The notes beneath the pieces were generated by a model. It did no database searches. It saw nothing but the letters and a program-made list of their open reading frames with translations, and had not been told where the DNA came from. The translations under genes were made by a program, and so were the position numbers. A stretch of 64,000 bases of DNA from an uncultured Cellvibrionales bacterium (GTDB lineage: Bacteria; Pseudomonadota; Gammaproteobacteria; Pseudomonadales; Dasaniaceae), in NCBI GenBank assembly GCA_913019905.1, contig CAJVZD010000005.1, positions 124,001 through 188,000 of the forward strand, written 5' to 3'. Every line of letters starts with the position of its first letter. The first letter of the stretch is position 1. Positions 1 to 64,000 of the stretch are shown one piece after another.

Positions 1-2
1 AA

Positions 3-1196
3 GGCGTTTTCCATCAGGGAAAAATGATTCAAACACAAAAATATCTGGCAGAAAACGCAGCGGGAAGAGCGCTTTATCCAGGGTTCGGAACCGTGCCGCC
101 CAATCCAGCTCCAGTCACTAGCGCGGATTTGGTGAACGTCGGAAATATCAGTGTATTGCCCCATAATGGTAAGTTACTGGCGCTTTGGGAGGCGGGGTCA
201 CCGTGGGACATGGACCCGGAAACTCTAGAAACTAAGGGGCTGCACAGTTTTTCTGCGGAAACCAAAGGTGTCCCGTTTTCGGCTCATCCAAGAGTCGAGA
301 ACGATGGAACACTATGGAATTTCGGTTATGCTTCCTCAGCCAATTTGATCGTGCTTTGGCATATAGATAAGAATGGTAAGCCTGTAAAGGTAGGAACGAT
401 TCCCTGCGATCCTATGAGCATGCCGCATGATTTTATTGTGACCTCAAAACACATTGTTTTGATGATGCCCCCACTCAATTACAAGCGCGAACATGCGTCG
501 TCGTTTCTCGATGCGCATCATTGGCAGGAAAACCAGGCAACCAGAGTCTTGGTGGTAGACAAAAATGATTTTAGCCAGTACAAATGGCTAGAGCTACCGA
601 GCCAGTGGGTATTCCATTTTGGCAATGGCTGGGAAGACGCTAGCGGTGTGATTCGTTTTGATGGCGCTCGAAGTGAAGACCCGATGATTATGATAAGCAG
701 TTTTCGAGACATCATGAAAGGCGAGGTTAGTGAAAGCAGTCACTCGCGCCACCACCAGTATCGGATCGACACTAAAAGCTGGACTATAAGCGAAGAACCA
801 CTATTTGCCGCCCATATTCAAACAGAGTTTCCAGCCATCGATCCTCGAGTTAGCTGTGTACGGAACAGGCGACTGGTTATGATGTCGAACAACGATAAGA
901 CGCCTGCTGTGCATCCAAACCTCAATGAAGTCTGTAGCTTTGACCTGGAATCGGGGCTAAGGGATGCGTACCGCTACCCCGATAGCCAAATGCCAGAGGA
1001 ACATTTGTTTGTTGCCAAGCCGGGAAGCGCTCTTGAGTCGCAAGGATGGGTTGTTGGTACCGCCCATGACTGGCAAAAACAGACTACACTACTTAATGTT
1101 TTTGACGTCGAGGCTGTTTCTGCAGGGCCAATCGCGACCGCTACATTACCCTATGCGCTGCCATTAGGTTTACATGGAAAATTTGTTGCAAGTTAA
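3..1196 (+). CDS. Carotenoid oxygenase (RPE65/CCO family), 5' end missing
   Basis: Non-haem iron dioxygenase of the carotenoid/apocarotenoid/stilbene cleavage family. The family's four iron-binding histidine contexts are visible: SAHPRV, MPHDF, VFHFGNGWED and LGLHGKF at the C terminus. The first ATG (position 24) is probably internal: the frame stays open to the window edge and the residues before and after it (GVFHQGK, then TQKYLAE) match the interior of the family, where roughly 100 N-terminal residues normally precede this point. The gene is therefore cut by the window and not necessarily truncated in the genome. Its 3' end overlaps the next gene by 23 bases, so the two are probably co-transcribed. 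The substrate (carotenoid, apocarotenal or lignin-type stilbene) cannot be read from the sequence. Confidence 0.88.
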   Translation, partial: GVFHQGKMIQTQKYLAENAAGRALYPGFGTVPPNPAPVTSADLVNVGNISVLPHNGKLLALWEAGSPWDMDPETLETKGLHSFSAETKGVPFSAHPRVENDGTLWNFGYASSANLIVLWHIDKNGKPVKVGTIPCDPMSMPHDFIVTSKHIVLMMPPLNYKREHASSFLDAHHWQENQATRVLVVDKNDFSQYKWLELPSQWVFHFGNGWEDASGVIRFDGARSEDPMIMISSFRDIMKGEVSESSHSRHHQYRIDTKSWTISEEPLFAAHIQTEFPAIDPRVSCVRNRRLVMMSNNDKTPAVHPNLNEVCSFDLESGLRDAYRYPDSQMPEEHLFVAKPGSALESQGWVVGTAHDWQKQTTLLNVFDVEAVSAGPIATATLPYALPLGLHGKFVAS

Positions 1197-2250
1197 ATTG
1201 AATAATGATTTCAAAAATCGGGCCTTGTCCCTTTTTTACACAACGAGCTTTTGCATCGCCATTGCGGTTTTGTTATTCGTGTTAGGGCTTTCTGCGTCGA
1301 TAGGCTCAACCACGATAGTTTCGCTTTGCATAGGCTGGTCAATTCACCTGACGTTTATTATTTTCGGTGAAAGGGCTGAGCGATTATTGCCGGCTTATCT
1401 AGCGCCGATTCCACAAACGGCCGTCGGTTTGTTTTTTGGTCTATTGGTCGCGGGTACTCTTATCCGCGGCCAGCCCTTTTATTTCTATGCCGACAATTTT
1501 GCGACGCTGATCATCGGAATATTTTTTGGTACGATCGGATTTGTCATCAATGCCACACGAACTCGCCTACTGGCTGCCCAAGCGGATTTGGCTCAAGCTG
1601 AAACAAAACGTCAAGCGCAGGAGAAACTGCTGTTAGAAACTGAGCTGAAACTGTTACAAGCGCAGATTGAACCGCATTTTTTGTTTAATACCCTTTCAAA
1701 TGTCATTGGGCTTATTCGTAAAGAGCCGGATGCTGCCGAACAGACGCTAATAAATTTGACCACACTTTTGCGATCTTCTTTAAAACGGACTCGCGCGCAA
1801 TCGGTGACTCTGGAAGAAGAATTCACGATTGTTAAGGCTTATCTTGAAATTCAGGCGATTCGAATGCAGGGCCGATTAGAGTACGTATTTTCGCCTGAAA
1901 AGTGGGAGGATAACGAGGTTTTGAGTCAGTGGCCGTTGCCGCCATTGTTGATACAGCCTCTGGTCGAAAATGCGATTAAACACGGGATTGACCCTTCTGA
2001 AACAGGTGGGCGTGTGCAGGTGAGGGCTCGTTGCGAAAACGATGAACTTCACGTTACGGTTTCAGATACGGGGATCGGAATTAATATCGATAATACGGCA
2101 CCGGTTAATAAATCAGGCGCTGGAACGGGACTCAGTAATGTCCGAAATCGATTGAAAACCTTGTACGATGGTAAGGCCAGTATGACTATTTCTGATAATT
2201 CGCCTAGCGGCCTAATTGTCGCACTGACCATTCCGAGGCCACTACAATGA
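1174..2250 (+). CDS. LytS/YehU-type membrane sensor histidine kinase
   Basis: Sensor kinase of the His_kinase (PF06580) plus HATPase_c type, 358 residues. About four hydrophobic segments lie in residues 20-127, followed by a short coiled coil (130-165). The phospho-acceptor box QIEPHFLFNTL has His168. The N box LVENAIKHGI has Asn266, and the G box GTGLSNVRNRL is near 318. There is no extracytoplasmic sensor domain, so the signal is probably sensed in the membrane. The start ATG lies inside the carotenoid oxygenase gene, and the stop shares ATGA with the following response regulator; both overlaps suggest translational coupling. It should phosphorylate the adjacent LytTR regulator. The signal is unknown. 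Confidence 0.9.
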   Translation: MENLLQVKLNNDFKNRALSLFYTTSFCIAIAVLLFVLGLSASIGSTTIVSLCIGWSIHLTFIIFGERAERLLPAYLAPIPQTAVGLFFGLLVAGTLIRGQPFYFYADNFATLIIGIFFGTIGFVINATRTRLLAAQADLAQAETKRQAQEKLLLETELKLLQAQIEPHFLFNTLSNVIGLIRKEPDAAEQTLINLTTLLRSSLKRTRAQSVTLEEEFTIVKAYLEIQAIRMQGRLEYVFSPEKWEDNEVLSQWPLPPLLIQPLVENAIKHGIDPSETGGRVQVRARCENDELHVTVSDTGIGINIDNTAPVNKSGAGTGLSNVRNRLKTLYDGKASMTISDNSPSGLIVALTIPRPLQ

Positions 2251-2987
2251 GCAGCAGTGCCATCATCGTCGATGATGAACCGCATCTTGTTGATTATCTG
2301 GCCGGTAAATTGAAGGAACTATGGCCTGAACTCGAGATAGTCGGCACCGCGTTAAACGGACGCAGTGCGGTCTCTCTTGCCCATGAAGTCAAACCGGATA
2401 TTGCTTTTTTGGATATTCACATGCCCGGCCTCAGTGGTTTGCAGGTTGCGGAAGCTTTACCGGCGGATACCCGCATTGTGTTTGTTACCGCTTTTGATGA
2501 ATACGCCGTTGATGCCTTTCAGCGTTCAGCCATTGATTACTTATTGAAACCGGTTAGCGATGCAAGATTGATGCAGACAATTGACCGCTTGCGCGCCGCA
2601 CGGCGTCAGGATCGTTCGGATTTGCTCAATTTAATTAAGGATATGTCTCTCGAGCCAAAGAGCTATTTGCAATGGATAAGAGCGGGGCTGGAGGATACCA
2701 CGCAGCTAGTACCTGTACAGGACGTTGTGTATTTCAAAGCCGATCTAAAATATACCGAAATTTTTACCAGAGATGGTCAGTACATTGTTCGTCGCAGTAT
2801 AAAAGAGTTAGAGTCGCAACTGGATCCCAATCAATTTTGGCGAATTCACCGCGGCGTGATTGTCAGGGTAGAACAAATAGCCATGGCAAAGAGAGACTTT
2901 CGCGGTCGATATACGATTACCTTGCGCGACCATCCCGATGTTTTGCGCGCCAGCCAATCTTATGGTTATTTGTTTAAACACATGTAG
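2247..2987 (+). CDS. LytTR-family response regulator
   Basis: DNA-binding response regulator, 246 residues. An N-terminal receiver domain (about 1-120) has the acidic pair in VDDE, the phospho-acceptor Asp56 in FLDIHMPG and the conserved Lys in YLLKPV. A C-terminal LytTR domain (about 145-245) contains the typical RIHRGVIV segment. The start overlaps the kinase stop by four bases (ATGA), marking a cognate two-component pair. A second pair of the same type lies at 57848-59799. Targets probably include the local operon, but no LytTR direct-repeat site was identified with confidence. Confidence 0.92.
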   Translation: MSSSAIIVDDEPHLVDYLAGKLKELWPELEIVGTALNGRSAVSLAHEVKPDIAFLDIHMPGLSGLQVAEALPADTRIVFVTAFDEYAVDAFQRSAIDYLLKPVSDARLMQTIDRLRAARRQDRSDLLNLIKDMSLEPKSYLQWIRAGLEDTTQLVPVQDVVYFKADLKYTEIFTRDGQYIVRRSIKELESQLDPNQFWRIHRGVIVRVEQIAMAKRDFRGRYTITLRDHPDVLRASQSYGYLFKHM

Positions 2988-3326
2988 ATGTCCACGTAAT
3001 ACAGCAGTGACAGGGATAAATTTCCTTGGGGCTGTTGTCTATTGGCTTCCAATTACTGACCATTCCATTTCCTAACTGTCCCTCTAATGACAGACTGTGG
3101 CCGCCAAAATTTAGCGGCTTTGGGACAATTCTCCTCAGCTACTCCAAAGACATTGTATGTGATCAAATTGCACAGCCGAGCGCTGTCTGGCAAACTAGCG
3201 ACAAATAATCAGAATGTAGTCAGTAGGCAGGGGCCTTAAAATGAAAGCGAATACAAAAGCGGGTGGCGAGTTTTTCGTCAGTGCCAAATCTTTTTTCAGC
3301 ACGGAACTGACAGTGGGCGTATCTCA
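2988..3326. other. Intergenic region before the carboxylase gene
   Basis: A 339-base gap. The only ORF of note is a 29-codon reading frame from ATG 3241 to a TGA at 3328-3330 that overlaps the ATG of the next gene. It could be a translationally coupled leader, but its composition gives no further support. No convincing terminator or promoter was recognised. Confidence 0.4.
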
Positions 3327-6300
3327 ATGAAAATAGACAAGTTGTTGATTGCAAATCGTGGTGAGATAGCCGTTCGCATCGCGGGTGCTGCTTCGGAGCT
3401 GGATATTGAAACCGTATCAATTTATTCAGAAGACGATATAGCTTCTCTTCATACTCGTAAGACAGATGTAACAGTTGGCTTACAGGGAAAAGGCGTTTCG
3501 GCTTATCTGGATGGCGGGCAAATTATTGGTATTGCGAAACAGCATGGATGTAACGCCATTCATCCCGGTTATGGCTTTTTGTCTGAAAATGCCGACTTTG
3601 TGCGGCAATGTGCCGCAGCAGAAATTATTTTCGTTGGTCCAGGCGCGGAGGCAATGGACTCCTTTGGCGATAAAGCCAAAGCTCGATCCCTGGCGCGGCA
3701 ATGTGACGTGCCGGTCGTTGAGGGAACCACTGGGGTGACTTCATTGGAGGAGGTTAAGGATTTTTTTGCTTCCCTAGGTGAAGATGCGGCGGTAATGATC
3801 AAAGCATTAGCCGGTGGCGGTGGCCGTGGAATGCGCGCCGTAGAGAATGAGAGCGAACTGGAAGAGGCCTTTAACCGATGTCAATCAGAAGCATTACAAG
3901 CGTTTGGTAATGGCGATGTTTTTGTCGAGCGTCTTATTCGCCGAGCGCGTCATATTGAAGTACAGGTAGTGGCCGATTGTCAGGGTCATACCGTTCATTT
4001 TGGCGAGCGAGAATGTTCAATTCAGCGTCGAAACCAGAAGATAATCGAGATTGCGCCGTGCCCAGACCTAACGCCAGTTCTAAGGGACAAAATAACGTCC
4101 GCGGCAACCCGCCTGGCAAAACATGCGGGTTATGAAAATGTAGGTACCTTTGAGTTTTTAGTCGATGCGGACCAATTGTCATCAACGACGGAATGTGTTC
4201 GTGATGGCGCTTATTTTGCCTTTATTGAGGCTAATCCGCGCTTGCAGGTCGAACATACTGTGACGGAAGAGGTCATGGATGTCGATATTGTCCAGTGTCA
4301 GTTGCGCATAGCTGCTGGTGAAAGTTTACACGATCTTGAAATTGATCAGGACTTGTTTATTGCGCCGAGAGGTTATGCACTTCAAATGCGCATCAATATG
4401 GAGGTGATGACGGAAAATGGTGAGGCTCGTCCTACCGGAGGTATTATCAGCGCTTATGAAATGCCTTCCGGGCGCGGTATTCGGGTCGACGGTTTTGGTT
4501 ATGCGGGTTACGCCACCAGCCCCTCCTATGACAGTTTGTTAGCCAAGCTCATTGTACATTCTCCGAGTGGCGATTTTAACAAGCTCCTGTCAAAGGCCTA
4601 CCGCGCCTTAAGTGAGTGCAGAATAACCGGCTTGGAAACCAATATCTCTTATTTGCAGGCCTTATTACAGCGAGAAGAATTGGCTAACGGAAAAATTTAT
4701 ACTCGATTCATAGACGGGCAGGCACAGGCATTGTTTAACGTCGCAGCCAAGACACACGCAGCCTATTTCTTTGATGGAAAAAATGGGGCAGGAGCCGTTG
4801 ACCCACTCGCCATATTAGCAACGGGTTCGAGTGGCTCCATGGGACTATCAAATTCCCCAGAAGATGCTCCGGCGGAAGGCTTGGAAATGATTGTGGCTCC
4901 TCTTCAAGGTACCATAGTTGAAATTTGCGTTGCACTGGATGCGGAGGTTGCTGCGGGTCAACAATTAGCCATTATGGACTCCATGAAAATGGAACATGTT
5001 ATCAGCGCGCCGATGGGTGGTGTTATTCGCGAAATTCGCGTTGGGAAAGACCAGGCAGTTTACGAAGGTCATGGACTGATCGTTATTGAGCCGGCCGATG
5101 TAGCGATAACTGAATCTGAGATTGAAGAGACCGTTGACCTGGACCTGATTCGGCCAGACTTAGCGGAAGTATTAGAGCGGCATTTTTTTGGTATGGATGA
5201 AGCTCGACCCGAAGCTGTTGCGAAACGTCGTAAAACCCGACAGCGCACTGCGCGTGAAAATATCGAAGACCTATGCGACGCAGACAGCTTTGTCGAATAT
5301 GGGCCCTTGGCGATTGCCGCTCAACGCCGGCGTCGTTCCGTAGATGATCTAATTCGTAAAACACCAGCGGACGGTATGGTCACCGGCATAGGCAGTGTTA
5401 ACGGTGATCTTTTTGAACAGAACAATGGTAACGATCGGCAAACGCAATGTGTGGTGATGTCGTACGACTATATGGTTCTTGCTGGTACGCAGGGGAAACA
5501 AAACCATCGTAAGAAAGACCGTATGTTTGAATTGGCTGAAAAACAAAAGCTGCCGGTTATTTTACTGACTGAAGGGGGGGGCGGCCGCCCTGGTGATACG
5601 GATGCGACCGGTGTTGCCGGTCTCGATTGCCTGGCATTTGCTTTCTTCGCAAAATTGAGTGGTCTAGTGCCCTTAGTGGGTGTGAACTCCGGGCGATGCT
5701 TCGCGGGAAATGCGGCTTTGCTCGGTTGCTGCGATGTTATCATTGCCACTAAAAACTCCTCTATTGGTATGGGCGGCCCTGCGATGATTGAAGGTGGTGG
5801 TCTGGGTGTTTTTCTTCCCGATGAAGTGGGTCCCATGTCGGTACAAGTGCCTAATGGTGTCGTTGATATTGCCGTGGAAGATGAGGCTGAAGCGATGCTC
5901 ATGGCGAAAAAGTATCTCTCTTACTTTCAGGGGTCGCTGGAGAATTGGGAATGTGCGGATCAACGGCTGCTGCGCACTTTGATTCCGGAAAATCGTCTGC
6001 GGGTCTATGATATTCGAACCGTGATTGATGGAATTGCCGATACAGATAGCGTACTGGAATTACGCAAAGAGTATGGTGTTGGTATGAATACCTCACTGGT
6101 TCGAATTGAAGGTCGAACAGTGGGTGTTATTGCTAATAACCCGAAACATCTGGGTGGCGCGATTGATGGTCCTGCGGCTGATAAGGCATCACGATTTATG
6201 CAATTATGTGACGCCTTTGATATTCCGATTTTATTTCTCTGTGATACTCCTGGTTTTATGGTGGGGCCGGAAATTGAAAAAACAGCGGTCGTGCGACGCT

Positions 6301-6719
6301 TCGGTCGAATGTTTGTCACCGGTGCCAGTTTGTCGGTACCATTCTTTACTGTAGTGCTTAGAAAAGGGTATGGCTTGGGTGCCCAGGCGATGGCAGCCGG
6401 TAGCTTTGCTATTCCGCTCTTTACGGTTACATGGCCGACGGGAGAGTTTGGCGGAATGGGCCTGGAAGGCGCGGTGAAGTTGGGCTATCGTAAAGAATTA
6501 GAAGCCATCGAAGATTTAGAAGAACGTAATAAGGTGTATCTGGAAATGGTTGCCGCGTCGTACGAGCGCGGTAAGGCTACCAATATGGCTTCTCATTTGG
6601 AGATCGATGATGCTATTGATCCGGTCGATACACGTCGTTGGATTATGAGTGCCTTGAAATCTGCACCAAAACCCATACCCCGCGATGGGAAAAAGCGTAA
6701 TCATGTAGACACCTGGTAG
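3327..6719 (+). CDS. Single-chain biotin-dependent acyl-CoA carboxylase (BC-BCCP-CT fusion)
   Basis: Carboxylates an acyl-CoA using biotin, ATP and bicarbonate. All three functions sit in one 1130-residue chain. Biotin carboxylase occupies about 1-450 (KLLIANRGEIA at the N terminus, ATP-grasp glycine loop AGGGGRGMR, substrate segment EANPRLQVEHTVTEE). A biotinyl domain spans about 525-600 with MDSMKMEH, where Lys554 would carry biotin. Carboxyltransferase N and C halves fill about 640-1130 (TEGGGGRPGDT, CDTPGFMVGPE). Such fusions are known for long-chain or propionyl-type acyl-CoA carboxylases, but the substrate here is not determined. The next genes (CoA dehydrogenase, GST) fit acyl-CoA metabolism. 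The start is fixed by the canonical N terminus although the Shine-Dalgarno is weak. Confidence 0.93.
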   Translation: MKIDKLLIANRGEIAVRIAGAASELDIETVSIYSEDDIASLHTRKTDVTVGLQGKGVSAYLDGGQIIGIAKQHGCNAIHPGYGFLSENADFVRQCAAAEIIFVGPGAEAMDSFGDKAKARSLARQCDVPVVEGTTGVTSLEEVKDFFASLGEDAAVMIKALAGGGGRGMRAVENESELEEAFNRCQSEALQAFGNGDVFVERLIRRARHIEVQVVADCQGHTVHFGERECSIQRRNQKIIEIAPCPDLTPVLRDKITSAATRLAKHAGYENVGTFEFLVDADQLSSTTECVRDGAYFAFIEANPRLQVEHTVTEEVMDVDIVQCQLRIAAGESLHDLEIDQDLFIAPRGYALQMRINMEVMTENGEARPTGGIISAYEMPSGRGIRVDGFGYAGYATSPSYDSLLAKLIVHSPSGDFNKLLSKAYRALSECRITGLETNISYLQALLQREELANGKIYTRFIDGQAQALFNVAAKTHAAYFFDGKNGAGAVDPLAILATGSSGSMGLSNSPEDAPAEGLEMIVAPLQGTIVEICVALDAEVAAGQQLAIMDSMKMEHVISAPMGGVIREIRVGKDQAVYEGHGLIVIEPADVAITESEIEETVDLDLIRPDLAEVLERHFFGMDEARPEAVAKRRKTRQRTARENIEDLCDADSFVEYGPLAIAAQRRRRSVDDLIRKTPADGMVTGIGSVNGDLFEQNNGNDRQTQCVVMSYDYMVLAGTQGKQNHRKKDRMFELAEKQKLPVILLTEGGGGRPGDTDATGVAGLDCLAFAFFAKLSGLVPLVGVNSGRCFAGNAALLGCCDVIIATKNSSIGMGGPAMIEGGGLGVFLPDEVGPMSVQVPNGVVDIAVEDEAEAMLMAKKYLSYFQGSLENWECADQRLLRTLIPENRLRVYDIRTVIDGIADTDSVLELRKEYGVGMNTSLVRIEGRTVGVIANNPKHLGGAIDGPAADKASRFMQLCDAFDIPILFLCDTPGFMVGPEIEKTAVVRRFGRMFVTGASLSVPFFTVVLRKGYGLGAQAMAAGSFAIPLFTVTWPTGEFGGMGLEGAVKLGYRKELEAIEDLEERNKVYLEMVAASYERGKATNMASHLEIDDAIDPVDTRRWIMSALKSAPKPIPRDGKKRNHVDTW

Positions 6720-6829
6720 ACGTACACACTTTGTCGGCGGTCAGAGGTGGTATTTCAATGAGTACCGTCACATCGGCCCGACTCGAAAACAAACACATAC
6801 AAATACACAAACAAAGCTAAGGAGCCACG

Positions 6830-7279
6830 ATGAGTGAGAAAACAACTAATCCTCTGCAATGGATTGAGGATCACGTAAAGTTATATCGAGAAGATCCGGA
6901 AAAAGCTCACCTGTGGGACTCCGCCATGGCGGGAGGAAAGGGCGTTTTCCCCGCCCTGTTATTGACGGCTATTGGCCGCAAGTCAGGGGCACCTAAATCG
7001 TTGCCGCTAATTTACAAAAAGGTGGGCGAGAATTATGTGATTATTGCCTCTAAGGGTGGGGCCCCCGCTCATCCCGTTTGGTACTTGAACCTGCTTGCTG
7101 AACCCAAATGTCATATTCAAGTGGGGCACGATCATTTCGATTCCGTTGCTCGGACCGCGACCGGCAGCGAAAGAGAAGAACTGTGGCGACAGTTAGCTGA
7201 AGTGTACCCGCCCTATAACGATTACAAAAAGACAGCCGGTGACCGGGAAATACCCGTTGTCGTAATCGAACCTCAATAA
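6830..7279 (+). CDS. Deazaflavin-dependent nitroreductase family protein (DDN/DUF385)
   Basis: 149-residue split-barrel flavin-type protein of the F420-dependent quinone reductase/nitroreductase group. Diagnostic stretches are TAIGRKSGAPKSLPL near 47-61 and the segment around GAPAHPVWYLNLLA, which in characterised members form the cofactor pocket. A good ribosome site (AAGGAG) lies ahead of the ATG. It follows the carboxylase by 110 bases and may belong to the same transcription unit. Mycobacterial relatives use F420H2; whether this bacterium makes F420 cannot be judged from the window, and some relatives may use other flavins or bind fatty acids. Confidence 0.82.
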   Translation: MSEKTTNPLQWIEDHVKLYREDPEKAHLWDSAMAGGKGVFPALLLTAIGRKSGAPKSLPLIYKKVGENYVIIASKGGAPAHPVWYLNLLAEPKCHIQVGHDHFDSVARTATGSEREELWRQLAEVYPPYNDYKKTAGDREIPVVVIEPQ

Positions 7280-7287
7280 ACGACTCA

Positions 7288-7312
7288 CGACACGAGGCTC
7301 AGCCTCGTGTCG
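7288..7312 (+). terminator. Perfect hairpin after the nitroreductase gene
   Basis: A 12-base arm CGACACGAGGCT and its exact complement around a single C (9-10 pairs realistically), nine bases after the stop codon. No T-tract follows, so it may be a transcript-stabilising hairpin or a Rho-associated 3' end and not a classic intrinsic terminator. Confidence 0.5.
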
Positions 7313-7605
7313 CTCAGCTGTTGTCTGGTAGCCATGGTATTGGCATTACACCAATGCCAGAGGTGCTTCGTCGCATGATCCGGTGCTCCAGGGAGGTTTG
7401 AAATTCTGGTAACCCCGATAAGGACCCTTATCATGGTTACATTGCCGGTTTTGAGTGCTAATTTCACTCGCGACTCTCACTGACAATACGCGCCTTAATG
7501 GCGTATTATGTCGCTATTTTTATGCGCTGTCTTTAAGGCGTCATTTTTAAACCCTATATTTATTGATTTATTCCTTATTTACTTTGATTTTCGGAGATAG
7601 TTTTG
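7313..7605. other. Intergenic region with no recognised gene
   Basis: AT-rich toward its end. The ribosome site CGGAGATAG just ahead of ATG 7606 is the only signal seen. The promoter of the dehydrogenase gene is presumably here. Confidence 0.4.
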
Positions 7606-8460
7606 ATGTTTGAAATAAACAGTGTGGGCGTTGTAGGAGCGGGGCAAATGGGTGGCGGTATCGCACAAGCAGCCGCTGAAAGTGGATTTCAGGTGATACT
7701 GTCTGATATTGATCTCGCTCGTGCTGAACAGGGAAAACAGGTCATCGCCAAACGACTAAATAGTGCTGTTGTAAAAGGCAAGATTGACGCTGCCGCTGCA
7801 GAATCGACACTAGCGCGAATTTCACCGACTGGCAGCCTGACAGATTTTGCTACGGCAGACATTGTCATTGAGGTCGCCAGTGAAAATGTGGAATTGAAAG
7901 AAAAATTATTAAAACAGCTAGATGGAATTTGTAAACCTGAAGCGATATTGGCCACTAATACCAGTTCAATTAGCATTACCTTATTGGCGGCAAGTACTAA
8001 TCGTCCTGAACAGTTTATTGGCTTGCATTTTTTCAATCCCGTACAAGTAATGAAGCTGGTTGAGGTAATCCGAGGGCTGGCTACGAGTGAAGCGACGACG
8101 GCAGCGGCAAAACGTGTGGTGGAGTTACTCGGTAAACAGCCGGTAGAAGTCGCCGATAAGGCGGGATTTGTCGTCAATCGTATTCTTATTCCAATGCTGA
8201 ATGAAGCATGCTTTGTGCTTGAGGAAGGGCTCGCGTCGGAAGAAGATATCGATAACGGGATGAAGCTCGGTTGTAATCATCCGATGGGCCCTCTGTCGCT
8301 GGCGGATTTTATCGGACTGGATACCTGTTTGGCCGTTATGGAAGTATTACATCAGCAATTGGGAGAAGATAAATATCGTCCTGCGCCGCTATTACGCAAA
8401 TATGTGGCTGCAGGATGGCTGGGACGCAAAAGCGGGCGTGGGTTTTACAATTACAATTGA
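7606..8460 (+). CDS. 3-hydroxyacyl-CoA (3-hydroxybutyryl-CoA) dehydrogenase
   Basis: NAD-dependent oxidation of 3-hydroxyacyl-CoA to 3-ketoacyl-CoA, 284 residues, the usual length for the stand-alone enzyme. The N-terminal Rossmann loop GAGQMGGGIA (11-20) is followed by NTSSISIT and the catalytic-histidine segment HFFNPVQVMK (His141). The C-terminal dimerisation domain has NHPMGPLSLADFIGLD. ATG 7606 is preferred over an in-frame TTG three bases earlier because it is well spaced from GGAGAT. The gene fits beta-oxidation or short-chain acid metabolism with the other acyl-CoA genes in the window. Confidence 0.93.
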   Translation: MFEINSVGVVGAGQMGGGIAQAAAESGFQVILSDIDLARAEQGKQVIAKRLNSAVVKGKIDAAAAESTLARISPTGSLTDFATADIVIEVASENVELKEKLLKQLDGICKPEAILATNTSSISITLLAASTNRPEQFIGLHFFNPVQVMKLVEVIRGLATSEATTAAAKRVVELLGKQPVEVADKAGFVVNRILIPMLNEACFVLEEGLASEEDIDNGMKLGCNHPMGPLSLADFIGLDTCLAVMEVLHQQLGEDKYRPAPLLRKYVAAGWLGRKSGRGFYNYN

Positions 8461-8540
8461 TAACAATATTTAGAGTGTGCACTGGCGGCAACGCCAATTT
8501 TGAATAGCGGTAACATCATTTTTGAACAAAGGAAAATTAC

Positions 8541-9488
8541 ATGACAAATGCCATATTACATGAATATCCCGGATCGCCGTTTTCCGAGAAAATAAGGGTA
8601 CTATTCGGCTACAAGGATATGAGTTATCAATCGGTCACCATACCGGTCATTATGCCGAAGCCTGATCTGATACCGCTAACGGGCGGTTATCGACGTACAC
8701 CGGTACTGCAAATTGGCGCTAATATTTATTGTGATACACGATTGATCACCAAGGTTATCGAAACGTTGCAGCCAACGCCGTCTTTGTATCCCGTAGACGA
8801 AGAGGCGACCGTGAATATAATGGCGCAATGGGCGGATCAACACTTGTTTGGTATCGCTGTGGCGCTGTGTTTTTCTCCTGCGGGTCTGCAGGCTTTTGCT
8901 GCTGCGATGCCAAAGGCGATTAGTGAGGCCTTCGCTGCCGACCGTAAGGCGATGCGAAAAATGGGAATATCAAATCCGATACATCCTGATGTTGCTCATT
9001 CTCACATGCACGTGTACCTCCAACAATTAAATAACCAGCTGGGCGAAAACGCTCCCAATGGCAGAGATTTTATTTTTGGAACAGAGCCAACGATCGCTGA
9101 CTTCTCGGTTTTTCATTGTCTCTGGTTTGTCCAGCGCAACGAAGGTGTGTCGGCAATTCTAAAGCCATTCACAGCGGTCTGCGAATGGATGCAGCGTATC
9201 GATGCTTTTGGGCATGGCGAAGTGATCGAAATAAGCGGTCAGGATGCCATTGATATTGCCATTAGCTCCACTGTTAACGAACCTGAAAGTGGCAGCGTAT
9301 CGTTTACTGGATTTAACCGGGGAGACCGAGTGACCGTTGTTGGTACCGATCTCGGGATCGATCCCGTAGAAGGTGATTTAGTGGCCGCTGCCGATGATGA
9401 AATTATTATTAGGCGCAGGGATGAGCGAGCTGGAGAGTTGTTGGTTCATTTTCCGACTATCGGTTATCATTTGGCGGCAGTAAAGTAA
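8541..9488 (+). CDS. Glutathione S-transferase family protein
   Basis: 315 residues. The N-terminal thioredoxin-like GST fold begins LHEYPGSPFSEKIRVLFG, with a likely glutathione-contact segment RRTPVLQIG and an acidic CDTRLI turn (roughly 1-80). A helical GST C domain follows to about 230. The last 80 residues are an additional beta-rich extension of unknown role. A ribosome site AAAGGA precedes the ATG. It lies 80 bases after the dehydrogenase on the same strand and may be co-transcribed. The substrate is unknown; detoxification of electrophilic catabolic intermediates is only a guess. Confidence 0.85.
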   Translation: MTNAILHEYPGSPFSEKIRVLFGYKDMSYQSVTIPVIMPKPDLIPLTGGYRRTPVLQIGANIYCDTRLITKVIETLQPTPSLYPVDEEATVNIMAQWADQHLFGIAVALCFSPAGLQAFAAAMPKAISEAFAADRKAMRKMGISNPIHPDVAHSHMHVYLQQLNNQLGENAPNGRDFIFGTEPTIADFSVFHCLWFVQRNEGVSAILKPFTAVCEWMQRIDAFGHGEVIEISGQDAIDIAISSTVNEPESGSVSFTGFNRGDRVTVVGTDLGIDPVEGDLVAAADDEIIIRRRDERAGELLVHFPTIGYHLAAVK

Positions 9489-9587
9489 GGACTACCGGGG
9501 GGTGACTGCAGAGTGGCTTGCGACAAATTCTCCTCTGAGGCCAGAGCGAAGCTCTTCATCCTTCAAATAGTAAAACCAGGGATATTT

Positions 9588-10202
9588 ATGATTTTACGTT
9601 TTCTCTACCTTGTCGCCATTGTTTCTTTGTCTGCCTGTGCAACGATGGATGAAGAGGAGTGCAACAGTGCAGATTGGCAAGCTATCGGTTACGAAGATGG
9701 AGCACAAGGCCACGCGCTTTCCTATATGGGAAATCACCGTAAGGCTTGCGCTGACTACGGTATATCTCCGGATTTTGAACGTTACAAACAAGGGCGGTTA
9801 GCGGGATTGCAGGAATACTGTGTGCCCGCAACAGCCTTTGCTTTGGGTCGGGCAGGTGGCCAGTTTAACGCATCCTGTACCCCGTCTCTTGCACCCGATT
9901 TTGAGCAAGCGTGGTCTCACGGTCGCGAATTGCATCGCGCTGAATCTCAGCTAAGGGTGAGTGAGCAAGCACTCAAAAAACATCTGTCGTGGTTAGAACA
10001 TCTAACGCTTGAAATACAAGAGGCCGAAGCGATTTTGGTTAGCGATGGCTTGAGTCGCAGACAGAGAAAAGAAATTTTAACCGATTTAAAAGACCTCGGT
10101 GAAGATCTTGCTAAAGCAGAATACGAATTGTCTGTTCTTGAAGATCAGCTGATGGATGACCAGGGTTTCGTTGGTCAGGTACAAGCTCGCTACGACTATT
10201 GA
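9588..10202 (+). CDS. DUF2799-type outer-membrane lipoprotein
   Basis: 204 residues. A signal peptide ends in the lipobox LSAC with lipid-bearing Cys17. The following C-rich segment (DWQAIGYEDGAQG, then repeated Gly/Cys-containing motifs such as YKQGRLAGLQEYC) is typical of DUF2799. The C-terminal half (about 120-200) is charged and predicted coiled coil. The frame is open upstream to 9513, but ATG 9588 is chosen because it gives a proper lipoprotein signal and is preceded by CAGGGA. Function is unknown in the family; a periplasmic, membrane-anchored location is expected. Confidence 0.82.
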   Translation: MILRFLYLVAIVSLSACATMDEEECNSADWQAIGYEDGAQGHALSYMGNHRKACADYGISPDFERYKQGRLAGLQEYCVPATAFALGRAGGQFNASCTPSLAPDFEQAWSHGRELHRAESQLRVSEQALKKHLSWLEHLTLEIQEAEAILVSDGLSRRQRKEILTDLKDLGEDLAKAEYELSVLEDQLMDDQGFVGQVQARYDY

Positions 10203-10544
10203 AAACAAGCTAAGCCAGAGGGCAGCAGTGATCAAAGGGGTGATCAGAACAGCAATCAAAGCACTGATCAGAACATTAACTCCGTTTAGCGACCGATATA
10301 CGGATGTTACCCTGCGAGGCAATTTTAACATCCTGACTTGAGTGTTGGATTTTCTTGCTTTGGTGACCGACCTGCTCTTTAATTTACAGATTTCCGACTT
10401 ACTGAGTTTCCTTCCAAGCGCCTGAACTCACTTCGATGTTCGACCGACAAGACGATTATAAATCCAATCATAAGTGATTGTTTGACCAGCGTCGCTTGGA
10501 ATTGTAATTGTGATTCAAGCTAACTAAAAAAGAGATTTTCCTTT
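10203..10544. other. Intergenic region with short direct repeats
   Basis: A 342-base gap. Near its start the block TGATCAGAAC appears twice (around 10240 and 10266), preceded by the related TGATCAAAGG. No gene is supported. The ribosome site ahead of the next gene is weak. Confidence 0.4.
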
Positions 10545-11543
10545 ATGATTATTAAGGTGCCTGTCAGATACAATTTCTTGGTTGGATTGCTCACCCTATT
10601 CATTCACGGTAGTCTCGCGCAGACCGTTCCATTGGACACGAACAGCAACGTTACAAAACAAATTGACGCGTCGCTAATCAGTCAGCATAAATGGATCCAT
10701 GGGGCTGTCGACTGCGAAAACAGTACGGACCCTGGGCTTGAGGTCTTTCGATTTAGCGATTCGAGTTATATCATTCGTCAGAACAAATGCCTCAGTTATG
10801 AAGCGCCTTTCATTTATCTACTATTCGGTGAGGACAGAGCGCTTATCCTCGATACCGGGACAACTGATAATACGGTGGATTTCCCCCTGTTTTCGACGGT
10901 GGAGTCCTTGATGAGGGACCGGGCCGCACACGTTGGGAAAAAGACGAGTGAATTGATCGTCATCCATAGTCATAGTCATAGCGACCATTATGCCGGGGAT
11001 TCCCAGTTTGTTGGAAAAGAAAATGTCACAGTAATTAAGCCAAACTCGCAGGCCGTACAGCAGTACTTTTCCTTGGATCAGTGGCCGCAGGGTGAGGCCA
11101 GTATTGAGTTGGGCGATCGGGAATTAATTGTTATCCCGACTCCTGGCCATCAGGAAGAAGCGATTTCGGTTTATGATCCACAAACAAAGTGGCTCCTTAC
11201 CGGAGACACCTTCTATCCAGGATATTTGGTGATAAAACATTGGGATGAATACAAGAATAGTATCGCTCGATTAGTTTCATTTTCAAAAAATCACGAGGTA
11301 AGCGCCGTGTTAGGTGCGCACGTGGAGATGACGAATCAGGCAGGAAAATTTTATCCGATCGGGACAATCTACCAGCCCAACGAAGCTGCTCTAGCATTAG
11401 GTCCGGAAAATCTGATCACATTGAATTCGGCAATCAAAGATTCAGATGGACCAACGTTCATTATCTTAGACAAATTTGTTGTGGCTCCAATGAACCGTTT
11501 TCAAAAAACGCTCAGTAATTTTGCTCGTTGGATTACTCAATAG
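10545..11543 (+). CDS. Secreted MBL-fold metallo-hydrolase
   Basis: 332 residues with an N-terminal hydrophobic signal sequence (about 8-26, ending SLAQ), so probably periplasmic. The metallo-beta-lactamase zinc motif HxHxDH is His143, His145, Asp147, His148. Later metal-site motifs are PTPGHQEEAI, LLTGDTFYPG and LGAHVEM. The fold is clear, but substrate class is not: relatives include lactamases, lactonases and general esterases. It is not followed closely by another gene of the same pathway. Confidence 0.85.
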   Translation: MIIKVPVRYNFLVGLLTLFIHGSLAQTVPLDTNSNVTKQIDASLISQHKWIHGAVDCENSTDPGLEVFRFSDSSYIIRQNKCLSYEAPFIYLLFGEDRALILDTGTTDNTVDFPLFSTVESLMRDRAAHVGKKTSELIVIHSHSHSDHYAGDSQFVGKENVTVIKPNSQAVQQYFSLDQWPQGEASIELGDRELIVIPTPGHQEEAISVYDPQTKWLLTGDTFYPGYLVIKHWDEYKNSIARLVSFSKNHEVSAVLGAHVEMTNQAGKFYPIGTIYQPNEAALALGPENLITLNSAIKDSDGPTFIILDKFVVAPMNRFQKTLSNFARWITQ

Positions 11544-11664
11544 CCAATAAGTACGGCGTGGGAAACAGGAAGTTCTTAATCAGTAAGATGTTGAAATTAC
11601 AGCTAAAGATTTAGAATTTAGCTTGTTTTTACGTTTATCTATTCTTAGCGAATTGAGGTTCAGT

Positions 11665-12003
11665 ATGGACAAAAAGAGTTTCACTTATGCAATGGTATTT
11701 ATCGCGCTGGCTTTTACCGTATTTTTTTCGATTGTGGTCGTTCCGCCGCTAATTGAAAATCCTGATATTCTCGGAGCCTTTGCCGCTGGCTTTGACAACC
11801 CCTATGCATCGGGCTACTCCGCTGACGTGTTGTTTTGTTGGGCTACTTTAGCAATATGGATTGTCCATGAGGCGAAAACCTTGTCCATCAAGTATGGTTG
11901 GGTATGTTTGTTATTGGGGGCGTTTCCCGGGGTCGCGGTTGGGTTTCCACTTTATCTAGTGCTTCGAGCTAAACAAATCAATCGAACGGGGAATAATGAA
12001 TAA
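11665..12003 (+). CDS. DUF2834 small membrane protein
   Basis: 112 residues, about three transmembrane segments. The conserved family run GFDNPYASGYSADVLFCW and the C-terminal GAFPGVAVGFPLYLVLR match DUF2834. The frame opens at a TTG (11623), but ATG 11665 is preferred, with a GAGG ribosome site directly before it. Function is unknown. Confidence 0.82.
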   Translation: MDKKSFTYAMVFIALAFTVFFSIVVVPPLIENPDILGAFAAGFDNPYASGYSADVLFCWATLAIWIVHEAKTLSIKYGWVCLLLGAFPGVAVGFPLYLVLRAKQINRTGNNE

Positions 12004-12385
12004 TAGGGGCTTTTTAGTCGTCCAATAAGCGAATATTATCTTTTCGCTATGGGGCTGCTACTCATTGAGTGCGATACAAATTCGGATGTTAAGCTTCCTT
12101 ACGTAGATCAGAGAGGAGAGCATTCAACGCTGTTCCAGAATTATCGTCCGTATTCCCGGTTTGTTAAATTCATCCGCATAACACTTTTTTGTGTCGTAAA
12201 TTTTGAATTTTCGTTGATGCTTAGGCTGCACAATGTCCCCTAGTATTGACAAGCCGACACCGTTACGAATAAGATCGTTCCATGAAAAATATCCTCGCTT
12301 ATTCAAATCATAGCCACCAACAGTCAATCCATATTTGGCTGGGGGTGCTATTGCTTAAGTGAATTTGATTTGCCTGATCACTAAG
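12004..12385. other. Gene-poor spacer before the HisRS-like gene
   Basis: No gene is clearly supported. A 67-codon minus-strand frame (12124-12327) has protein-like composition, but has no ribosome site or recognised family, so it could be a gene remnant. This spacer is the 5' region of the terminator and the HisRS-like gene that follow. Confidence 0.35.
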
Positions 12386-12422
12386 AAAGCTCTCCCAGTC
12401 TAAACTGCGAGGGCTTTTTTTT
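12386..12422 (+). terminator. Strong intrinsic terminator just upstream of the HisRS-like gene
   Basis: A 9-pair stem (AAAGCTCTC with GAGGGCTTT, one G-T pair), then an inner CAGT/ACTG stem, followed by a run of eight T. It ends only about 20 bases before the ATG at 12442. It could end readthrough from upstream, or act as an attenuator for the synthetase-like gene. No histidine-rich leader peptide was found. Confidence 0.8.
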
Positions 12423-12441
12423 GAACTAATTCAGGTGTGTC

Positions 12442-13071
12442 ATGGAATATACAATACAAGATAAAGTAAGAGGTGTGAGAATCATCTCTGGAAAACAAGC
12501 CAGCTCGAGAAGAGAGTTGCTTAACCAGCTAATCGAAATTGCTGAGTCAGAAGATTTCCAAGAAATTGTTTTACCAAGCATTGAGCCATCGAAGGTCTAT
12601 ACCGACAAAGCCGGATCGGAAGTCATGGATCAAATGTATACCTTCCCAGACAAAAAGGGACGGCAATTGTGTTTACGGCCCGAAGGCACTGCTACCATTC
12701 AGTTACTAGCGGATAAACACTTTAAGAATCAAAAAAACGTTAAGTTCTGGTATTTTGAAAAATGCTGGCGCTACGAAAGACCACAGGAAGGTCGATATCG
12801 GGAGTTTTTTCAGTTTGGACTGGAGATAATTAACCCCACTGGCAATGCCAAGGATTACCTCATCTCGATCGCAGAAAAAATGGTTTCACTAAAAGCTTCG
12901 GACTATGAGGTCGCCCCATCGGTAAAACGCGGTCTGGCGTACTACACTGCTGACGGATTTGAGATTGCAGTACCGCAGCTCGGTGCGCAAAAACAATTGC
13001 TTGGAGGTGGAGGTTACAAACAGGGCATTGGTTTTGGTATCGGTTTCGACCGTTTGATGTTATGTAGATAG
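12442..13071 (+). CDS. Miniature histidyl-tRNA-synthetase-like protein
   Basis: 209 residues related to the class II HisRS/HisZ catalytic core. Motif 1 is around FQEIVLPSIEP, the substrate loop is LRPEGTAT, motif 2 is WRYERPQEGRYREF, the histidine-A-like motif is RGLAYYTADGFEI, then a glycine-rich GGGGY, and motif 3 is GIGFGIGFDRLML. The helical insertion between motif 2 and the histidine motif is absent and so is the anticodon-binding domain; HisRS is usually over 400 residues and HisZ about 300-390. The usual RGLDYY is RGLAYY. Motif 2 and motif 3 arginines remain, so adenylate chemistry is conceivable, but tRNA charging is unlikely. Could be a regulatory paralogue, an amino-acid-activating enzyme, or a HisZ-like subunit. 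No his genes are nearby. Confidence 0.75.
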   Translation: MEYTIQDKVRGVRIISGKQASSRRELLNQLIEIAESEDFQEIVLPSIEPSKVYTDKAGSEVMDQMYTFPDKKGRQLCLRPEGTATIQLLADKHFKNQKNVKFWYFEKCWRYERPQEGRYREFFQFGLEIINPTGNAKDYLISIAEKMVSLKASDYEVAPSVKRGLAYYTADGFEIAVPQLGAQKQLLGGGGYKQGIGFGIGFDRLMLCR

Positions 13072-13193
13072 TACCGATAATGGATTTAATGCCGAAAGAC
13101 AGACATTTAATCGGTATTTCTGGACGGGCACTATCTGGTCATAAGACTTGAGTTTCTGCGCACTTAAATTGAATCAATTTGACAGGGAAAAGA

Positions 13194-14012
13194 ATGATGA
13201 AAGATTTTACTGGAAAAACAGCAGTCATCACGGGTGGCGCAACGGGTATTGGTCTAGCCCTGGCAAGACAATTAGGCGCAGCTGGCGCGAAACTCATCAT
13301 CTTTGAACCCAGAGAAGCCCGTTTGATTGAGGCGGTCAATGAACTGAAAAACGCTGGGTTTGACGCGCAATATGTAGTCGGTGATGTGACAAGGGTCGAG
13401 GACCTGGAAAAACTGGCGGATTTTGCTTGGGCTAAAAATGGGCGTGCCGATATTCTTATCAATAACGCGGGAGTTTCATCGCCGCGAAAATCCGTCATTA
13501 AAACCGATCCTATGGAAGCTCGACGTGTTTTTGAAGTGAACTTCTTTGGCGTCTGGTCCGGAATATCAGTGTTCGGTAAGCGGTTTTTGGAAGACGGTCT
13601 GCCGTCCGCAATCTATACGGTAGCCTCGGAAAACAGTTTATTTAACGCACTGCCTTTTGGCAATGGCGCCTATCTTTCTACCAAGCATGCTGTATTCGGA
13701 CTGATGGACGTATTGCGGCGTGAGGCCCATGATAATATTCAGCTTGGCGTTATTATTCCCGGCTGGGTTTTGTCTGAAATGTCGGAATATGGCAAAGATA
13801 TCGCGATGGATACCGATGAGTTTGCCGCTATCATTTTCAAGCAAATGCAGGCGGGCGAATATTACCTCGTTAGTCATGCGTACAACGCTGTGCGTATGGA
13901 AGAACGTCACAATGAAATACTGGAAGCATTTGCTAAATACGCTCCTCGCTACGAAGGGGATGATGAGCATGATGTGCAAACGATTGTGGCGAGAATGCAG
14001 GAAAAACAATAA
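13194..14012 (+). CDS. Short-chain dehydrogenase/reductase
   Basis: 272 residues, classical SDR. Cofactor loop TGGATGIG (13-20), NNAG at about 90-93, and the Y-x3-K pair Tyr160/Lys164 with Ser145 or Ser148 as the probable catalytic serine. ATG 13194 is chosen because it follows AGGGA; an earlier in-frame start at 13179 would place the signal inside the gene. NAD(P)-dependent oxidoreductase with unknown substrate. Confidence 0.9.
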   Translation: MMKDFTGKTAVITGGATGIGLALARQLGAAGAKLIIFEPREARLIEAVNELKNAGFDAQYVVGDVTRVEDLEKLADFAWAKNGRADILINNAGVSSPRKSVIKTDPMEARRVFEVNFFGVWSGISVFGKRFLEDGLPSAIYTVASENSLFNALPFGNGAYLSTKHAVFGLMDVLRREAHDNIQLGVIIPGWVLSEMSEYGKDIAMDTDEFAAIIFKQMQAGEYYLVSHAYNAVRMEERHNEILEAFAKYAPRYEGDDEHDVQTIVARMQEKQ

Positions 14013-14224
14013 TTATCGGAGTCCCATTTCATTGGAAGAGGTAATAACGTTCTGAACATGTTTTCTTAGACTATCTGGCAAGTGTCAGCCAGAATCTAAG
14101 CAGAACGGGAACTCTTGAAATAGCAATTACAGCTTCGTAGATGTTTGTGATGTTCACGTTGAGGGCTACATTTGTCAGGACATATGAGTAGGCTTGGGAC
14201 CAAGTGACACTGGTTTTTCTGTTG

Positions 14225-14617
14225 AATGGTGGATGTAATGGTTATGTCGGTGACCAGAAGGTAGCTGTCGAACGACTAAAAAAACGGGAGTTTTGGGAGA
14301 TTTTGTCAATAACGGAAAAGAAGCATTAGTCGCGATTCTAGCCCAGAGTCCCGATTATTATCGCTTGGTGTTGATGGATATCCAAATACCGGTAATGGAC
14401 GGTTTTGAAGCAATCAGAGAAGTTCTTAGCAACCGGAGAAGTTCTAAGTAACAAGGAGTACCTGCGATTGCCCATTGTTGCAATGAACGCAAACTCCAGA
14501 ATTGAGGATATTTCATTTTGCCTGAATGCAGGTATGAAAGATCATATTTCGAAGCCGACAAGTATTGATGAACGCCATCTAACGGTTTTATGCAGGACTT
14601 CAACGACGATTCGCTAG
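14225..14617 (+). pseudogene. Frameshifted response-regulator receiver domain
   Basis: Receiver-domain sequence is readable only by changing frame. A first piece reads DQKVAVERLKK up to the A7 run at 14278-14284. A second frame then reads VNNGKEALVAIL and LVLMDIQIPVMDGFEAI (phospho-acceptor Asp in MDIQIP), stopping at TAA about 14450. A third frame gives LPIVAMNAN and MKDHISKP, the conserved Lys-Pro end of receiver domains. So two frameshifts plus stops. The first approximately 14225 bases are not certain. It lies 40 bases beyond the 3' end of the hybrid kinase on the other strand, and may be debris from another hybrid kinase or regulator. Confidence 0.8.
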
Positions 14618-14656
14618 CGAACATGAAGCATAGCTAAAAAATGGTTAGCGGCTACT

Positions 14657-17620
14657 TCACTTCGAAGAGTGTGACATCGCGTCCTTTAAGGTTTTCAGCA
14701 ATAGTTCTTTATCGATAGGCTTAGTCATATACACGTCCATTCCAGCCTCAATGCCTCGCGACTTGGACTCTTCGAGCGCATGCGCGCTTAAGCCAATGAT
14801 GAAACTTCGTTTATCCAATGGCAATTGGAAATCATTTTCGAGTGATCTAATGGCTTTCGTAGCGGTGTATCCATCTATAATGGGCATTTCGCAATCCATA
14901 ATAATGACGTCAAAACTGGCGTCATTTTGTTCATAAAATTTCTCGAAGGCTTCGAGCGCCAGCAAACCGTTTTCTGCTGACTCCGTCGTAAGACCGTGAA
15001 TTTTTAAGAGGCTTTGGATGACGAGCAAATTGACTGCGTTGTCTTCTACAATCAATATTTTTAGTTCTGATAATTGCTCTGGCCCCATCTCGTTTGTAGC
15101 GAGGGTTGAACCCAGACTCCTTCGCAATACGTCGGAAAGATCGGAAGAGGTAATTGGTTTATCGATTCCGTATTTGATACCTGAATCGCGAATCATATCG
15201 AGCGTTAGTAAGCTTTTAAACGCACTGATCAATATCATCGGTAGATGTCTATAAGCGCTAATCTGACGTATTTCCGCTGCTACCGCAAGCCCGTCTCTGC
15301 CAGGCAATACATAGTCTATCAACGCAACGTCGAAAAAATTATTCCGTTCGCAAGATTCTTTTATTGAGGCAAGCGCACTGTCAGCGGATCGCGCGAAGAC
15401 AACGTCCATTTCCCATTCTATTGTCATTCCTCGTATAGATTCGGAGATGATTTCGTCATCGTCGACAACCAACAACCGTATACCTCGCAATTCCTTTTTT
15501 TGTAAGGAATCTAGGGCGAGTTCACCTTCTTCGGCGACCCGCAAAGGTAAATCGAAAAAGAATGTGGAGCCTTTCCCGTATTCACTGATAACGTCAATGT
15601 GGCCTTCCATTAACGAAACAAGGTTTTTGCAGATTGAAAGCCCCAATCCTGTGCCGCCATATCGTCGACTTATCGAGCTGTCTGCCTGTGAAAATGCCGT
15701 AAACAGTAAATCTTTCTGTTTTTCGGTCAGCCCGACACCACTATCCGAGACTTCGAAATGTAACCACTCTTCGCCCTCCTTGGTGATTTTACTGACTCTC
15801 AACTGAATATAACCCTCTTCCGTAAACTTGAAGGCGTTTCCAATTAAATTTGTTAGCAGTTGAGTTATTCGAGTTGGATCACCCATTAGTAACTTTGGCG
15901 TATCCGGCAATATGTGGATGACTAATTGAACCGGAGAAGTTCGACATTGGTCGAAAAACTGGGACGCACAGTTATTTACGACTGTTTCCAGATTGTAGGG
16001 AACGACCTCTATCTGCATTTTCCCCGCGTCCGCTTTAGAGTAGTCGAGTATGTTATCGATGATATGCAGCAGATGCATGCCTGAAGAGGAAGCTGTTTTC
16101 TGATAGATTTTTTGTTCATCGTTCAGTGGTGAATGTCCAAGTAGATCGAGCATTCCTAGAACTCCGTTCATTGGTGTCCTGATTTCGTGGCTCATTGTGG
16201 TTAGGAATTCAGTCTTAGTCTCTGCGATTCGTTTTGCTACTTTTGCGATACCGGCTGCTCTGGTCTGCTGTCCTCTTAGCTCAACCAGTCTATAGGCTTG
16301 TGCGATTGATAGTAGAATAAGGTTGAGACAAAACCCCCAACGGGTAAAAACCATGCTCATATCCAGCAGTCCGATATCTCGATATCCAACGACATACAGG
16401 ACTGACAGAGAAGCCGAAATCAGGAAAATGGTGAAAGCCAGTACAAAGACGCCCGCCGATCGATGCCCCCGTCGCCAGCTTATTAAGCTGATTGTAAACA
16501 GTATTGGGTAACTGATTATTAAACCACCTGACGAAATACTTTCCATCAATGGGCCGCTTAAAAAAGGCATTGTTATGAGCGCAATACCGAGCAGAGCCAT
16601 TAAGAGAATACACAGACGGTCCCAGTTTCTGAGTTGCCGTGCACTATCCAAAAAAACCCGTGAAAATTGCACTAAAAAAATGATTGATATGACCAAAAAC
16701 CCCCACATACTTTTTAGTTTCCATTCGGCAGGAATGATTGTGGGCCAATATTGAAAGGCCAACCCGTCGAAGAGTGCCAAAAACGCGCCAAAGCTAAAAG
16801 TATACGAGCAATAGTACAAGTACGAAATGTCTCTTGTGAATACGTAAAGGATCAGATTATACAGCAGGAGCCCTAAGGTAATCCCGACAGACATATATAT
16901 GATGTTAGTTAGTTTCATTTCTTTTTCGTAATAGGCAAGTGTCGGAGACAAGGACACTAGAAAATACATGTTGGCTTCGCGTTTATATCGGAGATAATAG
17001 TCGCCGCTACTGTTGGGTGCGATATCGAGAGGGAAAGTGAAATACCGATTATTCAAAGCGCGGTTGCCGTATGCATACTCGTCGCCAAACAGCTGAGCGT
17101 TGTAGCTGCCATTGGGTAACGGAGAATAGAAACCTGCTTTGTTGAGTGACGGTATGTCGGTATCTAACACCAAGGTGACATGTCTATCTGAATTGTTATT
17201 TAGACGAAATCGAAACCAGACATTCCCACTTCGAAAACCCAAACTTCCCTTCGAATCAGGCAATTTTAAGAAAGTTGGCTTTTCTTGTAATATGTCGGTC
17301 AAGGTTCGCTGACCGTCGACATCTTCAAACATGGTTACATAGGGCGCGAGTTTGATAGTGCTTGTTACAGAGGAAACGTCGAGCCCAGCCCCGTGAACCA
17401 AATGACTAGCAAGAAACGATAAAACAATGGTTGTGAATGTTCTCAATAGGTATGTCACAGATATTTTTGCGGCGATTAATTCTCGCAATTTTGACGTGCT
17501 TATATTCAATGAGTATTCCTTTGAGGCGCCTCTATCGATAATAGGTAGTAACGCACTGCGACAATGGCGATCTTCAGATTCGAATCCACGATTGTTGTGT
17601 TGAAACTTTCCTTGGAACAA
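14657..17620 (-). CDS. 7TMR-DISM hybrid sensor histidine kinase with two receivers
   Basis: 987 residues on the longest frame. An extracytoplasmic 7TMR-DISM domain (about 80-215, with NVWFRFRLNN) is followed by seven hydrophobic spans (about 235-440). HisKA has TMSHEIRTPMNG with His about 478; HATPase follows with NAFKFTEEG and GTGLGLS. Two receivers come next: LLVVDDDE with IDYVLPGRDG, and ILIVEDNAVN with MDCEMPIIDG. The receiver order suggests a phosphorelay that needs a separate Hpt protein, which is not visible here. The printed start is doubtful; the signal-peptide-like segment TYLLRTFTTIVLSFLASH starts about residue 55, and a GTG or TTG there would be a more normal N terminus. Confidence 0.88.
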   Translation of the reverse strand: MFQGKFQHNNRGFESEDRHCRSALLPIIDRGASKEYSLNISTSKLRELIAAKISVTYLLRTFTTIVLSFLASHLVHGAGLDVSSVTSTIKLAPYVTMFEDVDGQRTLTDILQEKPTFLKLPDSKGSLGFRSGNVWFRFRLNNNSDRHVTLVLDTDIPSLNKAGFYSPLPNGSYNAQLFGDEYAYGNRALNNRYFTFPLDIAPNSSGDYYLRYKREANMYFLVSLSPTLAYYEKEMKLTNIIYMSVGITLGLLLYNLILYVFTRDISYLYYCSYTFSFGAFLALFDGLAFQYWPTIIPAEWKLKSMWGFLVISIIFLVQFSRVFLDSARQLRNWDRLCILLMALLGIALITMPFLSGPLMESISSGGLIISYPILFTISLISWRRGHRSAGVFVLAFTIFLISASLSVLYVVGYRDIGLLDMSMVFTRWGFCLNLILLSIAQAYRLVELRGQQTRAAGIAKVAKRIAETKTEFLTTMSHEIRTPMNGVLGMLDLLGHSPLNDEQKIYQKTASSSGMHLLHIIDNILDYSKADAGKMQIEVVPYNLETVVNNCASQFFDQCRTSPVQLVIHILPDTPKLLMGDPTRITQLLTNLIGNAFKFTEEGYIQLRVSKITKEGEEWLHFEVSDSGVGLTEKQKDLLFTAFSQADSSISRRYGGTGLGLSICKNLVSLMEGHIDVISEYGKGSTFFFDLPLRVAEEGELALDSLQKKELRGIRLLVVDDDEIISESIRGMTIEWEMDVVFARSADSALASIKESCERNNFFDVALIDYVLPGRDGLAVAAEIRQISAYRHLPMILISAFKSLLTLDMIRDSGIKYGIDKPITSSDLSDVLRRSLGSTLATNEMGPEQLSELKILIVEDNAVNLLVIQSLLKIHGLTTESAENGLLALEAFEKFYEQNDASFDVIIMDCEMPIIDGYTATKAIRSLENDFQLPLDKRSFIIGLSAHALEESKSRGIEAGMDVYMTKPIDKELLLKTLKDAMSHSSK

Positions 17621-18110
17621 TGGTAGCTATAGTAACCTCGAATTTTCTATTGTCATTTGTCATTTGTCATTTGTCATTTGTTGTTTGTTGTGGAATCTTT
17701 TGGGCAGAACATGAGTTCTTTGTTTGAATAACTAGCGGTGAGTAGTGCTAAGATCTGCCAGTAGCTGCCGCCCTCACTGTTTAAGCGAATTTGCTGACTG
17801 TTTTGTACTTGTTCGGTTGGTTTAAGTGTAGTTTAGAATCACTAAGTTTCGAGATTTTTCGGCTCTTCAATGTGAAAACCAGACTTAAGTCGATGAATCT
17901 TTTCTTTCGATTGAATGCTATCGTTATCTCGGGCAGATATCCGTTCAATTTCTTCGGCTTCCGCAAATATTGTTTACTATTTGTCAGACTGCCGACGGCG
18001 ATCTTGACGATCTCTAGTTAAAGATGGAAGGGCACTCGATGGTCTGTTTACGCTGATCTAATTCGGCACTTTGTCTTTTGGCTTTTTTCTAGGCCTTGCT
18101 GTACCGTCGT
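17621..18110. other. Intergenic region upstream of the hybrid kinase
   Basis: A 490-base gap without a supported gene. It contains the 7-base tandem repeat described separately. The arsJ 3' end lies at its right-hand side, and no clear terminator was seen for it. Confidence 0.4.
17650..17677. repeat. TTGTCAT tandem repeat, four copies
   Basis: Four perfect, adjacent copies of TTGTCAT, followed by decayed TTGTTGT-like copies to about 17690. It lies upstream of the hybrid kinase start on the minus strand. Such a repeat may vary in copy number by slippage, with possible effects on promoter spacing. Confidence 0.9.
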
Positions 18111-19364
18111 TCAATGGAAACTAAATTTCTCTTCTTTGTGGTATTGGGACAGCTTTAGCGATACGGCGGCCGATAGGGCTATAAGGGCGCTGGAAATCCA
18201 CAAACAATAGGCCAGCCCCCACGTTTGGAACACCCAGCCTGAAAGCACCGTGCCTAACAGTCGGCCGATCGCGTTGGCCATATAATAAAAACCAACATCC
18301 ATAGAGACGGCGTCGTCGCTCGCAAAATTGATAACAAGAAAACTGTGTAGGGCAGAATTTACAGCGAACAGTACGCCAAAAACAAGTAGCCCCGCTATTA
18401 GAGACAGCTCGATGGGGGCGCCCGACGTCATTGCAAGAGCTATTCCTGCAGGAATCAGAGACAAACCGACAGCCCAGTGAAATAGTGCCCTTGGCGTGGG
18501 TGTATGGGCTCTGTCTGTGCCGGCAAAAATAGTTCTGGTAACAGCCGGTGTGACCGATTGAACCAGTCCATAGCCAATAATCCAGCTGGCTAAAAAAGCG
18601 CCGACCAGCCGATCGTCCCATCCCAATACAGATGAGAGATAAACAGGAAGCGCGATCACAAACCAGACATCCCGTGCTGCAAATAGAAACAGGCGCGCAG
18701 CGGACAAATAATTGATTGCCTGGCTTTTTGAAAAAAGTTGGCTGAACTTGGGTTTGCTGTTGGATTTACCCAGATCCTTTTTTAACGCAAAAAGACTGAA
18801 CAGCCACACGACTGTGAGTGCAGCAACCATGATAGTTATTGCGCCTCTGAAATCCCAAGCCGCCAGTAATGCGCCGCCGAGAAAGAAGCCGAACCCTTTT
18901 AGAGCGTTCTTTGAACCTGTGAGCATTGTAACCCACTTATAGAGCGTTCCCTCAGCGCCTTTGGGCACCAAGAGACGAATTGCGCTTTTAGCGCTCATTT
19001 TGTTCAGGTCTTTTGCGATACCCGATAGGGCCTGCGCCACCATGACCAAGCCTATCGTCAGTAAGTTGTCGGGAACCAATAGCAGCGACAGCGCGACGAT
19101 CTGGATTGCCAGACCAGCATTCATGGTGGCATTTAAGCCGCTGCGGGCACCCAGCCAGCCACCAAGCAGGTTGGTGACGACACCAAAGACTTCATAAAAT
19201 ATGAACAGCATCGCCACTTGCAAAGGGCTATACCCTAACTGGTGGAAGTGCAGAACGACCAGCATTCGCAATGCGCCATCGGTCATGGTGAACGCCCAAT
19301 AATTGCCAGTAACAATTAGATACTGGCGAATCGGCACCGACAAACTGGCAGGCCTGAAAATCAT
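18111..19364 (-). CDS. arsJ: Organoarsenical efflux MFS transporter ArsJ
   Basis: 417 residues, 11-12 hydrophobic segments, major facilitator fold. It starts directly after the GAPDH stop (TAA then ATG, no gap), the ordering typical of gapdh-arsJ operons, and an ArsR-family regulator is divergent upstream. In the established pathway GAPDH acts on arsenate to give 1-arseno-3-phosphoglycerate, and ArsJ exports that unstable product, which then decomposes outside the cell. Family assignment rests on sequence character plus the diagnostic neighbourhood; another MFS role is unlikely in this setting. Confidence 0.88.
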   Translation of the reverse strand: MIFRPASLSVPIRQYLIVTGNYWAFTMTDGALRMLVVLHFHQLGYSPLQVAMLFIFYEVFGVVTNLLGGWLGARSGLNATMNAGLAIQIVALSLLLVPDNLLTIGLVMVAQALSGIAKDLNKMSAKSAIRLLVPKGAEGTLYKWVTMLTGSKNALKGFGFFLGGALLAAWDFRGAITIMVAALTVVWLFSLFALKKDLGKSNSKPKFSQLFSKSQAINYLSAARLFLFAARDVWFVIALPVYLSSVLGWDDRLVGAFLASWIIGYGLVQSVTPAVTRTIFAGTDRAHTPTPRALFHWAVGLSLIPAGIALAMTSGAPIELSLIAGLLVFGVLFAVNSALHSFLVINFASDDAVSMDVGFYYMANAIGRLLGTVLSGWVFQTWGLAYCLWISSALIALSAAVSLKLSQYHKEEKFSFH

Positions 19365-20375
19365 TTAGAGTTGATCTCTGGACGCGACTTTATGCATTAA
19401 TTCAGCCGTTCGATTGGCGTAGCCCCACTCATTGTCATACCACAAATAGAGTTTCACTTGAGTGCCGTTGATGACCATGGTCGAGAGTGCATCGACGATG
19501 CTCGAGCGTGGGTCTGTTCTGTAGTCGATTGAAACTAATGGTTTTGTTTCATAGCCGAGTATTCCCGCGAGTTCGTTTTTGGCCGCGGATTCCAAAAGTG
19601 CGTTCACTTCCTCAGTGGATGTTTCCCGCTGCACCTCAAAAACACAATCGGTCAGTGAGGCATTAGCCAGCGGCACGCGTACCGCTTGCCCATTCAGTTT
19701 ACCCTTTAAGTCCGGGAAGATATGGGTAATGGCGGTAGCGGACCCGGTCGTGGTGGGAATCAAACTCATCCCGCAAGCCCGAGCTCTGCGCAGATCCTTG
19801 TGAGGGGCATCTAAAATGGTCTGTGTATTCGTAATATCGTGAATGGTCGTCATAGAACCGTGTTTAATGCCGATATTTTCATGAATCACTTTTACCACTG
19901 GAGCTAGACAATTGGTGGTGCACGAGGCCGCGCTGACGATTTGGTGAATAGCGGGATCGTAGAGGTTGTCATTAACACCGATGACCACGTCGAGTACACC
20001 TTCCTCTTTTACCGGAGCGGTTACGACCACTCGCTTAACGCCCTGCGTGAGGTAGTGATTCAACGTGGCTTGTGTCTTAAATTTACCCGATGCTTCAATG
20101 ACCACGTCGCAGGCCGACCAGTCGGAATCAGCAATACTTCGATTGGCTGAAAAAGTCACCTGCTTTCCCCCAACGCGAATACTATCGCCATTGCCCTCTG
20201 CAACGTGGGTCCACTTTCCGTGCACAGAGTCATAATTGAGAAGATGGGCGAATGTCGTCGCATCACCTGCAGGGTCGTTCACGCGGATTATCTGCACATC
20301 TGCCATTTCCCATGCTGCTCTTATGGTGAGTCTACCGATCCGTCCCAAGCCATTGACACCCACTTTTATAGTCAT
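19365..20375 (-). CDS. ArsJ-associated glyceraldehyde-3-phosphate dehydrogenase
   Basis: 336 residues, type I GAPDH. NAD-binding GLGRIGR (9-15), catalytic ASCTTNC with Cys152, and His179 in [10 protein letters not shown]-terminal WYDNEWGYA is conserved. In this location it probably serves arsenate detoxification by forming 1-arseno-3-phosphoglycerate for ArsJ, and not central glycolysis. A ribosome site GGAGATAG precedes the ATG. The operon promoter should lie in 20376-20857 and be repressed by the divergent ArsR protein. Confidence 0.93.
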
Positions 20376-20857
20376 GATCTATCTCCGTAATTTTCCATTA
20401 AATTGTTCACGTCAGTGTTGAGTGAGATTGACGGTTGTAACAAGAGGCAGCACTAAACCCTTTGTATTAGAACCCGCGCAATATAACGGCGAGAAATCTG
20501 TTTTCAGCATGAGTAAAATATTACTCCAGACCCCCAGACCCCCAGACCCCCACATATCCAGAACACCAGAACAAAGGTTAGCTGGCGGTCTCGTTTACCA
20601 AGCCGGCTATGATTACGCATCGTGCGGATACTGGATTGCCGATAGAGACAGTGATTTAAATACTCAGGCCAATGCATGGTCTCTGGTATTACTCATAAAA
20701 CACATTCGTACTCTGCTCCGCATAAACGATTCTTACATCCGAAGAGCTTGGGTTTGTCGGTAGTTCCTCGCTGCAATCGGAGATGGACAAGAATAGTAAT
20801 CCCTTGCACAATACGGCTCCGATCGTAGTATATTCCAATTAGAGAATATTCCAATAT
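20376..20857. other. Divergent control region of the arsenic genes
   Basis: A 482-base gap between gapdh (leftward) and arsR (rightward). It holds a short CAGACCCC tandem run near 20530-20550. The arsR end contains the palindromic operator listed separately. No gene in it is convincing. A gap this long is unusual for a simple shared ars promoter. Confidence 0.45.
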
Positions 20858-20865
20858 ATGAATAT
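20830..20865. promoter_or_regulatory. Probable ArsR operator: two overlapping palindromes
   Basis: Two copies of ATATTC-N8-GAATAT share a central GAATATTC (20830-20849 and 20846-20865). ArsR-family repressors commonly bind 12-2-12-like or ATTC-rich dyads. The right palindrome covers the arsR ATG at 20858, implying that bound repressor would block its own initiation. Confidence 0.6.
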
Positions 20866-21211
20866 AGATGCAACTCATTTTTTTTCAGCCCTCGCCAATG
20901 ATACGCGCCGACGCTGCCTCTTTTTGGTGGTCGCGAACGAAGAGGTCTGTGTGTGTGAAATTGTAGAAGCACTTGGTATCCCGCAGCCCAGTGCATCTAA
21001 GGCCCTGCGCGGTTTAAAAGATGCTGGATTGTTGCGTGATCGCAAAGAAGCAAATTGGAATTATTTTAGACTCAGTGATGCAATGCCCGATTGGGCAAGC
21101 GCAGTGGTGTTGGCAACCGTCCGAGGACTAGGATTATCAGACGTCCACATTGCCGATCAGAAACGATTCGCTGGGTTGGATCTCAGAAGACCAGGGACAG
21201 CGTGTCAATAG
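20858..21211 (+). CDS. arsR: ArsR-family arsenic-responsive repressor
   Basis: 117 residues, winged helix. Metal-sensing pair EVCVCEIVEAL (Cys31, Cys33) followed by recognition segment PQPSASKALRGLKDAGLL and the wing DRKEANWNYF. This CVC arrangement is the classic arsenite sensor. Divergent from gapdh-arsJ. The ATG has no Shine-Dalgarno visible and is inside the palindromic operator, so the transcript may be leaderless or nearly so. Confidence 0.88.
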   Translation: MNIDATHFFSALANDTRRRCLFLVVANEEVCVCEIVEALGIPQPSASKALRGLKDAGLLRDRKEANWNYFRLSDAMPDWASAVVLATVRGLGLSDVHIADQKRFAGLDLRRPGTACQ

Positions 21212-21403
21212 AGCAGGACTCCTCAGGCGTATGATGAGGTTCGGCCACCGAAGGTTGCTAGTTTATTGATTGAGTTGATTCGTGTTAATAGTTCTTAAGC
21301 TACTAACCAAAAGCTGACAGTCAAACGCTTACAACATATACCGCGTTTGGTGGAAAAAACTGACTATAACCGAAACCGCTAGTGGCTGGTTGCCAGGATT
21401 AGT

Positions 21404-22480
21404 TTATTTTTCGGGCATCGATTTGATGTAAATGTCCTGTTTAGTATAAGGGATTTCTATCCCTTCTCTTATAAAAGCTTTATAGACAGCACTGTTTAAC
21501 TGGTCGAGGATTCTTCCTCTCAATACGGGTTGGTCGATCCAGCACAATAACTCAAAATTAAGCGATGAAGTGGCAAATTCTCTGAAGCGAACACGGGGTT
21601 CAGGATCTTGGCATGTCGATTTTTCCTCGAGACCAACGGTCATTAATATGTCTCTAACTCGATCGATATCGCTGCCATACGCGACGCCTACCTTGACCCG
21701 AATACGAAACTTCTCGTGTCGTCCACCCGACTCATTAATAATCTTTGTATTGCCCATGACTGCGTTCGGAACAGTGACTTCCACATCATCGCGCGTTAAT
21801 AGTCTTGTACTGCGAATTCCTATTTTGGTGATCTCTCCGCGTTCGCCGCCATCGAGAACGACAAAGTCACCGATTTTGTAGGGCGCATCTGCCATGATAA
21901 ATACCCCCGAAAAGAGGTTCGCAAGAGTATCTTTTGCCGCGAATCCGACAGCAATACCAACAATGCCAGCAGACGCCAACCACGCGGTCATATCGACCTG
22001 CCAGTTGAGAAAGATATAGTAGATTGCAATGACGATTATCAATACAAAGGCCAGGTTTTCGAACAGAGGCAGGGTTTTGGGATTAAGTACATCCAGTTTG
22101 TCCGGGTCAAAAGCGAAGTGAGAAATAAATAGTTTCGACGTTCGCAGTAAAAATTGTGCCCAAATGAGAATGGCGAGCGAATAGAGAACCGATGAAATTA
22201 TCGTTTGGATGGAGCCTTCGGGCTTTAGGAGTGTGACAACACTTGCGAAGCCTAATAGTAAGATGCTGAAAAAAAGAGGCTTGTGCAGGATCTCAATAAA
22301 TTGGTCATCGATAATGCTGTCCGTATTTGCGGCAAATCGTTTAACCCATACCGCAACTACACGATCGACCAGCATGGCGATAATAAAGGCACCGGTGATC
22401 AGAACAATAACCTGAACGGTTATGTTGTCACCAAAAACCTCAAGATAGGATTCCATCGTCGCTTGCCACGAATCAAACAT
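21404..22480 (-). CDS. MscS-family mechanosensitive channel
   Basis: 358 residues. Four or five hydrophobic spans, with the conserved pore helix and channel segment GIVGIAVGFAAKDTLANL, then the beta domain with YKIGDFVVLDGGERG and the typical vestibule segment VEVTVPNAVMGNTKIIN. Length and architecture match small MscS-type channels of the inner membrane that release solutes on hypo-osmotic shock. ATG 22480 is chosen over a GTG nine bases earlier because AAAGGTG is correctly spaced. Confidence 0.92.
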   Translation of the reverse strand: MFDSWQATMESYLEVFGDNITVQVIVLITGAFIIAMLVDRVVAVWVKRFAANTDSIIDDQFIEILHKPLFFSILLLGFASVVTLLKPEGSIQTIISSVLYSLAILIWAQFLLRTSKLFISHFAFDPDKLDVLNPKTLPLFENLAFVLIIVIAIYYIFLNWQVDMTAWLASAGIVGIAVGFAAKDTLANLFSGVFIMADAPYKIGDFVVLDGGERGEITKIGIRSTRLLTRDDVEVTVPNAVMGNTKIINESGGRHEKFRIRVKVGVAYGSDIDRVRDILMTVGLEEKSTCQDPEPRVRFREFATSSLNFELLCWIDQPVLRGRILDQLNSAVYKAFIREGIEIPYTKQDIYIKSMPEK

Positions 22481-22939
22481 AGTTAACACCTTTTATTTAC
22501 AATGCCGGTCAGCGGCCCTTTTCACCCAGAAATTCTGCTGGAATTTAACGTATATTAAAACACTTATAAAATACGCTGGAATTTGACGTATATTAAAACA
22601 CTTATAAAATACGCTGCGCAACGAATCTAAACCGTTTTCTTGAGCCGTCACAGCAGCACTGATGGGACATTCTAATAGGATAGGGCAATGGGAGGTTCTC
22701 TTTCCCTGATTAACACCAATGAGCTTAAGGCCCCGACATCTGGAAGTGTGTATTTTTCTCCCGATGCTTGTCTAGAACGTACTGCCACCTGACATGGACT
22801 TGCGCGAATTTCTCCAGTATCTTGATGTTCATTTATTCACTTGTTCACGGAAACAATTTTTCAGAAAATATTGAAAGTTGAGGCCCTGGTGCGATCCCAG
22901 GCAAATTGTCACGATTAACTAAAAGAGAGTAGAAGAATA
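22481..22939. other. Intergenic region between MscS and enoyl-CoA hydratase
   Basis: A 459-base divergent gap. It holds a 38-base tandem duplication near its left side. No gene is supported. The hydratase gene has a purine-rich ribosome site (AAAGAGAG) shortly before ATG 22940. Confidence 0.4.
22537..22612. repeat. 38-base tandem duplication
   Basis: Two adjacent copies of a 38-base unit starting GCTGGAATTT, differing by one base (A to G at position 11), followed by the first four bases of a third. It lies just upstream of the MscS start, so may include or duplicate a promoter element (TATATTAAAA and TTATAAAATA are in each copy). Confidence 0.95.
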
Positions 22940-23707
22940 ATGACGGAAAACTCAGAAATACTGCTGGTAGAAAAAAGAGGGGAGGTCGAGTGGGTGACGA
23001 TGAATCGTCCCGATCGCTTAAATGCATTGAGTAAAGAAATGGTGCATGAATTGCGACAATATTTTGAAGAAAAGTATGACGATAAAGACACCCGAATTAT
23101 TGTGTTGCGAGGTGCGGGACGCGCATTTTGTGCGGGGCTCGATTTAAAAGAAGAGCGGACCGCCGGCGACGTAGCGGACAGCTTTAAAGGCCAGACAAAT
23201 ATTCGTGATATTTATAAGGCTATGCGACGATGCCCACAACCGATCATATCACTGATAAAAGGGGCCGCTTGTGGCGGTGGTTTTTCGCTGGCATTAGCAT
23301 CGGACATCCGTATCGTTGGAGAGAGTGCAAAGTTGAACGCGGCCTACTTGACGATTGGTTTAACGGGTTGTGATATGGGCTCAAGCTATTTTCTACCGCG
23401 TTTGGTGGGTGCATCGCTAGCGTCGGAGTTATTGTTAACGGGTCGATTTATCTATGCACAAGAAGCCGTTTTACACCGCTTGGTATCCAAGGTAGTACCC
23501 GATGAGGAGTTAGACGATGCACCGACGGATATTATTGAAGCGATGTTAGCCACCTCCAAAATGGGGCTGCAGTTAACCAAAGATGCCCTTAATTTCTCAA
23601 TTGACGCACCGAGTATGGACGCGGCAATGGCAATGGAAGATCGTCAGCAGATTTTACTTAGCGCTGCTAGTGATGAATTTAGCAATCGGCGCCAAAAATT
23701 CCAGTGA
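22940..23707 (+). CDS. Enoyl-CoA hydratase/isomerase family protein
   Basis: 255 residues, crotonase fold. Oxyanion-hole segments GRAFCAGLDLK (60-70) and KGAACGGGFSLALASDI. The second active-site segment is LTGCDMGSSYFLPRLVG, the GCDMG variant in which the canonical catalytic glutamate positions differ from mitochondrial ECH. Likely acts on an enoyl-CoA in fatty or branched-acid catabolism. Confidence 0.9.
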   Translation: MTENSEILLVEKRGEVEWVTMNRPDRLNALSKEMVHELRQYFEEKYDDKDTRIIVLRGAGRAFCAGLDLKEERTAGDVADSFKGQTNIRDIYKAMRRCPQPIISLIKGAACGGGFSLALASDIRIVGESAKLNAAYLTIGLTGCDMGSSYFLPRLVGASLASELLLTGRFIYAQEAVLHRLVSKVVPDEELDDAPTDIIEAMLATSKMGLQLTKDALNFSIDAPSMDAAMAMEDRQQILLSAASDEFSNRRQKFQ

Positions 23708-23868
23708 AAGGCCGATATCTTGGCGGAATTCGACTTTCAATTTTTCGCCGAGTTCCACTCAGAATGGGTCGCCGTAGTTCATTCAAGTGCTAATATTGAA
23801 GTGAAGACGCAGTTTTTCAGCCGGCGGTGCAAAATTCAACGGTTTCAAAAAGGCTGTAAGGGAATGTT

Positions 23869-24251
23869 ATGAGCTTCGATATTAATGGGAAGAAAACGGA
23901 CTTTTTACACGATTTTATGACTAAGTCAGTGGCGAAGAACTTTTGACGTTTTCGCTTGAAATGAGCGGCGACCCAAGATTTGAAGAGGCCGATTATATTA
24001 TCGGCGATTGAACACAAACCTACGAGTCTACGATCACCGTAAAGGATGTTGAGAACCTGGTAGCGTATATAACCGTAGTGCCGAAGTCCAATTCGCGCAT
24101 AAAAAGCGCAACAGGAATGTTTGATGATGAGAGTCGACAGGGCTTGTCGGGGCTTTACGGTTTGCTGGCGTCCGATATGCCGTGGGACATTGATTACTTT
24201 CATGCTTTGAGTGAGGCGAGGTCACGGGGCAACGTGAAGGAAGACCGTTAG
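23869..24251 (+). pseudogene. Decayed paralogue of the following small gene
   Basis: ATG 23869 is preceded by a good ribosome site (AAGGGA), but the frame meets a TGA and continues in another frame. The readable part LEMSGDPRFEEADYIIGD, stop, then TITVKDVENLVAY, SNSRIKSA, GLSGLYGLLASDMPWDID aligns along its length with the intact neighbour (LDASGDPRFDD, LTNPRIKNA, ALAGLYQMLTDNLPWEIK). A frameshift near 23945 and an in-frame TGA about 24017 indicate loss of function after tandem duplication. Confidence 0.85.
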
Positions 24252-24439
24252 GGTCGAAAGTCACTTCACGCCCTTTGTATACTCGAACTTTGAGCTTGGA
24301 ATAAGCCGGCAAATTCTGTCGGATTTAGTGTTTTTTTCAGGGGGCGCGAATAGTTCGGCGAACGCGTTATGGTTGGAACGTAGCCACCACCGGGGAACTC
24401 AGTGAAAACGTTTGCATTTGTCTATCTAGTTGAGTATCT

Positions 24440-24817
24440 ATGACAGTAGAATATTGTTGGGAGCCAAAAGGTATCTACATTCGGTTTAGCGGCAGTATTA
24501 CTGGCGTCGGAATTTTGGCGGCTGCTTTAGACGCGAGTGGAGATCCGAGATTTGATGATATCTCTTATGCTCTCGTTGACTTATTCGATGCAAGGAGCTC
24601 GACAGTCAATGCCGAAGATATGAAGCAAATGGCTGCCTATGTCAGCGCCATGTCCCTAACCAATCCTCGTATCAAAAACGCCATCGTTATGTTTCCAGAT
24701 AATGAAGAGCGTTCTGCTTTGGCCGGCTTATATCAAATGCTGACCGATAATCTTCCCTGGGAAATAAAATTGTTTGAAACACTTGATGCAGCCCGAGAAT
24801 GGACTGACGACCGCTAA
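24440..24817 (+). CDS. Small soluble protein, STAS/SpoIIAA-like (tentative)
   Basis: 125 residues, no signal peptide. The alternating beta/alpha pattern (FSGSITGVGILAAALDASG, then YALVDLFDARS, then DMKQMAAYVSAM) resembles SpoIIAA/STAS-like or Crp-helical small proteins, but I do not recognise a specific family. The decayed tandem copy upstream shows that this family was duplicated here. Neighbours give no function. Confidence 0.6.
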   Translation: MTVEYCWEPKGIYIRFSGSITGVGILAAALDASGDPRFDDISYALVDLFDARSSTVNAEDMKQMAAYVSAMSLTNPRIKNAIVMFPDNEERSALAGLYQMLTDNLPWEIKLFETLDAAREWTDDR

Positions 24818-24835
24818 CGTCATGTTTCACTATCC

Positions 24836-24915
24836 GAGAACCTGATTGTTTGAGAATTTGATCGTTTGAGAACTTGATCGTTTGAGAAGTTAATTGGTTG
24901 AGAATCGAACGGACT
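24836..24915. repeat. 16-base imperfect tandem repeat, five copies plus partial
   Basis: Five units begin GAGAA and run 16 bases (e.g. GAGAACTTGATCGTTT), then a sixth starts at 24916. Copies two and three differ by one base. They lie between the small gene's stop and the minus-strand operon end, where they could be a transcription end or protein-binding array. No spacers, so not a CRISPR. Confidence 0.9.
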
Positions 24916-24948
24916 GAGAAGCCGGTCATAATCCTGCTTCGTCGCCGA

Positions 24949-25089
24949 CTAGCCGTAGGCCAATGCGAGCATCTCTCTGACACCTTGGATTTGTATTGTC
25001 CAATAAACGGCAGAAAATAAGAGTATGGTGCTAGTCGCCACGATTGCTGCGGTCTGCGCGTCATCCAGTTTGTCGTTTTTCTTTTGCAT
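24949..25089 (-). CDS. 46-residue single-span membrane protein
   Basis: Short gene, ATG at 25089, stop TAG at 24949-24951. Charged N terminus QKKNDKLDD followed by one transmembrane segment (about 13-33, TAAIVATSTILLFSAVYW) and a short tail. GGGGA lies six bases before the ATG. It follows the DUF6644-like gene by 70 bases on the same strand, so is probably the last gene of that operon. It could be an assembly or stabilising subunit of the membrane complex. No family recognised. Confidence 0.65.
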   Translation of the reverse strand: MQKKNDKLDDAQTAAIVATSTILLFSAVYWTIQIQGVREMLALAYG

Positions 25090-25159
25090 TTTTTTCCCCA
25101 ATAATAATGATGCGACGGCTATCTCCGTAACCGCGCTAAATGACTGCCAGTATTTGGCA

Positions 25160-25741
25160 TTAAGCGAAGCCTATCCAGCGACCAGCCGCTGCTACGGTAA
25201 ACCAGACTAACAAGGAAGAAATCGCAACCATTTTGACGATGACTGGGTGGATATCAGTAATTTCCTTTTTAAGTAGGGGTATTTTTATAAAAAACACGAA
25301 TATCATACCCGCACACAGCACCAACATTTTGTACCAAAAGACGGGCAGATAATAAACTTTCATGGCTACCCCGCAAGCCATGAAAATGCCGGTAAATAAC
25401 ATGATAGCCAATCCCGCGACAAATACCTTATGAGACTGGTCTAGAATAACTCTTACCGGATAATCCGTTAAAATTAAACCGAGAAGGCGCCCGTCGCTCG
25501 CCAGCACTGCACCGCCTAACAAGGCCATCGCAAGCAGATGAACCGCTTCTATCACGGCAAATGCCGCCCCCCAGGTTTTACCAATCACACCAAAAAGCGT
25601 GGTTTCCATCCATTCGAAAAAGGGCAATAAAGCATCCCAGGCCTCAAGCCGTAAACTCGAAAAAGAAAATGCCAGCGTTAATGTTATGACTAACGCGGTA
25701 ATGAAAGTCCTGCGGTACGAACCCATGGCTGAGGCGGGCAT
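25160..25741 (-). CDS. DUF6644-like integral membrane protein
   Basis: 193 residues, about five transmembrane spans. Contains several membrane histidines (EAVHLLAMA, DQSHKVFVAG) spaced as in haem or metal-ligand membrane proteins. ATG has a strong AAGGAG site. The upstream gene encodes a related protein of similar length, so the two may form a heterodimer. Function unknown. Confidence 0.72.
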   Translation of the reverse strand: MPASAMGSYRRTFITALVITLTLAFSFSSLRLEAWDALLPFFEWMETTLFGVIGKTWGAAFAVIEAVHLLAMALLGGAVLASDGRLLGLILTDYPVRVILDQSHKVFVAGLAIMLFTGIFMACGVAMKVYYLPVFWYKMLVLCAGMIFVFFIKIPLLKKEITDIHPVIVKMVAISSLLVWFTVAAAGRWIGFA

Positions 25742-25800
25742 GTATGACTCCTTAATTCTTTACTGAAATGTTATTCGCAAAAACACGTAAGCATGATTCT

Positions 25801-26373
25801 TTAAAACTGGGTTTGGCCGTCTATGCAACCGGCGATAGCACTGACAAAAGGCCCTGGATTGTGGGAGCAATCGAACCAGTCATAAGCAATAAAACGTCCG
25901 CACACGGCAATGAGTATCCAGAAGATGATGGATAGTGTTGCACCTATGCGCAGGTTTCTTGGCGCTCTACCGTCGCCATCCCAGGTGGAAGAAGATGCAG
26001 TCAGCTGTTTGTGGAACAGGAAGGCGTTGATCGCAGCAGCGATCAGCAGAATGACTTTAATACGAAACCACAAGCTTTGCGAAGACCGCACAGGAATTGC
26101 GTAAAAGAGTAATAAGCCGGTAATAATCATGATACTGAATCCGAAAAGCATCGGTACATTTAAGTGACTGGCAATTTTTGCTGCCGGTATGCCGGGCATT
26201 GCGAAACCCAGTATCCTCAGGTCAATGAGAAATAACATGCCCAGGCAAATCATAAGCGTAAGTACGTGGGTGGCTTCAATCCAGTTATACATATAGAAGG
26301 ATTCGTGCAACAGGGTACTTGAAGCCATGGAGTCCAGCCACACAGCAAAACTATAAATCACTTCATTTAACAC
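25801..26373 (-). CDS. DUF6644-like integral membrane protein
   Basis: 190 residues, about five spans. The segment WIEATHVLTLMICLGMLFLIDLR is characteristic of DUF6644-type proteins, with a conserved His in EATHVL that matches EAVHLL of the neighbouring paralogue. C-terminal part is periplasmic and cysteine-containing (DCSHNPG). Likely forms a complex with the downstream paralogue. Confidence 0.78.
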   Translation of the reverse strand: MLNEVIYSFAVWLDSMASSTLLHESFYMYNWIEATHVLTLMICLGMLFLIDLRILGFAMPGIPAAKIASHLNVPMLFGFSIMIITGLLLFYAIPVRSSQSLWFRIKVILLIAAAINAFLFHKQLTASSSTWDGDGRAPRNLRIGATLSIIFWILIAVCGRFIAYDWFDCSHNPGPFVSAIAGCIDGQTQF

Positions 26374-26473
26374 AGATTCGGCTCTCCAATGGTAAGTGAT
26401 GCTTCAAAAACAATTCGTTCCTACGTACAGCGACATCTGCCGGGCAAGAAACGGTGGATTAATTTCAATTATT

Positions 26474-27034
26474 CTATTTGATATCTTTTTGTGTCTCAAA
26501 TTTGTGGCGGAACTCTCCGCCTTCGCGAAACTCAATGGCGTAAGGGAAAAAGCCGCCCGTATTCAACTGAACTGTCACCTCTTTTACTCCTCTGTTCTGC
26601 CAGAACCAGCCGTGAATTCCAGGAAAAGGGGCGCGGTATGCTGCATTGTTCTGTTTGCCACGACCTTTAGAAAATGTCTGGGCAAAAGACGGTGCTGCGC
26701 CATCCGGTTCACTGTGCATTTCGAATAAAACGTCATCATCTGCTTGCCACGAGTACACCATTGCCGCGCCTTTTTCGAGTCTGTATTTGTACTCGAGAGA
26801 TTCAAAGGGAGCGAGTTTAAATTCGAAACTATCGCTATGCCACGGTTGTTCCTGCGATTGGATGGCAGAAGTCTCTTCTCCGGAAAGTCCCATCAAGCCG
26901 AGCGCTGCGCCAGTACCCAGGGGATCTAATCCATATTCTGCCGGTAATACGGCTATAACAAGAATTGCAGTGGCGGTCAGTAATGAGGCGCCACAAGCCG
27001 CGAGTATTTTCTGAGGGCTTCGAATGTCAGTCAT
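26474..27034 (-). CDS. Single-span transmembrane anchor protein
   Basis: 186 residues. One N-terminal transmembrane segment (about 13-33, LTATAILVIAVLPAEYGLDP), then a periplasmic beta-rich domain. ATG 27034 overlaps the upstream HupE-like stop by ATGA, which fixes the start and shows co-translation. Residues SLEYKYRLEKGAAMVYSW and HGWFWQNRG are characteristic of the proteins called transmembrane anchor protein that accompany HupE/UreJ-like genes. Probable role as an anchored periplasmic subunit. Confidence 0.75.
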   Translation of the reverse strand: MTDIRSPQKILAACGASLLTATAILVIAVLPAEYGLDPLGTGAALGLMGLSGEETSAIQSQEQPWHSDSFEFKLAPFESLEYKYRLEKGAAMVYSWQADDDVLFEMHSEPDGAAPSFAQTFSKGRGKQNNAAYRAPFPGIHGWFWQNRGVKEVTVQLNTGGFFPYAIEFREGGEFRHKFETQKDIK

Positions 27035-27720
27035 GCAAGCAGATACCCCGTAATATGGAATCCAAAAAGAACAAATCCTGCGCACATAATAATGAGGTTT
27101 ACAGCGTAGGTATGGTTTGCAAAACCAGGCTGTCGTCGCCAGGCAATTAAGGCCACCAAAATCGCGCTCAATGCCAGTAATTGTCCCAGCTCAACGCCGA
27201 CGTTAAAGCTCACGAGGTTAATTAGCAGGCTTTCGTCGGAGCTAATGTAATTTTGTAACTTAGTGGCGAGACCCAGACCGTGACATAAGCCGAATGCGAA
27301 TACCGCAATTCTCGTATCCGGTTGCCAAAGTGACAGGGCTTTAAAGCCGTTTATATTTTCAAATGCCTTGTAAGCGACCGAGAGACCGATAACAGAATCC
27401 ACTAGATCGCCACTCACCTGCCAGTTTGCAAGTACGCCCAACAACAAAGTGGAGCTGTGTCCAATGGTGAATAGTGTGACATAAAGCACGATATCACGGG
27501 GCTTAAACAGGAAAAAAACAACGCCCATAAGAAACAAAAGGTGATCGTAGCCAGTAAACATATGTTTGGCGCCTAAGTACAAAAAAGGCCCCACCGCTGT
27601 TCCTGTCAGATTTTCTACAAATCGTGCATTATCTGCGGAAATGTCGTGTCCTGTTACAACCACAGTGCTATAGCTGAGAGCTATGAATATAAGTAACTTA
27701 AATAAAATTGAAAATCTCAT
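27031..27720 (-). CDS. HupE/UreJ-family membrane protein
   Basis: 229 residues, signal-like N terminus, about six spans. HupE/UreJ histidine motifs are present: GYDHLLFLMG, FTIGHSSTLLLG and FGLCHGLGLA. HupE proteins are known or suspected nickel/cobalt transporters, but the family also occurs in operons without hydrogenase or urease, as here. A periplasm-facing N-terminal extension carries GHDIS. Gap to the upstream haem lipoprotein is 13 bases. Confidence 0.82.
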   Translation of the reverse strand: MRFSILFKLLIFIALSYSTVVVTGHDISADNARFVENLTGTAVGPFLYLGAKHMFTGYDHLLFLMGVVFFLFKPRDIVLYVTLFTIGHSSTLLLGVLANWQVSGDLVDSVIGLSVAYKAFENINGFKALSLWQPDTRIAVFAFGLCHGLGLATKLQNYISSDESLLINLVSFNVGVELGQLLALSAILVALIAWRRQPGFANHTYAVNLIIMCAGFVLFGFHITGYLLA

Positions 27721-27733
27721 TTAAGCGAATAGT

Positions 27734-28189
27734 CTATTTCGGTAAGTACTGGTTATGACAGGCCTTGCATACGAGATAAATCTGACCGCCGGCTTCAAAC
27801 AGCGCTGCGCCGTCCTGATTTTGTGCGGCTTCGAGAGCCAGGGTTCCAGCTTCAGTCAAGCCCTTGGAATATTCAAGCCAATCATCTCCTCTGGCGCGTC
27901 CGGGCATCGCAAGCAGATTTCCGGTCTCTGCAACAATTGCTGCACTATTCACCACATGTTGCCACTGCTCTACTGTTGTTGGCGTTAAGTCTTGTTCTCC
28001 TTCTACCGTTATAATCGAGCCGGCGGAGTCCCATATGACATCTGTCGCTGGATCGAGAACCCATAACATTGTCTGCTTCATATCGGTAACTATATGGTAG
28101 TTATTGTCAGAAACGACGGCTTTTTCTTGTCCACAAGCTGCTAACAGTAGGATCACTAGCAGGCCTGTAATTCGCCAAAGTTTATGCAT
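27734..28189 (-). CDS. Cytochrome c'-like haem lipoprotein
   Basis: 151 residues. Lipobox LLLAAC with Cys19, then a predicted four-helix bundle, and a C-terminal haem-binding CKACH just before the end, as in cytochrome c' proteins (PF01322-like). It is thus anchored in a membrane, facing the periplasm. ATG 28189 is the start; a longer frame exists but gives no signal. First gene of the six-gene minus-strand operon. Confidence 0.8.
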   Translation of the reverse strand: MHKLWRITGLLVILLLAACGQEKAVVSDNNYHIVTDMKQTMLWVLDPATDVIWDSAGSIITVEGEQDLTPTTVEQWQHVVNSAAIVAETGNLLAMPGRARGDDWLEYSKGLTEAGTLALEAAQNQDGAALFEAGGQIYLVCKACHNQYLPK

Positions 28190-28777
28190 AATAATTCTCA
28201 ATTTATTATTGTGAAAAGTCGTGAAATGACAAGTCGAAATTAAACGTCTTCGCAAACTTGAAATGCATGATAACGTCTTTTGCTAATAATAGAAGCTATG
28301 TTACGAATTTTTCATAAACACCGAAAGATCCCACCGATGTTTGTATGCTGAAAACCACGACCCAGTGAGCTGGAAATTAATTCTACGGCTGCTGAAAATC
28401 GGTAAGTCCCTCGGTTTCGTTTCATTTTGGACTATTTTGTGGCTGCATTTGTGTTAAGGTTTTTAAAATGTAAATTATGGTGATTAGCCAGTAAAAGCGA
28501 TGGTTGTCATTGCAGGGTGAATACCTTAGCTGTACAAAAAGACCCGTAATCACAGCGCAGATAATTCTCAGTCAACCATGACTAAATGACTTTTGCTAGT
28601 GGTGATGACAGCGATATTGGTATTCTGTTAGACGAAATATGAAAAGTCCGCTCACTTTGATCGTTGGGTTTGCAAGCTAAGTGAAAAATAGTAAACAAAG
28701 AGTGGCTCAATGTATCGGTCTGAGCATTGGGGTAAATATTGACAAAGCCACTCACTCACTAAAATACAGGAGACGAT
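28190..28777. other. Divergent intergenic region
   Basis: 588 bases between the haem lipoprotein (leftward) and the amidohydrolase (rightward). It should hold both promoters. GAGTGGCT near 28700 and AGCCACTC near 28745 form a spaced inverted repeat that could be an operator. Nothing else is recognised. Confidence 0.4.
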
Positions 28778-29800
28778 ATGTCGCAGTTAAAAACTGAAAA
28801 ACAACGTTGGCTCGATCAAGTTGTCGAAGAAATTATTGAGCCAGAACTGGCGATTGTTGATCCTCATCACCATTTGTGGCGAGATCGCGGAACGGATTAT
28901 CTGGTCGAAGACCTGCTTATCGATACGGGGTCGGGGCATAACATTCAAAAAACCGTTTTTATCGAATGCGGCGCTGAATATCTCACTGATGGCCCCGATC
29001 ATTTAAAACCGCTAGGAGAGACCGAGTTTGTGGTGGAGCAAGCAAAGCTCAGTCGTGAATACGCGGGAACTGCGGGTGGTGCGGTTATTGCCGGTATCGT
29101 GGGCAGCGCTGATTTACGTCTGGGCAGTGCCGTTCAGGATGTTTTGACCCAGCATATTGAAATCGCCGGCGCCCTCTTTAAAGGAATTCGTCATGCTTTG
29201 GCCCATGCTGAATTTCCGGACGCCTTGCTGATAGCTGGACGTGCGCCTGCAGGTTTATATCTGGATGAAAACTTCCGGAAAGGATTGAAGGTTTTGGGCA
29301 AAATGGATCTCACTTATGACTCGTGGCACTATCATTATCAAAATCGTGATTTTGCCGAATTAGCCAGATCGGCACCAGATACTGTGATGGTGCTGGACCA
29401 TTTCGGAACACCGCTGGGTGTCGGTCCGTATCTCAAAGAGAAGGACGCAATCTTTACTCAGTGGAAGAAAGATATACGTGAGATTGCCGATTGTAAAAAT
29501 GTTGTTGCAAAATTGGGCGGGCTCGCGATGCCGGATAATGGTTTTGGCTGGGATAAAAATTCGGTACCACCCACTTCTGACGAATTTTGTGCAATGCAAA
29601 GAGACTGGTATCTTCATACCATTGATTGTTTTGGGCCGGAGCGTTGCATGATGGAAAGTAATTTCCCGGTTGACAAGATGTCACTTTCCTACCCGGTGTT
29701 GTATAACGGTTTGAAAAAAATAGTGGCGGATTTTTCCCGTAGCGATAAAGAAGCACTGTTTTACAATACTGCTTCGAAAATCTACCGGTTGGATGAATAG
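28778..29800 (+). CDS. Amidohydrolase-family protein (TIM barrel)
   Basis: 340 residues. Metal-binding DPHHHLWRD (about 28-35), VFIECGAEY, FKGIRHALAHAE, MVLDHFGTPLG and C-terminal MMESNFPVDK identify an amidohydrolase 2-type member such as lactonases or decarboxylases. Excellent AGGAG ribosome site. It may act on a ring-cleavage or lactone intermediate in the surrounding catabolic genes. Confidence 0.88.
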   Translation: MSQLKTEKQRWLDQVVEEIIEPELAIVDPHHHLWRDRGTDYLVEDLLIDTGSGHNIQKTVFIECGAEYLTDGPDHLKPLGETEFVVEQAKLSREYAGTAGGAVIAGIVGSADLRLGSAVQDVLTQHIEIAGALFKGIRHALAHAEFPDALLIAGRAPAGLYLDENFRKGLKVLGKMDLTYDSWHYHYQNRDFAELARSAPDTVMVLDHFGTPLGVGPYLKEKDAIFTQWKKDIREIADCKNVVAKLGGLAMPDNGFGWDKNSVPPTSDEFCAMQRDWYLHTIDCFGPERCMMESNFPVDKMSLSYPVLYNGLKKIVADFSRSDKEALFYNTASKIYRLDE

Positions 29801-30388
29801 CGAATAGAATTTCGACAAACTTTGTAAGCACAACTTGCCGTTGTAGAATGAACCTTCTGACTTTGTTCGCAGCGATCCTAACGGTAACTTCACGGTCGCT
29901 GCGTCGGACTGTTAGTTTCCAAATGGCACCGTCATCATAGCGCAGATGAATACCCTTACTGTGGCGGAAACGAGGGTCTGTTGGCTAGGGACTTTCGATG
30001 TTGGTGTTGTTGTTGATATTGTTGCGGGTCTATCGAATCGACGGCAGTGGGCAGATCTGACTCCCATCGTCCAGATGGCTTATGTTTAGAGAAGGAAGGT
30101 TTGATATGGGTGGCAGGTCCCCTGAGATATATGTTATTCGCGTTCATGAAGGCGGAAAATTGTGTGAAGGGTTAATGTGTAGCATGTCGCCTATGTCTGT
30201 ACGTTAGAGGGTGAAAGCCGAAAATCCTGTCTATTTGTACCTCGGCAGAATCCGGGCCTCGAGCCAAAGCAAGTCGTAAGGAGCGAATCGAAGGAACCAG
30301 AGTTGCTATTGCGGGCGTGTTAATCAGGTCTATTCATTAGTTCGATGGTTTAAAGCCGTTTAATAATCTAATTTGGAAACCATCATTC
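29801..30388. other. Intergenic region, possible short ORF at 30106-30207
   Basis: No firm gene. A 33-codon frame at 30106-30207 has a strong AAGGAAGG site, seven bases ahead of ATG, but the peptide (rich in Met and Cys toward its end) matches nothing I recognise. It may be a small protein or chance. Confidence 0.4.
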
Positions 30389-31234
30389 ATGGTGTTAGCG
30401 GAGAACGCTCTATTTTTTGCCATCGGTGCACTGGTGCTGAACGGTGTCTATGAATTGGTCTATCGTGCCGCTCATCAGAAAGGCATGAATGAAAACAGTT
30501 ATATGTTGATACAAACAGGAACTGTTTTTTTGTGCTTGTTATTGTTTAGTAGTGGCGGCATAGGATTTCAGCTGGAGGTTTCGATTTTTTTCCTGGGTTT
30601 ACTGTCCGGTATCATTGGTCTGGTTACGGGGTGGACCTTTTTGTACGCGATGGGAAGAGGTCCGCTGGCTGTAACCTCTGCGATACGAAAACTTGGGTTT
30701 GTCGTTACGGCTGTGCTAGCTGTTATTTTTCTTGACGAAACATTGACTGTACAACGCTTAATTGCTCTTTTCGTCGCCTGCATTGCTCTGTTGGTGATGG
30801 GGTGGTCATCGAATATAGCTCATCGACCTCATCCGATGGTGTTTATCACACTCTTTTCAGCGGGATTAATGACATTTATCCATAAGTTGGTGGCGATTAC
30901 TGGCGTGTCGGTAACCGCCTTTTTGATGGTGCAAGCGGGTACTGCCCATCTGTCATCGCATATTCTATGTATCAAGGGTGATGGTTATCAGATGAACCGT
31001 CGCTTGTTTTTTTACGCTTTACTCTCTGGCGGGATAATTGCTGTAATGATGACTTTAGGCATGTATGCATTACGGCATGGAGATGCGATCGTCATCGCGC
31101 CAATTCTACAATTGGGGTTTCTGGTTACGGCCCCGCTCAGTTTTCTTTTGTTTCGCGAGGTGATTACCTGGCAAAAACTATTCGGGATTGTTGTCGGCAC
31201 CCTTGCCATTGTTTTGTTTACCCGTGGCGGTTAG
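30389..31234 (+). CDS. EamA/DMT-superfamily permease
   Basis: 281 residues, nine or ten hydrophobic spans arranged as two EamA-like halves; the first half ends near VLAVIFLDETLTVQR and the second near FLLFREVITWQK, the usual conserved turns. Probable inner-membrane exporter or importer of a metabolite, substrate unknown. Confidence 0.85.
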   Translation: MVLAENALFFAIGALVLNGVYELVYRAAHQKGMNENSYMLIQTGTVFLCLLLFSSGGIGFQLEVSIFFLGLLSGIIGLVTGWTFLYAMGRGPLAVTSAIRKLGFVVTAVLAVIFLDETLTVQRLIALFVACIALLVMGWSSNIAHRPHPMVFITLFSAGLMTFIHKLVAITGVSVTAFLMVQAGTAHLSSHILCIKGDGYQMNRRLFFYALLSGGIIAVMMTLGMYALRHGDAIVIAPILQLGFLVTAPLSFLLFREVITWQKLFGIVVGTLAIVLFTRGG

Positions 31235-31405
31235 TCGCCGCGAAGGCTATCAATCATCGATAACTAATCCCTATTGTCGCTGTAATCTGGCAACCGAATT
31301 CCGCCGCAAAAAACGTAAAAAGTCGGTTGCCCGTGTCTAGCGGGCGCCAATGTCTAGCAGGCTGCGTCTATTTACCCGTGTCCCAAATGGAGAGGCCAAC
31401 ATCTA

Positions 31406-32176
31406 TTAGTAATTTGCTCTGTCGGTAATGGCTCCATCTACGATGAAGTTTATACCGGTGGTAAACGACGACAAAGGACTGGCCAGGAACACAGCGGCAT
31501 TGGCAATATCTTCCGGGGTCGCCATTCTTCCTGTCGGGTTACGTTTCATGGTCGCGGCAAATACGTCCGGCATATTTTCTTCGATCATATGCCAAACGCC
31601 GCCTTTGAAATAGACGGTGCCCGGAGAAACGACATTGGCTCTTATGTGCTTAGCCGCATTTTCTTTGGCAAGGCCTTTTACATAGTGAACCAATGCACCT
31701 TTGATCGCTCCATAAGCAGAGGGTGCGGACGCGTTGACAGAAGATACTGAGCCGATCGATATTATCGAAGCGTCACCATTTTCACTCGCAGCGTGCTCTA
31801 ATAAAGGTTTCGCCGCTTCTACTGCGTTCATCAATCCGAGTATGTCGATGGAAAGGCCGGCTTTCCAGTCTTCTTCGCTACTGCCCTGTGTCATGGCAGA
31901 AGCATTTGATACTAAAATATCAATACCGCCAAGTTCTTCTCCCGCTGCAATAACCCAGGCTTTAAGTGCGTCGCCATCACTGATGTCGATGGCTGCGCCA
32001 ATAACAGTGACACCTTTTCCTGACAGCTCTGCAATACTCGCGTCGACCTGTTCTGAATTTCGAGCGCATAGAGCGATGTTAACGCCTTCGTTTATCAAAT
32101 TTTCAACAATTGAGCGGCCGATGCCCCGTGTTCCACCTAAAATAATTGCCTTTTTTCCTTTCAGTCCGAGATCCAT
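31406..32176 (-). CDS. Short-chain dehydrogenase/reductase
   Basis: 256 residues. Cofactor loop GGTRGIG, SNAS in place of the usual NNAG, and Tyr155/Lys159 with Ser143. C-terminal GINFIVDGA typical. Preceded by GGAGAC. Diverges from the other SDR gene 250 bases away, but not an adjacent operon. Substrate unknown. Confidence 0.9.
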   Translation of the reverse strand: MDLGLKGKKAIILGGTRGIGRSIVENLINEGVNIALCARNSEQVDASIAELSGKGVTVIGAAIDISDGDALKAWVIAAGEELGGIDILVSNASAMTQGSSEEDWKAGLSIDILGLMNAVEAAKPLLEHAASENGDASIISIGSVSSVNASAPSAYGAIKGALVHYVKGLAKENAAKHIRANVVSPGTVYFKGGVWHMIEENMPDVFAATMKRNPTGRMATPEDIANAAVFLASPLSSFTTGINFIVDGAITDRANY

Positions 32177-32426
32177 TAGTCAGTCTCCATCAAATTATTC
32201 AAGATTAGTGGCCTCGTTCTGCGCGGGGTTACGATAAAAGAGCGAGAGGGTCAGCCGAGTTAGAACCATCAACGGGTGATGGCTTGCAGACGCAAAGTAT
32301 ATCACGTGATTTTGATAGTCTTATCAACAATGCTTATAATGCCGCGAATACCTACTAGTAAAACTCTCGGTGCTACAAGTTAATGGTTAATTTGTATGCG
32401 GTGCAGGGGCAAGGAAAAACACGAAT

Positions 32427-33242
32427 ATGAATACGAATATGAGCGTAAACAACCTCTTTTCAATAGAAGGCAAGACCGCATTGGTTACCGGCGGTTCTCG
32501 TGGTATTGGTGAAATGATTGCAGCGGGTTTTTTGAGCAACGGAGTCAAGGTCTACATTAGTTCTCGAAAAGCAGACGTTTGCGATGCAACGGCTAAACGG
32601 TTAAACGAACAATACGAAGGGGAGTGTATTTCCATCCCGGCAGACCTATCTAATCTTGACGGTGTACAGAAACTCGCAGACGAATTAACTTCCCGTGAGA
32701 GTAAAATCGACATTCTTGTAAACAATGCGGGAGTTTCCTGGGGTGCGCCCTTAGAGGAGTTTCCCGAATTAGGCTGGGATAAAGTGATGGACACCAATGT
32801 TAAGGGGGTTTTCTTCCTAACTCAAAAGCTACTGCCCTTACTACGTGCCTCAGCCTCAGCTGCAGACCCCGCTAAAGTGATAAATATTGGGTCGATCGAC
32901 GGCTTAAAGTCAGCTGTTTTTGATACTTTCTCCTACGGTGCATCGAAAGCCGCCGTGCATCATTTGACACGATTTATGGCTGCCCATTTAACGAAGGAAA
33001 ACATCATATTTAATAACATTGCGCCGGGACCTTTTCCGACCTGGATGTTAAGTACCGGTGTAGGATTTGGTGGAGAAACTGAAGGTGCTGACTGGGATGC
33101 AGTTGGCAAAAGCAATCCGACTGGGCGTGTTGGTACTCCCGAGGATATTGCCGGATTGTCAATTTTCTTAAGCTCACGCGCTGGCAACTATATTGTTGGT
33201 CAAACTATCGCCTGTGACGGCGGGGTGGTAGCGACGTCTTAA
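32427..33242 (+). CDS. Short-chain dehydrogenase/reductase
   Basis: 271 residues. Cofactor loop TGGSRGIG, NNAG (99-102), Ser156, Tyr170 and Lys174. C-terminal GQTIACDGGVV. Start could be ATG 32427 or ATG 32439; neither has a strong ribosome site. Followed by a good terminator. NAD(P)-dependent oxidoreductase of unknown substrate. Confidence 0.9.
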   Translation: MNTNMSVNNLFSIEGKTALVTGGSRGIGEMIAAGFLSNGVKVYISSRKADVCDATAKRLNEQYEGECISIPADLSNLDGVQKLADELTSRESKIDILVNNAGVSWGAPLEEFPELGWDKVMDTNVKGVFFLTQKLLPLLRASASAADPAKVINIGSIDGLKSAVFDTFSYGASKAAVHHLTRFMAAHLTKENIIFNNIAPGPFPTWMLSTGVGFGGETEGADWDAVGKSNPTGRVGTPEDIAGLSIFLSSRAGNYIVGQTIACDGGVVATS

Positions 33243-33279
33243 CTTCTTTTTAGCAGCGGGACCTTAATCATGACTCATC

Positions 33280-33303
33280 AAAAGAGTCGAAAACTCTTTT
33301 TTT
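33280..33303 (+). terminator. Intrinsic terminator after SDR
   Basis: AAAAGAGT and ACTCTTTT pair over a 5-base CGAAA loop, with a T7 run. About 40 bases after the SDR stop. Confidence 0.85.
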
Positions 33304-33620
33304 GTATTTGAACTTTAGTCATTGTTAAGGTCCAAGCACGTGGTATTTTAGCTTTGCGTCTGGATCCGTGAGGCGCAATATCTCTTGAGGGTATTTTTGT
33401 CGTACCGATATAGATCTAAACGTTATAGTATTGAACGAATTACTGTTAGGCGGCAGAGTATTGGACATTAGAGTATTGAGCGATATTGTACTCACTACTC
33501 AAGATCGGACTGTCTATTCATCGTATTTGTAGGAACTTGTCCCCGACGGGTTATCGTGGATTAACAAGAACAGACAGATAGTGATTCAGTGTAAATTGAA
33601 CCAAACTTTTTAGGAGAGTG
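33304..33620. other. Intergenic region before M16 peptidase
   Basis: No gene seen. AGTATTG recurs three times between about 33428 and 33480, with unclear meaning. TAGGAGAG directly precedes the peptidase ATG. Confidence 0.4.
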
Positions 33621-36476
33621 ATGTTGAAATATTGGGCCATTGGATTGTTTGCCATATTGTTAACAGCGTGCACTGTTGCCAAGCAGGATGCTGCGGACAA
33701 GTTTAGTACGACTGCAGGGGTAGCCGGTATCAACTTTGTCGAAGAAGTTGCCGCTCAGCCGGGTAAGACGATCATTTCCTATAAAAAGTACGTTTTGGAT
33801 AATGGCTTAACTTTAATTTTACATGAGGATAACTCCGACCCACTTGTTCATGTCGACGTTACTTACCACGTCGGTTCTGCGCGAGAATCAATTGGAAAAT
33901 CGGGGTTTGCGCATTTTTTCGAGCATATGATGTTTCAAGGGTCTGAGAATGTTGCCGATGAGCAGCACTTCAAATTAGTCACTGAAGCCGGCGGAACGAT
34001 GAACGGCACGACAAGTTCTGATCGAACAAATTATTTTCAAACCGTACCGGTTAATCAACTCGAAAAAATGCTCTGGCTGGAGTCTGACCGAATGGGGTAC
34101 TTTGTCGGTTCGGTAACCCAGGAAAAATTTGAAGTACAGCGTGAAACGGTAAAAAATGAGCGCGGGCAACGGGTCGATAATCGGCCTTATGGTCGTTTGA
34201 ATGAACGTGTATCCGCCGCTCTATACCCTGAAGGTCATCCGTATTCATGGCCGGTTATTGGTTTTATGGAAGATTTGAACCGTGTTAATGTAGACGATTT
34301 AAAGGCATTTTTCCTACGTTGGTACGGACCCAACAATGCGACGATCACTATTGGTGGTGATATTGATGTGACCGAGACGCTAAAATTAGTGTCAAAATAT
34401 TTTGGCCCCATTCCAAAAGGACCGGACGTGGCCATGCCGGAAAAACCGGAATTCGCGCTAGATAAAGATCGTTATATTTCAATGGAGGACAACGTTAATC
34501 TTCCGCTACTTTACATGACACTTCCAACCGTAAACGTTAGGCATGTCGACGAGGCGCCGCTGGATTTGTTGTCGACAATACTGGGTGGTGGAAAAACGTC
34601 TCTACTATACAAAAACCTTGTTAAAAACCAAATCGCAGTTCAGGCCGGTGTTAGTCATCCCTGTGCAGAATTGGCCTGTACATTTAACCTGATGGCATTG
34701 CCGCACCCAGCATCAGGTAAAACAATGGCTGAGATAGAAACCATAATCCGTGAGACTCTGGTTGAGTTTGAAAAGCGTGGCGTTGAAGAAGATGATCTTA
34801 TAAAAGCAAAGGCTCAAATGGAGGCAGGTTTCGTTTTCGGCTTGCAAAGTGTTTCGGGTAAAGTCAGTCAGCTTGCTTACAACCAAACGTTTAAAGGTGA
34901 CCCTAACTATATAGAACAAGATATTGAGCGTTATGCGAGTGTGACAAAAGACGACGTGATGCGGGTATTTAAGCGATACATAAAAGATCGTCCTGCAGTT
35001 GTTATGAGTATTGTTCCAAACGGAAAGCCTGAAATGGTGGCGGCACCCGATAATTTTGATGTTGTAAAGCGGGCTTTACCTAAAGCGGTGTCTCAAAAAG
35101 AAACACTAGTGGTGCGAACGGCAAGAGATAGTTTCGACCGGAGTATTATTCCTGTCGCCGCCGCGAATAAGCCCGTCGACGTGCCAACCATGTGGCATGA
35201 AACACTCTCAAGCGGGATAAAGGTTCTTGGTAGCCAAAGTTTGGAAACGCCAACGACGTCGCTGTTAATAAAGGTCCCCGCCGGACATTATTTTGAAAGT
35301 ATAGACAAGTCTGGAACTGCTTCTCTTTTGGCTGCGATGTTGAACGAATCAACCGCCTCGCGTAGCGCGGAAGAGATGAGTAAAGAATTACAAAAGCTCG
35401 GTAGTTCGGTAACGATTTCTTCTGGCTACACTTATTTGACGATTAATGTTAATACCTTGACCAAGCATTTGGGCGCGACAATGACGTTGCTTAGCGAAAA
35501 GATATTACACCCCGCATTTAACGACAGCGAATTTGAACGAGTGCGAAATAACTCAGTACAGGGTATTAAGAATTCCCAAAAGGATGCGGGCTATCTGGCG
35601 AGTACTGCCTACATCAAGTTGCTTAACGGTGAAACGATAGCGGGTTCCCCGCGCGCTGGAACTGAACTGTCCTTAAATAATGTAAGTCTTTCCGACGTAA
35701 AATCCTTTTACGCGACCCATTTCAAGCCGGGAAATGGACAACTGATCGTCGTCTCAGATTTGGACAAAAAGACTGTCGTGAAGAGCATTGCAACGTTAAA
35801 CGGCTGGGCCGGTAATGGGCCGACACTGGACGTTGAGATTGACATGCCTGATACCAAGCCGGGAATTATCTATTTGGTCCATAAAGATAATGCGGCACAG
35901 TCCGTTATTCGCTTGGGCAAGCGTTCTCTGAAAAAAGACTTCACGGGTGAGTACTATAAGAATTACTTAATGAACTTTCCTTTGGGCGGTGCGTTTAATA
36001 GTCGAATTAACTTGAACTTGCGGGAAGATAAAGCCTATACCTATGGGGCTAGATCCGGGTTTTCAGGAGACAAATTATCCGGTCGTTTTTCAGCTAGTGC
36101 AGAAGTTCGAGCTGATGTTACCGATAAATCGATTGTCGAATTTGTAAAAGAGATTAAACAGTATGTAGAGAATGGGATTACAGATGAAGAATTGGCTTTT
36201 ATGCGAAAAGCAATCAATCAGAAAGACGCACTAAAGTATGAGACTCCCGGAGCGAAGCTAGGTTTTCTTGCTCAGATTTTGGAATACGACTTGTCGCCAT
36301 CATTTGTTAAAACCCGCGCATCTATAGTCGATACTATCAGTGCCGATGAAATCAATGCGCTGGCGCAAAAACATCTTAACATTGACGATATGATTATTGT
36401 GGTGGTAGGTGATTCGATCGTTTTAAAGCCGCAGCTCGAGGCTCTAGGATATACGGTTGAAGATTATGATGTCTAG
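33621..36476 (+). CDS. M16 zinc peptidase lipoprotein (two-domain)
   Basis: 951 residues. Lipobox LLTAC with Cys17, then two M16 halves. First half has the inverted zinc motif HFFEH (His98, Glu101, His102) and the downstream RETVKNERGQRVDN. Second half lacks an HxxEH site and carries the RINLNLREDKAYTYG segment. This is the usual pitrilysin/pqqL-like arrangement in a single chain, anchored in the envelope. ATG 33621 is preferred over GTG 33618 from ribosome-site spacing. It may degrade peptides in the periplasm. Confidence 0.92.
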   Translation: MLKYWAIGLFAILLTACTVAKQDAADKFSTTAGVAGINFVEEVAAQPGKTIISYKKYVLDNGLTLILHEDNSDPLVHVDVTYHVGSARESIGKSGFAHFFEHMMFQGSENVADEQHFKLVTEAGGTMNGTTSSDRTNYFQTVPVNQLEKMLWLESDRMGYFVGSVTQEKFEVQRETVKNERGQRVDNRPYGRLNERVSAALYPEGHPYSWPVIGFMEDLNRVNVDDLKAFFLRWYGPNNATITIGGDIDVTETLKLVSKYFGPIPKGPDVAMPEKPEFALDKDRYISMEDNVNLPLLYMTLPTVNVRHVDEAPLDLLSTILGGGKTSLLYKNLVKNQIAVQAGVSHPCAELACTFNLMALPHPASGKTMAEIETIIRETLVEFEKRGVEEDDLIKAKAQMEAGFVFGLQSVSGKVSQLAYNQTFKGDPNYIEQDIERYASVTKDDVMRVFKRYIKDRPAVVMSIVPNGKPEMVAAPDNFDVVKRALPKAVSQKETLVVRTARDSFDRSIIPVAAANKPVDVPTMWHETLSSGIKVLGSQSLETPTTSLLIKVPAGHYFESIDKSGTASLLAAMLNESTASRSAEEMSKELQKLGSSVTISSGYTYLTINVNTLTKHLGATMTLLSEKILHPAFNDSEFERVRNNSVQGIKNSQKDAGYLASTAYIKLLNGETIAGSPRAGTELSLNNVSLSDVKSFYATHFKPGNGQLIVVSDLDKKTVVKSIATLNGWAGNGPTLDVEIDMPDTKPGIIYLVHKDNAAQSVIRLGKRSLKKDFTGEYYKNYLMNFPLGGAFNSRINLNLREDKAYTYGARSGFSGDKLSGRFSASAEVRADVTDKSIVEFVKEIKQYVENGITDEELAFMRKAINQKDALKYETPGAKLGFLAQILEYDLSPSFVKTRASIVDTISADEINALAQKHLNIDDMIIVVVGDSIVLKPQLEALGYTVEDYDV

Positions 36477-36686
36477 CGGCCACTAGTAAAGCGGGTTTTT
36501 TAGAAATTTGGAGGGACGCAGAGTTAGGTTTTATTTGGCAAAGAGGTTTTACCGAAATTCCCTTTTCTGCTACATCGACCGACTAGTTTCGCCAGTTTAT
36601 AGGAAGAGATTACTGCAAGAATTTACTATAAGAATTTACGATAAGAATTTACTACAAGAGCTACCACTTGAGTCTATACCGTGAGG

Positions 36687-36718
36687 TTACAACACGAGCT
36701 TGAAGGCTCGTGTTGTAA
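36687..36718. terminator. Hairpin between convergent genes
   Basis: A 13-pair stem (TTACAACACGAGC and its complement) around TTGAAG, between the M16 gene and the oppositely oriented acyl-CoA synthetase. It resembles a bidirectional transcription end. Its ACACGAGC core resembles the 7288 hairpin. Confidence 0.6.
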
Positions 36719-36725
36719 ACAGTCT

Positions 36726-38267
36726 TCACACAAGCTTTGACGTTTTTTTGCTCCAGTATTTATCGCGAAGTAAGCGTTTATACAATTTACCCGTCGGGTG
36801 TCTTGGTAGCTCTTTATCAAAATCGACTGATCGTGGGCACTTAATTTTTGTCAGCCCTTCCTGACAAAATGCCATCAACTCAGCTTCCAGTTCAGGGCCT
36901 ATATCTGACCAGTCCGCGGGTTGAACGACAGCTTTTACCTCTTCTCCAAATTCTTCGTTTGGTACACCAAAAACGGCAACGTCCGCGACTTTTGGGTGCA
37001 TGATTAAGCGGTTTTCCGCTTCCTGAGGATAGATGTTCACACCGCCGGAAATGATCATGAAAGCTTTTCGGTCGGTTAAGTACAAAAAGCCTTCTTCGTC
37101 TACTCGACCGACATCGCCAAGGGTTGTCCAGCCATTTTTGTGAGTGGACTCCTTCGTTTTTTCGGGATCATTGTGGTAAGCAAATTGAGGACCATCTGCA
37201 AAGAAAATGGTGCCCGCCTCTCCAACGGGAAGTTCCTCTCCTTCATCGTCGCAAATATGCACAACACCTAGAATCGATCGACCAACGCTGCCCTTGTGTG
37301 TCAGCCACTCAGTAGAATTGATAGCATTAAATCCATTACCCTCAGACCCAGCGTAATATTCGAAAATAACCGGGCCCCACCAATCAATCATCTGTTCTTT
37401 TATCGGTATCGGGCAAGGAGCTGCAGCGTGAATAGCTACTTGTAGTGAAGATACATCGTATTGACTGCGAATATCCTCAGGCAACTTTAGCATCTTTACG
37501 AACATCGTCGGTACCCACTGGCTGTGAGTGATCTTATGTTTTTCGATTAAGCGCAGAGCATTTTCTTCGTCGAATTCTTCCATAATAATACAGGTCCCGC
37601 CGAAGCCGATAGTTCCCATATTGTAGCGCAACGGAGCAGCGTGGTAGAGCGGTGCTGGAGAGAGGTATACGGTGTCTGTACTGAAGCCATACAAAACTTC
37701 TAACAAAGTTGATAAGCTGTTTTGTTCGCCGATAGGTGTATCCGGTAAGGGTAATTTAACCCCTTTTGGACGACCGGTAGTCCCAGAGGAATAAAGCATA
37801 TCCAGGCCGACGGCCTCATCAATGATGGGCTCGGCTGGCATGGCGTCGCGACTTTCCTCGTAACTGTCGTAACCGCCAATCGTCCCATTAATCATTAACT
37901 TTTTTTCCACCTTTGGCATTAAGGCCAAGAGCGCATCGGCAACCGGAGACTTAGCTATAGAAGAAATAAACAGCTTTGCCCCACAATCATTAATAATATA
38001 TTCCGCTTCAGACACGGTGAGTCGAGAGCTGATCGCGGTGTAAAATAAACCGGATCGAGCTGCGGCAACACATACTTCTAGAAAGCGTGCATTATTTTCC
38101 AGGTAGAAAGCAATATGATCGCCTCTTTTCAGGCCAAGAGATCTGAATAATTGTGCCGTCTGGTTGGATCGATCGTTGAGTTCACGATAAGTGACGGATT
38201 CGCCGCTACGGGCCATTAAATACGCTATGTGGTCGGGTTGTTGGTTTGCCAGGTCGCCGATGTACAT
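36726..38267 (-). CDS. Acyl-CoA synthetase (AMP-forming)
   Basis: 513 residues. Adenylate-forming motif YSSGTTGRPKGVKLP, then YAGSEGNGF, and C-terminal TDRKAFMIISGGVNIYPQEAE and PTGKLYKRLLRDK (catalytic Lys). The frame continues 117 codons upstream, but ATG 38267 begins MYIGDLANQQPDHIAY, the proper family start, with GGAGA ahead of it. Probably activates a medium or branched-chain acid for the acyl-CoA dehydrogenases to the right. Confidence 0.92.
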   Translation of the reverse strand: MYIGDLANQQPDHIAYLMARSGESVTYRELNDRSNQTAQLFRSLGLKRGDHIAFYLENNARFLEVCVAAARSGLFYTAISSRLTVSEAEYIINDCGAKLFISSIAKSPVADALLALMPKVEKKLMINGTIGGYDSYEESRDAMPAEPIIDEAVGLDMLYSSGTTGRPKGVKLPLPDTPIGEQNSLSTLLEVLYGFSTDTVYLSPAPLYHAAPLRYNMGTIGFGGTCIIMEEFDEENALRLIEKHKITHSQWVPTMFVKMLKLPEDIRSQYDVSSLQVAIHAAAPCPIPIKEQMIDWWGPVIFEYYAGSEGNGFNAINSTEWLTHKGSVGRSILGVVHICDDEGEELPVGEAGTIFFADGPQFAYHNDPEKTKESTHKNGWTTLGDVGRVDEEGFLYLTDRKAFMIISGGVNIYPQEAENRLIMHPKVADVAVFGVPNEEFGEEVKAVVQPADWSDIGPELEAELMAFCQEGLTKIKCPRSVDFDKELPRHPTGKLYKRLLRDKYWSKKTSKLV

Positions 38268-39343
38268 GGGTCTTCTCCAGTCTATTGGTATTATTCTGTC
38301 ACTTACCGTCTTTTTGTCGCTTGAAATTCCGATTACAAAGGAAAAGCCGGTAAGTAAATTAAACACTGAGTAGGGCAGTTCGTAGCCGAAAGCGGTTTGA
38401 TAACGAGACCCAAAAAGTGGAATACTACAGGCAAGACGGTCTGGAGTCCAAACTTCGATCGAGAAAAAGATGGCAAAAATCGCATGCCTGGCTACTTTCG
38501 GTTCCAGTGAATAAAGTAAGCGGTGGTTTTCATTTTCGAGTGCAATTTTATTACGATTCGTTAATGATCTGAAAATTAATAGATCGTAGGAAACTAAAAT
38601 GAGTCCATCCAGAAGCAAGTAATTTACTGTAAGTCAGGTTTGCTGCGGCGTTAACACACGGTGTGTACAGTGACGATAAAGTTCGGATTGTCGTGTTACA
38701 AGCCGACTTACAATAGAGGCACAAACTTTAAATCGATTTTCTCGTGCAAATGTTCTATAGGTTTTTATTGGGTCTAACGCAATTGCTTAGTTGTTGATGG
38801 CTCGGGAGCAAAGACGGGAGTGAGAGTGGCACGGGTAATTGCAAAGGTGCAGTTTGTTAGCACACGAGGGCGAAGTTTCTTTTAATTCGGCGTGATCGCA
38901 AAGGCTGCGTTGGAGGAATGTCGGGGCCGTCCGCAGAGATGATAGGCGCGCGATGTGGCAACGCGATCGAGATTTAAAACCAAATTTTTCCAAATATAGA
39001 AGGCGTCTGTGCTTTCCTGCAGATTGGGCGGTGAAAATACTCTGCACACCGAATGGACATTTGTTAATGTTAGGCTCTTTGTATCAGGCCGTCGTACCGT
39101 TATAGTGTTCGAAAGAAATTATTTTTTACGGGCTGAAATTGGAGCGCTTCAGTTGGATTATGCGTTTAGTTATGGTTTTAGCTATGGTTTTAGTTGTGGT
39201 TTCCGCTGAGCAATCAAGTTGTTACGATACAGGGAATAAGATATAACTGTTTAAAAAGAAAGAATAATAAGGTAAGTAAGTGTTTTCGATCGTCTTTTTC
39301 ATTGTGTTTTCCAGTAACAGATAATTATCGATAGGGGTGATTC
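38268..39343. other. Large intergenic region between acyl-CoA synthetase and acyl-CoA dehydrogenases
   Basis: 1076 bases with no supported gene. It contains a palindromic segment (TGTAAGTC/GACTTACA, arms 38628-38635 and 38705-38712). Near 39160-39246 a 28-codon frame MRLVMVLAMVLVVVSAEQ looks like a short secretion-type peptide lacking a clear ribosome site and possibly chance; the DNA there is a 12-base repeat. The promoter for the dehydrogenases should be near 39250-39340. Confidence 0.4.
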
Positions 39344-40462
39344 ATGAATTTCGAATTTTCGTCAGAACAAGAAATGTTGCGAGACCAGGCGCGCGGACTG
39401 TTGAGGGACAATTGTCCGACCAGTGCAGTACGTGCGGTTTTGGAGAGCGATGAGTCCCACGACGCTAAGCTGTGGAAAGTCGTCACTGAAATGGGATGGA
39501 CAGCAACGGTAATCCCTGAAGAATATGACGGGCTTGGTTTGTCTTATATAGAACTGGCTGTCATCGCTGAAGAATTGGGCCGCGCTATGGCTCCGATTCC
39601 TTTTTCCTCATCTGTTTATCTCGCGACTGAGGCCATTATTGCTTCCGGGTCTGCGGATCAAAAAGAAGCGTGGCTTCCCAAACTGGCCAGCGGCGAGTTG
39701 GTAGGTACGTTAGCCGTTAGTGAAAGCCAAGGTCAGGCATCAGCAAAATCAATAAACACATCGGTTGCCAATGGGGTGATTTCCGGATCTAAGGTGCCTG
39801 TCATCGACGGCGATATCGCGGATTTCGCTATAACGGTATGTCGTTCAGAGTCAGGCGATGGTGCAAGCTTATATGTAGTCGACCTTAATCAGGATTGTAT
39901 TGTTAGGGAACAGGTTCCGACCCTTGACCCGAGCCGCTCGCAAGCGCGAGTAGATTTTAATGGCGCGAAAGCGGAGTTGCTCGGCGGTGAAGGTCAAGGT
40001 TGGTCTCAGTTGCAAAATATCTATAACCGTGCGGCGGTGCTCTTTGCCTGGGAGCAAGTTGGCGGAGCAGATGCGGCAATGGAAATGGCTATTGAGTACG
40101 CGCAGGGACGTTTTGCCTTCGGTCGGCCTATTGCGAGCTATCAGGCGATAAAACATAAGCTTGCCAATATGTATGTTAAGAACACCCTGGCTCGGTCCAA
40201 TTCCTATTACGGCGCCTGGGCGTTGTCGACTAACGATGAACAGTTACCCCTCGCCGCAGCGACGGCACGCGTGGCGGGTATTCAGGCCTATTACTTTGCT
40301 TCCAAAGAGAATATTCAAACTCATGGTGGCATGGGTTATACCTGGGAGTTTGACTGCCAATTTCACTATCGTCGGGCAAAGTTGCTGTCGCTGACCGTTG
40401 GTAGTGAAGGTACCTGGCAAGACAAACTGGTAACCGCTCTCGAACATAATAACGCAGCCTAG
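39344..40462 (+). CDS. Acyl-CoA dehydrogenase
   Basis: 372 residues. N-terminal helical, middle beta and C-terminal helical ACAD domains; FAD/substrate segments LAVSESQG, YAQGRFAFGRPIASYQAIKHKLA, HGGMGYTWEFDCQFHYRRAK. Good AGGGGTG ribosome site. Only ten bases before the next ACAD, so probably one heteromeric enzyme, as in other bacterial ACAD pairs acting on sterol or bulky acyl-CoA substrates. Confidence 0.92.
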   Translation: MNFEFSSEQEMLRDQARGLLRDNCPTSAVRAVLESDESHDAKLWKVVTEMGWTATVIPEEYDGLGLSYIELAVIAEELGRAMAPIPFSSSVYLATEAIIASGSADQKEAWLPKLASGELVGTLAVSESQGQASAKSINTSVANGVISGSKVPVIDGDIADFAITVCRSESGDGASLYVVDLNQDCIVREQVPTLDPSRSQARVDFNGAKAELLGGEGQGWSQLQNIYNRAAVLFAWEQVGGADAAMEMAIEYAQGRFAFGRPIASYQAIKHKLANMYVKNTLARSNSYYGAWALSTNDEQLPLAAATARVAGIQAYYFASKENIQTHGGMGYTWEFDCQFHYRRAKLLSLTVGSEGTWQDKLVTALEHNNAA

Positions 40463-40472
40463 GAGGACGATC

Positions 40473-41687
40473 ATGGATTTTTACGATACGCCGGAAGAAG
40501 CAACATTTCGCGAAGAAGCCAAAGCTTTTCTGAAAGCCAACGTTCCCAGTCAGGAAGAGTTGGCGGGTATGGATTACATCGAGGCTGCCAAATTTTGGCA
40601 AAAACGTAAGTTTGATAATGGCTGGGCAACCATTCGCTGGCCAAAGGAATTTGGTGGCCGAGAAGCGAGTGCGATCGAGCAGGTTATTCTCGGACAAGAA
40701 GAAGGCAAATACGATGTACCAGGGGGTATTTTTCAAATCGGGCAGGGAATGGCCGCTCCAACTCTAATGACCTGGGCAACGAAAGAACAACAGCAGCAAT
40801 ACCTGCCTAAGTTATCGTCGGGTGAAGAAATTTGGTGCCAGTTATTTAGTGAACCCGCTGGTGGTTCTGATCTGGCAGCACTGCGTACCAAAGCCGAGAA
40901 AGACGGCGACGACTGGATTGTGAATGGCCAAAAAATCTGGACCTCCGGAGCTCATTACTCTGACTTTGGGATTTTGGTTGTTCGTACCGATCCCGAAGTA
41001 CCAAAACATCAGGGATTAAGTTACTTCTTCCTCGATATGAAGTCGCCGGGAGTTGAGATTAAACCGATTAAACAGATGTCGGGAGGCGCCAATTTCAACG
41101 AAGTGTATTTCACTGATGTCCGCATCCCGGATGCTCAGCGTCTTGGCGCGGTTGGCCAGGGTTGGCAAGTTGCGTTAACTACGCTGATGAATGAACGTGC
41201 GGCGATTGGTGGCGGCGGTCTTGCCGTGGGAGTCGAATCTGTCATGAAACTGGCACAAAAGGTTACCATCGACGATAAGCCAGCTATCGAAGATAAACAG
41301 GTTCGGGCCAAGTTAGCAGACTGGCATGTGCAGGAAGCAGGATTGAAATATACGTCGTACCGCTCCTTATCCGCGCTGTCGCGTGGAGAAATACCGGGCC
41401 CTGAAAACTCTATTGGTAAGCTGGTGGGAGCGCCGAAAACACAGGATATGGCATCCTTTGCTATTGACCTGATGGAGGCATCGGGCGCCATATGGGACCC
41501 AGAATTTTCCGAAGATATCGGTCTGTTTCAGGGGGCTTTTATGAGTATCCCCGGACTTAGAATCGCCGGCGGGACCGACGAAATAATGGCAAACATTATT
41601 GCCGAAAGAGTATTGGGTTTACCGCAGGAACCTAGAATGGATAAAGGTATACCTTTTAGTAAGGTACCGACCTCGGCGAAAAGCTGA
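40473..41687 (+). CDS. Acyl-CoA dehydrogenase
   Basis: 404 residues, ACAD family. Segments FSEPAGGSDLAALRTKAEKD, IWTSGAHYSDFGILVVRT, and RIAGGTDEIMANIIAERVLGLP. Strong AGGAGG ribosome site. The tandem arrangement with the preceding ACAD suggests an alpha2beta2 complex. Substrate unknown. Confidence 0.93.
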   Translation: MDFYDTPEEATFREEAKAFLKANVPSQEELAGMDYIEAAKFWQKRKFDNGWATIRWPKEFGGREASAIEQVILGQEEGKYDVPGGIFQIGQGMAAPTLMTWATKEQQQQYLPKLSSGEEIWCQLFSEPAGGSDLAALRTKAEKDGDDWIVNGQKIWTSGAHYSDFGILVVRTDPEVPKHQGLSYFFLDMKSPGVEIKPIKQMSGGANFNEVYFTDVRIPDAQRLGAVGQGWQVALTTLMNERAAIGGGGLAVGVESVMKLAQKVTIDDKPAIEDKQVRAKLADWHVQEAGLKYTSYRSLSALSRGEIPGPENSIGKLVGAPKTQDMASFAIDLMEASGAIWDPEFSEDIGLFQGAFMSIPGLRIAGGTDEIMANIIAERVLGLPQEPRMDKGIPFSKVPTSAKS

Positions 41688-41731
41688 ATCGGTTACGGGC
41701 CGACCGAGTAGTCGTGTTCGGACTACCCTTT

Positions 41732-41762
41732 ATAAGGGCGCCCTTGTTAGGAGCGCCCTTAT
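41732..41762 (+). terminator. Hairpin after acyl-CoA dehydrogenase pair
   Basis: Ten-pair stem ATAAGGGCGC/GCGCCCTTAT with an 11-base loop, about 45 bases after the stop. No T run, so weaker evidence as intrinsic terminator. Confidence 0.6.
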
Positions 41763-42098
41763 GAAATCGTACCGTAGTTAGTGCTTATCCAGAAACACCA
41801 CATTTTTCCTAGGTCGGTTTTTAACCCGACACGAAAGCCACGAAAAGTTTGGATTGTAGGGTTAAAACTCGACCGACAACAGAAATTAAAATTTCGAACT
41901 GATCCTTGAAGAGCATCTATTATTGGATGAGAACTAGTTTCATCATATTGCGGACCAAAGCAAACACCAGAACCGAATAATAGGAGAGTATTCAATTCCG
42001 GCGTTTTCGTTTGGTCGTATTTCAGTTCTCGGCGCGACCGCTATCGTATTCGCCTCAATCAATACGACCTTTAAGATCCGACGATTACAGTCAGGCTA
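41763..42098. other. Convergent intergenic region with repeat fragment
   Basis: Holds TTAGTGCTTATCCAGAAAC at about 41778, similar to the ends of the MITE-like elements below, then an inverted repeat (GTCGGTTTTTAACCC at 41813-41827 and its bulged complement at 41859-41877). No gene. Confidence 0.5.
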
Positions 42099-44012
42099 TT
42101 ACGGTTCCACGATATTGAAGAACACTGTAAAATCATCTAACAAACTAAACAATTTCACCAGCGAGTTTGTATCGCCTTCTATTTTTGTCTGCCCGTTTTC
42201 TAACAGTTCTTCGAGACTGATGTTAGCCGCCGCGAATTCATTCCAGCGTTCACGAGTAAAGGTAAACGTAGCGTCACAATTTGCCGCTGTCTTTCCTTCG
42301 ACATAATTAAGAACGCCATTGTTAACGGTTGCGTGTAATTTTTCGCCGCTATCTGAAAAGTTGAAGTTAAGAGAAAGAGAGGTTCCAACCGCCCGCGGGC
42401 CGTTTAATCTCACAGCTAACAAATCGAAAAACAAATTGATCGGAACGGCTTTCAGGGTATCAATGCTACCTGCGGTAGCTAAAACTCTAGCCTTAGGCGC
42501 GCCGTGCCGAAGTTCCTGCGCCCCGGTTAAATAAAAGTCGCGCCAAGGACCGCTTTCTGCTTGATAGCCCATTTGGGTGCAAGCCCGCGCCAAAAGTTCT
42601 CGAGCCGGCTTATGGTCAGGCTCGGCAAAAACGACATGATTCAAAACTTGAGCCACCCAGCGAAACTCCCCATCTTCATAACACTTAGCCGCCTTCTCGA
42701 CAATAGCATCAGCGCCACCCATAAATTCAAGGTATTTAATGGCTGCTTGTTCGGGGGGGAGGGGGTGAAGGTTTGCGGGGTTTCCGTCGAACCAACCAAA
42801 ATAGAGTTGGTAGATGGCTTTTACGTTGTGATTAACCGTACCGTAGTAGTCTCGATTTGCGAACACTTTCGCAAGGCTGTCCGGTAGTTTGACTTCCTCT
42901 GCAATTTCGAGAGGCGTTAAACCGTGATTGGCCAAACGGAGCGTTTCGTCGTGAAGATATTTATATAAATCTCGTTGTAATCCCAGGAACGTCTGTACTT
43001 TTTCCTTGCCCCAAGTGGGCCAGTGGTGAGACGCAAATACAACGTCAGCATCGGGAAACATTTCCATCAATTCGTGAATGTACTTGGACCAAGCTAGGGC
43101 ATCACGAACTTTTGCACCGCGTGGAGTGTAAACATTATGCAGTATATGAGTGACCACTTCGGATGTGCATAAAGCTTTTAATTCCGGGAAGTAGAACATC
43201 ATTTCAGAGGGGGCTTCAGCATCGGGGGTGTATTGAAAAATGACGCGGACACCGTCGATCACTCTCTCTTCGCCGGTTTTTTTGATGATGTCGTTCGGAG
43301 CTACGAGGCCGATAGAGCCGCTGGAATGTCCGGGTCCTAATCCAACATCGACGTGGCCTTCGGGATTATTGGGAAGCAGTATGCCGTACATATAAGTGGC
43401 GCGCCGACGCATAGTCGCCCCGGCAATAATGTTTTCACTGACAGCTTCCTGAAGAAAACCGTCTGGTGCGATAATCGGAATATCGCGTGCGATAACGTCC
43501 TCTTCGGAAATGATTCCACGTGAGCCGCCGTAATGATCCACGTGGGAGTGTGTGTATATAAGTCCGGTTACGGGGCGCTCGCCCAATGTATCGTTGACCA
43601 GTTTTAATGCCGCAGCCGCAAAATCGGCGGTCATACCCGTATCGATCAAAATCCAGCCCGTGGCGCCTTCAATAAAGGAGATGTTGGCCAGGTCGTAACC
43701 ACGCACCTGCCATAGACGATCGGTAACCTTGAAGAGGCCGTGAATATGATTGAGTTGAGCTTGTCGCCATAGCGACGGGTTAACGGTTGGCGGACAGTCG
43801 CCGTAGATATATTCGTGGGCATTGATGTCCCAGGACGGATGACCGTCCTTACGCAGAATCTGTTCGTCTGGCCAGCGCGTAATAAACCCGCGCCGTGCAT
43901 CTTCAAAATCTGTTTGATCTTCAAAGGGTAGGTAGTCGAGAATTTTAGAATGTAACGCAGCGGTAGCGGCTGTGATTTCGGGCTTGTCCTCTACGGGGGG
44001 GTGGTCTGACAT
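42099..44012 (-). CDS. Alkyl/aryl sulfatase-type MBL hydrolase (SdsA-like)
   Basis: 637 residues. Metallo-beta-lactamase domain with THSHVDHYGG (His155, His157, Asp159, His160), GPGHSSGSIGL, and ASHHWPTWG. The following alkyl-sulfatase dimerisation domain and C-terminal SCP2-like domain (about 510-637) match SdsA1/YjcS proteins that hydrolyse primary or secondary alkyl sulfates such as SDS. AGGAG site precedes ATG. No signal peptide seen, so possibly cytoplasmic, unlike SdsA1. Could also act on other sulfate esters. Confidence 0.88.
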   Translation of the reverse strand: MSDHPPVEDKPEITAATAALHSKILDYLPFEDQTDFEDARRGFITRWPDEQILRKDGHPSWDINAHEYIYGDCPPTVNPSLWRQAQLNHIHGLFKVTDRLWQVRGYDLANISFIEGATGWILIDTGMTADFAAAALKLVNDTLGERPVTGLIYTHSHVDHYGGSRGIISEEDVIARDIPIIAPDGFLQEAVSENIIAGATMRRRATYMYGILLPNNPEGHVDVGLGPGHSSGSIGLVAPNDIIKKTGEERVIDGVRVIFQYTPDAEAPSEMMFYFPELKALCTSEVVTHILHNVYTPRGAKVRDALAWSKYIHELMEMFPDADVVFASHHWPTWGKEKVQTFLGLQRDLYKYLHDETLRLANHGLTPLEIAEEVKLPDSLAKVFANRDYYGTVNHNVKAIYQLYFGWFDGNPANLHPLPPEQAAIKYLEFMGGADAIVEKAAKCYEDGEFRWVAQVLNHVVFAEPDHKPARELLARACTQMGYQAESGPWRDFYLTGAQELRHGAPKARVLATAGSIDTLKAVPINLFFDLLAVRLNGPRAVGTSLSLNFNFSDSGEKLHATVNNGVLNYVEGKTAANCDATFTFTRERWNEFAAANISLEELLENGQTKIEGDTNSLVKLFSLLDDFTVFFNIVEP

Positions 44013-44806
44013 AGGTCAGTCTCCTTAGCATTGATGTCTTACTGTAGGTGGGAGATCTTAGTTCGTGTTACGGGCAACATTCTTATTTCTTGCAATGTCT
44101 TTTTCTGATGAATCGGAAAATAACATATTTAACTTTGGATGCCACGTCGGCAATATTAAATACGCTTAACATTTGCTGATTTAATTCGCTTGTTAAGGTG
44201 GCTTGTTCAGAGCTGTTCAGTCGAGGAGGATCGAATTCGTAAAAACGTCCCTCATCCGAAAAAACTTATTACTGTTATCCAGTTAATATTTATTGGGAAT
44301 GACCTTGGTGTGGGTAGTAACGTAACAGTATAAGAGGTCGTGGCAGTCTCAAACAATAAATCGATTTTACGAGGAAGAGTTCTGATTCAGTAAAATACTG
44401 CTTGTTAACAGCGAGAGCCAGATTAGGCTGCGTGATCTAAGGGGAATTGGCCATTCGCCCCGTTATATGGTGTTGCCGTTGAGGTTTTAACTTGAAGCCG
44501 GTTTACTCGATGTTCGTGGCTATTCGCAGCAAGCAAAAAAACTTTTTTGAAATTGTTTACTTTGTTCGCACGCGGGCTTATTGTGCGATATAGCGCATTT
44601 TATTGAAATTACAATTTCGGATCGTGCGTGATAATAAGGGAAAAGGGGAGAAAAAGTAACAAAAAGATTATTACAAATAATCAATAATTATAATTAATTC
44701 TTAACTTGTATCCGAAGTTAGTGCGCGAAGCCAATATCCGTAGTCCCAAAAAAATATAATCATAATAAATTGAAATCACGAAAAACAAAATACTTTGAGG
44801 TGATAA
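44013..44806. other. Large AT-rich control region before TonB receptors
   Basis: 794 bases. It becomes strongly AT-rich from about 44620 and has a GAGGTGATAA ribosome site before ATG 44807. The sulfatase gene runs away from it to the left. GTGCGATATAGCGCATT at about 44582 is an imperfect dyad. No gene. Confidence 0.45.
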
Positions 44807-47740
44807 ATGGACAGAATAAATAAGCGTTTCGGGCGCTTACTGCTTGCTAGTGCAGTGTGTGTGCCGATGGGGAATTCTGCGTTTGCGCAGGATACAGGTA
44901 GGTCAATTGAAGAAGTTATTATCACCGCTGAACGGAAAGAAGCGTCGATTCAAGATACTTCGATTTCGATTACTGCATTTACAGATGATTCTCTCGATGA
45001 TTTCGGCATTCGAAATCAAGAAGATTTACAGAATTTCGTTCCAGCGATGACTATCCAGCCTTATGATGCGACCGTTCGCGGTGTTGGGCGTAATTTCCGG
45101 GCACTGGGTGGTGATCCCGGTGTTGCAACGTATATGAACAACGTTTACTCGGAAGATCTGCTGACAGCGACAGCGGCAACTTTTTGGGATGTTCAACGAA
45201 TAGAGGTATTGCGTGGTCCACAGGGTACGCTTTACGGACGCAACGCAGTCGGCGGTGCAATCAATATTCTTTATAATCAGCCCGACTATGAAAATGAGTG
45301 GGCGGTAAAAACGATTCAAGGTAATTTTGGTACACAAGAGTATTACGGAATGGTGTCCGGTGGCCTAATTGAAGATGTATTGGCTGCACGAATCAATTTC
45401 AGTACGCGAGACCGTGATGGTGTCATAGAGGAAATAGGGCCCGACGGTCAGGATTTGGATGGGCTTGGAACGGAAAATATTGCCATCCAGTTTAAGTGGA
45501 ACCCCACTGATAATGTCGAGGTTAACCTTCGTCAAAATCAGATGGCAATTGACCGTTCTTTCGGCGGAGCTAACGGCGGTGGTCTGGTGGTGTTGAATGA
45601 AGAAGGTTTTGGCGAACGTAATACCACAGATTTGGTACCGGGTTTTCGCTTTGTCGATCCGGCGCAAACTGACGGTCTTGCCAATGACTATATGACGGAG
45701 GCTCAAAGGGTTTATTCTTTTACCAATCCAGATACTGGAGAAGTGCGCCAGGCACAACATAACCGGGCTGGCATTGACTTCGCCGATTTTGACGGTTTCC
45801 AAAATGCCGCCGCTTCTCTCGATGGTTTTAATTATACCAGTCCGGAAAGTGCAGCTGCTTATAACGCCTGTGTATTCGAGGGCGATATCAAAGGCGACGA
45901 TGTCTGTGCCGCCACAAATGGTCTTCAAAGAGAGGAGTTTGACCAAAGAGGCACCCAGTTTAGTATCACGTGGGATGTGTCGGAAAATCTGGACATCAAA
46001 TATATATACGGCTTTAACAAATTATCGTATGAGCGTACTACGGATGATGATAATACGGCGAGTCAATTCCATGATCGTCAGTTTTATGTAAACCACGAAG
46101 CTGACTATTCATCGCATGAGTTGCAGGCGTTTTATGACTTTAGTGATACCTTTTCGATTACCTCCGGTATCTTCTTTTACGATGCAACAATCGATCAACG
46201 CGGCGATTTTTACTCTGCTGTCAATGAAGCGCGGATGATCAATGCTTATGAAGATAATTCCGGCATCTCTGCGGGTGTGGCAGAAGCGACAGGTATTCCT
46301 GAGGGCCTTAGTGCAAATCTGTTAGCATTTGGTGGCAGGCCAATGGCTACTTTGTTTAGTGCGAAAGAAAGTTGTCAGGGTGCAGATCCAGCGCCGTCTT
46401 GCGCCCAAAACTATTCGCTAAATACCAATGAGGATTTAGACGCTGCAGATGGAAGTCGAAACGACAATCTGTATACATCTGCCTGGTACGGTGACGATGG
46501 GACTGATAAAGGGCTTAATGTTATCCATGGTCCAGATACCTTGGGTAGCGACTTGTTGTATGCGACCCGAACTGAACGCGACGCTTTCGCTGCGTATACG
46601 CAAGCGGTGTGGGACATTAACGACATCTTTACTTTGACTTTGGGTATTCGTTACGCTCGCGATGAAGTTATTGCGGAGGAAAACTTGTTCCGTTATTCAG
46701 AGACAGGCGGCGACGGTTTTGTTGGCTTATATGGCGGTAATGTCGGTTTGAATACCGTTAACGGTGGGTTTGTGACTAATGACGATGGCTCCCTGGTTCT
46801 AAATGCCGATGGTCAACCGACTCCTACAGCAAAAGCGACCAACGGTGGACTGCCATTTGCGCTTAGTGTGTATAGACCCTATAAACGCGAAGATAAGAAA
46901 ACAACTGGACGTATCAATTTGGACTGGAATATCGACGACAGTAGCATGATGTACTTCTCGGCAACCTCCGGTTATCGCTCAGGTGGTTATAACTTGGTGT
47001 TCTTCAGTGTCACTCCAACCTACGAACCTGAAGAATTAATGGCTTATGAAATTGGCTACAAGGCGCAATTTCTGGATGACTCGCTGCAGTTAAACAGTTC
47101 AATATATTATTACGACTACGAAACTATTCATACAGTCGCAACCGAAATAACGACCCTAGGCGGTACGTCAACCTCTGTTCTCGAAGCTCCAGGCGCTGAA
47201 ATTTATGGCGCTGAAACGGAAATATTGTGGCTCGCTACCGACAATATGACCTTAGGCGGCAACTTTAGTTATACGCCGAGTGAATACACCGAGGATCTAT
47301 TTATCAAGGATACTTCGGGTTCGGGAACACCTTTATCCTTGTATCCTGACCAGGAAAGTAATGTTAAGAACATCAATGGTAATAAGGTTTTACAGGTTCC
47401 AGAAATGAAAGCCACAGCGTGGGCCAGTTACCTTATCCAACTCGATGGTGGTTCGAGCCTCGAATTGTTTGGTGTTTATACCTGGATCGACGATGTTTAT
47501 TATTCACCCTTTGAAAGTGAGTCTGAAAAGGCTCCTTCTTATGGACGAACTGATGTACGCGCAACGTGGACTTCTTCGGAAGGAAATATGTCCATCGCCG
47601 CTTTTGTCAATAACGTGTCTGATGATGTAGGTCTTTTACAAGTACTGCGGAACGGTGAAGATGAAAACTTCCGTCAGTCTGCCGGTACTACTTTGCCGCG
47701 TATGTTTGGTCTTGAGTTTAAATATTCTATGGGTCAATAA
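44807..47740 (+). CDS. TonB-dependent outer-membrane receptor (first of tandem pair)
   Basis: 977 residues. Signal peptide ends SAFAQ. Plug domain (about 35-175) holds SIEEVIITAERKEASIQD and the conserved VLRGPQGTLYGRNAVGGAIN. The remaining beta barrel ends in aromatic GLEFKYSM. Near-identical to the next receptor in the signal and plug and more variable in long internal loops. Substrate unknown; siderophore or glycan uptake are alternatives, and the downstream glycosidases favour a sugar ligand. Followed by a strong terminator. Confidence 0.93.
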   Translation: MDRINKRFGRLLLASAVCVPMGNSAFAQDTGRSIEEVIITAERKEASIQDTSISITAFTDDSLDDFGIRNQEDLQNFVPAMTIQPYDATVRGVGRNFRALGGDPGVATYMNNVYSEDLLTATAATFWDVQRIEVLRGPQGTLYGRNAVGGAINILYNQPDYENEWAVKTIQGNFGTQEYYGMVSGGLIEDVLAARINFSTRDRDGVIEEIGPDGQDLDGLGTENIAIQFKWNPTDNVEVNLRQNQMAIDRSFGGANGGGLVVLNEEGFGERNTTDLVPGFRFVDPAQTDGLANDYMTEAQRVYSFTNPDTGEVRQAQHNRAGIDFADFDGFQNAAASLDGFNYTSPESAAAYNACVFEGDIKGDDVCAATNGLQREEFDQRGTQFSITWDVSENLDIKYIYGFNKLSYERTTDDDNTASQFHDRQFYVNHEADYSSHELQAFYDFSDTFSITSGIFFYDATIDQRGDFYSAVNEARMINAYEDNSGISAGVAEATGIPEGLSANLLAFGGRPMATLFSAKESCQGADPAPSCAQNYSLNTNEDLDAADGSRNDNLYTSAWYGDDGTDKGLNVIHGPDTLGSDLLYATRTERDAFAAYTQAVWDINDIFTLTLGIRYARDEVIAEENLFRYSETGGDGFVGLYGGNVGLNTVNGGFVTNDDGSLVLNADGQPTPTAKATNGGLPFALSVYRPYKREDKKTTGRINLDWNIDDSSMMYFSATSGYRSGGYNLVFFSVTPTYEPEELMAYEIGYKAQFLDDSLQLNSSIYYYDYETIHTVATEITTLGGTSTSVLEAPGAEIYGAETEILWLATDNMTLGGNFSYTPSEYTEDLFIKDTSGSGTPLSLYPDQESNVKNINGNKVLQVPEMKATAWASYLIQLDGGSSLELFGVYTWIDDVYYSPFESESEKAPSYGRTDVRATWTSSEGNMSIAAFVNNVSDDVGLLQVLRNGEDENFRQSAGTTLPRMFGLEFKYSMGQ

Positions 47741-47800
47741 TCTGTTATTACTGAAAGGTCTATTCAATAGTCCCTCGGGTTTTTGGATAGACACTCAGTA

Positions 47801-47844
47801 GGACAATAAAAAAGGCGGCCGCAAGGCCGCCTTTTTTATTGTCC
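47801..47844 (+). terminator. Perfect 20-pair terminator after first receptor
   Basis: 20-base perfect arms (GGACAATAAAAAAGGCGGCC and its complement) around a GCAA loop, with A6 and T6 on the two sides. Would work on either strand. Closely related to the terminator after the second receptor. Confidence 0.92.
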
Positions 47845-48330
47845 TCACATCCGGCGTTAGGGTCATATCTTCTGCAGAGATACATAGAAACTAAGATTGA
47901 CAGACGAGTCATTATTGGCATTACTTTGAAATTTGGATTAATAGTTATCCCGTTTGCCGGATTAAGTTTTAAAGACGATTTGTTAATTGGATGCTGTCGT
48001 CATTTCTCTCCAAGGCCGGTTGCGAATAGTCAATTGTCTTTACCCGCCGACCTGCAACACGCGTTTTTCCTCTTCTAGATATTTCGTAAATCTCCGATTA
48101 CTTAAGGTTGCGCTCCAGGTGACACAGTGTGTTGTTATTGTGAAATACGCTGCGGATGGAAAATTTTAGCCAGTGGGTAGAAATCGTTTACTTTTAGTTC
48201 TATGATGCATATTCAAATTGCGAGTAATAACGGGATACATATAGCAAAATAACATTAAAAATAGTTAATAGTTATACAAAAAAGAATTACACATTACTAA
48301 TAATTAATAATCATAATGAGGTAAATCACG
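47845..48330. other. Intergenic region between tandem receptors
   Basis: No gene seen. AT-rich from about 48200 onward, like the region before the first receptor, with GAGGTAA before ATG 48331. Suggests that each receptor has its own promoter. Confidence 0.45.
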
Positions 48331-51291
48331 ATGACTAAAAACATGCGTTTTACGCGCTTATTGCTTGCGAGTGCAATTTGCGTACCCCTCGGAAACTCTG
48401 CTCTTGCGCAGGATAAAGGCAGGTCAATCGAAGAAGTCATTATCACTGCTGAACGAAAAGAGGCGTCAATTCAAGACACGTCAATTTCGATCACAGCCTT
48501 CACCGATGACTCTCTCGATGATTTCGGAATTCGAAATCAGGAAGATTTGCAGAACTTTGTTCCTGCGATGACTATCCAGCCCTACGACGCAACCGTTAGA
48601 GGTGTTGGTCGTAATTTCCGTGCACTCGGTGGTGACCCGGGTGTTGCAACCTACATGAATAATGTTTACTCGGAAGATTTGCTAACAGCGACGGCGGCAA
48701 CCTTTTGGGACGTGCAACGTATCGAAGTATTGCGGGGTCCTCAGGGTACTTTGTACGGCCGTAATGCGGTCGGCGGTGCGATAAATATTCTTTATAATCA
48801 GCCTGACTATGAAACCGAGTGGGCCGTAAAAACGATTCAAGGTAACTTTGGTACCCAAGAATATTACGGTATGGCGTCCGGTTCCTTAATTGAAGATGTA
48901 TTGGCAGCACGTATCAATTTCGCCACGCGCGACCGCGATGGCGTTATTGAAGAGATCGGGGCTGGTGGTAAGGATCTTGATGGTCTCGGCACAGAAAATA
49001 TTGCTATTCAGTTTAAGTGGAACGCCACTGACAATATTGAAGTTAATCTGCGTCAAAACCAAATGGCAATCGACCGTTCCTTCGGCGGTGCTAACGGCGG
49101 CGGACTGGTTGTTCTGAACGAAGAAAATGAATCATTTCGTAATACTGAATCGCTAGTACCCGGCTTTCGATTTGTTGATCCTGCGCAAACCAATGGTTTG
49201 GCGAATGACTACCTAGTTGCAAATTCACAAGTCTATTCATTTACCGATCCAGCAACCGGTGAAGTTCGACAGGCCCAACATAATCGTCCGGGCGTTGACT
49301 ATGCTGATTTTAACGGCACGCAAAATGCGGCGGCTTCTTTGGATGGGTTTAACTACACCAGCCCAGAAAGCGCAGCGGCCTATAACGAATGTGTATTCAG
49401 CGGTGATATTACCGGTGATGATGTTTGTGCCGCGACGAACGGTTTAAACCGTGAGGAATTTGATCAACGCGGAACACAGTTTAGTGTTACCTGGAGCGCA
49501 ACTGAAGATTTAGAGCTCAAATATATCTACGGTTTCAATAAGCTATCTTATCGCCGTACTACGGATGATGATAATACCGCGAGTCAGTTCCACGACCGCC
49601 AATTCTATGTCAATCATGAAGCCGATTACTCGTCTCACGAACTTCAGGCGTTTTATGATTTTAGCGATAGCTTTTCGATTACCTCGGGCATTTTCTTTTA
49701 CGACGCGACCATTGACCAACGCGGCGATTTTTATTCGGCAGTCAATGAAGCTCGTATGATTGACGCTTATGAAGATAATACGGCTCTTTCTGCCGGAGTT
49801 TCTGCTGCAACGGGGATCCCTGAAGGCTTACCTGCCTCGGCATTGCTAGGTGGTAATCCTATGGCTACTTTGTTTAGTGCGAAACAGAGTTGTCAGGTAG
49901 AAAATCCCGCGGCTTCATGTGCTGTTAACTTTTCGGTCAATAACAAAAATACCGACTTGGAGTTTAATACTGAGGGGCTTCCAACCCGAAACGACAACCT
50001 TTATGTTTCGGCCTGGGGCGGAGATGACGGTCAGACTGAAGGGCTAGATGTTATTCATGGTCCTAATACTCTAGGAAGTGATTTATTGTATGCAACACAA
50101 ACCAAGCGCGATGCTTTTGCGGCGTATACTCAGGCAGTTTGGGATATCAATGAAGTCTTTACCTTAACCGTCGGTATTCGATACGCTAAAGATGAAGTGC
50201 AGGCGGAGGAAAACTTATTCCGTTACAATGAGACTGGTGGAGACGCTAACAATCCGTTTAGGCAGAATTTCACTGCTTTATATGGTGGATTGGTTGCGAT
50301 TAACCAGGTTAACGGTGGACTTGTTACAAATGCTGACGGTTCCTTACTGCTCGATTCTGACGGACAACCAACCGCGACTCCCAAGGCGACCAACGGTGGT
50401 ATTCCTTACGGTTTAAGTGTTTATCGTCCCTACGAGCGCGAAGATACAGAAACCACGGGTCGAATTAATTTGGACTGGAACATCGACGATAGCAGCATGA
50501 TGTATTTCTCTGGTACGTCTGGTTACCGTTCAGGTGGTTATAATTTGGTATTCTTCAGTGAGTCGCCTACCTATGAGCCAGAAGAACTGATGGCCTACGA
50601 AATTGGTTACAAAGCTCAGTTTCTGGATGACTCCTTGCAGTTAAATAGTTCTGTTTATTATTACGACTATGAAACTATCCATACGGTCGCGACGGAAGTT
50701 TCAGCGATTGGCGGTACTACAACGTCTGTTCTCGAGGCGCCAGGTGCTGAGATATATGGCCTTGAAACTGAGATATTGTGGCTAGCGACGGACAACTGGA
50801 CTTTAGGCGGTAACTTCAGTTTCACTCCAAGTGAATACACTGAAGACCTGTTAGTTAAGGATACGTCAGATATCAGTACGCCAACATCGCTGTTTCCAGA
50901 AGCGAATAATAACTTCGTCAACATAAACGGCAATCAGGTACTACAAGTGCCAGAAGGCAAAGGCACGCTTTGGGGAAGTTACCTCATGCAGTTAGACGGT
51001 GGTTCTACGCTAGAGTTGTTTGCTGTTTATAGTTGGATCGACGACGTCTATTATTCAGCCTTTGAAAGTGAGGCCGAAAAGGCGCCCGCTTATGGACGAA
51101 CTGATTTACGTGCAACGTGGACATCTTCAGAAGGTAATATGTCTATCGCGGCTTATGTGAATAATGTGTCTGATGATGTGGGTATTCTACAGATCGTACG
51201 TAATACTGAGGAAGAATATTTCCGTCAAGCGGCAGGTACGACTTTGCCACGTATGTTTGGTCTCGAGTTTAAATACTCTATGGGTCAGTAA
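48331..51291 (+). CDS. TonB-dependent outer-membrane receptor (second of tandem pair)
   Basis: 986 residues. Same signal/plug layout as its neighbour, with SIEEVIITAERKEASIQD and VLRGPQGTLYGRNAVGG, ending GLEFKYSMGQ. The first 180 mature residues are almost identical to the neighbour, and differences are concentrated in barrel loops (e.g. around residue 270 and 520-560). Recent tandem duplication with loop divergence suggests two related ligands. It has its own terminator. Confidence 0.93.
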   Translation: MTKNMRFTRLLLASAICVPLGNSALAQDKGRSIEEVIITAERKEASIQDTSISITAFTDDSLDDFGIRNQEDLQNFVPAMTIQPYDATVRGVGRNFRALGGDPGVATYMNNVYSEDLLTATAATFWDVQRIEVLRGPQGTLYGRNAVGGAINILYNQPDYETEWAVKTIQGNFGTQEYYGMASGSLIEDVLAARINFATRDRDGVIEEIGAGGKDLDGLGTENIAIQFKWNATDNIEVNLRQNQMAIDRSFGGANGGGLVVLNEENESFRNTESLVPGFRFVDPAQTNGLANDYLVANSQVYSFTDPATGEVRQAQHNRPGVDYADFNGTQNAAASLDGFNYTSPESAAAYNECVFSGDITGDDVCAATNGLNREEFDQRGTQFSVTWSATEDLELKYIYGFNKLSYRRTTDDDNTASQFHDRQFYVNHEADYSSHELQAFYDFSDSFSITSGIFFYDATIDQRGDFYSAVNEARMIDAYEDNTALSAGVSAATGIPEGLPASALLGGNPMATLFSAKQSCQVENPAASCAVNFSVNNKNTDLEFNTEGLPTRNDNLYVSAWGGDDGQTEGLDVIHGPNTLGSDLLYATQTKRDAFAAYTQAVWDINEVFTLTVGIRYAKDEVQAEENLFRYNETGGDANNPFRQNFTALYGGLVAINQVNGGLVTNADGSLLLDSDGQPTATPKATNGGIPYGLSVYRPYEREDTETTGRINLDWNIDDSSMMYFSGTSGYRSGGYNLVFFSESPTYEPEELMAYEIGYKAQFLDDSLQLNSSVYYYDYETIHTVATEVSAIGGTTTSVLEAPGAEIYGLETEILWLATDNWTLGGNFSFTPSEYTEDLLVKDTSDISTPTSLFPEANNNFVNINGNQVLQVPEGKGTLWGSYLMQLDGGSTLELFAVYSWIDDVYYSAFESEAEKAPAYGRTDLRATWTSSEGNMSIAAYVNNVSDDVGILQIVRNTEEEYFRQAAGTTLPRMFGLEFKYSMGQ

Positions 51292-51307
51292 TTTGTAGTT
51301 GAAAAAG

Positions 51308-51341
51308 GTTTAACCCAAGGTTTTCGAATCTTGGGTTAAAC
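51308..51341 (+). repeat. 12-pair hairpin after second receptor
   Basis: GTTTAACCCAAG and its complement around a 10-base loop, eight bases upstream of the intrinsic terminator. Likely transcript-end structure. Confidence 0.75.
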
Positions 51342-51348
51342 GAAAAGG

Positions 51349-51377
51349 AAAAAGGCGACCTGCGGGTCGCCTTTTTT
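51349..51377 (+). terminator. Intrinsic terminator after second receptor
   Basis: AAAAAGGCGACC pairs with GGTCGCCTTTTT around TGCG. Six T follow. Same GGCG-loop-CGCC-TTTTTTATTG layout as the terminator after the first receptor, consistent with duplication of receptor plus terminator. Confidence 0.92.
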
Positions 51378-51430
51378 ATTGCTGGGACTTATCCTACCCT
51401 TATTGCTCGGTCGTTGTACTTCGGATATCG

Positions 51431-51564
51431 CTAGTTAGTGCCCATCCATAAACTAACAAGCTCAGTCATTGCGAGCGTTAGCGCGGCAATCTCATCCAGC
51501 ATTGGCGCGGGCTGCGGGAGATTGCCGCGCTTCGTTCGCAACGACGCGTTTCCGGATGGACACC
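51431..51564. repeat. MITE-like palindromic element A
   Basis: Begins TAGTTAGTGCCCATCC and ends GGATGGACACCC, with an inner near-palindrome TTGCGAGCGTTAGCGCGGCAATCT / AGATTGCCGCGCTTCGTTCGCAA (51468-51491 and 51518-51540). Non-coding. It sits 55 bases after the GH3 gene's stop. Sister of element B at 54844. Confidence 0.8.
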
Positions 51565-51618
51565 CGTTGGTTCCGTTATAAGCGACTAAATAGGATTACA
51601 CTAGACAATGCGGGTAAT

Positions 51619-53457
51619 CTAATAAGTCAGACCATAACCATACGGGAATAATGGATTGTATTCTTTGTCACCACGATTTAGGGGTTTGTCCGCGTTTTTC
51701 GAGCGCCCATCGGGCCAGGAAAACGACAACTTCCCGCTAAAGGGAATGTCGCCAAATAACACATCGGCTATGCCTTGTCCCTCAGAGCCGGGTAACCACG
51801 CCGCTACAAAAGCGGAACTGGCATCCAATTCCGGGTTGATCAACAAAGGCCTACCTGAAATTAGCACGGCGATAACCGGTATTCCCTTGGCAACAATAGT
51901 CGTAATCGTTTCCAGGTCTTCTGGATGTAGTTTTGCAAGTTCCAGAGAGCTACCATACGCTTCCAGTACTTTGAGGGAACCGTTGATTTGCGAACCCGCT
52001 TGAATGACAATATCGTCTCCGTCTCGAATATCACCCATGCCTTCTGCATAGGGGGTTTCGCCGACCACAACAATGGCTATATCGTGCTGACTTGGGTCGG
52101 CATCCGTTCCGTTTTCTGTCGCACTTAGCGTGGCGTTTGGAGCAACAGTTTTAATCCCTTCCCAGATCGAGGTGCCTCCGAGGATGAAGTCATTTCCCGA
52201 AGTACCCTGCCACGCGATTGTGAATCCACCGCATTGATGACCTCTGTTATGAGCATTTTTACCGGCGACAAATAGCTTTGTCTGTTTATCTAAAGGCAAT
52301 AACTGTTCAGTATTCTTTAATAACACTAATGATTTTTGTACAGCTTCCCTTGCAACATTACGGTGCTCTACCGAACCAAAGCTGCTGTGGTTAGACCAGT
52401 GTCTATCCTTAGGGCGTGGTTTTTCAAAAAGCCCGTAGGCTAATTTTACACTGAGGATTCTACTAACCGCATCATCGATTCGATCGACGGATACGGTTCC
52501 GTTTTCAACATGTTGAGTTAAGTGTTGGATAAACGGTTGCCAGTTTTCAGACACCATAAACATATCAATACCGGCGTTAACACCCATCGCGACTGCGTCG
52601 TAATAATAGTCAGAAAGGTAGTCGATACCATCCCAATCAGATATAACGTAGCCGTCAAATTCAAGTTCATTTTTCAATACATCAGTTAAAAGATATTTGT
52701 GGCCATGGCATTTGTCGCCCTGCCAACTATTGAAAGAAACCATCACCGTTAGTACGCCAGCATCTAAGGCAGGAAAGTAAGCGGCCATATGCAAGCGTTC
52801 TAACTCTTCGCGGCTTAGGGTCGTCTCTCCCTGATCGATACCGTTTGTCGTGCCACCGTCGCCCACCCAGTGTTTAACACAGGCAACGACACTATCCGTG
52901 CCGAGATTCCCCTGCAAGCCTTCTACAAACCGTGCAGAATAACGGGTGACAATTTCGGGATCTTCCGAATAGCTTTCGTACGTACGGCCCCAACGGCTGT
53001 CTCTAGCGACTGCCAGAGTGGGTGCAAATGTCCATTCGACTCCGGTCGCGAGAATTTCACGGGCAGTCACTTCAGCGATACGTTGGATTAAATCGGGGTC
53101 GTTACTGGCGCCCAAGCCAATGTTATGGGGGAATACGGTTGCGCCCTTTATATTATTATTACCGTGTATGGCATCAATGCCATAAATGAGCGGTATCGCT
53201 AAGTGGTCATCATCCGACTCCATGGAGGCGGCCCAATAATCGTCGTTCATTTCTACCCATTCCGCCACGGTATTATCGCCGGGACAAGATCCTCCGCCAC
53301 TGAGTACTGAACCGATGTGATAAGCTTTCAATTGTTCTGGATTAATCGCCATACGCTCGGTCTGGGTCATTTGTCCAATTTTCTGCGCCAAGGTCATAGT
53401 GGTGACGAGCTCATTAACTCGTTGCTGTTGATCGGCAGATAGGAGTGGTTTTTTCAT
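51619..53457 (-). CDS. GH3 beta-glucan/beta-glucoside exohydrolase
   Basis: 612 residues, two-domain GH3 enzyme like plant and bacterial exo-beta-glucanases that end FPYGYGLTY. Catalytic nucleophile Asp274 in GYVISDWDG, preceded by KHWVGDGGT. The second domain holds the acid/base. No signal peptide is seen, so cytoplasmic or atypically exported. Immediately downstream of the GH-A gene. Likely releases glucose from beta-1,3/1,4-glucans. Confidence 0.92.
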   Translation of the reverse strand: MKKPLLSADQQQRVNELVTTMTLAQKIGQMTQTERMAINPEQLKAYHIGSVLSGGGSCPGDNTVAEWVEMNDDYWAASMESDDDHLAIPLIYGIDAIHGNNNIKGATVFPHNIGLGASNDPDLIQRIAEVTAREILATGVEWTFAPTLAVARDSRWGRTYESYSEDPEIVTRYSARFVEGLQGNLGTDSVVACVKHWVGDGGTTNGIDQGETTLSREELERLHMAAYFPALDAGVLTVMVSFNSWQGDKCHGHKYLLTDVLKNELEFDGYVISDWDGIDYLSDYYYDAVAMGVNAGIDMFMVSENWQPFIQHLTQHVENGTVSVDRIDDAVSRILSVKLAYGLFEKPRPKDRHWSNHSSFGSVEHRNVAREAVQKSLVLLKNTEQLLPLDKQTKLFVAGKNAHNRGHQCGGFTIAWQGTSGNDFILGGTSIWEGIKTVAPNATLSATENGTDADPSQHDIAIVVVGETPYAEGMGDIRDGDDIVIQAGSQINGSLKVLEAYGSSLELAKLHPEDLETITTIVAKGIPVIAVLISGRPLLINPELDASSAFVAAWLPGSEGQGIADVLFGDIPFSGKLSFSWPDGRSKNADKPLNRGDKEYNPLFPYGYGLTY

Positions 53458-53472
53458 AATAGGCTCAATAAT

Positions 53473-54783
53473 TTACTTAACATAAAAGGGAATGTTGGCG
53501 TGGGCGGCGTGATTATGACCATCGAAGGCATAAACAAACAGGCGATAGGCCCCGCCAATTGTCGGAGCCGTGATACGAATATTGGATGCCGTAGGATTCG
53601 TGATCAAGTTGTCGATGAGTTCGGGTACCGGTTCGTGATCTCCGCCCACCTGATCTGCAGAACTTTCATGTCTGACTTCCCAGCGATATCGAATGGGATC
53701 ATTGTCGGGGTCGATCACGTCTATACTTGCCGAGTAATGTTTGCCTTTGATGAGTGTTACGTTGTCCAATCCAGTTTTTTTGTCGAGACGCACGGTACTG
53801 ATTTTTGGCGTTCGATTCGCGGGCCATTGCCCGTTCCAAATACGGTGCATAATATCGATGACTTCCGTTTCCTCTCCTGTCTGCAGATACATTCCGTACC
53901 AGGTGGGTGTTCGTTCTTGCTTTTGTCCCCATAGAAATACATAAGAGCCAATAGCCTGGTCGGCAAACGGTTTTAAAACCTTCAGATAACTGATGTTATA
54001 GCTATCCGCTTTTTCCGAGCTTGTTTGCTCCAGCGGCGCACCCCAAGATGTTTTTGGAACTTCCCAGTGACCTATCGCACCCCACTCTGTAACGAAATAA
54101 GGCTGATCGAATTTCGCGTTTTCTATATGTTTCGGTAAGTCCACCAGGCCTCCATAGAGTTGGAAACTGATAAAATCCAGATCCGGTGCATGTTTTTTGA
54201 TGGCAGACATAGCCTTTTTATCGAAGAATGAGAGCGTTGTTGTCGTCGGGTGATTGGGATCTACTTCGTGAATCATTTTGGAAATATCATTTACCGCCTC
54301 AAAAACTAAGGGATTCTTGAAATGGAAATTTAGCTCATTGCCAATAAACCAGGTGAGTAAAGCGGGGTGGTCTTTATACTTGAGTACGGTTGCAAGAATT
54401 TCGTCTTTTTGTTTGGCCACTACAATAGGATCGTTATAGTCAAAATTGTGCCGTTCCCGTGCTACATCGAGGCAAAGAGAAACGGTTAGGCCAAGGGAGT
54501 GCGCTCGGTCCAACAGCTGCTCGGTCGGTTGGCTGTTTGACGTGGCCGACCATGTGCGAAAAGAGTTTCCTCCGTGACGGACAAGGCTGTGCAAATCATT
54601 GTGGTCAATACCCGCCCCTTTAATATGGTAGGGTACGCCTCCTCGTAACAGCTGGTATTTGCCATCCTTGTGGACTATTTCAACCTTGATAGCGCTGTTT
54701 TGTTCGCTACCGAATAACATTGACGTACCTCCCAGCATGCTAATGGCGAGGAATAGATAGATCAATTGGTTTCGCCATTTCAT
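53473..54783 (-). CDS. GH-A clan TIM-barrel glycoside hydrolase (GH2-like)
   Basis: 436 residues with N-terminal signal sequence (about 5-24). Barrel has FIGNELN (acid/base Glu150) and VTEWGAIG (nucleophile Glu233), the clan GH-A pair. C-terminal 100 residues are an Ig-like, PKD-type domain (VIDPDNDPIRYRWEV). It is usually next to an exo-glucanase like the one here. Likely periplasmic or outer-membrane beta-glucan hydrolase. Family within clan GH-A not certain. Confidence 0.82.
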   Translation of the reverse strand: MKWRNQLIYLFLAISMLGGTSMLFGSEQNSAIKVEIVHKDGKYQLLRGGVPYHIKGAGIDHNDLHSLVRHGGNSFRTWSATSNSQPTEQLLDRAHSLGLTVSLCLDVARERHNFDYNDPIVVAKQKDEILATVLKYKDHPALLTWFIGNELNFHFKNPLVFEAVNDISKMIHEVDPNHPTTTTLSFFDKKAMSAIKKHAPDLDFISFQLYGGLVDLPKHIENAKFDQPYFVTEWGAIGHWEVPKTSWGAPLEQTSSEKADSYNISYLKVLKPFADQAIGSYVFLWGQKQERTPTWYGMYLQTGEETEVIDIMHRIWNGQWPANRTPKISTVRLDKKTGLDNVTLIKGKHYSASIDVIDPDNDPIRYRWEVRHESSADQVGGDHEPVPELIDNLITNPTASNIRITAPTIGGAYRLFVYAFDGHNHAAHANIPFYVK

Positions 54784-55334
54784 AATGTTGTATCTCGGAA
54801 ATTAAAAATTGAAGAGTAAAACATTTTGGTCTTTTTCCCTACCTAGTGCCCATCCGAAAACTAGTCTTTGCGAGCGAAGCGCGGCAATCTCATGGCGCAG
54901 ACTGTACATAATTGCCTGCATTTGTTCGACCATATAACCTTTCTAACGTATTGATAGTTATGTGTTAATTCTAACGCCCAAGATTGCCGCGTCGCTTCGC
55001 TTCTCGCAATGACGCAATTTCTGGATGGGCACTAATTAGCTCTTTGATTTCTTCGAGTAATTTTTCCTTTGTCTCTGGTAGAAATTTCAAAATCTTCAAT
55101 AACTCAACGGCTTGGTTGAATGTCTTGCAGCCAGCAATGCAAAAAACGCGCTCAGTGGCACTGAAGTAGGCTGTCATCTGAGTTGAATTTTGGTCGGTCA
55201 ACATTCAGATTTAATAAACTTAACGCCAATGACGATTGAAACGTCAAAAACCTACTCACAGCAGCAATAGGGGCAGTGACGGTGCTAAATTTATTGTTGC
55301 CATTCATGAAGATTCAGCGTCAGATCCAAAATGA
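54784..55334. other. Intergenic region carrying MITE-like element B
   Basis: A 551-base gap. It holds the element listed next. A 77-codon minus-strand frame (54971-55204, ELLKILKFLPETKEKLLEEIKELI) could be a remnant; its last twenty residues come from the repeat itself, so its present form is unlikely to be an old protein. Confidence 0.5.
54844..55034. repeat. MITE-like palindromic element B
   Basis: 191 bases with perfect 12-base terminal inverted repeats TAGTGCCCATCC (54844-54855) and GGATGGGCACTA (55023-55034). An inner palindrome contains TTTGCGAGCGAAGCGCGGCAAT and ATTGCCGCGTCGCTTCGCTTCTCGCAATGAC. Inner sequence between is unique. Non-autonomous, palindrome-bearing element related to A. 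Confidence 0.88.
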
Positions 55335-57581
55335 TTAGAGAATTTTAAATTCTCCCCAAAGTTCTGCTTCAGAGCTGCCGCCGATCCAGACATGAAAGTC
55401 TCCGGGTTCTGTGACTAACTCCATTTTTCGGTTATAAAACGCCAAATCGTCAGTATGCAGACTGAAACTAACAGTCTGGCTTTCACCGGCTTGCAGCGTT
55501 ATTTTCTCGAAGCCCTTTAGCTCCTTGACCGGTCGTGTCACATTCCCGACCAAATCCCGAATGTAAAGTTGGACAACTTCTTGAGCTTCAACATCGCCAC
55601 AATTTCGTACTTGTGCCGTGAAGTGAATAGTGTCACCGAGATTGATATGTTGGTCGGAAATAACGATGTCACTGTAGTCAAAGTGGCTGTAGGAGAGGCC
55701 ATATCCAAAGGGGAACAGCGGAGTGAAGCCAGCATCAAGATAAAACGCTGACATACCCAGTGAGGTTTGTGCGGCGCCACCATCGATATGGTCGATATGG
55801 GTAATGTTGTCGTGGGATGGCGGTCTGCCGGTATTTTTCTTTGAGTAATAAATGGGGATCTGACCGACGACGCGTGGAAAAGAAACCGGTAATTTTCCCG
55901 AAGGAGAGGTTTGCCCAAACAAAAGATCAGTGATCGCGGGGCCGGCCATAGTGCCCGGATGCCATGCGTATAATACCGCTGACACTTTGTCGATGATATT
56001 GCCCATCGTTAACGGCCGACCAGCTAGCACGACTAAAGTTATTGGCTTTCCTGTGCTCGCAATAGCATCGATCAATTGTTCTTGATGACCCGGTAAATCT
56101 ATATCGGCGCGACAGTGAGCTTCTCCGGACAAAATGGCCTCTTCGCCGACAAACATCACTACCGCATCACATTGCTGGGCCGCTTGCACCGCTTCATCAA
56201 AGTGCCGTTTATCATTACTGCGGGATGTGTCCAGGCCTCTCGCGACATGGATAATAAGGTCATCGCCGACAAATTTCTGAATTGCCTGTAACGGAGTCTG
56301 GCTATGATGTGATTCACCATCAAAAACCCAGGTACCCAATTGTTCCTGACCATCATCGGCCAAGGGGCCAATGATCGCCAGCGAGCTTAACTGTGTTTTT
56401 GATAGCGGAAGCGCTTGATTGTCATTTTTGAGCAGTACACAACTCTCCTGCGCTGCCATTTTTGCTGCTTGTAGGTGTTGCTCATTCACTAAGGCTGGAT
56501 ATTGCTCTGGATTGGTGTAGGGATTCTCAAAAAGACCCAGCTGAAACTTTACTCGAAGTATATTGCAGACCATTGTATCGATTTGCTGCTCGTTAATTTT
56601 TCCTTCATCTATTAACGTTTGAACGTTGCCTGCATAAGTCGTGCTGGCCATTTCCATGTCGATACCGGCATTTAGTGCTTCGAAAGCGGCTTCCTTGTGG
56701 TCCGCAGCATAGCCGTGTACCGTCAATTCAGAAATTGAGTCCCAGTCGCTGACAACGAATCCATCGAAATTCCATTCTTTGCGCAGTACTTGTTTCATCA
56801 AAAATTCGTTGCCGGTGGCAGGTACGCCATTGAGGTCACTAAAAGCGGCCATAAACGTCGCTACCCCTGCGTCGAGAGCAGCTTTGAACGGACGTAAGTA
56901 AACGTTGCGCAACTCGTTTTCGGGAATATTGGCGGTATTGTAATCCAAGCCACTTTCCACGGCGCCATAGCCGGCGAAATGTTTTGCGCAAGCGGCGATC
57001 GAGCCCTTGGCACCCAAGTCATTACCTTGAAACCCTTGAACCATTGCGGCACCCAGGACGCTGCCTAAATGAGGGTCTTCGCCGAGGCTTTCGGCTATTC
57101 TTCCCCAGCGCGGATCACGGGTGATATCGATCATGGGGGCGAAAGTCCAGTTGACACCGGTTGACGAGGCTTCAAGTCCCGCGATAGCAGCCCCTTGTTT
57201 AACTAAGTCTGGGTTCCAGCTGGCGGCCTGTCCCAAAGGGATTGGGAAAATAGTTTTGAAACCGTGAATGACATCGCGGCCAATGAGTAATGGGATTCCC
57301 AAACGGCTTTCTTCCATTGCGACCCGTTGTAACTCATTAACAGTGTCAACGTTGACTTCGTTTAAGACCGAGCCAATTCTACCTTCCTGAATAGATTTAT
57401 GGAGATCCCAGCCACCACCGTTTACCTGTGACATTTGCCCGATTTTTTCTTCGAGGGTCATTTGCGCGAGTAAGAGATCTGCGCGTTCGTCTGGGGTGCC
57501 GAGATTCGTACCGTGAGGTATTTCCAGGTCGGAAGCGTGGATTTCGTCAACTTTTTCAGCGCGGAGAGTGTTTTGATGCAT
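55335..57581 (-). CDS. Periplasmic-type GH3 beta-glucosidase (BglX-like)
   Basis: 748 residues. GH3 N-terminal domain with KHFAGYGA, nucleophile Asp279 in VVSDWDSISEL, second domain and C-terminal Fn3-like domain (about 660-748, with YIRDLVGNVTRPVKELKGF). Matches BglX architecture, but the N terminus lacks a signal peptide on this start and the ribosome site is weak. Hydrolyses beta-linked glucose oligomers. Diverges from the LytS/LytTR pair. Confidence 0.92.
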   Translation of the reverse strand: MHQNTLRAEKVDEIHASDLEIPHGTNLGTPDERADLLLAQMTLEEKIGQMSQVNGGGWDLHKSIQEGRIGSVLNEVNVDTVNELQRVAMEESRLGIPLLIGRDVIHGFKTIFPIPLGQAASWNPDLVKQGAAIAGLEASSTGVNWTFAPMIDITRDPRWGRIAESLGEDPHLGSVLGAAMVQGFQGNDLGAKGSIAACAKHFAGYGAVESGLDYNTANIPENELRNVYLRPFKAALDAGVATFMAAFSDLNGVPATGNEFLMKQVLRKEWNFDGFVVSDWDSISELTVHGYAADHKEAAFEALNAGIDMEMASTTYAGNVQTLIDEGKINEQQIDTMVCNILRVKFQLGLFENPYTNPEQYPALVNEQHLQAAKMAAQESCVLLKNDNQALPLSKTQLSSLAIIGPLADDGQEQLGTWVFDGESHHSQTPLQAIQKFVGDDLIIHVARGLDTSRSNDKRHFDEAVQAAQQCDAVVMFVGEEAILSGEAHCRADIDLPGHQEQLIDAIASTGKPITLVVLAGRPLTMGNIIDKVSAVLYAWHPGTMAGPAITDLLFGQTSPSGKLPVSFPRVVGQIPIYYSKKNTGRPPSHDNITHIDHIDGGAAQTSLGMSAFYLDAGFTPLFPFGYGLSYSHFDYSDIVISDQHINLGDTIHFTAQVRNCGDVEAQEVVQLYIRDLVGNVTRPVKELKGFEKITLQAGESQTVSFSLHTDDLAFYNRKMELVTEPGDFHVWIGGSSEAELWGEFKIL

Positions 57582-57847
57582 GTATAGATCACTACATTAG
57601 TTACTGGTCGGAAGGCGGTTGCTTATCCAGGGGCTTAGTGTTTCAACTCGGGATTGATAGCAACTCAGATATTTACGTAGTTTCCTTGATCCGATTAGGT
57701 CAAGCTATGCTAAATGCGGCTAAGCGGACCGTAGCTGCGGTAAGAGGGATCAGTCGTTTGAAGATGTTTTTTTGGAGGCAGAAAAAGGTGCTAAACTCGT
57801 TGCTACCAATCAGTTTACTGGAATAACTGGTTAGCAGAGAGCAAAAA

Positions 57848-58966
57848 ATGATTGAAAAACTAATGTCGGTTGTACAGGAACTGTATAAGAACAATAACTG
57901 GCAGTTCTGGTTCTTTCAGTTCTGCGGTTGGACTGGTTATTCCCTTGTCACCTTCTTTAGTATTACTTATTGGGACAATAACATTTCCGTATCTCACGTT
58001 GGGCATATCGCTTTGCAAGCCGTATTGGGTGTGTTGTCATCCTGGCCTCTTCGTCCCTTATTTCGCAAGAGTTTTCATCTTCCGCTATTTCAGCGGTTAA
58101 CTGTCGCAATAATCTCTGCGATTATCCTCAGTGCGATCTGGACCGCGTTACGCATGTTGACTTTTATGTGGGTATCGGGCGAAAGTGGGTTATGGTCGGA
58201 ATATAATTACTGGTATTTCGGCTCCTTATTCGTATTCATGAGCTGGACGGCTTTATATTACGGTATTAAGTTCTATCAGTTGTTGGTGATCGAACATCAA
58301 AAATTAATCAGGGAATCGGCCCTGGCGAGGAAGGAACAGTCGAAAAGATTCAAGGCGGAGTCGGCGGCGAGAAATGCACAGTTGCAAATGTTGCGATACC
58401 AGCTAAATCCACATTTTCTGTTTAATACGCTTAACTCGATAAATGCATTGGTCAAACTAGAAGAAAACCGTAAAGCTCAGGAAATGATCCAGCTCTTAAG
58501 TCAGTTTCTGCGCCATTCCCTCGAACAAGATAGCGTCGAGCAGGTTAGTTTGGAACAAGAGTTGGCCACGTTAGCCTTGTATCTTGATATTGAAAAAGTC
58601 CGCTTTGAAGATCGTCTAAAACTCGATTTTGATGTCGAACAAAAAGCGACGAAAGCGCTGGTGCCGGGTCTGATTTTACAACCTATTTTTGAAAACGCGA
58701 TGAAATATGCAATCGCCGTTGATGAAGAAGGTGGTAGCATTCGGCTCTCTGCAAAAGTCGTTGATGAAGAACTTCATTTGGAAATAAGTGATAGCGGGCC
58801 GGGGTTGAATGGTGATGATCACGGTCGCGGCATTGGCTTACGCAATACACGGGAAAGGTTAGAGGCTCTTTATGAAAATCACTTTACTTTTGATACCGCT
58901 GGCGCCGACCCAAGGGGACTAACGATTCACATTCATATTCCCTATCAAACTGCAGCATTGAGGTAA
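57848..58966 (+). CDS. LytS-type sensor histidine kinase (second pair)
   Basis: 372 residues. Four or five hydrophobic spans (residues 22-145), coiled coil, then LNPHFLFNTLNS (His189) and the N box IFENAMKYAI, in which the usual His is Tyr. G box GIGLRNTRERL. Its divergent promoter is shared with bglX, so it probably controls the glycosidase genes. Followed nine bases later by its LytTR partner. Confidence 0.92.
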   Translation: MIEKLMSVVQELYKNNNWQFWFFQFCGWTGYSLVTFFSITYWDNNISVSHVGHIALQAVLGVLSSWPLRPLFRKSFHLPLFQRLTVAIISAIILSAIWTALRMLTFMWVSGESGLWSEYNYWYFGSLFVFMSWTALYYGIKFYQLLVIEHQKLIRESALARKEQSKRFKAESAARNAQLQMLRYQLNPHFLFNTLNSINALVKLEENRKAQEMIQLLSQFLRHSLEQDSVEQVSLEQELATLALYLDIEKVRFEDRLKLDFDVEQKATKALVPGLILQPIFENAMKYAIAVDEEGGSIRLSAKVVDEELHLEISDSGPGLNGDDHGRGIGLRNTRERLEALYENHFTFDTAGADPRGLTIHIHIPYQTAALR

Positions 58967-58974
58967 CTGGAACT

Positions 58975-59799
58975 ATGCGAAAGCTGAGAACTATTATCGT
59001 CGATGATGAGCCATTAGCACGAAAGTTATTACGCGTGTACCTGAGCGAATGCGACGAAATTGAACTGATAGGTGAATGTAAAAATGGTCGCGAGGCGATA
59101 GAGGCTGCTCACAACTCCAGTCCTGACTTATTGTTCCTCGACATTCAAATGCCCGGCACAAGCGGCTTTGATGTCGTTAAAGAGTTGCAGGCTGATCTGA
59201 TGCCGATGGTGATTTTCTGCACCGCGTATCAGCGTTATGCATTAGATGCATTCGACCTTCATGCCGTTGACTATCTTTTAAAGCCTGTCGATGAAGGTCG
59301 CTTGCGGCGAGCTGTACAGCGTGCCAGTGCAAGGTTTAATGATCAAAAGCAAGCGAGCGCCGGGAAAACGGCGTTGGTTGGCGCTATTGATGAAATATCA
59401 AAAAAAGTAAAGGGGAGTTTGGGCGCAGAAAAGTCGCAGCTTAGCGTTGAAAATGCATCGGTTCCAGCGGGGAAAATTGCCATTAAAGATAACGAAATCA
59501 CGGTGTTGATTGACTGTGGCGACATCGATTGGATCGACGCCGCCGGTGACTATATGTGCGTTCATGTAAAGGGCCTTACTCATGTTATGCGCATAACATT
59601 GAAGGCCTTAATGTCGAGATTAGATCCCGATAAATTCAAGCGAATCCATCGATCAACAGTCGTTAATCTTGACCGTATTAGAGAGGTGAGTGCGCAGGAA
59701 AAAGGAGAGTACATTTTATTTTTGGATTGCGACGAGCAACTGAAGGTTAGCCGAAATTACCGTGATCCAATTAAAGTATTTTTATCGCAAATGGGATAA
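58975..59799 (+). CDS. LytTR-family response regulator (second pair)
   Basis: 274 residues. Receiver with VDDEP, Asp56 in FLDIQMPG and Lys in YLLKPVD. A longer linker (about 125-165) than in the first regulator precedes the LytTR domain (about 168-270) with RIHRSTVVNLDRI. Cognate of the preceding kinase. Confidence 0.93.
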   Translation: MRKLRTIIVDDEPLARKLLRVYLSECDEIELIGECKNGREAIEAAHNSSPDLLFLDIQMPGTSGFDVVKELQADLMPMVIFCTAYQRYALDAFDLHAVDYLLKPVDEGRLRRAVQRASARFNDQKQASAGKTALVGAIDEISKKVKGSLGAEKSQLSVENASVPAGKIAIKDNEITVLIDCGDIDWIDAAGDYMCVHVKGLTHVMRITLKALMSRLDPDKFKRIHRSTVVNLDRIREVSAQEKGEYILFLDCDEQLKVSRNYRDPIKVFLSQMG

Positions 59800-60351
59800 A
59801 AATTAGGTTTCTTGTTCGGCAAAAAACCCATGGTTTCAGTCTATGTGAATGTGTTAGATTTTATTTTCACAGATCGCTAGTAAAACTATGTACTTTAATG
59901 AAAGGCTTTAGCTGCTAAACAGATCCCCGTTACCCTCGGTGTGAGATACCCTTACTCGGTTGGAACCCCACGCCCTCCTAAGGGCATCCCACACCGAAAA
60001 TGACTACTGCCGCGAAGCTGTTCTGCTTGTGGTGTAACTGTCGGGTAGGTTGTAGCTGTGAAAGGTCGTGGACTTACGTAAAATAAAGGGGCAACCGAAA
60101 GTCGGTTCAAGCTGCCCGGCAGCGTTTGCAGTATTTATATTGTTAGAGAGAGGTGGTTTGTAACGATTAGTCACTTTTAAGCAAGAAGGAAAGGGACTTT
60201 AGGCCCCAAAGGCAACCAATGGACTTTCAGCCCATAGTCGTTGAGTTCCTTCCTGTTTTCCCCTGTCTACTTCTCATACCCAGGGCCGCTCTGTTCTTAA
60301 AAACAGGAAACAAAGATAAAGTCAAAGATAGAGTCAAAGATAAAACTAGCG
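59800..60351. other. Convergent gap with several structured palindromes
   Basis: Between the response regulator (+) and the outer-membrane protein gene (-). Arms 59936-59954 and 59979-59997 (TCGGTGTGAGATACCCTTA) pair over 19 bases with two mismatches. AACCGA-AAG-TCGGTT is near 60090. A GAAGGAA/TTCCTTC stem (60185-60191 / 60246-60252) encloses a direct repeat GGACTTTAGGCCC / GGACTTTCAGCCC. No gene. Could be an RNA or palindromic repeat. Confidence 0.55.
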
Positions 60352-61626
60352 TTAAAAGTAATAGCGAAAGCTAACATACAATAAGTTGGAATTCGAACCG
60401 TACTCCGAATTGATCGTCAGGTTTTGATTTTCTGGCGAAAATCCTAACCGATCTCCTTCAAAAAGATACGCGCCAAAGTCTAGGCCGAGCTCGTCTCCCA
60501 GAAAGTATGCCCCCGCAATATTGATGAATGCCGAAGAGTCATCGACATTAATGATTGAGCTTAATGACAAACTGAGCACTGGAGTGGCAGTCCAGGAAAC
60601 TGAAGGCATGAGGTAATGACGCCCTAATAGAAATAGGCCACCCTTTTGATAACCGATATGATCGGCAAGTTCGCTGTATTGACTCGGGTCTGATTTGCCC
60701 GCCCCGTTATAGTGATATTCGATTTGACCAAAGACATTCGTGGACAGCAAGTAGTCGACACCCAAAGATGTCCGGTTGTAGCTTTCATCGCCCGATACCC
60801 AAGCCGTTTCAAACCAGGTTCCCATATTGCCGATGGATGATTCAATACCGATACTAATCAAGTTTTGTTCTGCAAAACGAATAACTGTGGTGGCGACGTC
60901 AGAGCTGCGCCAATGATTTTTGTAGCTCATAAAGGCAGCGCTGTTTTCCGATTTGGCGTCTTCGCCTAGCACGATACCCATGTCAAGTTCGCTTAAATCG
61001 CCCATGGGTTTTTGAAAACGAATCATGTCAATGCCGGTGCGATATTCTTGATTTAGGGTCGTGGGTTTAAAGGGCAAAAATACATCGGTGGGATTGATTA
61101 TTCTCGCTGAACCCAGCGAGATAACCTGGCGGCCGATGGTAAGGTCACCGGATTCCATGCTGAATTGCGCATTGAAACGGTCAAGGTTCTGGTAGTTTAG
61201 TCTTCTTGATGATTGATTGCCCAATGTTTCATTAATGTCGCCAATTCGGTATGAGTTTCCGGCACCGGTAACCGTGCTCGAGCCAAATGGATTTGATTCT
61301 ATTTTGTCGGAAAAAAAGATGGGAGTGAGTTCATAGTGTAGCTGCCACGCTATACTGTCGCCCGTAAATGCGTCTGCGGTTATTCGTATGGTATTTTGTG
61401 ATTGATAGAGAGTGTGGAAATCATCAAAAATTTCGGGCAAATCGTCCGCTTCAAAGGCTGCCTGGACAATAGCAAAAGACTTAATGTAACCGGCGAAAGA
61501 GACGTCGGTCTCGGCAAAAGATCCCTTAGAAAAACAGCATGCCAGTACGATAAACGCTAGGACAATCGTTATATCCAACCGCGCGTGCGCGGGTCGAGAA
61601 GCTTTCCAATGGCTAGTCATTGTCAT
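60352..61626 (-). CDS. Outer-membrane beta-barrel protein (DUF1302-like)
   Basis: 424 residues with an N-terminal signal (about 17-38, ending SFAE). Repeated amphipathic strands with Tyr/Phe girdles and a final LLYVSFRYYF suggest a barrel. Features such as GRQVISLGSARIINPTDVF are typical of DUF1302/alginate-export-like barrels that accompany lipid or polymer transport. Fourteen bases after the ABC ATPase, so part of the transporter operon. Confidence 0.75.
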   Translation of the reverse strand: MTMTSHWKASRPAHARLDITIVLAFIVLACCFSKGSFAETDVSFAGYIKSFAIVQAAFEADDLPEIFDDFHTLYQSQNTIRITADAFTGDSIAWQLHYELTPIFFSDKIESNPFGSSTVTGAGNSYRIGDINETLGNQSSRRLNYQNLDRFNAQFSMESGDLTIGRQVISLGSARIINPTDVFLPFKPTTLNQEYRTGIDMIRFQKPMGDLSELDMGIVLGEDAKSENSAAFMSYKNHWRSSDVATTVIRFAEQNLISIGIESSIGNMGTWFETAWVSGDESYNRTSLGVDYLLSTNVFGQIEYHYNGAGKSDPSQYSELADHIGYQKGGLFLLGRHYLMPSVSWTATPVLSLSLSSIINVDDSSAFINIAGAYFLGDELGLDFGAYLFEGDRLGFSPENQNLTINSEYGSNSNLLYVSFRYYF

Positions 61627-61640
61627 GATTCTTGCGCAGA

Positions 61641-62348
61641 CTACGCCGCTAGTTCCTCTCTGTTTTCTTCCCGTTCGACACGTCCGTCCCGTAAGTAGAT
61701 CAGGCGCCGTGCCCTATCCATGATTTTCTGATCATGAGTTGAGAAGATGAAGGTCATACCGTGTTTCTCGTTTAGGTCTTTCATCATATCCAGCAAGGCA
61801 ATACCTGTTTTTGAATCCAGATTGGCCGTCGGTTCATCGGCGAGAATGATGTTGGGTCTCGATACCATTGCCCTGGCAACGGCTACTCTTTGTTGTTGGC
61901 CTCCGGATAATTGCGCGGGGCGGCGGTCGCCCAGCCCGGTCAAACCGAGAAGGTCTAACATCTCGTTAACGCGCTTACGTCGCTCTGTGTTCGATACACC
62001 TTGCAATAACATAACGTATTCAATATTTTCGATGGTTGAGAGTACGGGTATTAAGTTATAAGCCTGAAATATGAACCCAATATGATCTCGGCGAAAATTG
62101 GATAGGGCCGACCGGCTCATCGACCCGATTTCAGTTCCGGCAAGAGTAACAGTGCCGTGGGTGGGATTGTCTAAGCCTCCAATCAAATGTAATAAGGTGC
62201 TTTTCCCGGATCCGGAAGGACCGATTATCGCTGAAAACTCACCTTCTTCTACTTCAAAGTCCACCTGATCCAGGGCTTTTACCCGTAGTTCTCCCTCGCC
62301 AAAATAACGGCACAAATTTGATGTTTGAATAACTTTTGCCATAATCAT
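61641..62348 (-). CDS. LolD/MacB-type ABC ATPase
   Basis: 235 residues. Walker A GPSGSGKST (43-51), Q loop GFIFQAYNL, signature LSGGQQQRVAVARA, Walker B IILADEPTANLD. Matches LolD/MacB ATPases paired with FtsX-like permeases. ATG 62348 is printed; ATG 62342 is also possible with GAGA placed correctly. Energises lipoprotein or lipid export in complex with the two permeases. Confidence 0.93.
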   Translation of the reverse strand: MIMAKVIQTSNLCRYFGEGELRVKALDQVDFEVEEGEFSAIIGPSGSGKSTLLHLIGGLDNPTHGTVTLAGTEIGSMSRSALSNFRRDHIGFIFQAYNLIPVLSTIENIEYVMLLQGVSNTERRKRVNEMLDLLGLTGLGDRRPAQLSGGQQQRVAVARAMVSRPNIILADEPTANLDSKTGIALLDMMKDLNEKHGMTFIFSTHDQKIMDRARRLIYLRDGRVEREENREELAA

Positions 62349-62394
62349 TTCTCGTTTTCATGTCCGGATGAACAGATTAATTTGTAATGCGTTT

Positions 62395-63618
62395 TTACAG
62401 GGATTTGTGTAGTGCTTCCGATGGCACAATTCGCGCAGTGAACAGTGCCGGGTAAATGGCGGCGACCATTGTTAACAGAACGACTGCAAAAGGCAGGACG
62501 GTAAACTGTGAAACATCGAGAATAGTTTTGATGTTGTTTTGGATGCTGATACCTTCAAATTCCATTTCTCCCATCGGTATGCCAACGACCGAAAAGTGGC
62601 TGCTTAAAAAGTAAGCGATGATCATACCGCCGACTATCGACAGAATGGCGAGGAAAAAGGCTTCCGCCATAATGAGGGTCACCATTTGGCTAGGCCGAGT
62701 GCCGATTGCCATGGCCACGCCGAATTCATAAATGCGTTCGTAGATAGACATAAACATGGAATTGATAATACCCAAAGCGGCAATGATGAACAGGACGCCA
62801 CCAATCATGAAGAGAGAATAGTCAATCATACCCAACATGGCTGCGATCTGGGGTTGTAAGGTTATCCATGTGGCCGCTTCAATGTTTTCGTCGTTGAGGT
62901 TCTTTATAATCGCTAGATCCGGATTGGTCGCTATTGCGGAATCGACAAAATTAAATGCGACCTCGTGCGCGCCTTGACTTAAGCCTAAAATTTCTCGACT
63001 TTGTTGGATATTAATAAAGACCATCGAGTTGTCTAGTTCTCTCATGCCAAATTTAAAAACACCTGACAGTCGAAATAGAGCCTGGGAAAGCTCACCACCA
63101 TTAACCTGCGATAGGGTGACAACAATACGGTCACCCAGCTCGACTTCCAGTAGGTCAGCCATCTCTTGCCCAATGAGCATTTCGTTATCTTGGCCTGTAA
63201 GATATTCTCCCGTGATGAGCGCTTCTTTCAGTTTACTTACGCGGGTTTCGGGTTCAGCATCTACGCCCCACAAGACAGCGCCTGTCATATTGTCGGCAGA
63301 GGAAATCATTGAGCCCGACATGGTTCGAACCGAAAAAGCTTCTACATTCTTATCGGCGGCAAGCTGCGCTGTTATTTCACTGGTATCCTCTAGATAAAGG
63401 TCGACGTCGAAGGCTTCTCGAAAATGTTGTTTATGGACTTGCGCTTCGCCGGAAAATGTTCGAGTGGTGGTCTCGATCATCAGTGTCATCATGCCTTTCA
63501 TAATACCGTCGGTGAGTACTAGGGCAATTAAGGAACAGGCCAGCAATAGGCACGTCAGAAAAGTCCGTCGTCCATTTCGGAAGATATTGCGCCAGGCCAA
63601 GCGTAAAGTAAGACTCAT
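62395..63618 (-). CDS. FtsX/MacB-type ABC permease
   Basis: 407 residues. One N-terminal span (LAWRNIFRNGRRTFLTCLL), large periplasmic domain (about 50-260), then three spans in the C-terminal FtsX domain with MSIYERIYEFGVAMAIGTRPSQM. Classic LolC/LolE-like topology. Pairs with the upstream permease and downstream ATPase. Confidence 0.9.
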   Translation of the reverse strand: MSLTLRLAWRNIFRNGRRTFLTCLLLACSLIALVLTDGIMKGMMTLMIETTTRTFSGEAQVHKQHFREAFDVDLYLEDTSEITAQLAADKNVEAFSVRTMSGSMISSADNMTGAVLWGVDAEPETRVSKLKEALITGEYLTGQDNEMLIGQEMADLLEVELGDRIVVTLSQVNGGELSQALFRLSGVFKFGMRELDNSMVFINIQQSREILGLSQGAHEVAFNFVDSAIATNPDLAIIKNLNDENIEAATWITLQPQIAAMLGMIDYSLFMIGGVLFIIAALGIINSMFMSIYERIYEFGVAMAIGTRPSQMVTLIMAEAFFLAILSIVGGMIIAYFLSSHFSVVGIPMGEMEFEGISIQNNIKTILDVSQFTVLPFAVVLLTMVAAIYPALFTARIVPSEALHKSL

Positions 63619-63627
63619 AGAAGATTC

Positions 63628-64000
63628 CTAACGGTCAGATAGTGCGTCTAAAGGTGTTATTTGTGCTGCGCGTATTCCCGGCAATAAACTAACCAGTGCT
63701 GCTGAACCGATGATAATTAACGCGGGGAGAGCAAACACAACGACGCTCATTTCACCTTTCATCGTGTCGTAGAGAATACCTCCGAGATCCATTGCCTGTG
63801 GCATCGTGATACCGACGGTCGTGAACCAGTAGATTAGCGGAATCGAGACAATAAAGCCCCCTAGACAGGAAAGTATTCCCAGTGCGGCAGTTTCGAGAAT
63901 AATCATCGACATCACGGTAAATCGATTGGTACCGACGGCTAACATGACGCCAAACTCTCGGGTTCTTTCCAGTACTGACATTAGCACTGTGTTTAATACC
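63628..64000 (-). CDS. FtsX-type ABC permease, 5' end beyond window
   Basis: Visible last 124 codons of a second FtsX-type permease: MSVLERTREFGVMLAVGTNR is the conserved FtsX interior and the rest contains three spans ending LLPGIRAAQITPLDALSDR. Frame is open to the edge, so only the C-terminal part is seen. Spacing of nine bases to the next permease shows one operon. Confidence 0.85.
   Translation of the reverse strand, partial: VLNTVLMSVLERTREFGVMLAVGTNRFTVMSMIILETAALGILSCLGGFIVSIPLIYWFTTVGITMPQAMDLGGILYDTMKGEMSVVVFALPALIIIGSAALVSLLPGIRAAQITPLDALSDR

Follow-up and report, generated by a model that had tools for sequence, protein, structure and literature searches.

HupE/UreJ-2 permeases of family PF13795 are among the described proteins closest to part of the locus studied here. 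As reported in PMC12537917, N-terminal-His domains fused to such permeases bind Cu2+ with Kd values of about 74 and 62 nM. Our literature search found no paper naming either DUF6644 or DUF6152, and searches on the anchor protein, c556, GOLD together with HupE, YebZ/YobA and HemJ gave nothing relevant. We analyzed a 64,000-nucleotide stretch of DNA from an uncultured Cellvibrionales bacterium (the window), in which a sequence-only reading had proposed a six-gene membrane operon. All six open reading frames were present on the minus strand at the positions proposed (Table 1), and the spacing also held apart from one value: from A to F the gaps are 13 bases, an ATGA overlap that contains the stop of B and the start codon ATG of C, and 100, 59 and 70 bases, the 59-base gap having been given as 60. 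Promoter-like sites at the locus were little above chance (11 found, 7.0 expected, sd 2.8), and 2 terminator-like sites were found where 4.7 were expected. The six genes make up most of a nine-gene set, apparently undescribed, whose members tend to stay together in related bacteria; its probable role is the handling of electrons and metal ions at the inner membrane.

Table 1. Genes of the locus, with positions in the window.
Gene	Coordinates	Strand	Length (aa)	Features
A	27734..28189	minus	151	Cytochrome c'-like lipoprotein; lipobox LLAAC; single CxxCH (CKACH) near C-terminus; invariant Met41
B	27031..27720	minus	229	HupE/UreJ-2 permease (PF13795); invariant His25 behind signal-like leader
C	26474..27034	minus	186	Single membrane helix and GOLD-like (predicted) beta-sandwich domain; annotated on plasmids as 'transmembrane anchor protein'
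D	25801..26373	minus	190	GTG start; DUF6644 protein; invariant His36, near-invariant His121
E	25160..25741	minus	193	DUF6644 protein; invariant His68 and Lys138
F	24949..25089	minus	46	One hydrophobic stretch; conserved ...LAYG end

The distribution of the genes was surveyed in 390 genomes of the order, with presence of A scored at 1e-8, and their arrangement was compared in 30 loci from a public genome collection, several of which were cut by contig ends. A was found in 26 genomes and a close form of E in 23, all of which also had A. At the genus level, all 7 E-positive genera fell within the 10 A-positive genera of 142 (hypergeometric 6e-10, a value that ignores ancestry). The proposed co-occurrence of a haem- and metal-linked membrane gene set was borne out, but the tight six-gene operon was not a conserved unit: A-B-C adjoined D-E-F in just 3 of the 30 loci (L018, L037 and L043), and A and close E were near each other in only 5 of the 23 genomes, being far apart or on different contigs in the other 18. 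The genes fall into two modules, A-B-C and D-E-F. They followed the same order as in the window in L018 (marine gamma proteobacterium HTCC2143), A alone adjoined D-E-F in L022, and L042 had a distant B-like gene nearby.

A third module consisted of two periplasmic proteins, designated DPDLQGIW, and a DUF6152 protein. DUF6152 and DPDLQGIW proteins were each detected in 26 of 26 A-positive genomes and in none of 22 A-negative controls, a control set that lay outside four genomes with distant DUF6644 proteins discussed below (G004, G028, G033 and G049), and these three proteins belong to the same set as A-F. All nine genes adjoined in L037 (Ca. Litorirhabdus singularis IMCC14734) and L043, and eight did so in L084. 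In the window genome the trio (L101) was located on another contig. This genome bin had 5.1 percent contamination; tetranucleotide use agreed between the window and L101 (r 0.935, compared with 0.925 between the two halves of the window), so both contigs probably derive from one organism. A GAPDH encoded in the window reached up to 73 percent against other families and no more than 50 percent against the named genus, which makes the genus label uncertain here.

The score of protein A against PF01322 (cytochrome c') was 21.2 bits (0.00061), under the Pfam cut-off of 26.5, which three A homologues likewise missed. Residues C141, C144 and H145, which provide a CxxCH near the C-terminus as in cytochrome c', were invariant together with M41 in 19 of 19 aligned sequences, and the PDB matches of an A profile were cytochrome c' chains (best 6.2e-4). 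The presence of haem in A is well supported. Met41 and Cys141 are 100 residues apart, the same spacing as between residue 16, the distal residue, and Cys116 in the 5agf protein. With its invariant Met at the supposed distal haem position of cytochrome c', A is probably low-spin.

The assignment of two genes to DUF6644 (PF20349, cut-off 27) was upheld, with E at 175 bits (1.6e-51) and D at 30.8 bits (4e-7), and the two proteins were related to each other by hhalign (probability 97.9, E 5.7e-13). D and E were neighbours in all 30 loci, with D split over two frames in L030. The EA-x-H-L pattern noticed in both proteins indeed contains a His that was invariant in E (23/23) and D (22/22), and a wide DUF6644 alignment had the helix-1 His and a helix-3 Lys in all 30 rows. 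These invariant residues suggest that D and E may bind haem or a metal. Neither protein matched PDB sequences up to E 5, and a Foldseek search with the predicted model of E (pLDDT 85.1) returned nothing at E <= 0.001. In VIA this model scored best against bd oxidase (Z 10.0), followed by oxidase subunit III (9.4) and a hydrogenase cytochrome b (7.8), a range within which unrelated helical bundles also score. No match to E was found among 72,556 plasmids.

The 46-residue F, which the sequence-only reading had singled out as possibly unannotated, is a real protein under purifying selection. It followed E in 28 of the 30 loci; in the other two, the contig stops inside E (L039) or approximately 25 bases past its stop codon (L016). 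Values of dN/dS could be computed for 22 of 32 close pairs, the remaining 10 having saturated dS, and were 0.03-0.20 for 21 pairs and 0.42 for one. F was not found in seven of the loci with more distant D-E pairs, and neither F nor C matched a Pfam family.

B, taken earlier for a HupE-like protein, matched PF13795 with 176.6 bits (3.7e-52, cut-off 24.5). His25 and the membrane residues His53, 60, 88 and 147 were invariant in 19 of 19 aligned sequences. The PF13795 match begins at residue 46; only about 20 residues separate it from His25, and a fused periplasmic metal-binding domain of the anglerase type is therefore absent. DUF6152 had an invariant His-His at its predicted mature N-terminus and an invariant NPH (13/13). 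With signal-peptide cut sites read by eye, these residues suggest that both proteins could capture metal through an N-terminal His. The predicted model of C had a pLDDT of 69.9 overall and mostly 75-91 within the beta domain. It gave a Foldseek match at 1.7e-5 and a VIA Z of 13.0 to TMED1 GOLD (93 aligned residues at 1.8 Angstrom, with 14 percent identity), and the modeled beta sandwich superposes on GOLD domains, a likeness of fold only; comparison with PDB sequences gave chance-level rows. C-like matches occurred in 382 plasmid records, and B and C were adjacent in all four plasmid regions opened. Such pairs were beside CusA/CzcA in one region and CopC/CopD in another. Other pairs were beside chromate genes or lay about 5 kb from a gene for a nickel ABC transporter, which makes the metal uncertain. 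In addition, four g79 genomes had A, D and E with neither a C match nor a close B, and B and C therefore look accessory to the set. In G004, a genome of the same genus as the window, a single 5.3-kb contig carried a distant DUF6644 pair together with a B homologue and a C-like match.

We propose, with a probability of roughly 0.4, that the three co-inherited modules form one periplasm-facing redox and metal-capture system of the cell envelope, which couples metal capture to reduction and delivery. D and E would form an inner-membrane pair in which the one invariant helix-1 His of each chain serves to bind a b-type haem (a metal ion being less likely), with F as a small stabilizing subunit. Electron transfer between the quinone pool and A, the lipoprotein and putative one-haem carrier, would run through this core. 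The two DPDLQGIW proteins and DUF6152, with its His-His N-terminus, would be periplasmic partners, and B and C may form a metal-capture and permease unit in which B acts via its own N-terminal His and is partnered by C, an anchored beta-sandwich protein. The metal captured, reduced and delivered would most likely be copper. A fully specified version appears unlikely to hold in every part. In this undescribed nine-component system, the two chains of a DUF6644 heterodimer would share a single b-type haem, each supplying one ligand His, with F as stabilizing subunit; the heterodimer would capture and reduce a metal together with the low-spin cytochrome lipoprotein, the N-terminal-His permease with its GOLD-like partner, the N-terminal-His DUF6152 and both DPDLQGIW proteins, other DUF6644 pairs being variants of this core.

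The number of DPDLQGIW copies, up to 36 matches in one genome, could be a pointer to catabolism. These proteins might bind or oxidize various organic substrates in the periplasm and pass electrons to A and D-E-F, with metal capture by B-C serving cofactor supply only. Consistent with such a chain, we read acyl-CoA dehydrogenase, short-chain dehydrogenase and CoA-ligase-like genes near several DPDLQGIW copies, and a redoxin, a cytochrome c and a copper monooxygenase-like protein were found near the system in several loci. However, the two DPDLQGIW proteins tested matched no enzyme family in Pfam, no PDB chain was matched beyond chance, and the g79 genomes, which have A, D and E, contained only two DPDLQGIW copies each. 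We consider this explanation rather unlikely.

A still less probable alternative is a CopC/CopD-like metal importer that operates without electron transfer, in which the invariant N-terminal His residues of DUF6152 would deliver metal to D-E, the His residues of D-E would form the transport path, and A would be a separate electron carrier. D had weak matches to CopD (PF05425, 11.8 of 32.1 bits) and UPF0093 (HemJ, PF03653, 16.1 of 34.2 bits), both under the cut-offs, and E had no CopD match up to E 1; a single CopD sequence matched neither protein. The wide DUF6644 profile placed the helix-1 His and helix-3 Lys in the HemJ register with P 3.3e-4 but a probability of 38 percent, and the D and E profiles alone gave 4.3 and 0.2 percent. 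The presence of A in every close-E genome also argues against this importer. Finally, three lineage-restricted modules with separate functions, which a few related families would owe to common descent and linked transfer, would fit the confinement of A to four families and of E to three, the physical separation of modules in most genomes, the B-C pairs alone on plasmids and the distant DUF6644 proteins without A (in the four genomes named above, of 7 with any DUF6644 match), but this is the least probable explanation, as the window genome is the sole carrier of A or close E among 10 surveyed in its family yet holds every module, contiguous nine- and eight-gene loci exist, the set decays jointly in G222, and the g79 genomes keep A-D-E without B-C.

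The envelope system proposed here gives a shared context and testable partners to two uncharacterized Pfam families (DUF6644 and DUF6152), the DPDLQGIW proteins, which lack a Pfam match, the 'transmembrane anchor protein', which is widespread, and the new family of small proteins to which F belongs. As L037 and L018 belong to named organisms and not to MAGs, genetic work on them may be feasible. Compared with known systems, A resembles cytochrome c'/c556 in its C-terminal CxxCH and PDB profile matches, but is a lipoprotein under the Pfam cut-off with Met at the supposed distal position. HemJ may be a distant relative of DUF6644, with a weak profile match that would align the helix-1 His and helix-3 Lys; in contrast to the two DUF6644 genes, of which close E occurs in 23 of 390 genomes, it is one gene found in 22 of 22 relatives tested. 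As in CopC/CopD, a protein that may have a CopC-like N-terminal His (DUF6152) accompanies His-bearing membrane proteins, but DUF6152 and DUF6644 are distinct from the CopC/CopD families in Pfam, two genes encode the membrane part, and the set additionally contains a cytochrome and a small protein. Plasmid HupE/UreJ and anchor pairs have the same B-C adjacency, with no cytochrome or DUF6644 annotated in the four regions opened. Similarly to the anglerase permeases, B is a PF13795 protein with an invariant His at its likely mature N-terminus, whereas the beta-sandwich protein C is not fused but separate, anchored and encoded next door, with a cytochrome upstream.

The six tightly packed minus-strand genes described in the sequence-only reading were all present: A (cytochrome c'-like lipoprotein), B (PF13795 permease), C (membrane-anchored GOLD-like protein), D and E (DUF6644 proteins) and F (46-residue protein). 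Gene set and place stood, and the layout was corrected at two points, the D–E gap (59 bases, not 60) and the start of C. Pfam matches were obtained for B (PF13795, E-value 3.7e-52), E (DUF6644, 1.6e-51) and D (DUF6644, 4e-7); C and F matched no Pfam family, and none of the six passed NCBIfam cut-offs. A scored under the Pfam cytochrome c' cut-off; it carries CKACH close to the C-terminus, and its profile matched cytochrome c' chains in PDB (best 6.2e-4).

Positions of the gene set and of other features (window coordinates unless a genome and contig are named)
Feature	Position	Strand	Remark
Genes A–F	28189-24949	minus
Start of C	27034	minus	within ATGA overlap
DPDLQGIW–DUF6152 trio of the window's genome (L101)	G000:C8:77544-79974
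Decayed set (L086)	G222:C67:7740-11159
Repeat	~24836-24890		just downstream of F; 3-4 head-to-tail copies of ~16-base unit (TTCTCAAACGATCAA-like), by eye
125-aa ORF	24440-24817	plus	weak SpoIIAA-like match, E 0.058
57-aa ORF	24078-24251	plus	before 125-aa ORF; by eye like its C-terminal part, possibly truncated copy
977-aa ORF	44807-47740	plus	TonB-receptor-like by reading
986-aa ORF	48331-51291	plus	neighbour of 977-aa ORF, likewise TonB-receptor-like; starts nearly identical, probably duplication

Of 390 genomes of the order, 26 had A (≤1e-8) and 23 had a close E (≤1e-20), and every close-E genome was one of those with A. The hypergeometric probability of this overlap, with ancestry ignored, is 3e-34 when genomes are counted and 6e-10 when genera are. 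The proposed six-gene unit was upheld in its co-occurrence but not in its contiguity: A and E were on separate contigs in 17 of the 23 genomes, distant on one contig in G226, and near each other in five (the window's bin G000, G278, G314, G260 and G332). Three A genomes had no close E: E was decayed in G222, a weaker A-like gene was close to a more distant DUF6644 pair in G304 (L087), and D and E were present yet under threshold in G382 (L084). D was matched (1e-3) in all 26 A genomes, in G222 as fragments only. C (≤1e-30) occurred in 20 of 390 genomes, namely 19 close-E genomes and G382 (next best match, 2e-27). The four close-E genomes without C at this threshold were g79 genomes (G112, G162, G260 and G332); B had no match in three of them and a distant match only in G112. 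Because these genomes lack C, and lack B or have only a distant one, A with D–E looks like a core and B–C like an accessory part. A–E all adjoined in the window, L018, L082, L083 and L084, and A–B–C and D–E(–F) form two modules, probably of one set. A-positive genomes came from four families. The window's genome was the only one of 10 surveyed in its family with A or close E, which fits either horizontal acquisition of the genes together or an error in binning.

The A–E co-occurrence holds for the close form of E. Any DUF6644 match was found in 7 of 57 relatives searched, and four of these (G004, G028, G033 and G049) had no A at 1e-8. G004, of the same genus and 64 percent complete, has a 5.3-kb contig (L006, G004:C155) on which a B homologue of 48 percent identity and a C-like match accompany a distant DUF6644 pair; the contig ends at the DUF6644 gene, and A was not found in this genome (1e-8). 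This contig is a second link of DUF6644 to B–C, not to A. At 6.4 Mb, the G000 bin exceeds the genomes of its genus (2.3–4.8 Mb), and its contamination is 5.1 percent; a GAPDH encoded in the window resembles those of other families more than those of the named genus.

A third module, comprising two DPDLQGIW proteins (~300 and ~330 aa; the two tested had no Pfam match) and DUF6152 (PF19649, 1.4e-30), adjoined A–B–C or D–E in many genomes. In a survey of 48 genomes, DUF6152 and DPDLQGIW were each found in 26 of 26 with A and in 0 of 22 controls without A, which were hand-picked from genus, family and order and included some with a distant C and no distant-DUF6644 genome (G004, G028, G033, G049). 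Matches to both were weaker or broken in G304 and G222. All nine genes lay in one stretch at L037 (Ca. Litorirhabdus singularis IMCC14734) and L043 (Haliea sp. MAG), ordered as DPDLQGIW twice, DUF6152, D, E and F, with C, B and A on the opposite strand; L084 had eight of the nine on a single strand. In G353 (L097), a more distant DUF6644 pair also adjoined DPDLQGIW and DUF6152 genes. These genomic patterns suggest, with a probability of about 0.8, that A–F and the trio are one co-inherited nine-gene set. In G222, B had stops, DUF6152 was shortened and had a stop, D and E were fragmentary, CKTRH replaced CxxCH in A (second haem cysteine lost), F had an altered end, and C was not found; the set looks to have decayed together, although poor assembly may contribute.

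D adjoined E in all 30 loci found with E in the public genome collection (with D broken across two frames in L030). F followed E in 28 of them, being missing in L039, where the contig stops inside E, and in L016, where it stops ~25 bases past the E stop. F ended in AYG in 25 of 27 aligned proteins (L014, ARG; L034, one extra residue). This alignment excluded L038, which is truncated where its contig stops, as well as L021's second F-like gene, the decayed L086 copy and the L023 copy, detected only later by profile. From 32 close pairs, 22 gave dN/dS values (dS was saturated in 10), 21 at 0.03–0.20 and one at 0.42. Weaker F matches followed E in L003 (G053), L082 (G278) and L109 (G048), and an altered one in L086; none was found in L081, L083, L084, L085, L087, L107 and L108. 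Judged by this conservation, F is a real gene, as the sequence-only reading had proposed. Two neighbours of D–E–F were conserved in L014–L043, a gene whose copies clustered in 21 of 30 loci (AraC-type regulator by reading) and a NIPSNAP gene (19 of 30).

The E model (pLDDT 85.1) has long helices, four from residue 58 onward; fold comparison gave no clear relative, and links of D/E to HemJ and CopD were weak. Each chain has one invariant helix-1 His (H36 in D, H68 in E) and a helix-3 Lys, both kept in 30 of 30 DUF6644 rows (L007 partial) of a 31-row alignment whose remaining row, L098:8558-9046, is not DUF6644; D has an additional near-invariant His121. Because two single-His chains are encoded side by side, D and E are suggested to share an inter-chain site, to which each would contribute a single His. 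As a whole, an envelope redox and metal-capture module, with putative haem or metal in D and E, is a tentative mechanism. DPDLQGIW multiplicity, which reached 36 hits per genome, may instead point to a catabolic role. DPDLQGIW proteins were multiplied in G386 and other f45 genomes, and a multidomain protein (redoxin, cytochrome c-like, copper type II monooxygenase; one member tested) was encoded within a few kb of the system in L037, L042, L081, L085 and L107. No paper naming DUF6644 or DUF6152 was found in a literature search that covered a minority of subscription journals and no bioRxiv preprints.

With regard to metal capture, B has an invariant His25 (19/19) and DUF6152 an invariant His-His (13/13), each past a signal-like leader. 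Cu2+ binding was measured for N-terminal-His domains fused to PF13795 permeases (PMC12537917); C, modelled as a membrane-anchored GOLD-like beta sandwich, is perhaps a separate counterpart of that fused domain. Plasmid B–C pairs were next to CusA/CzcA, to CopC/CopD and a DUF4198 gene, or to chromate genes, and another had a nickel ABC transporter gene ~5 kb off. With regard to haem, Met41 of A is invariant and, in the window protein, precedes the first haem Cys by 100 residues. Residue 16, the distal residue, and Cys116 (by counting) are equally far apart in the cytochrome c' of 5agf. Since Met41 is at the distal-residue spacing, A is probably low-spin; Met ligation occurs in c556.
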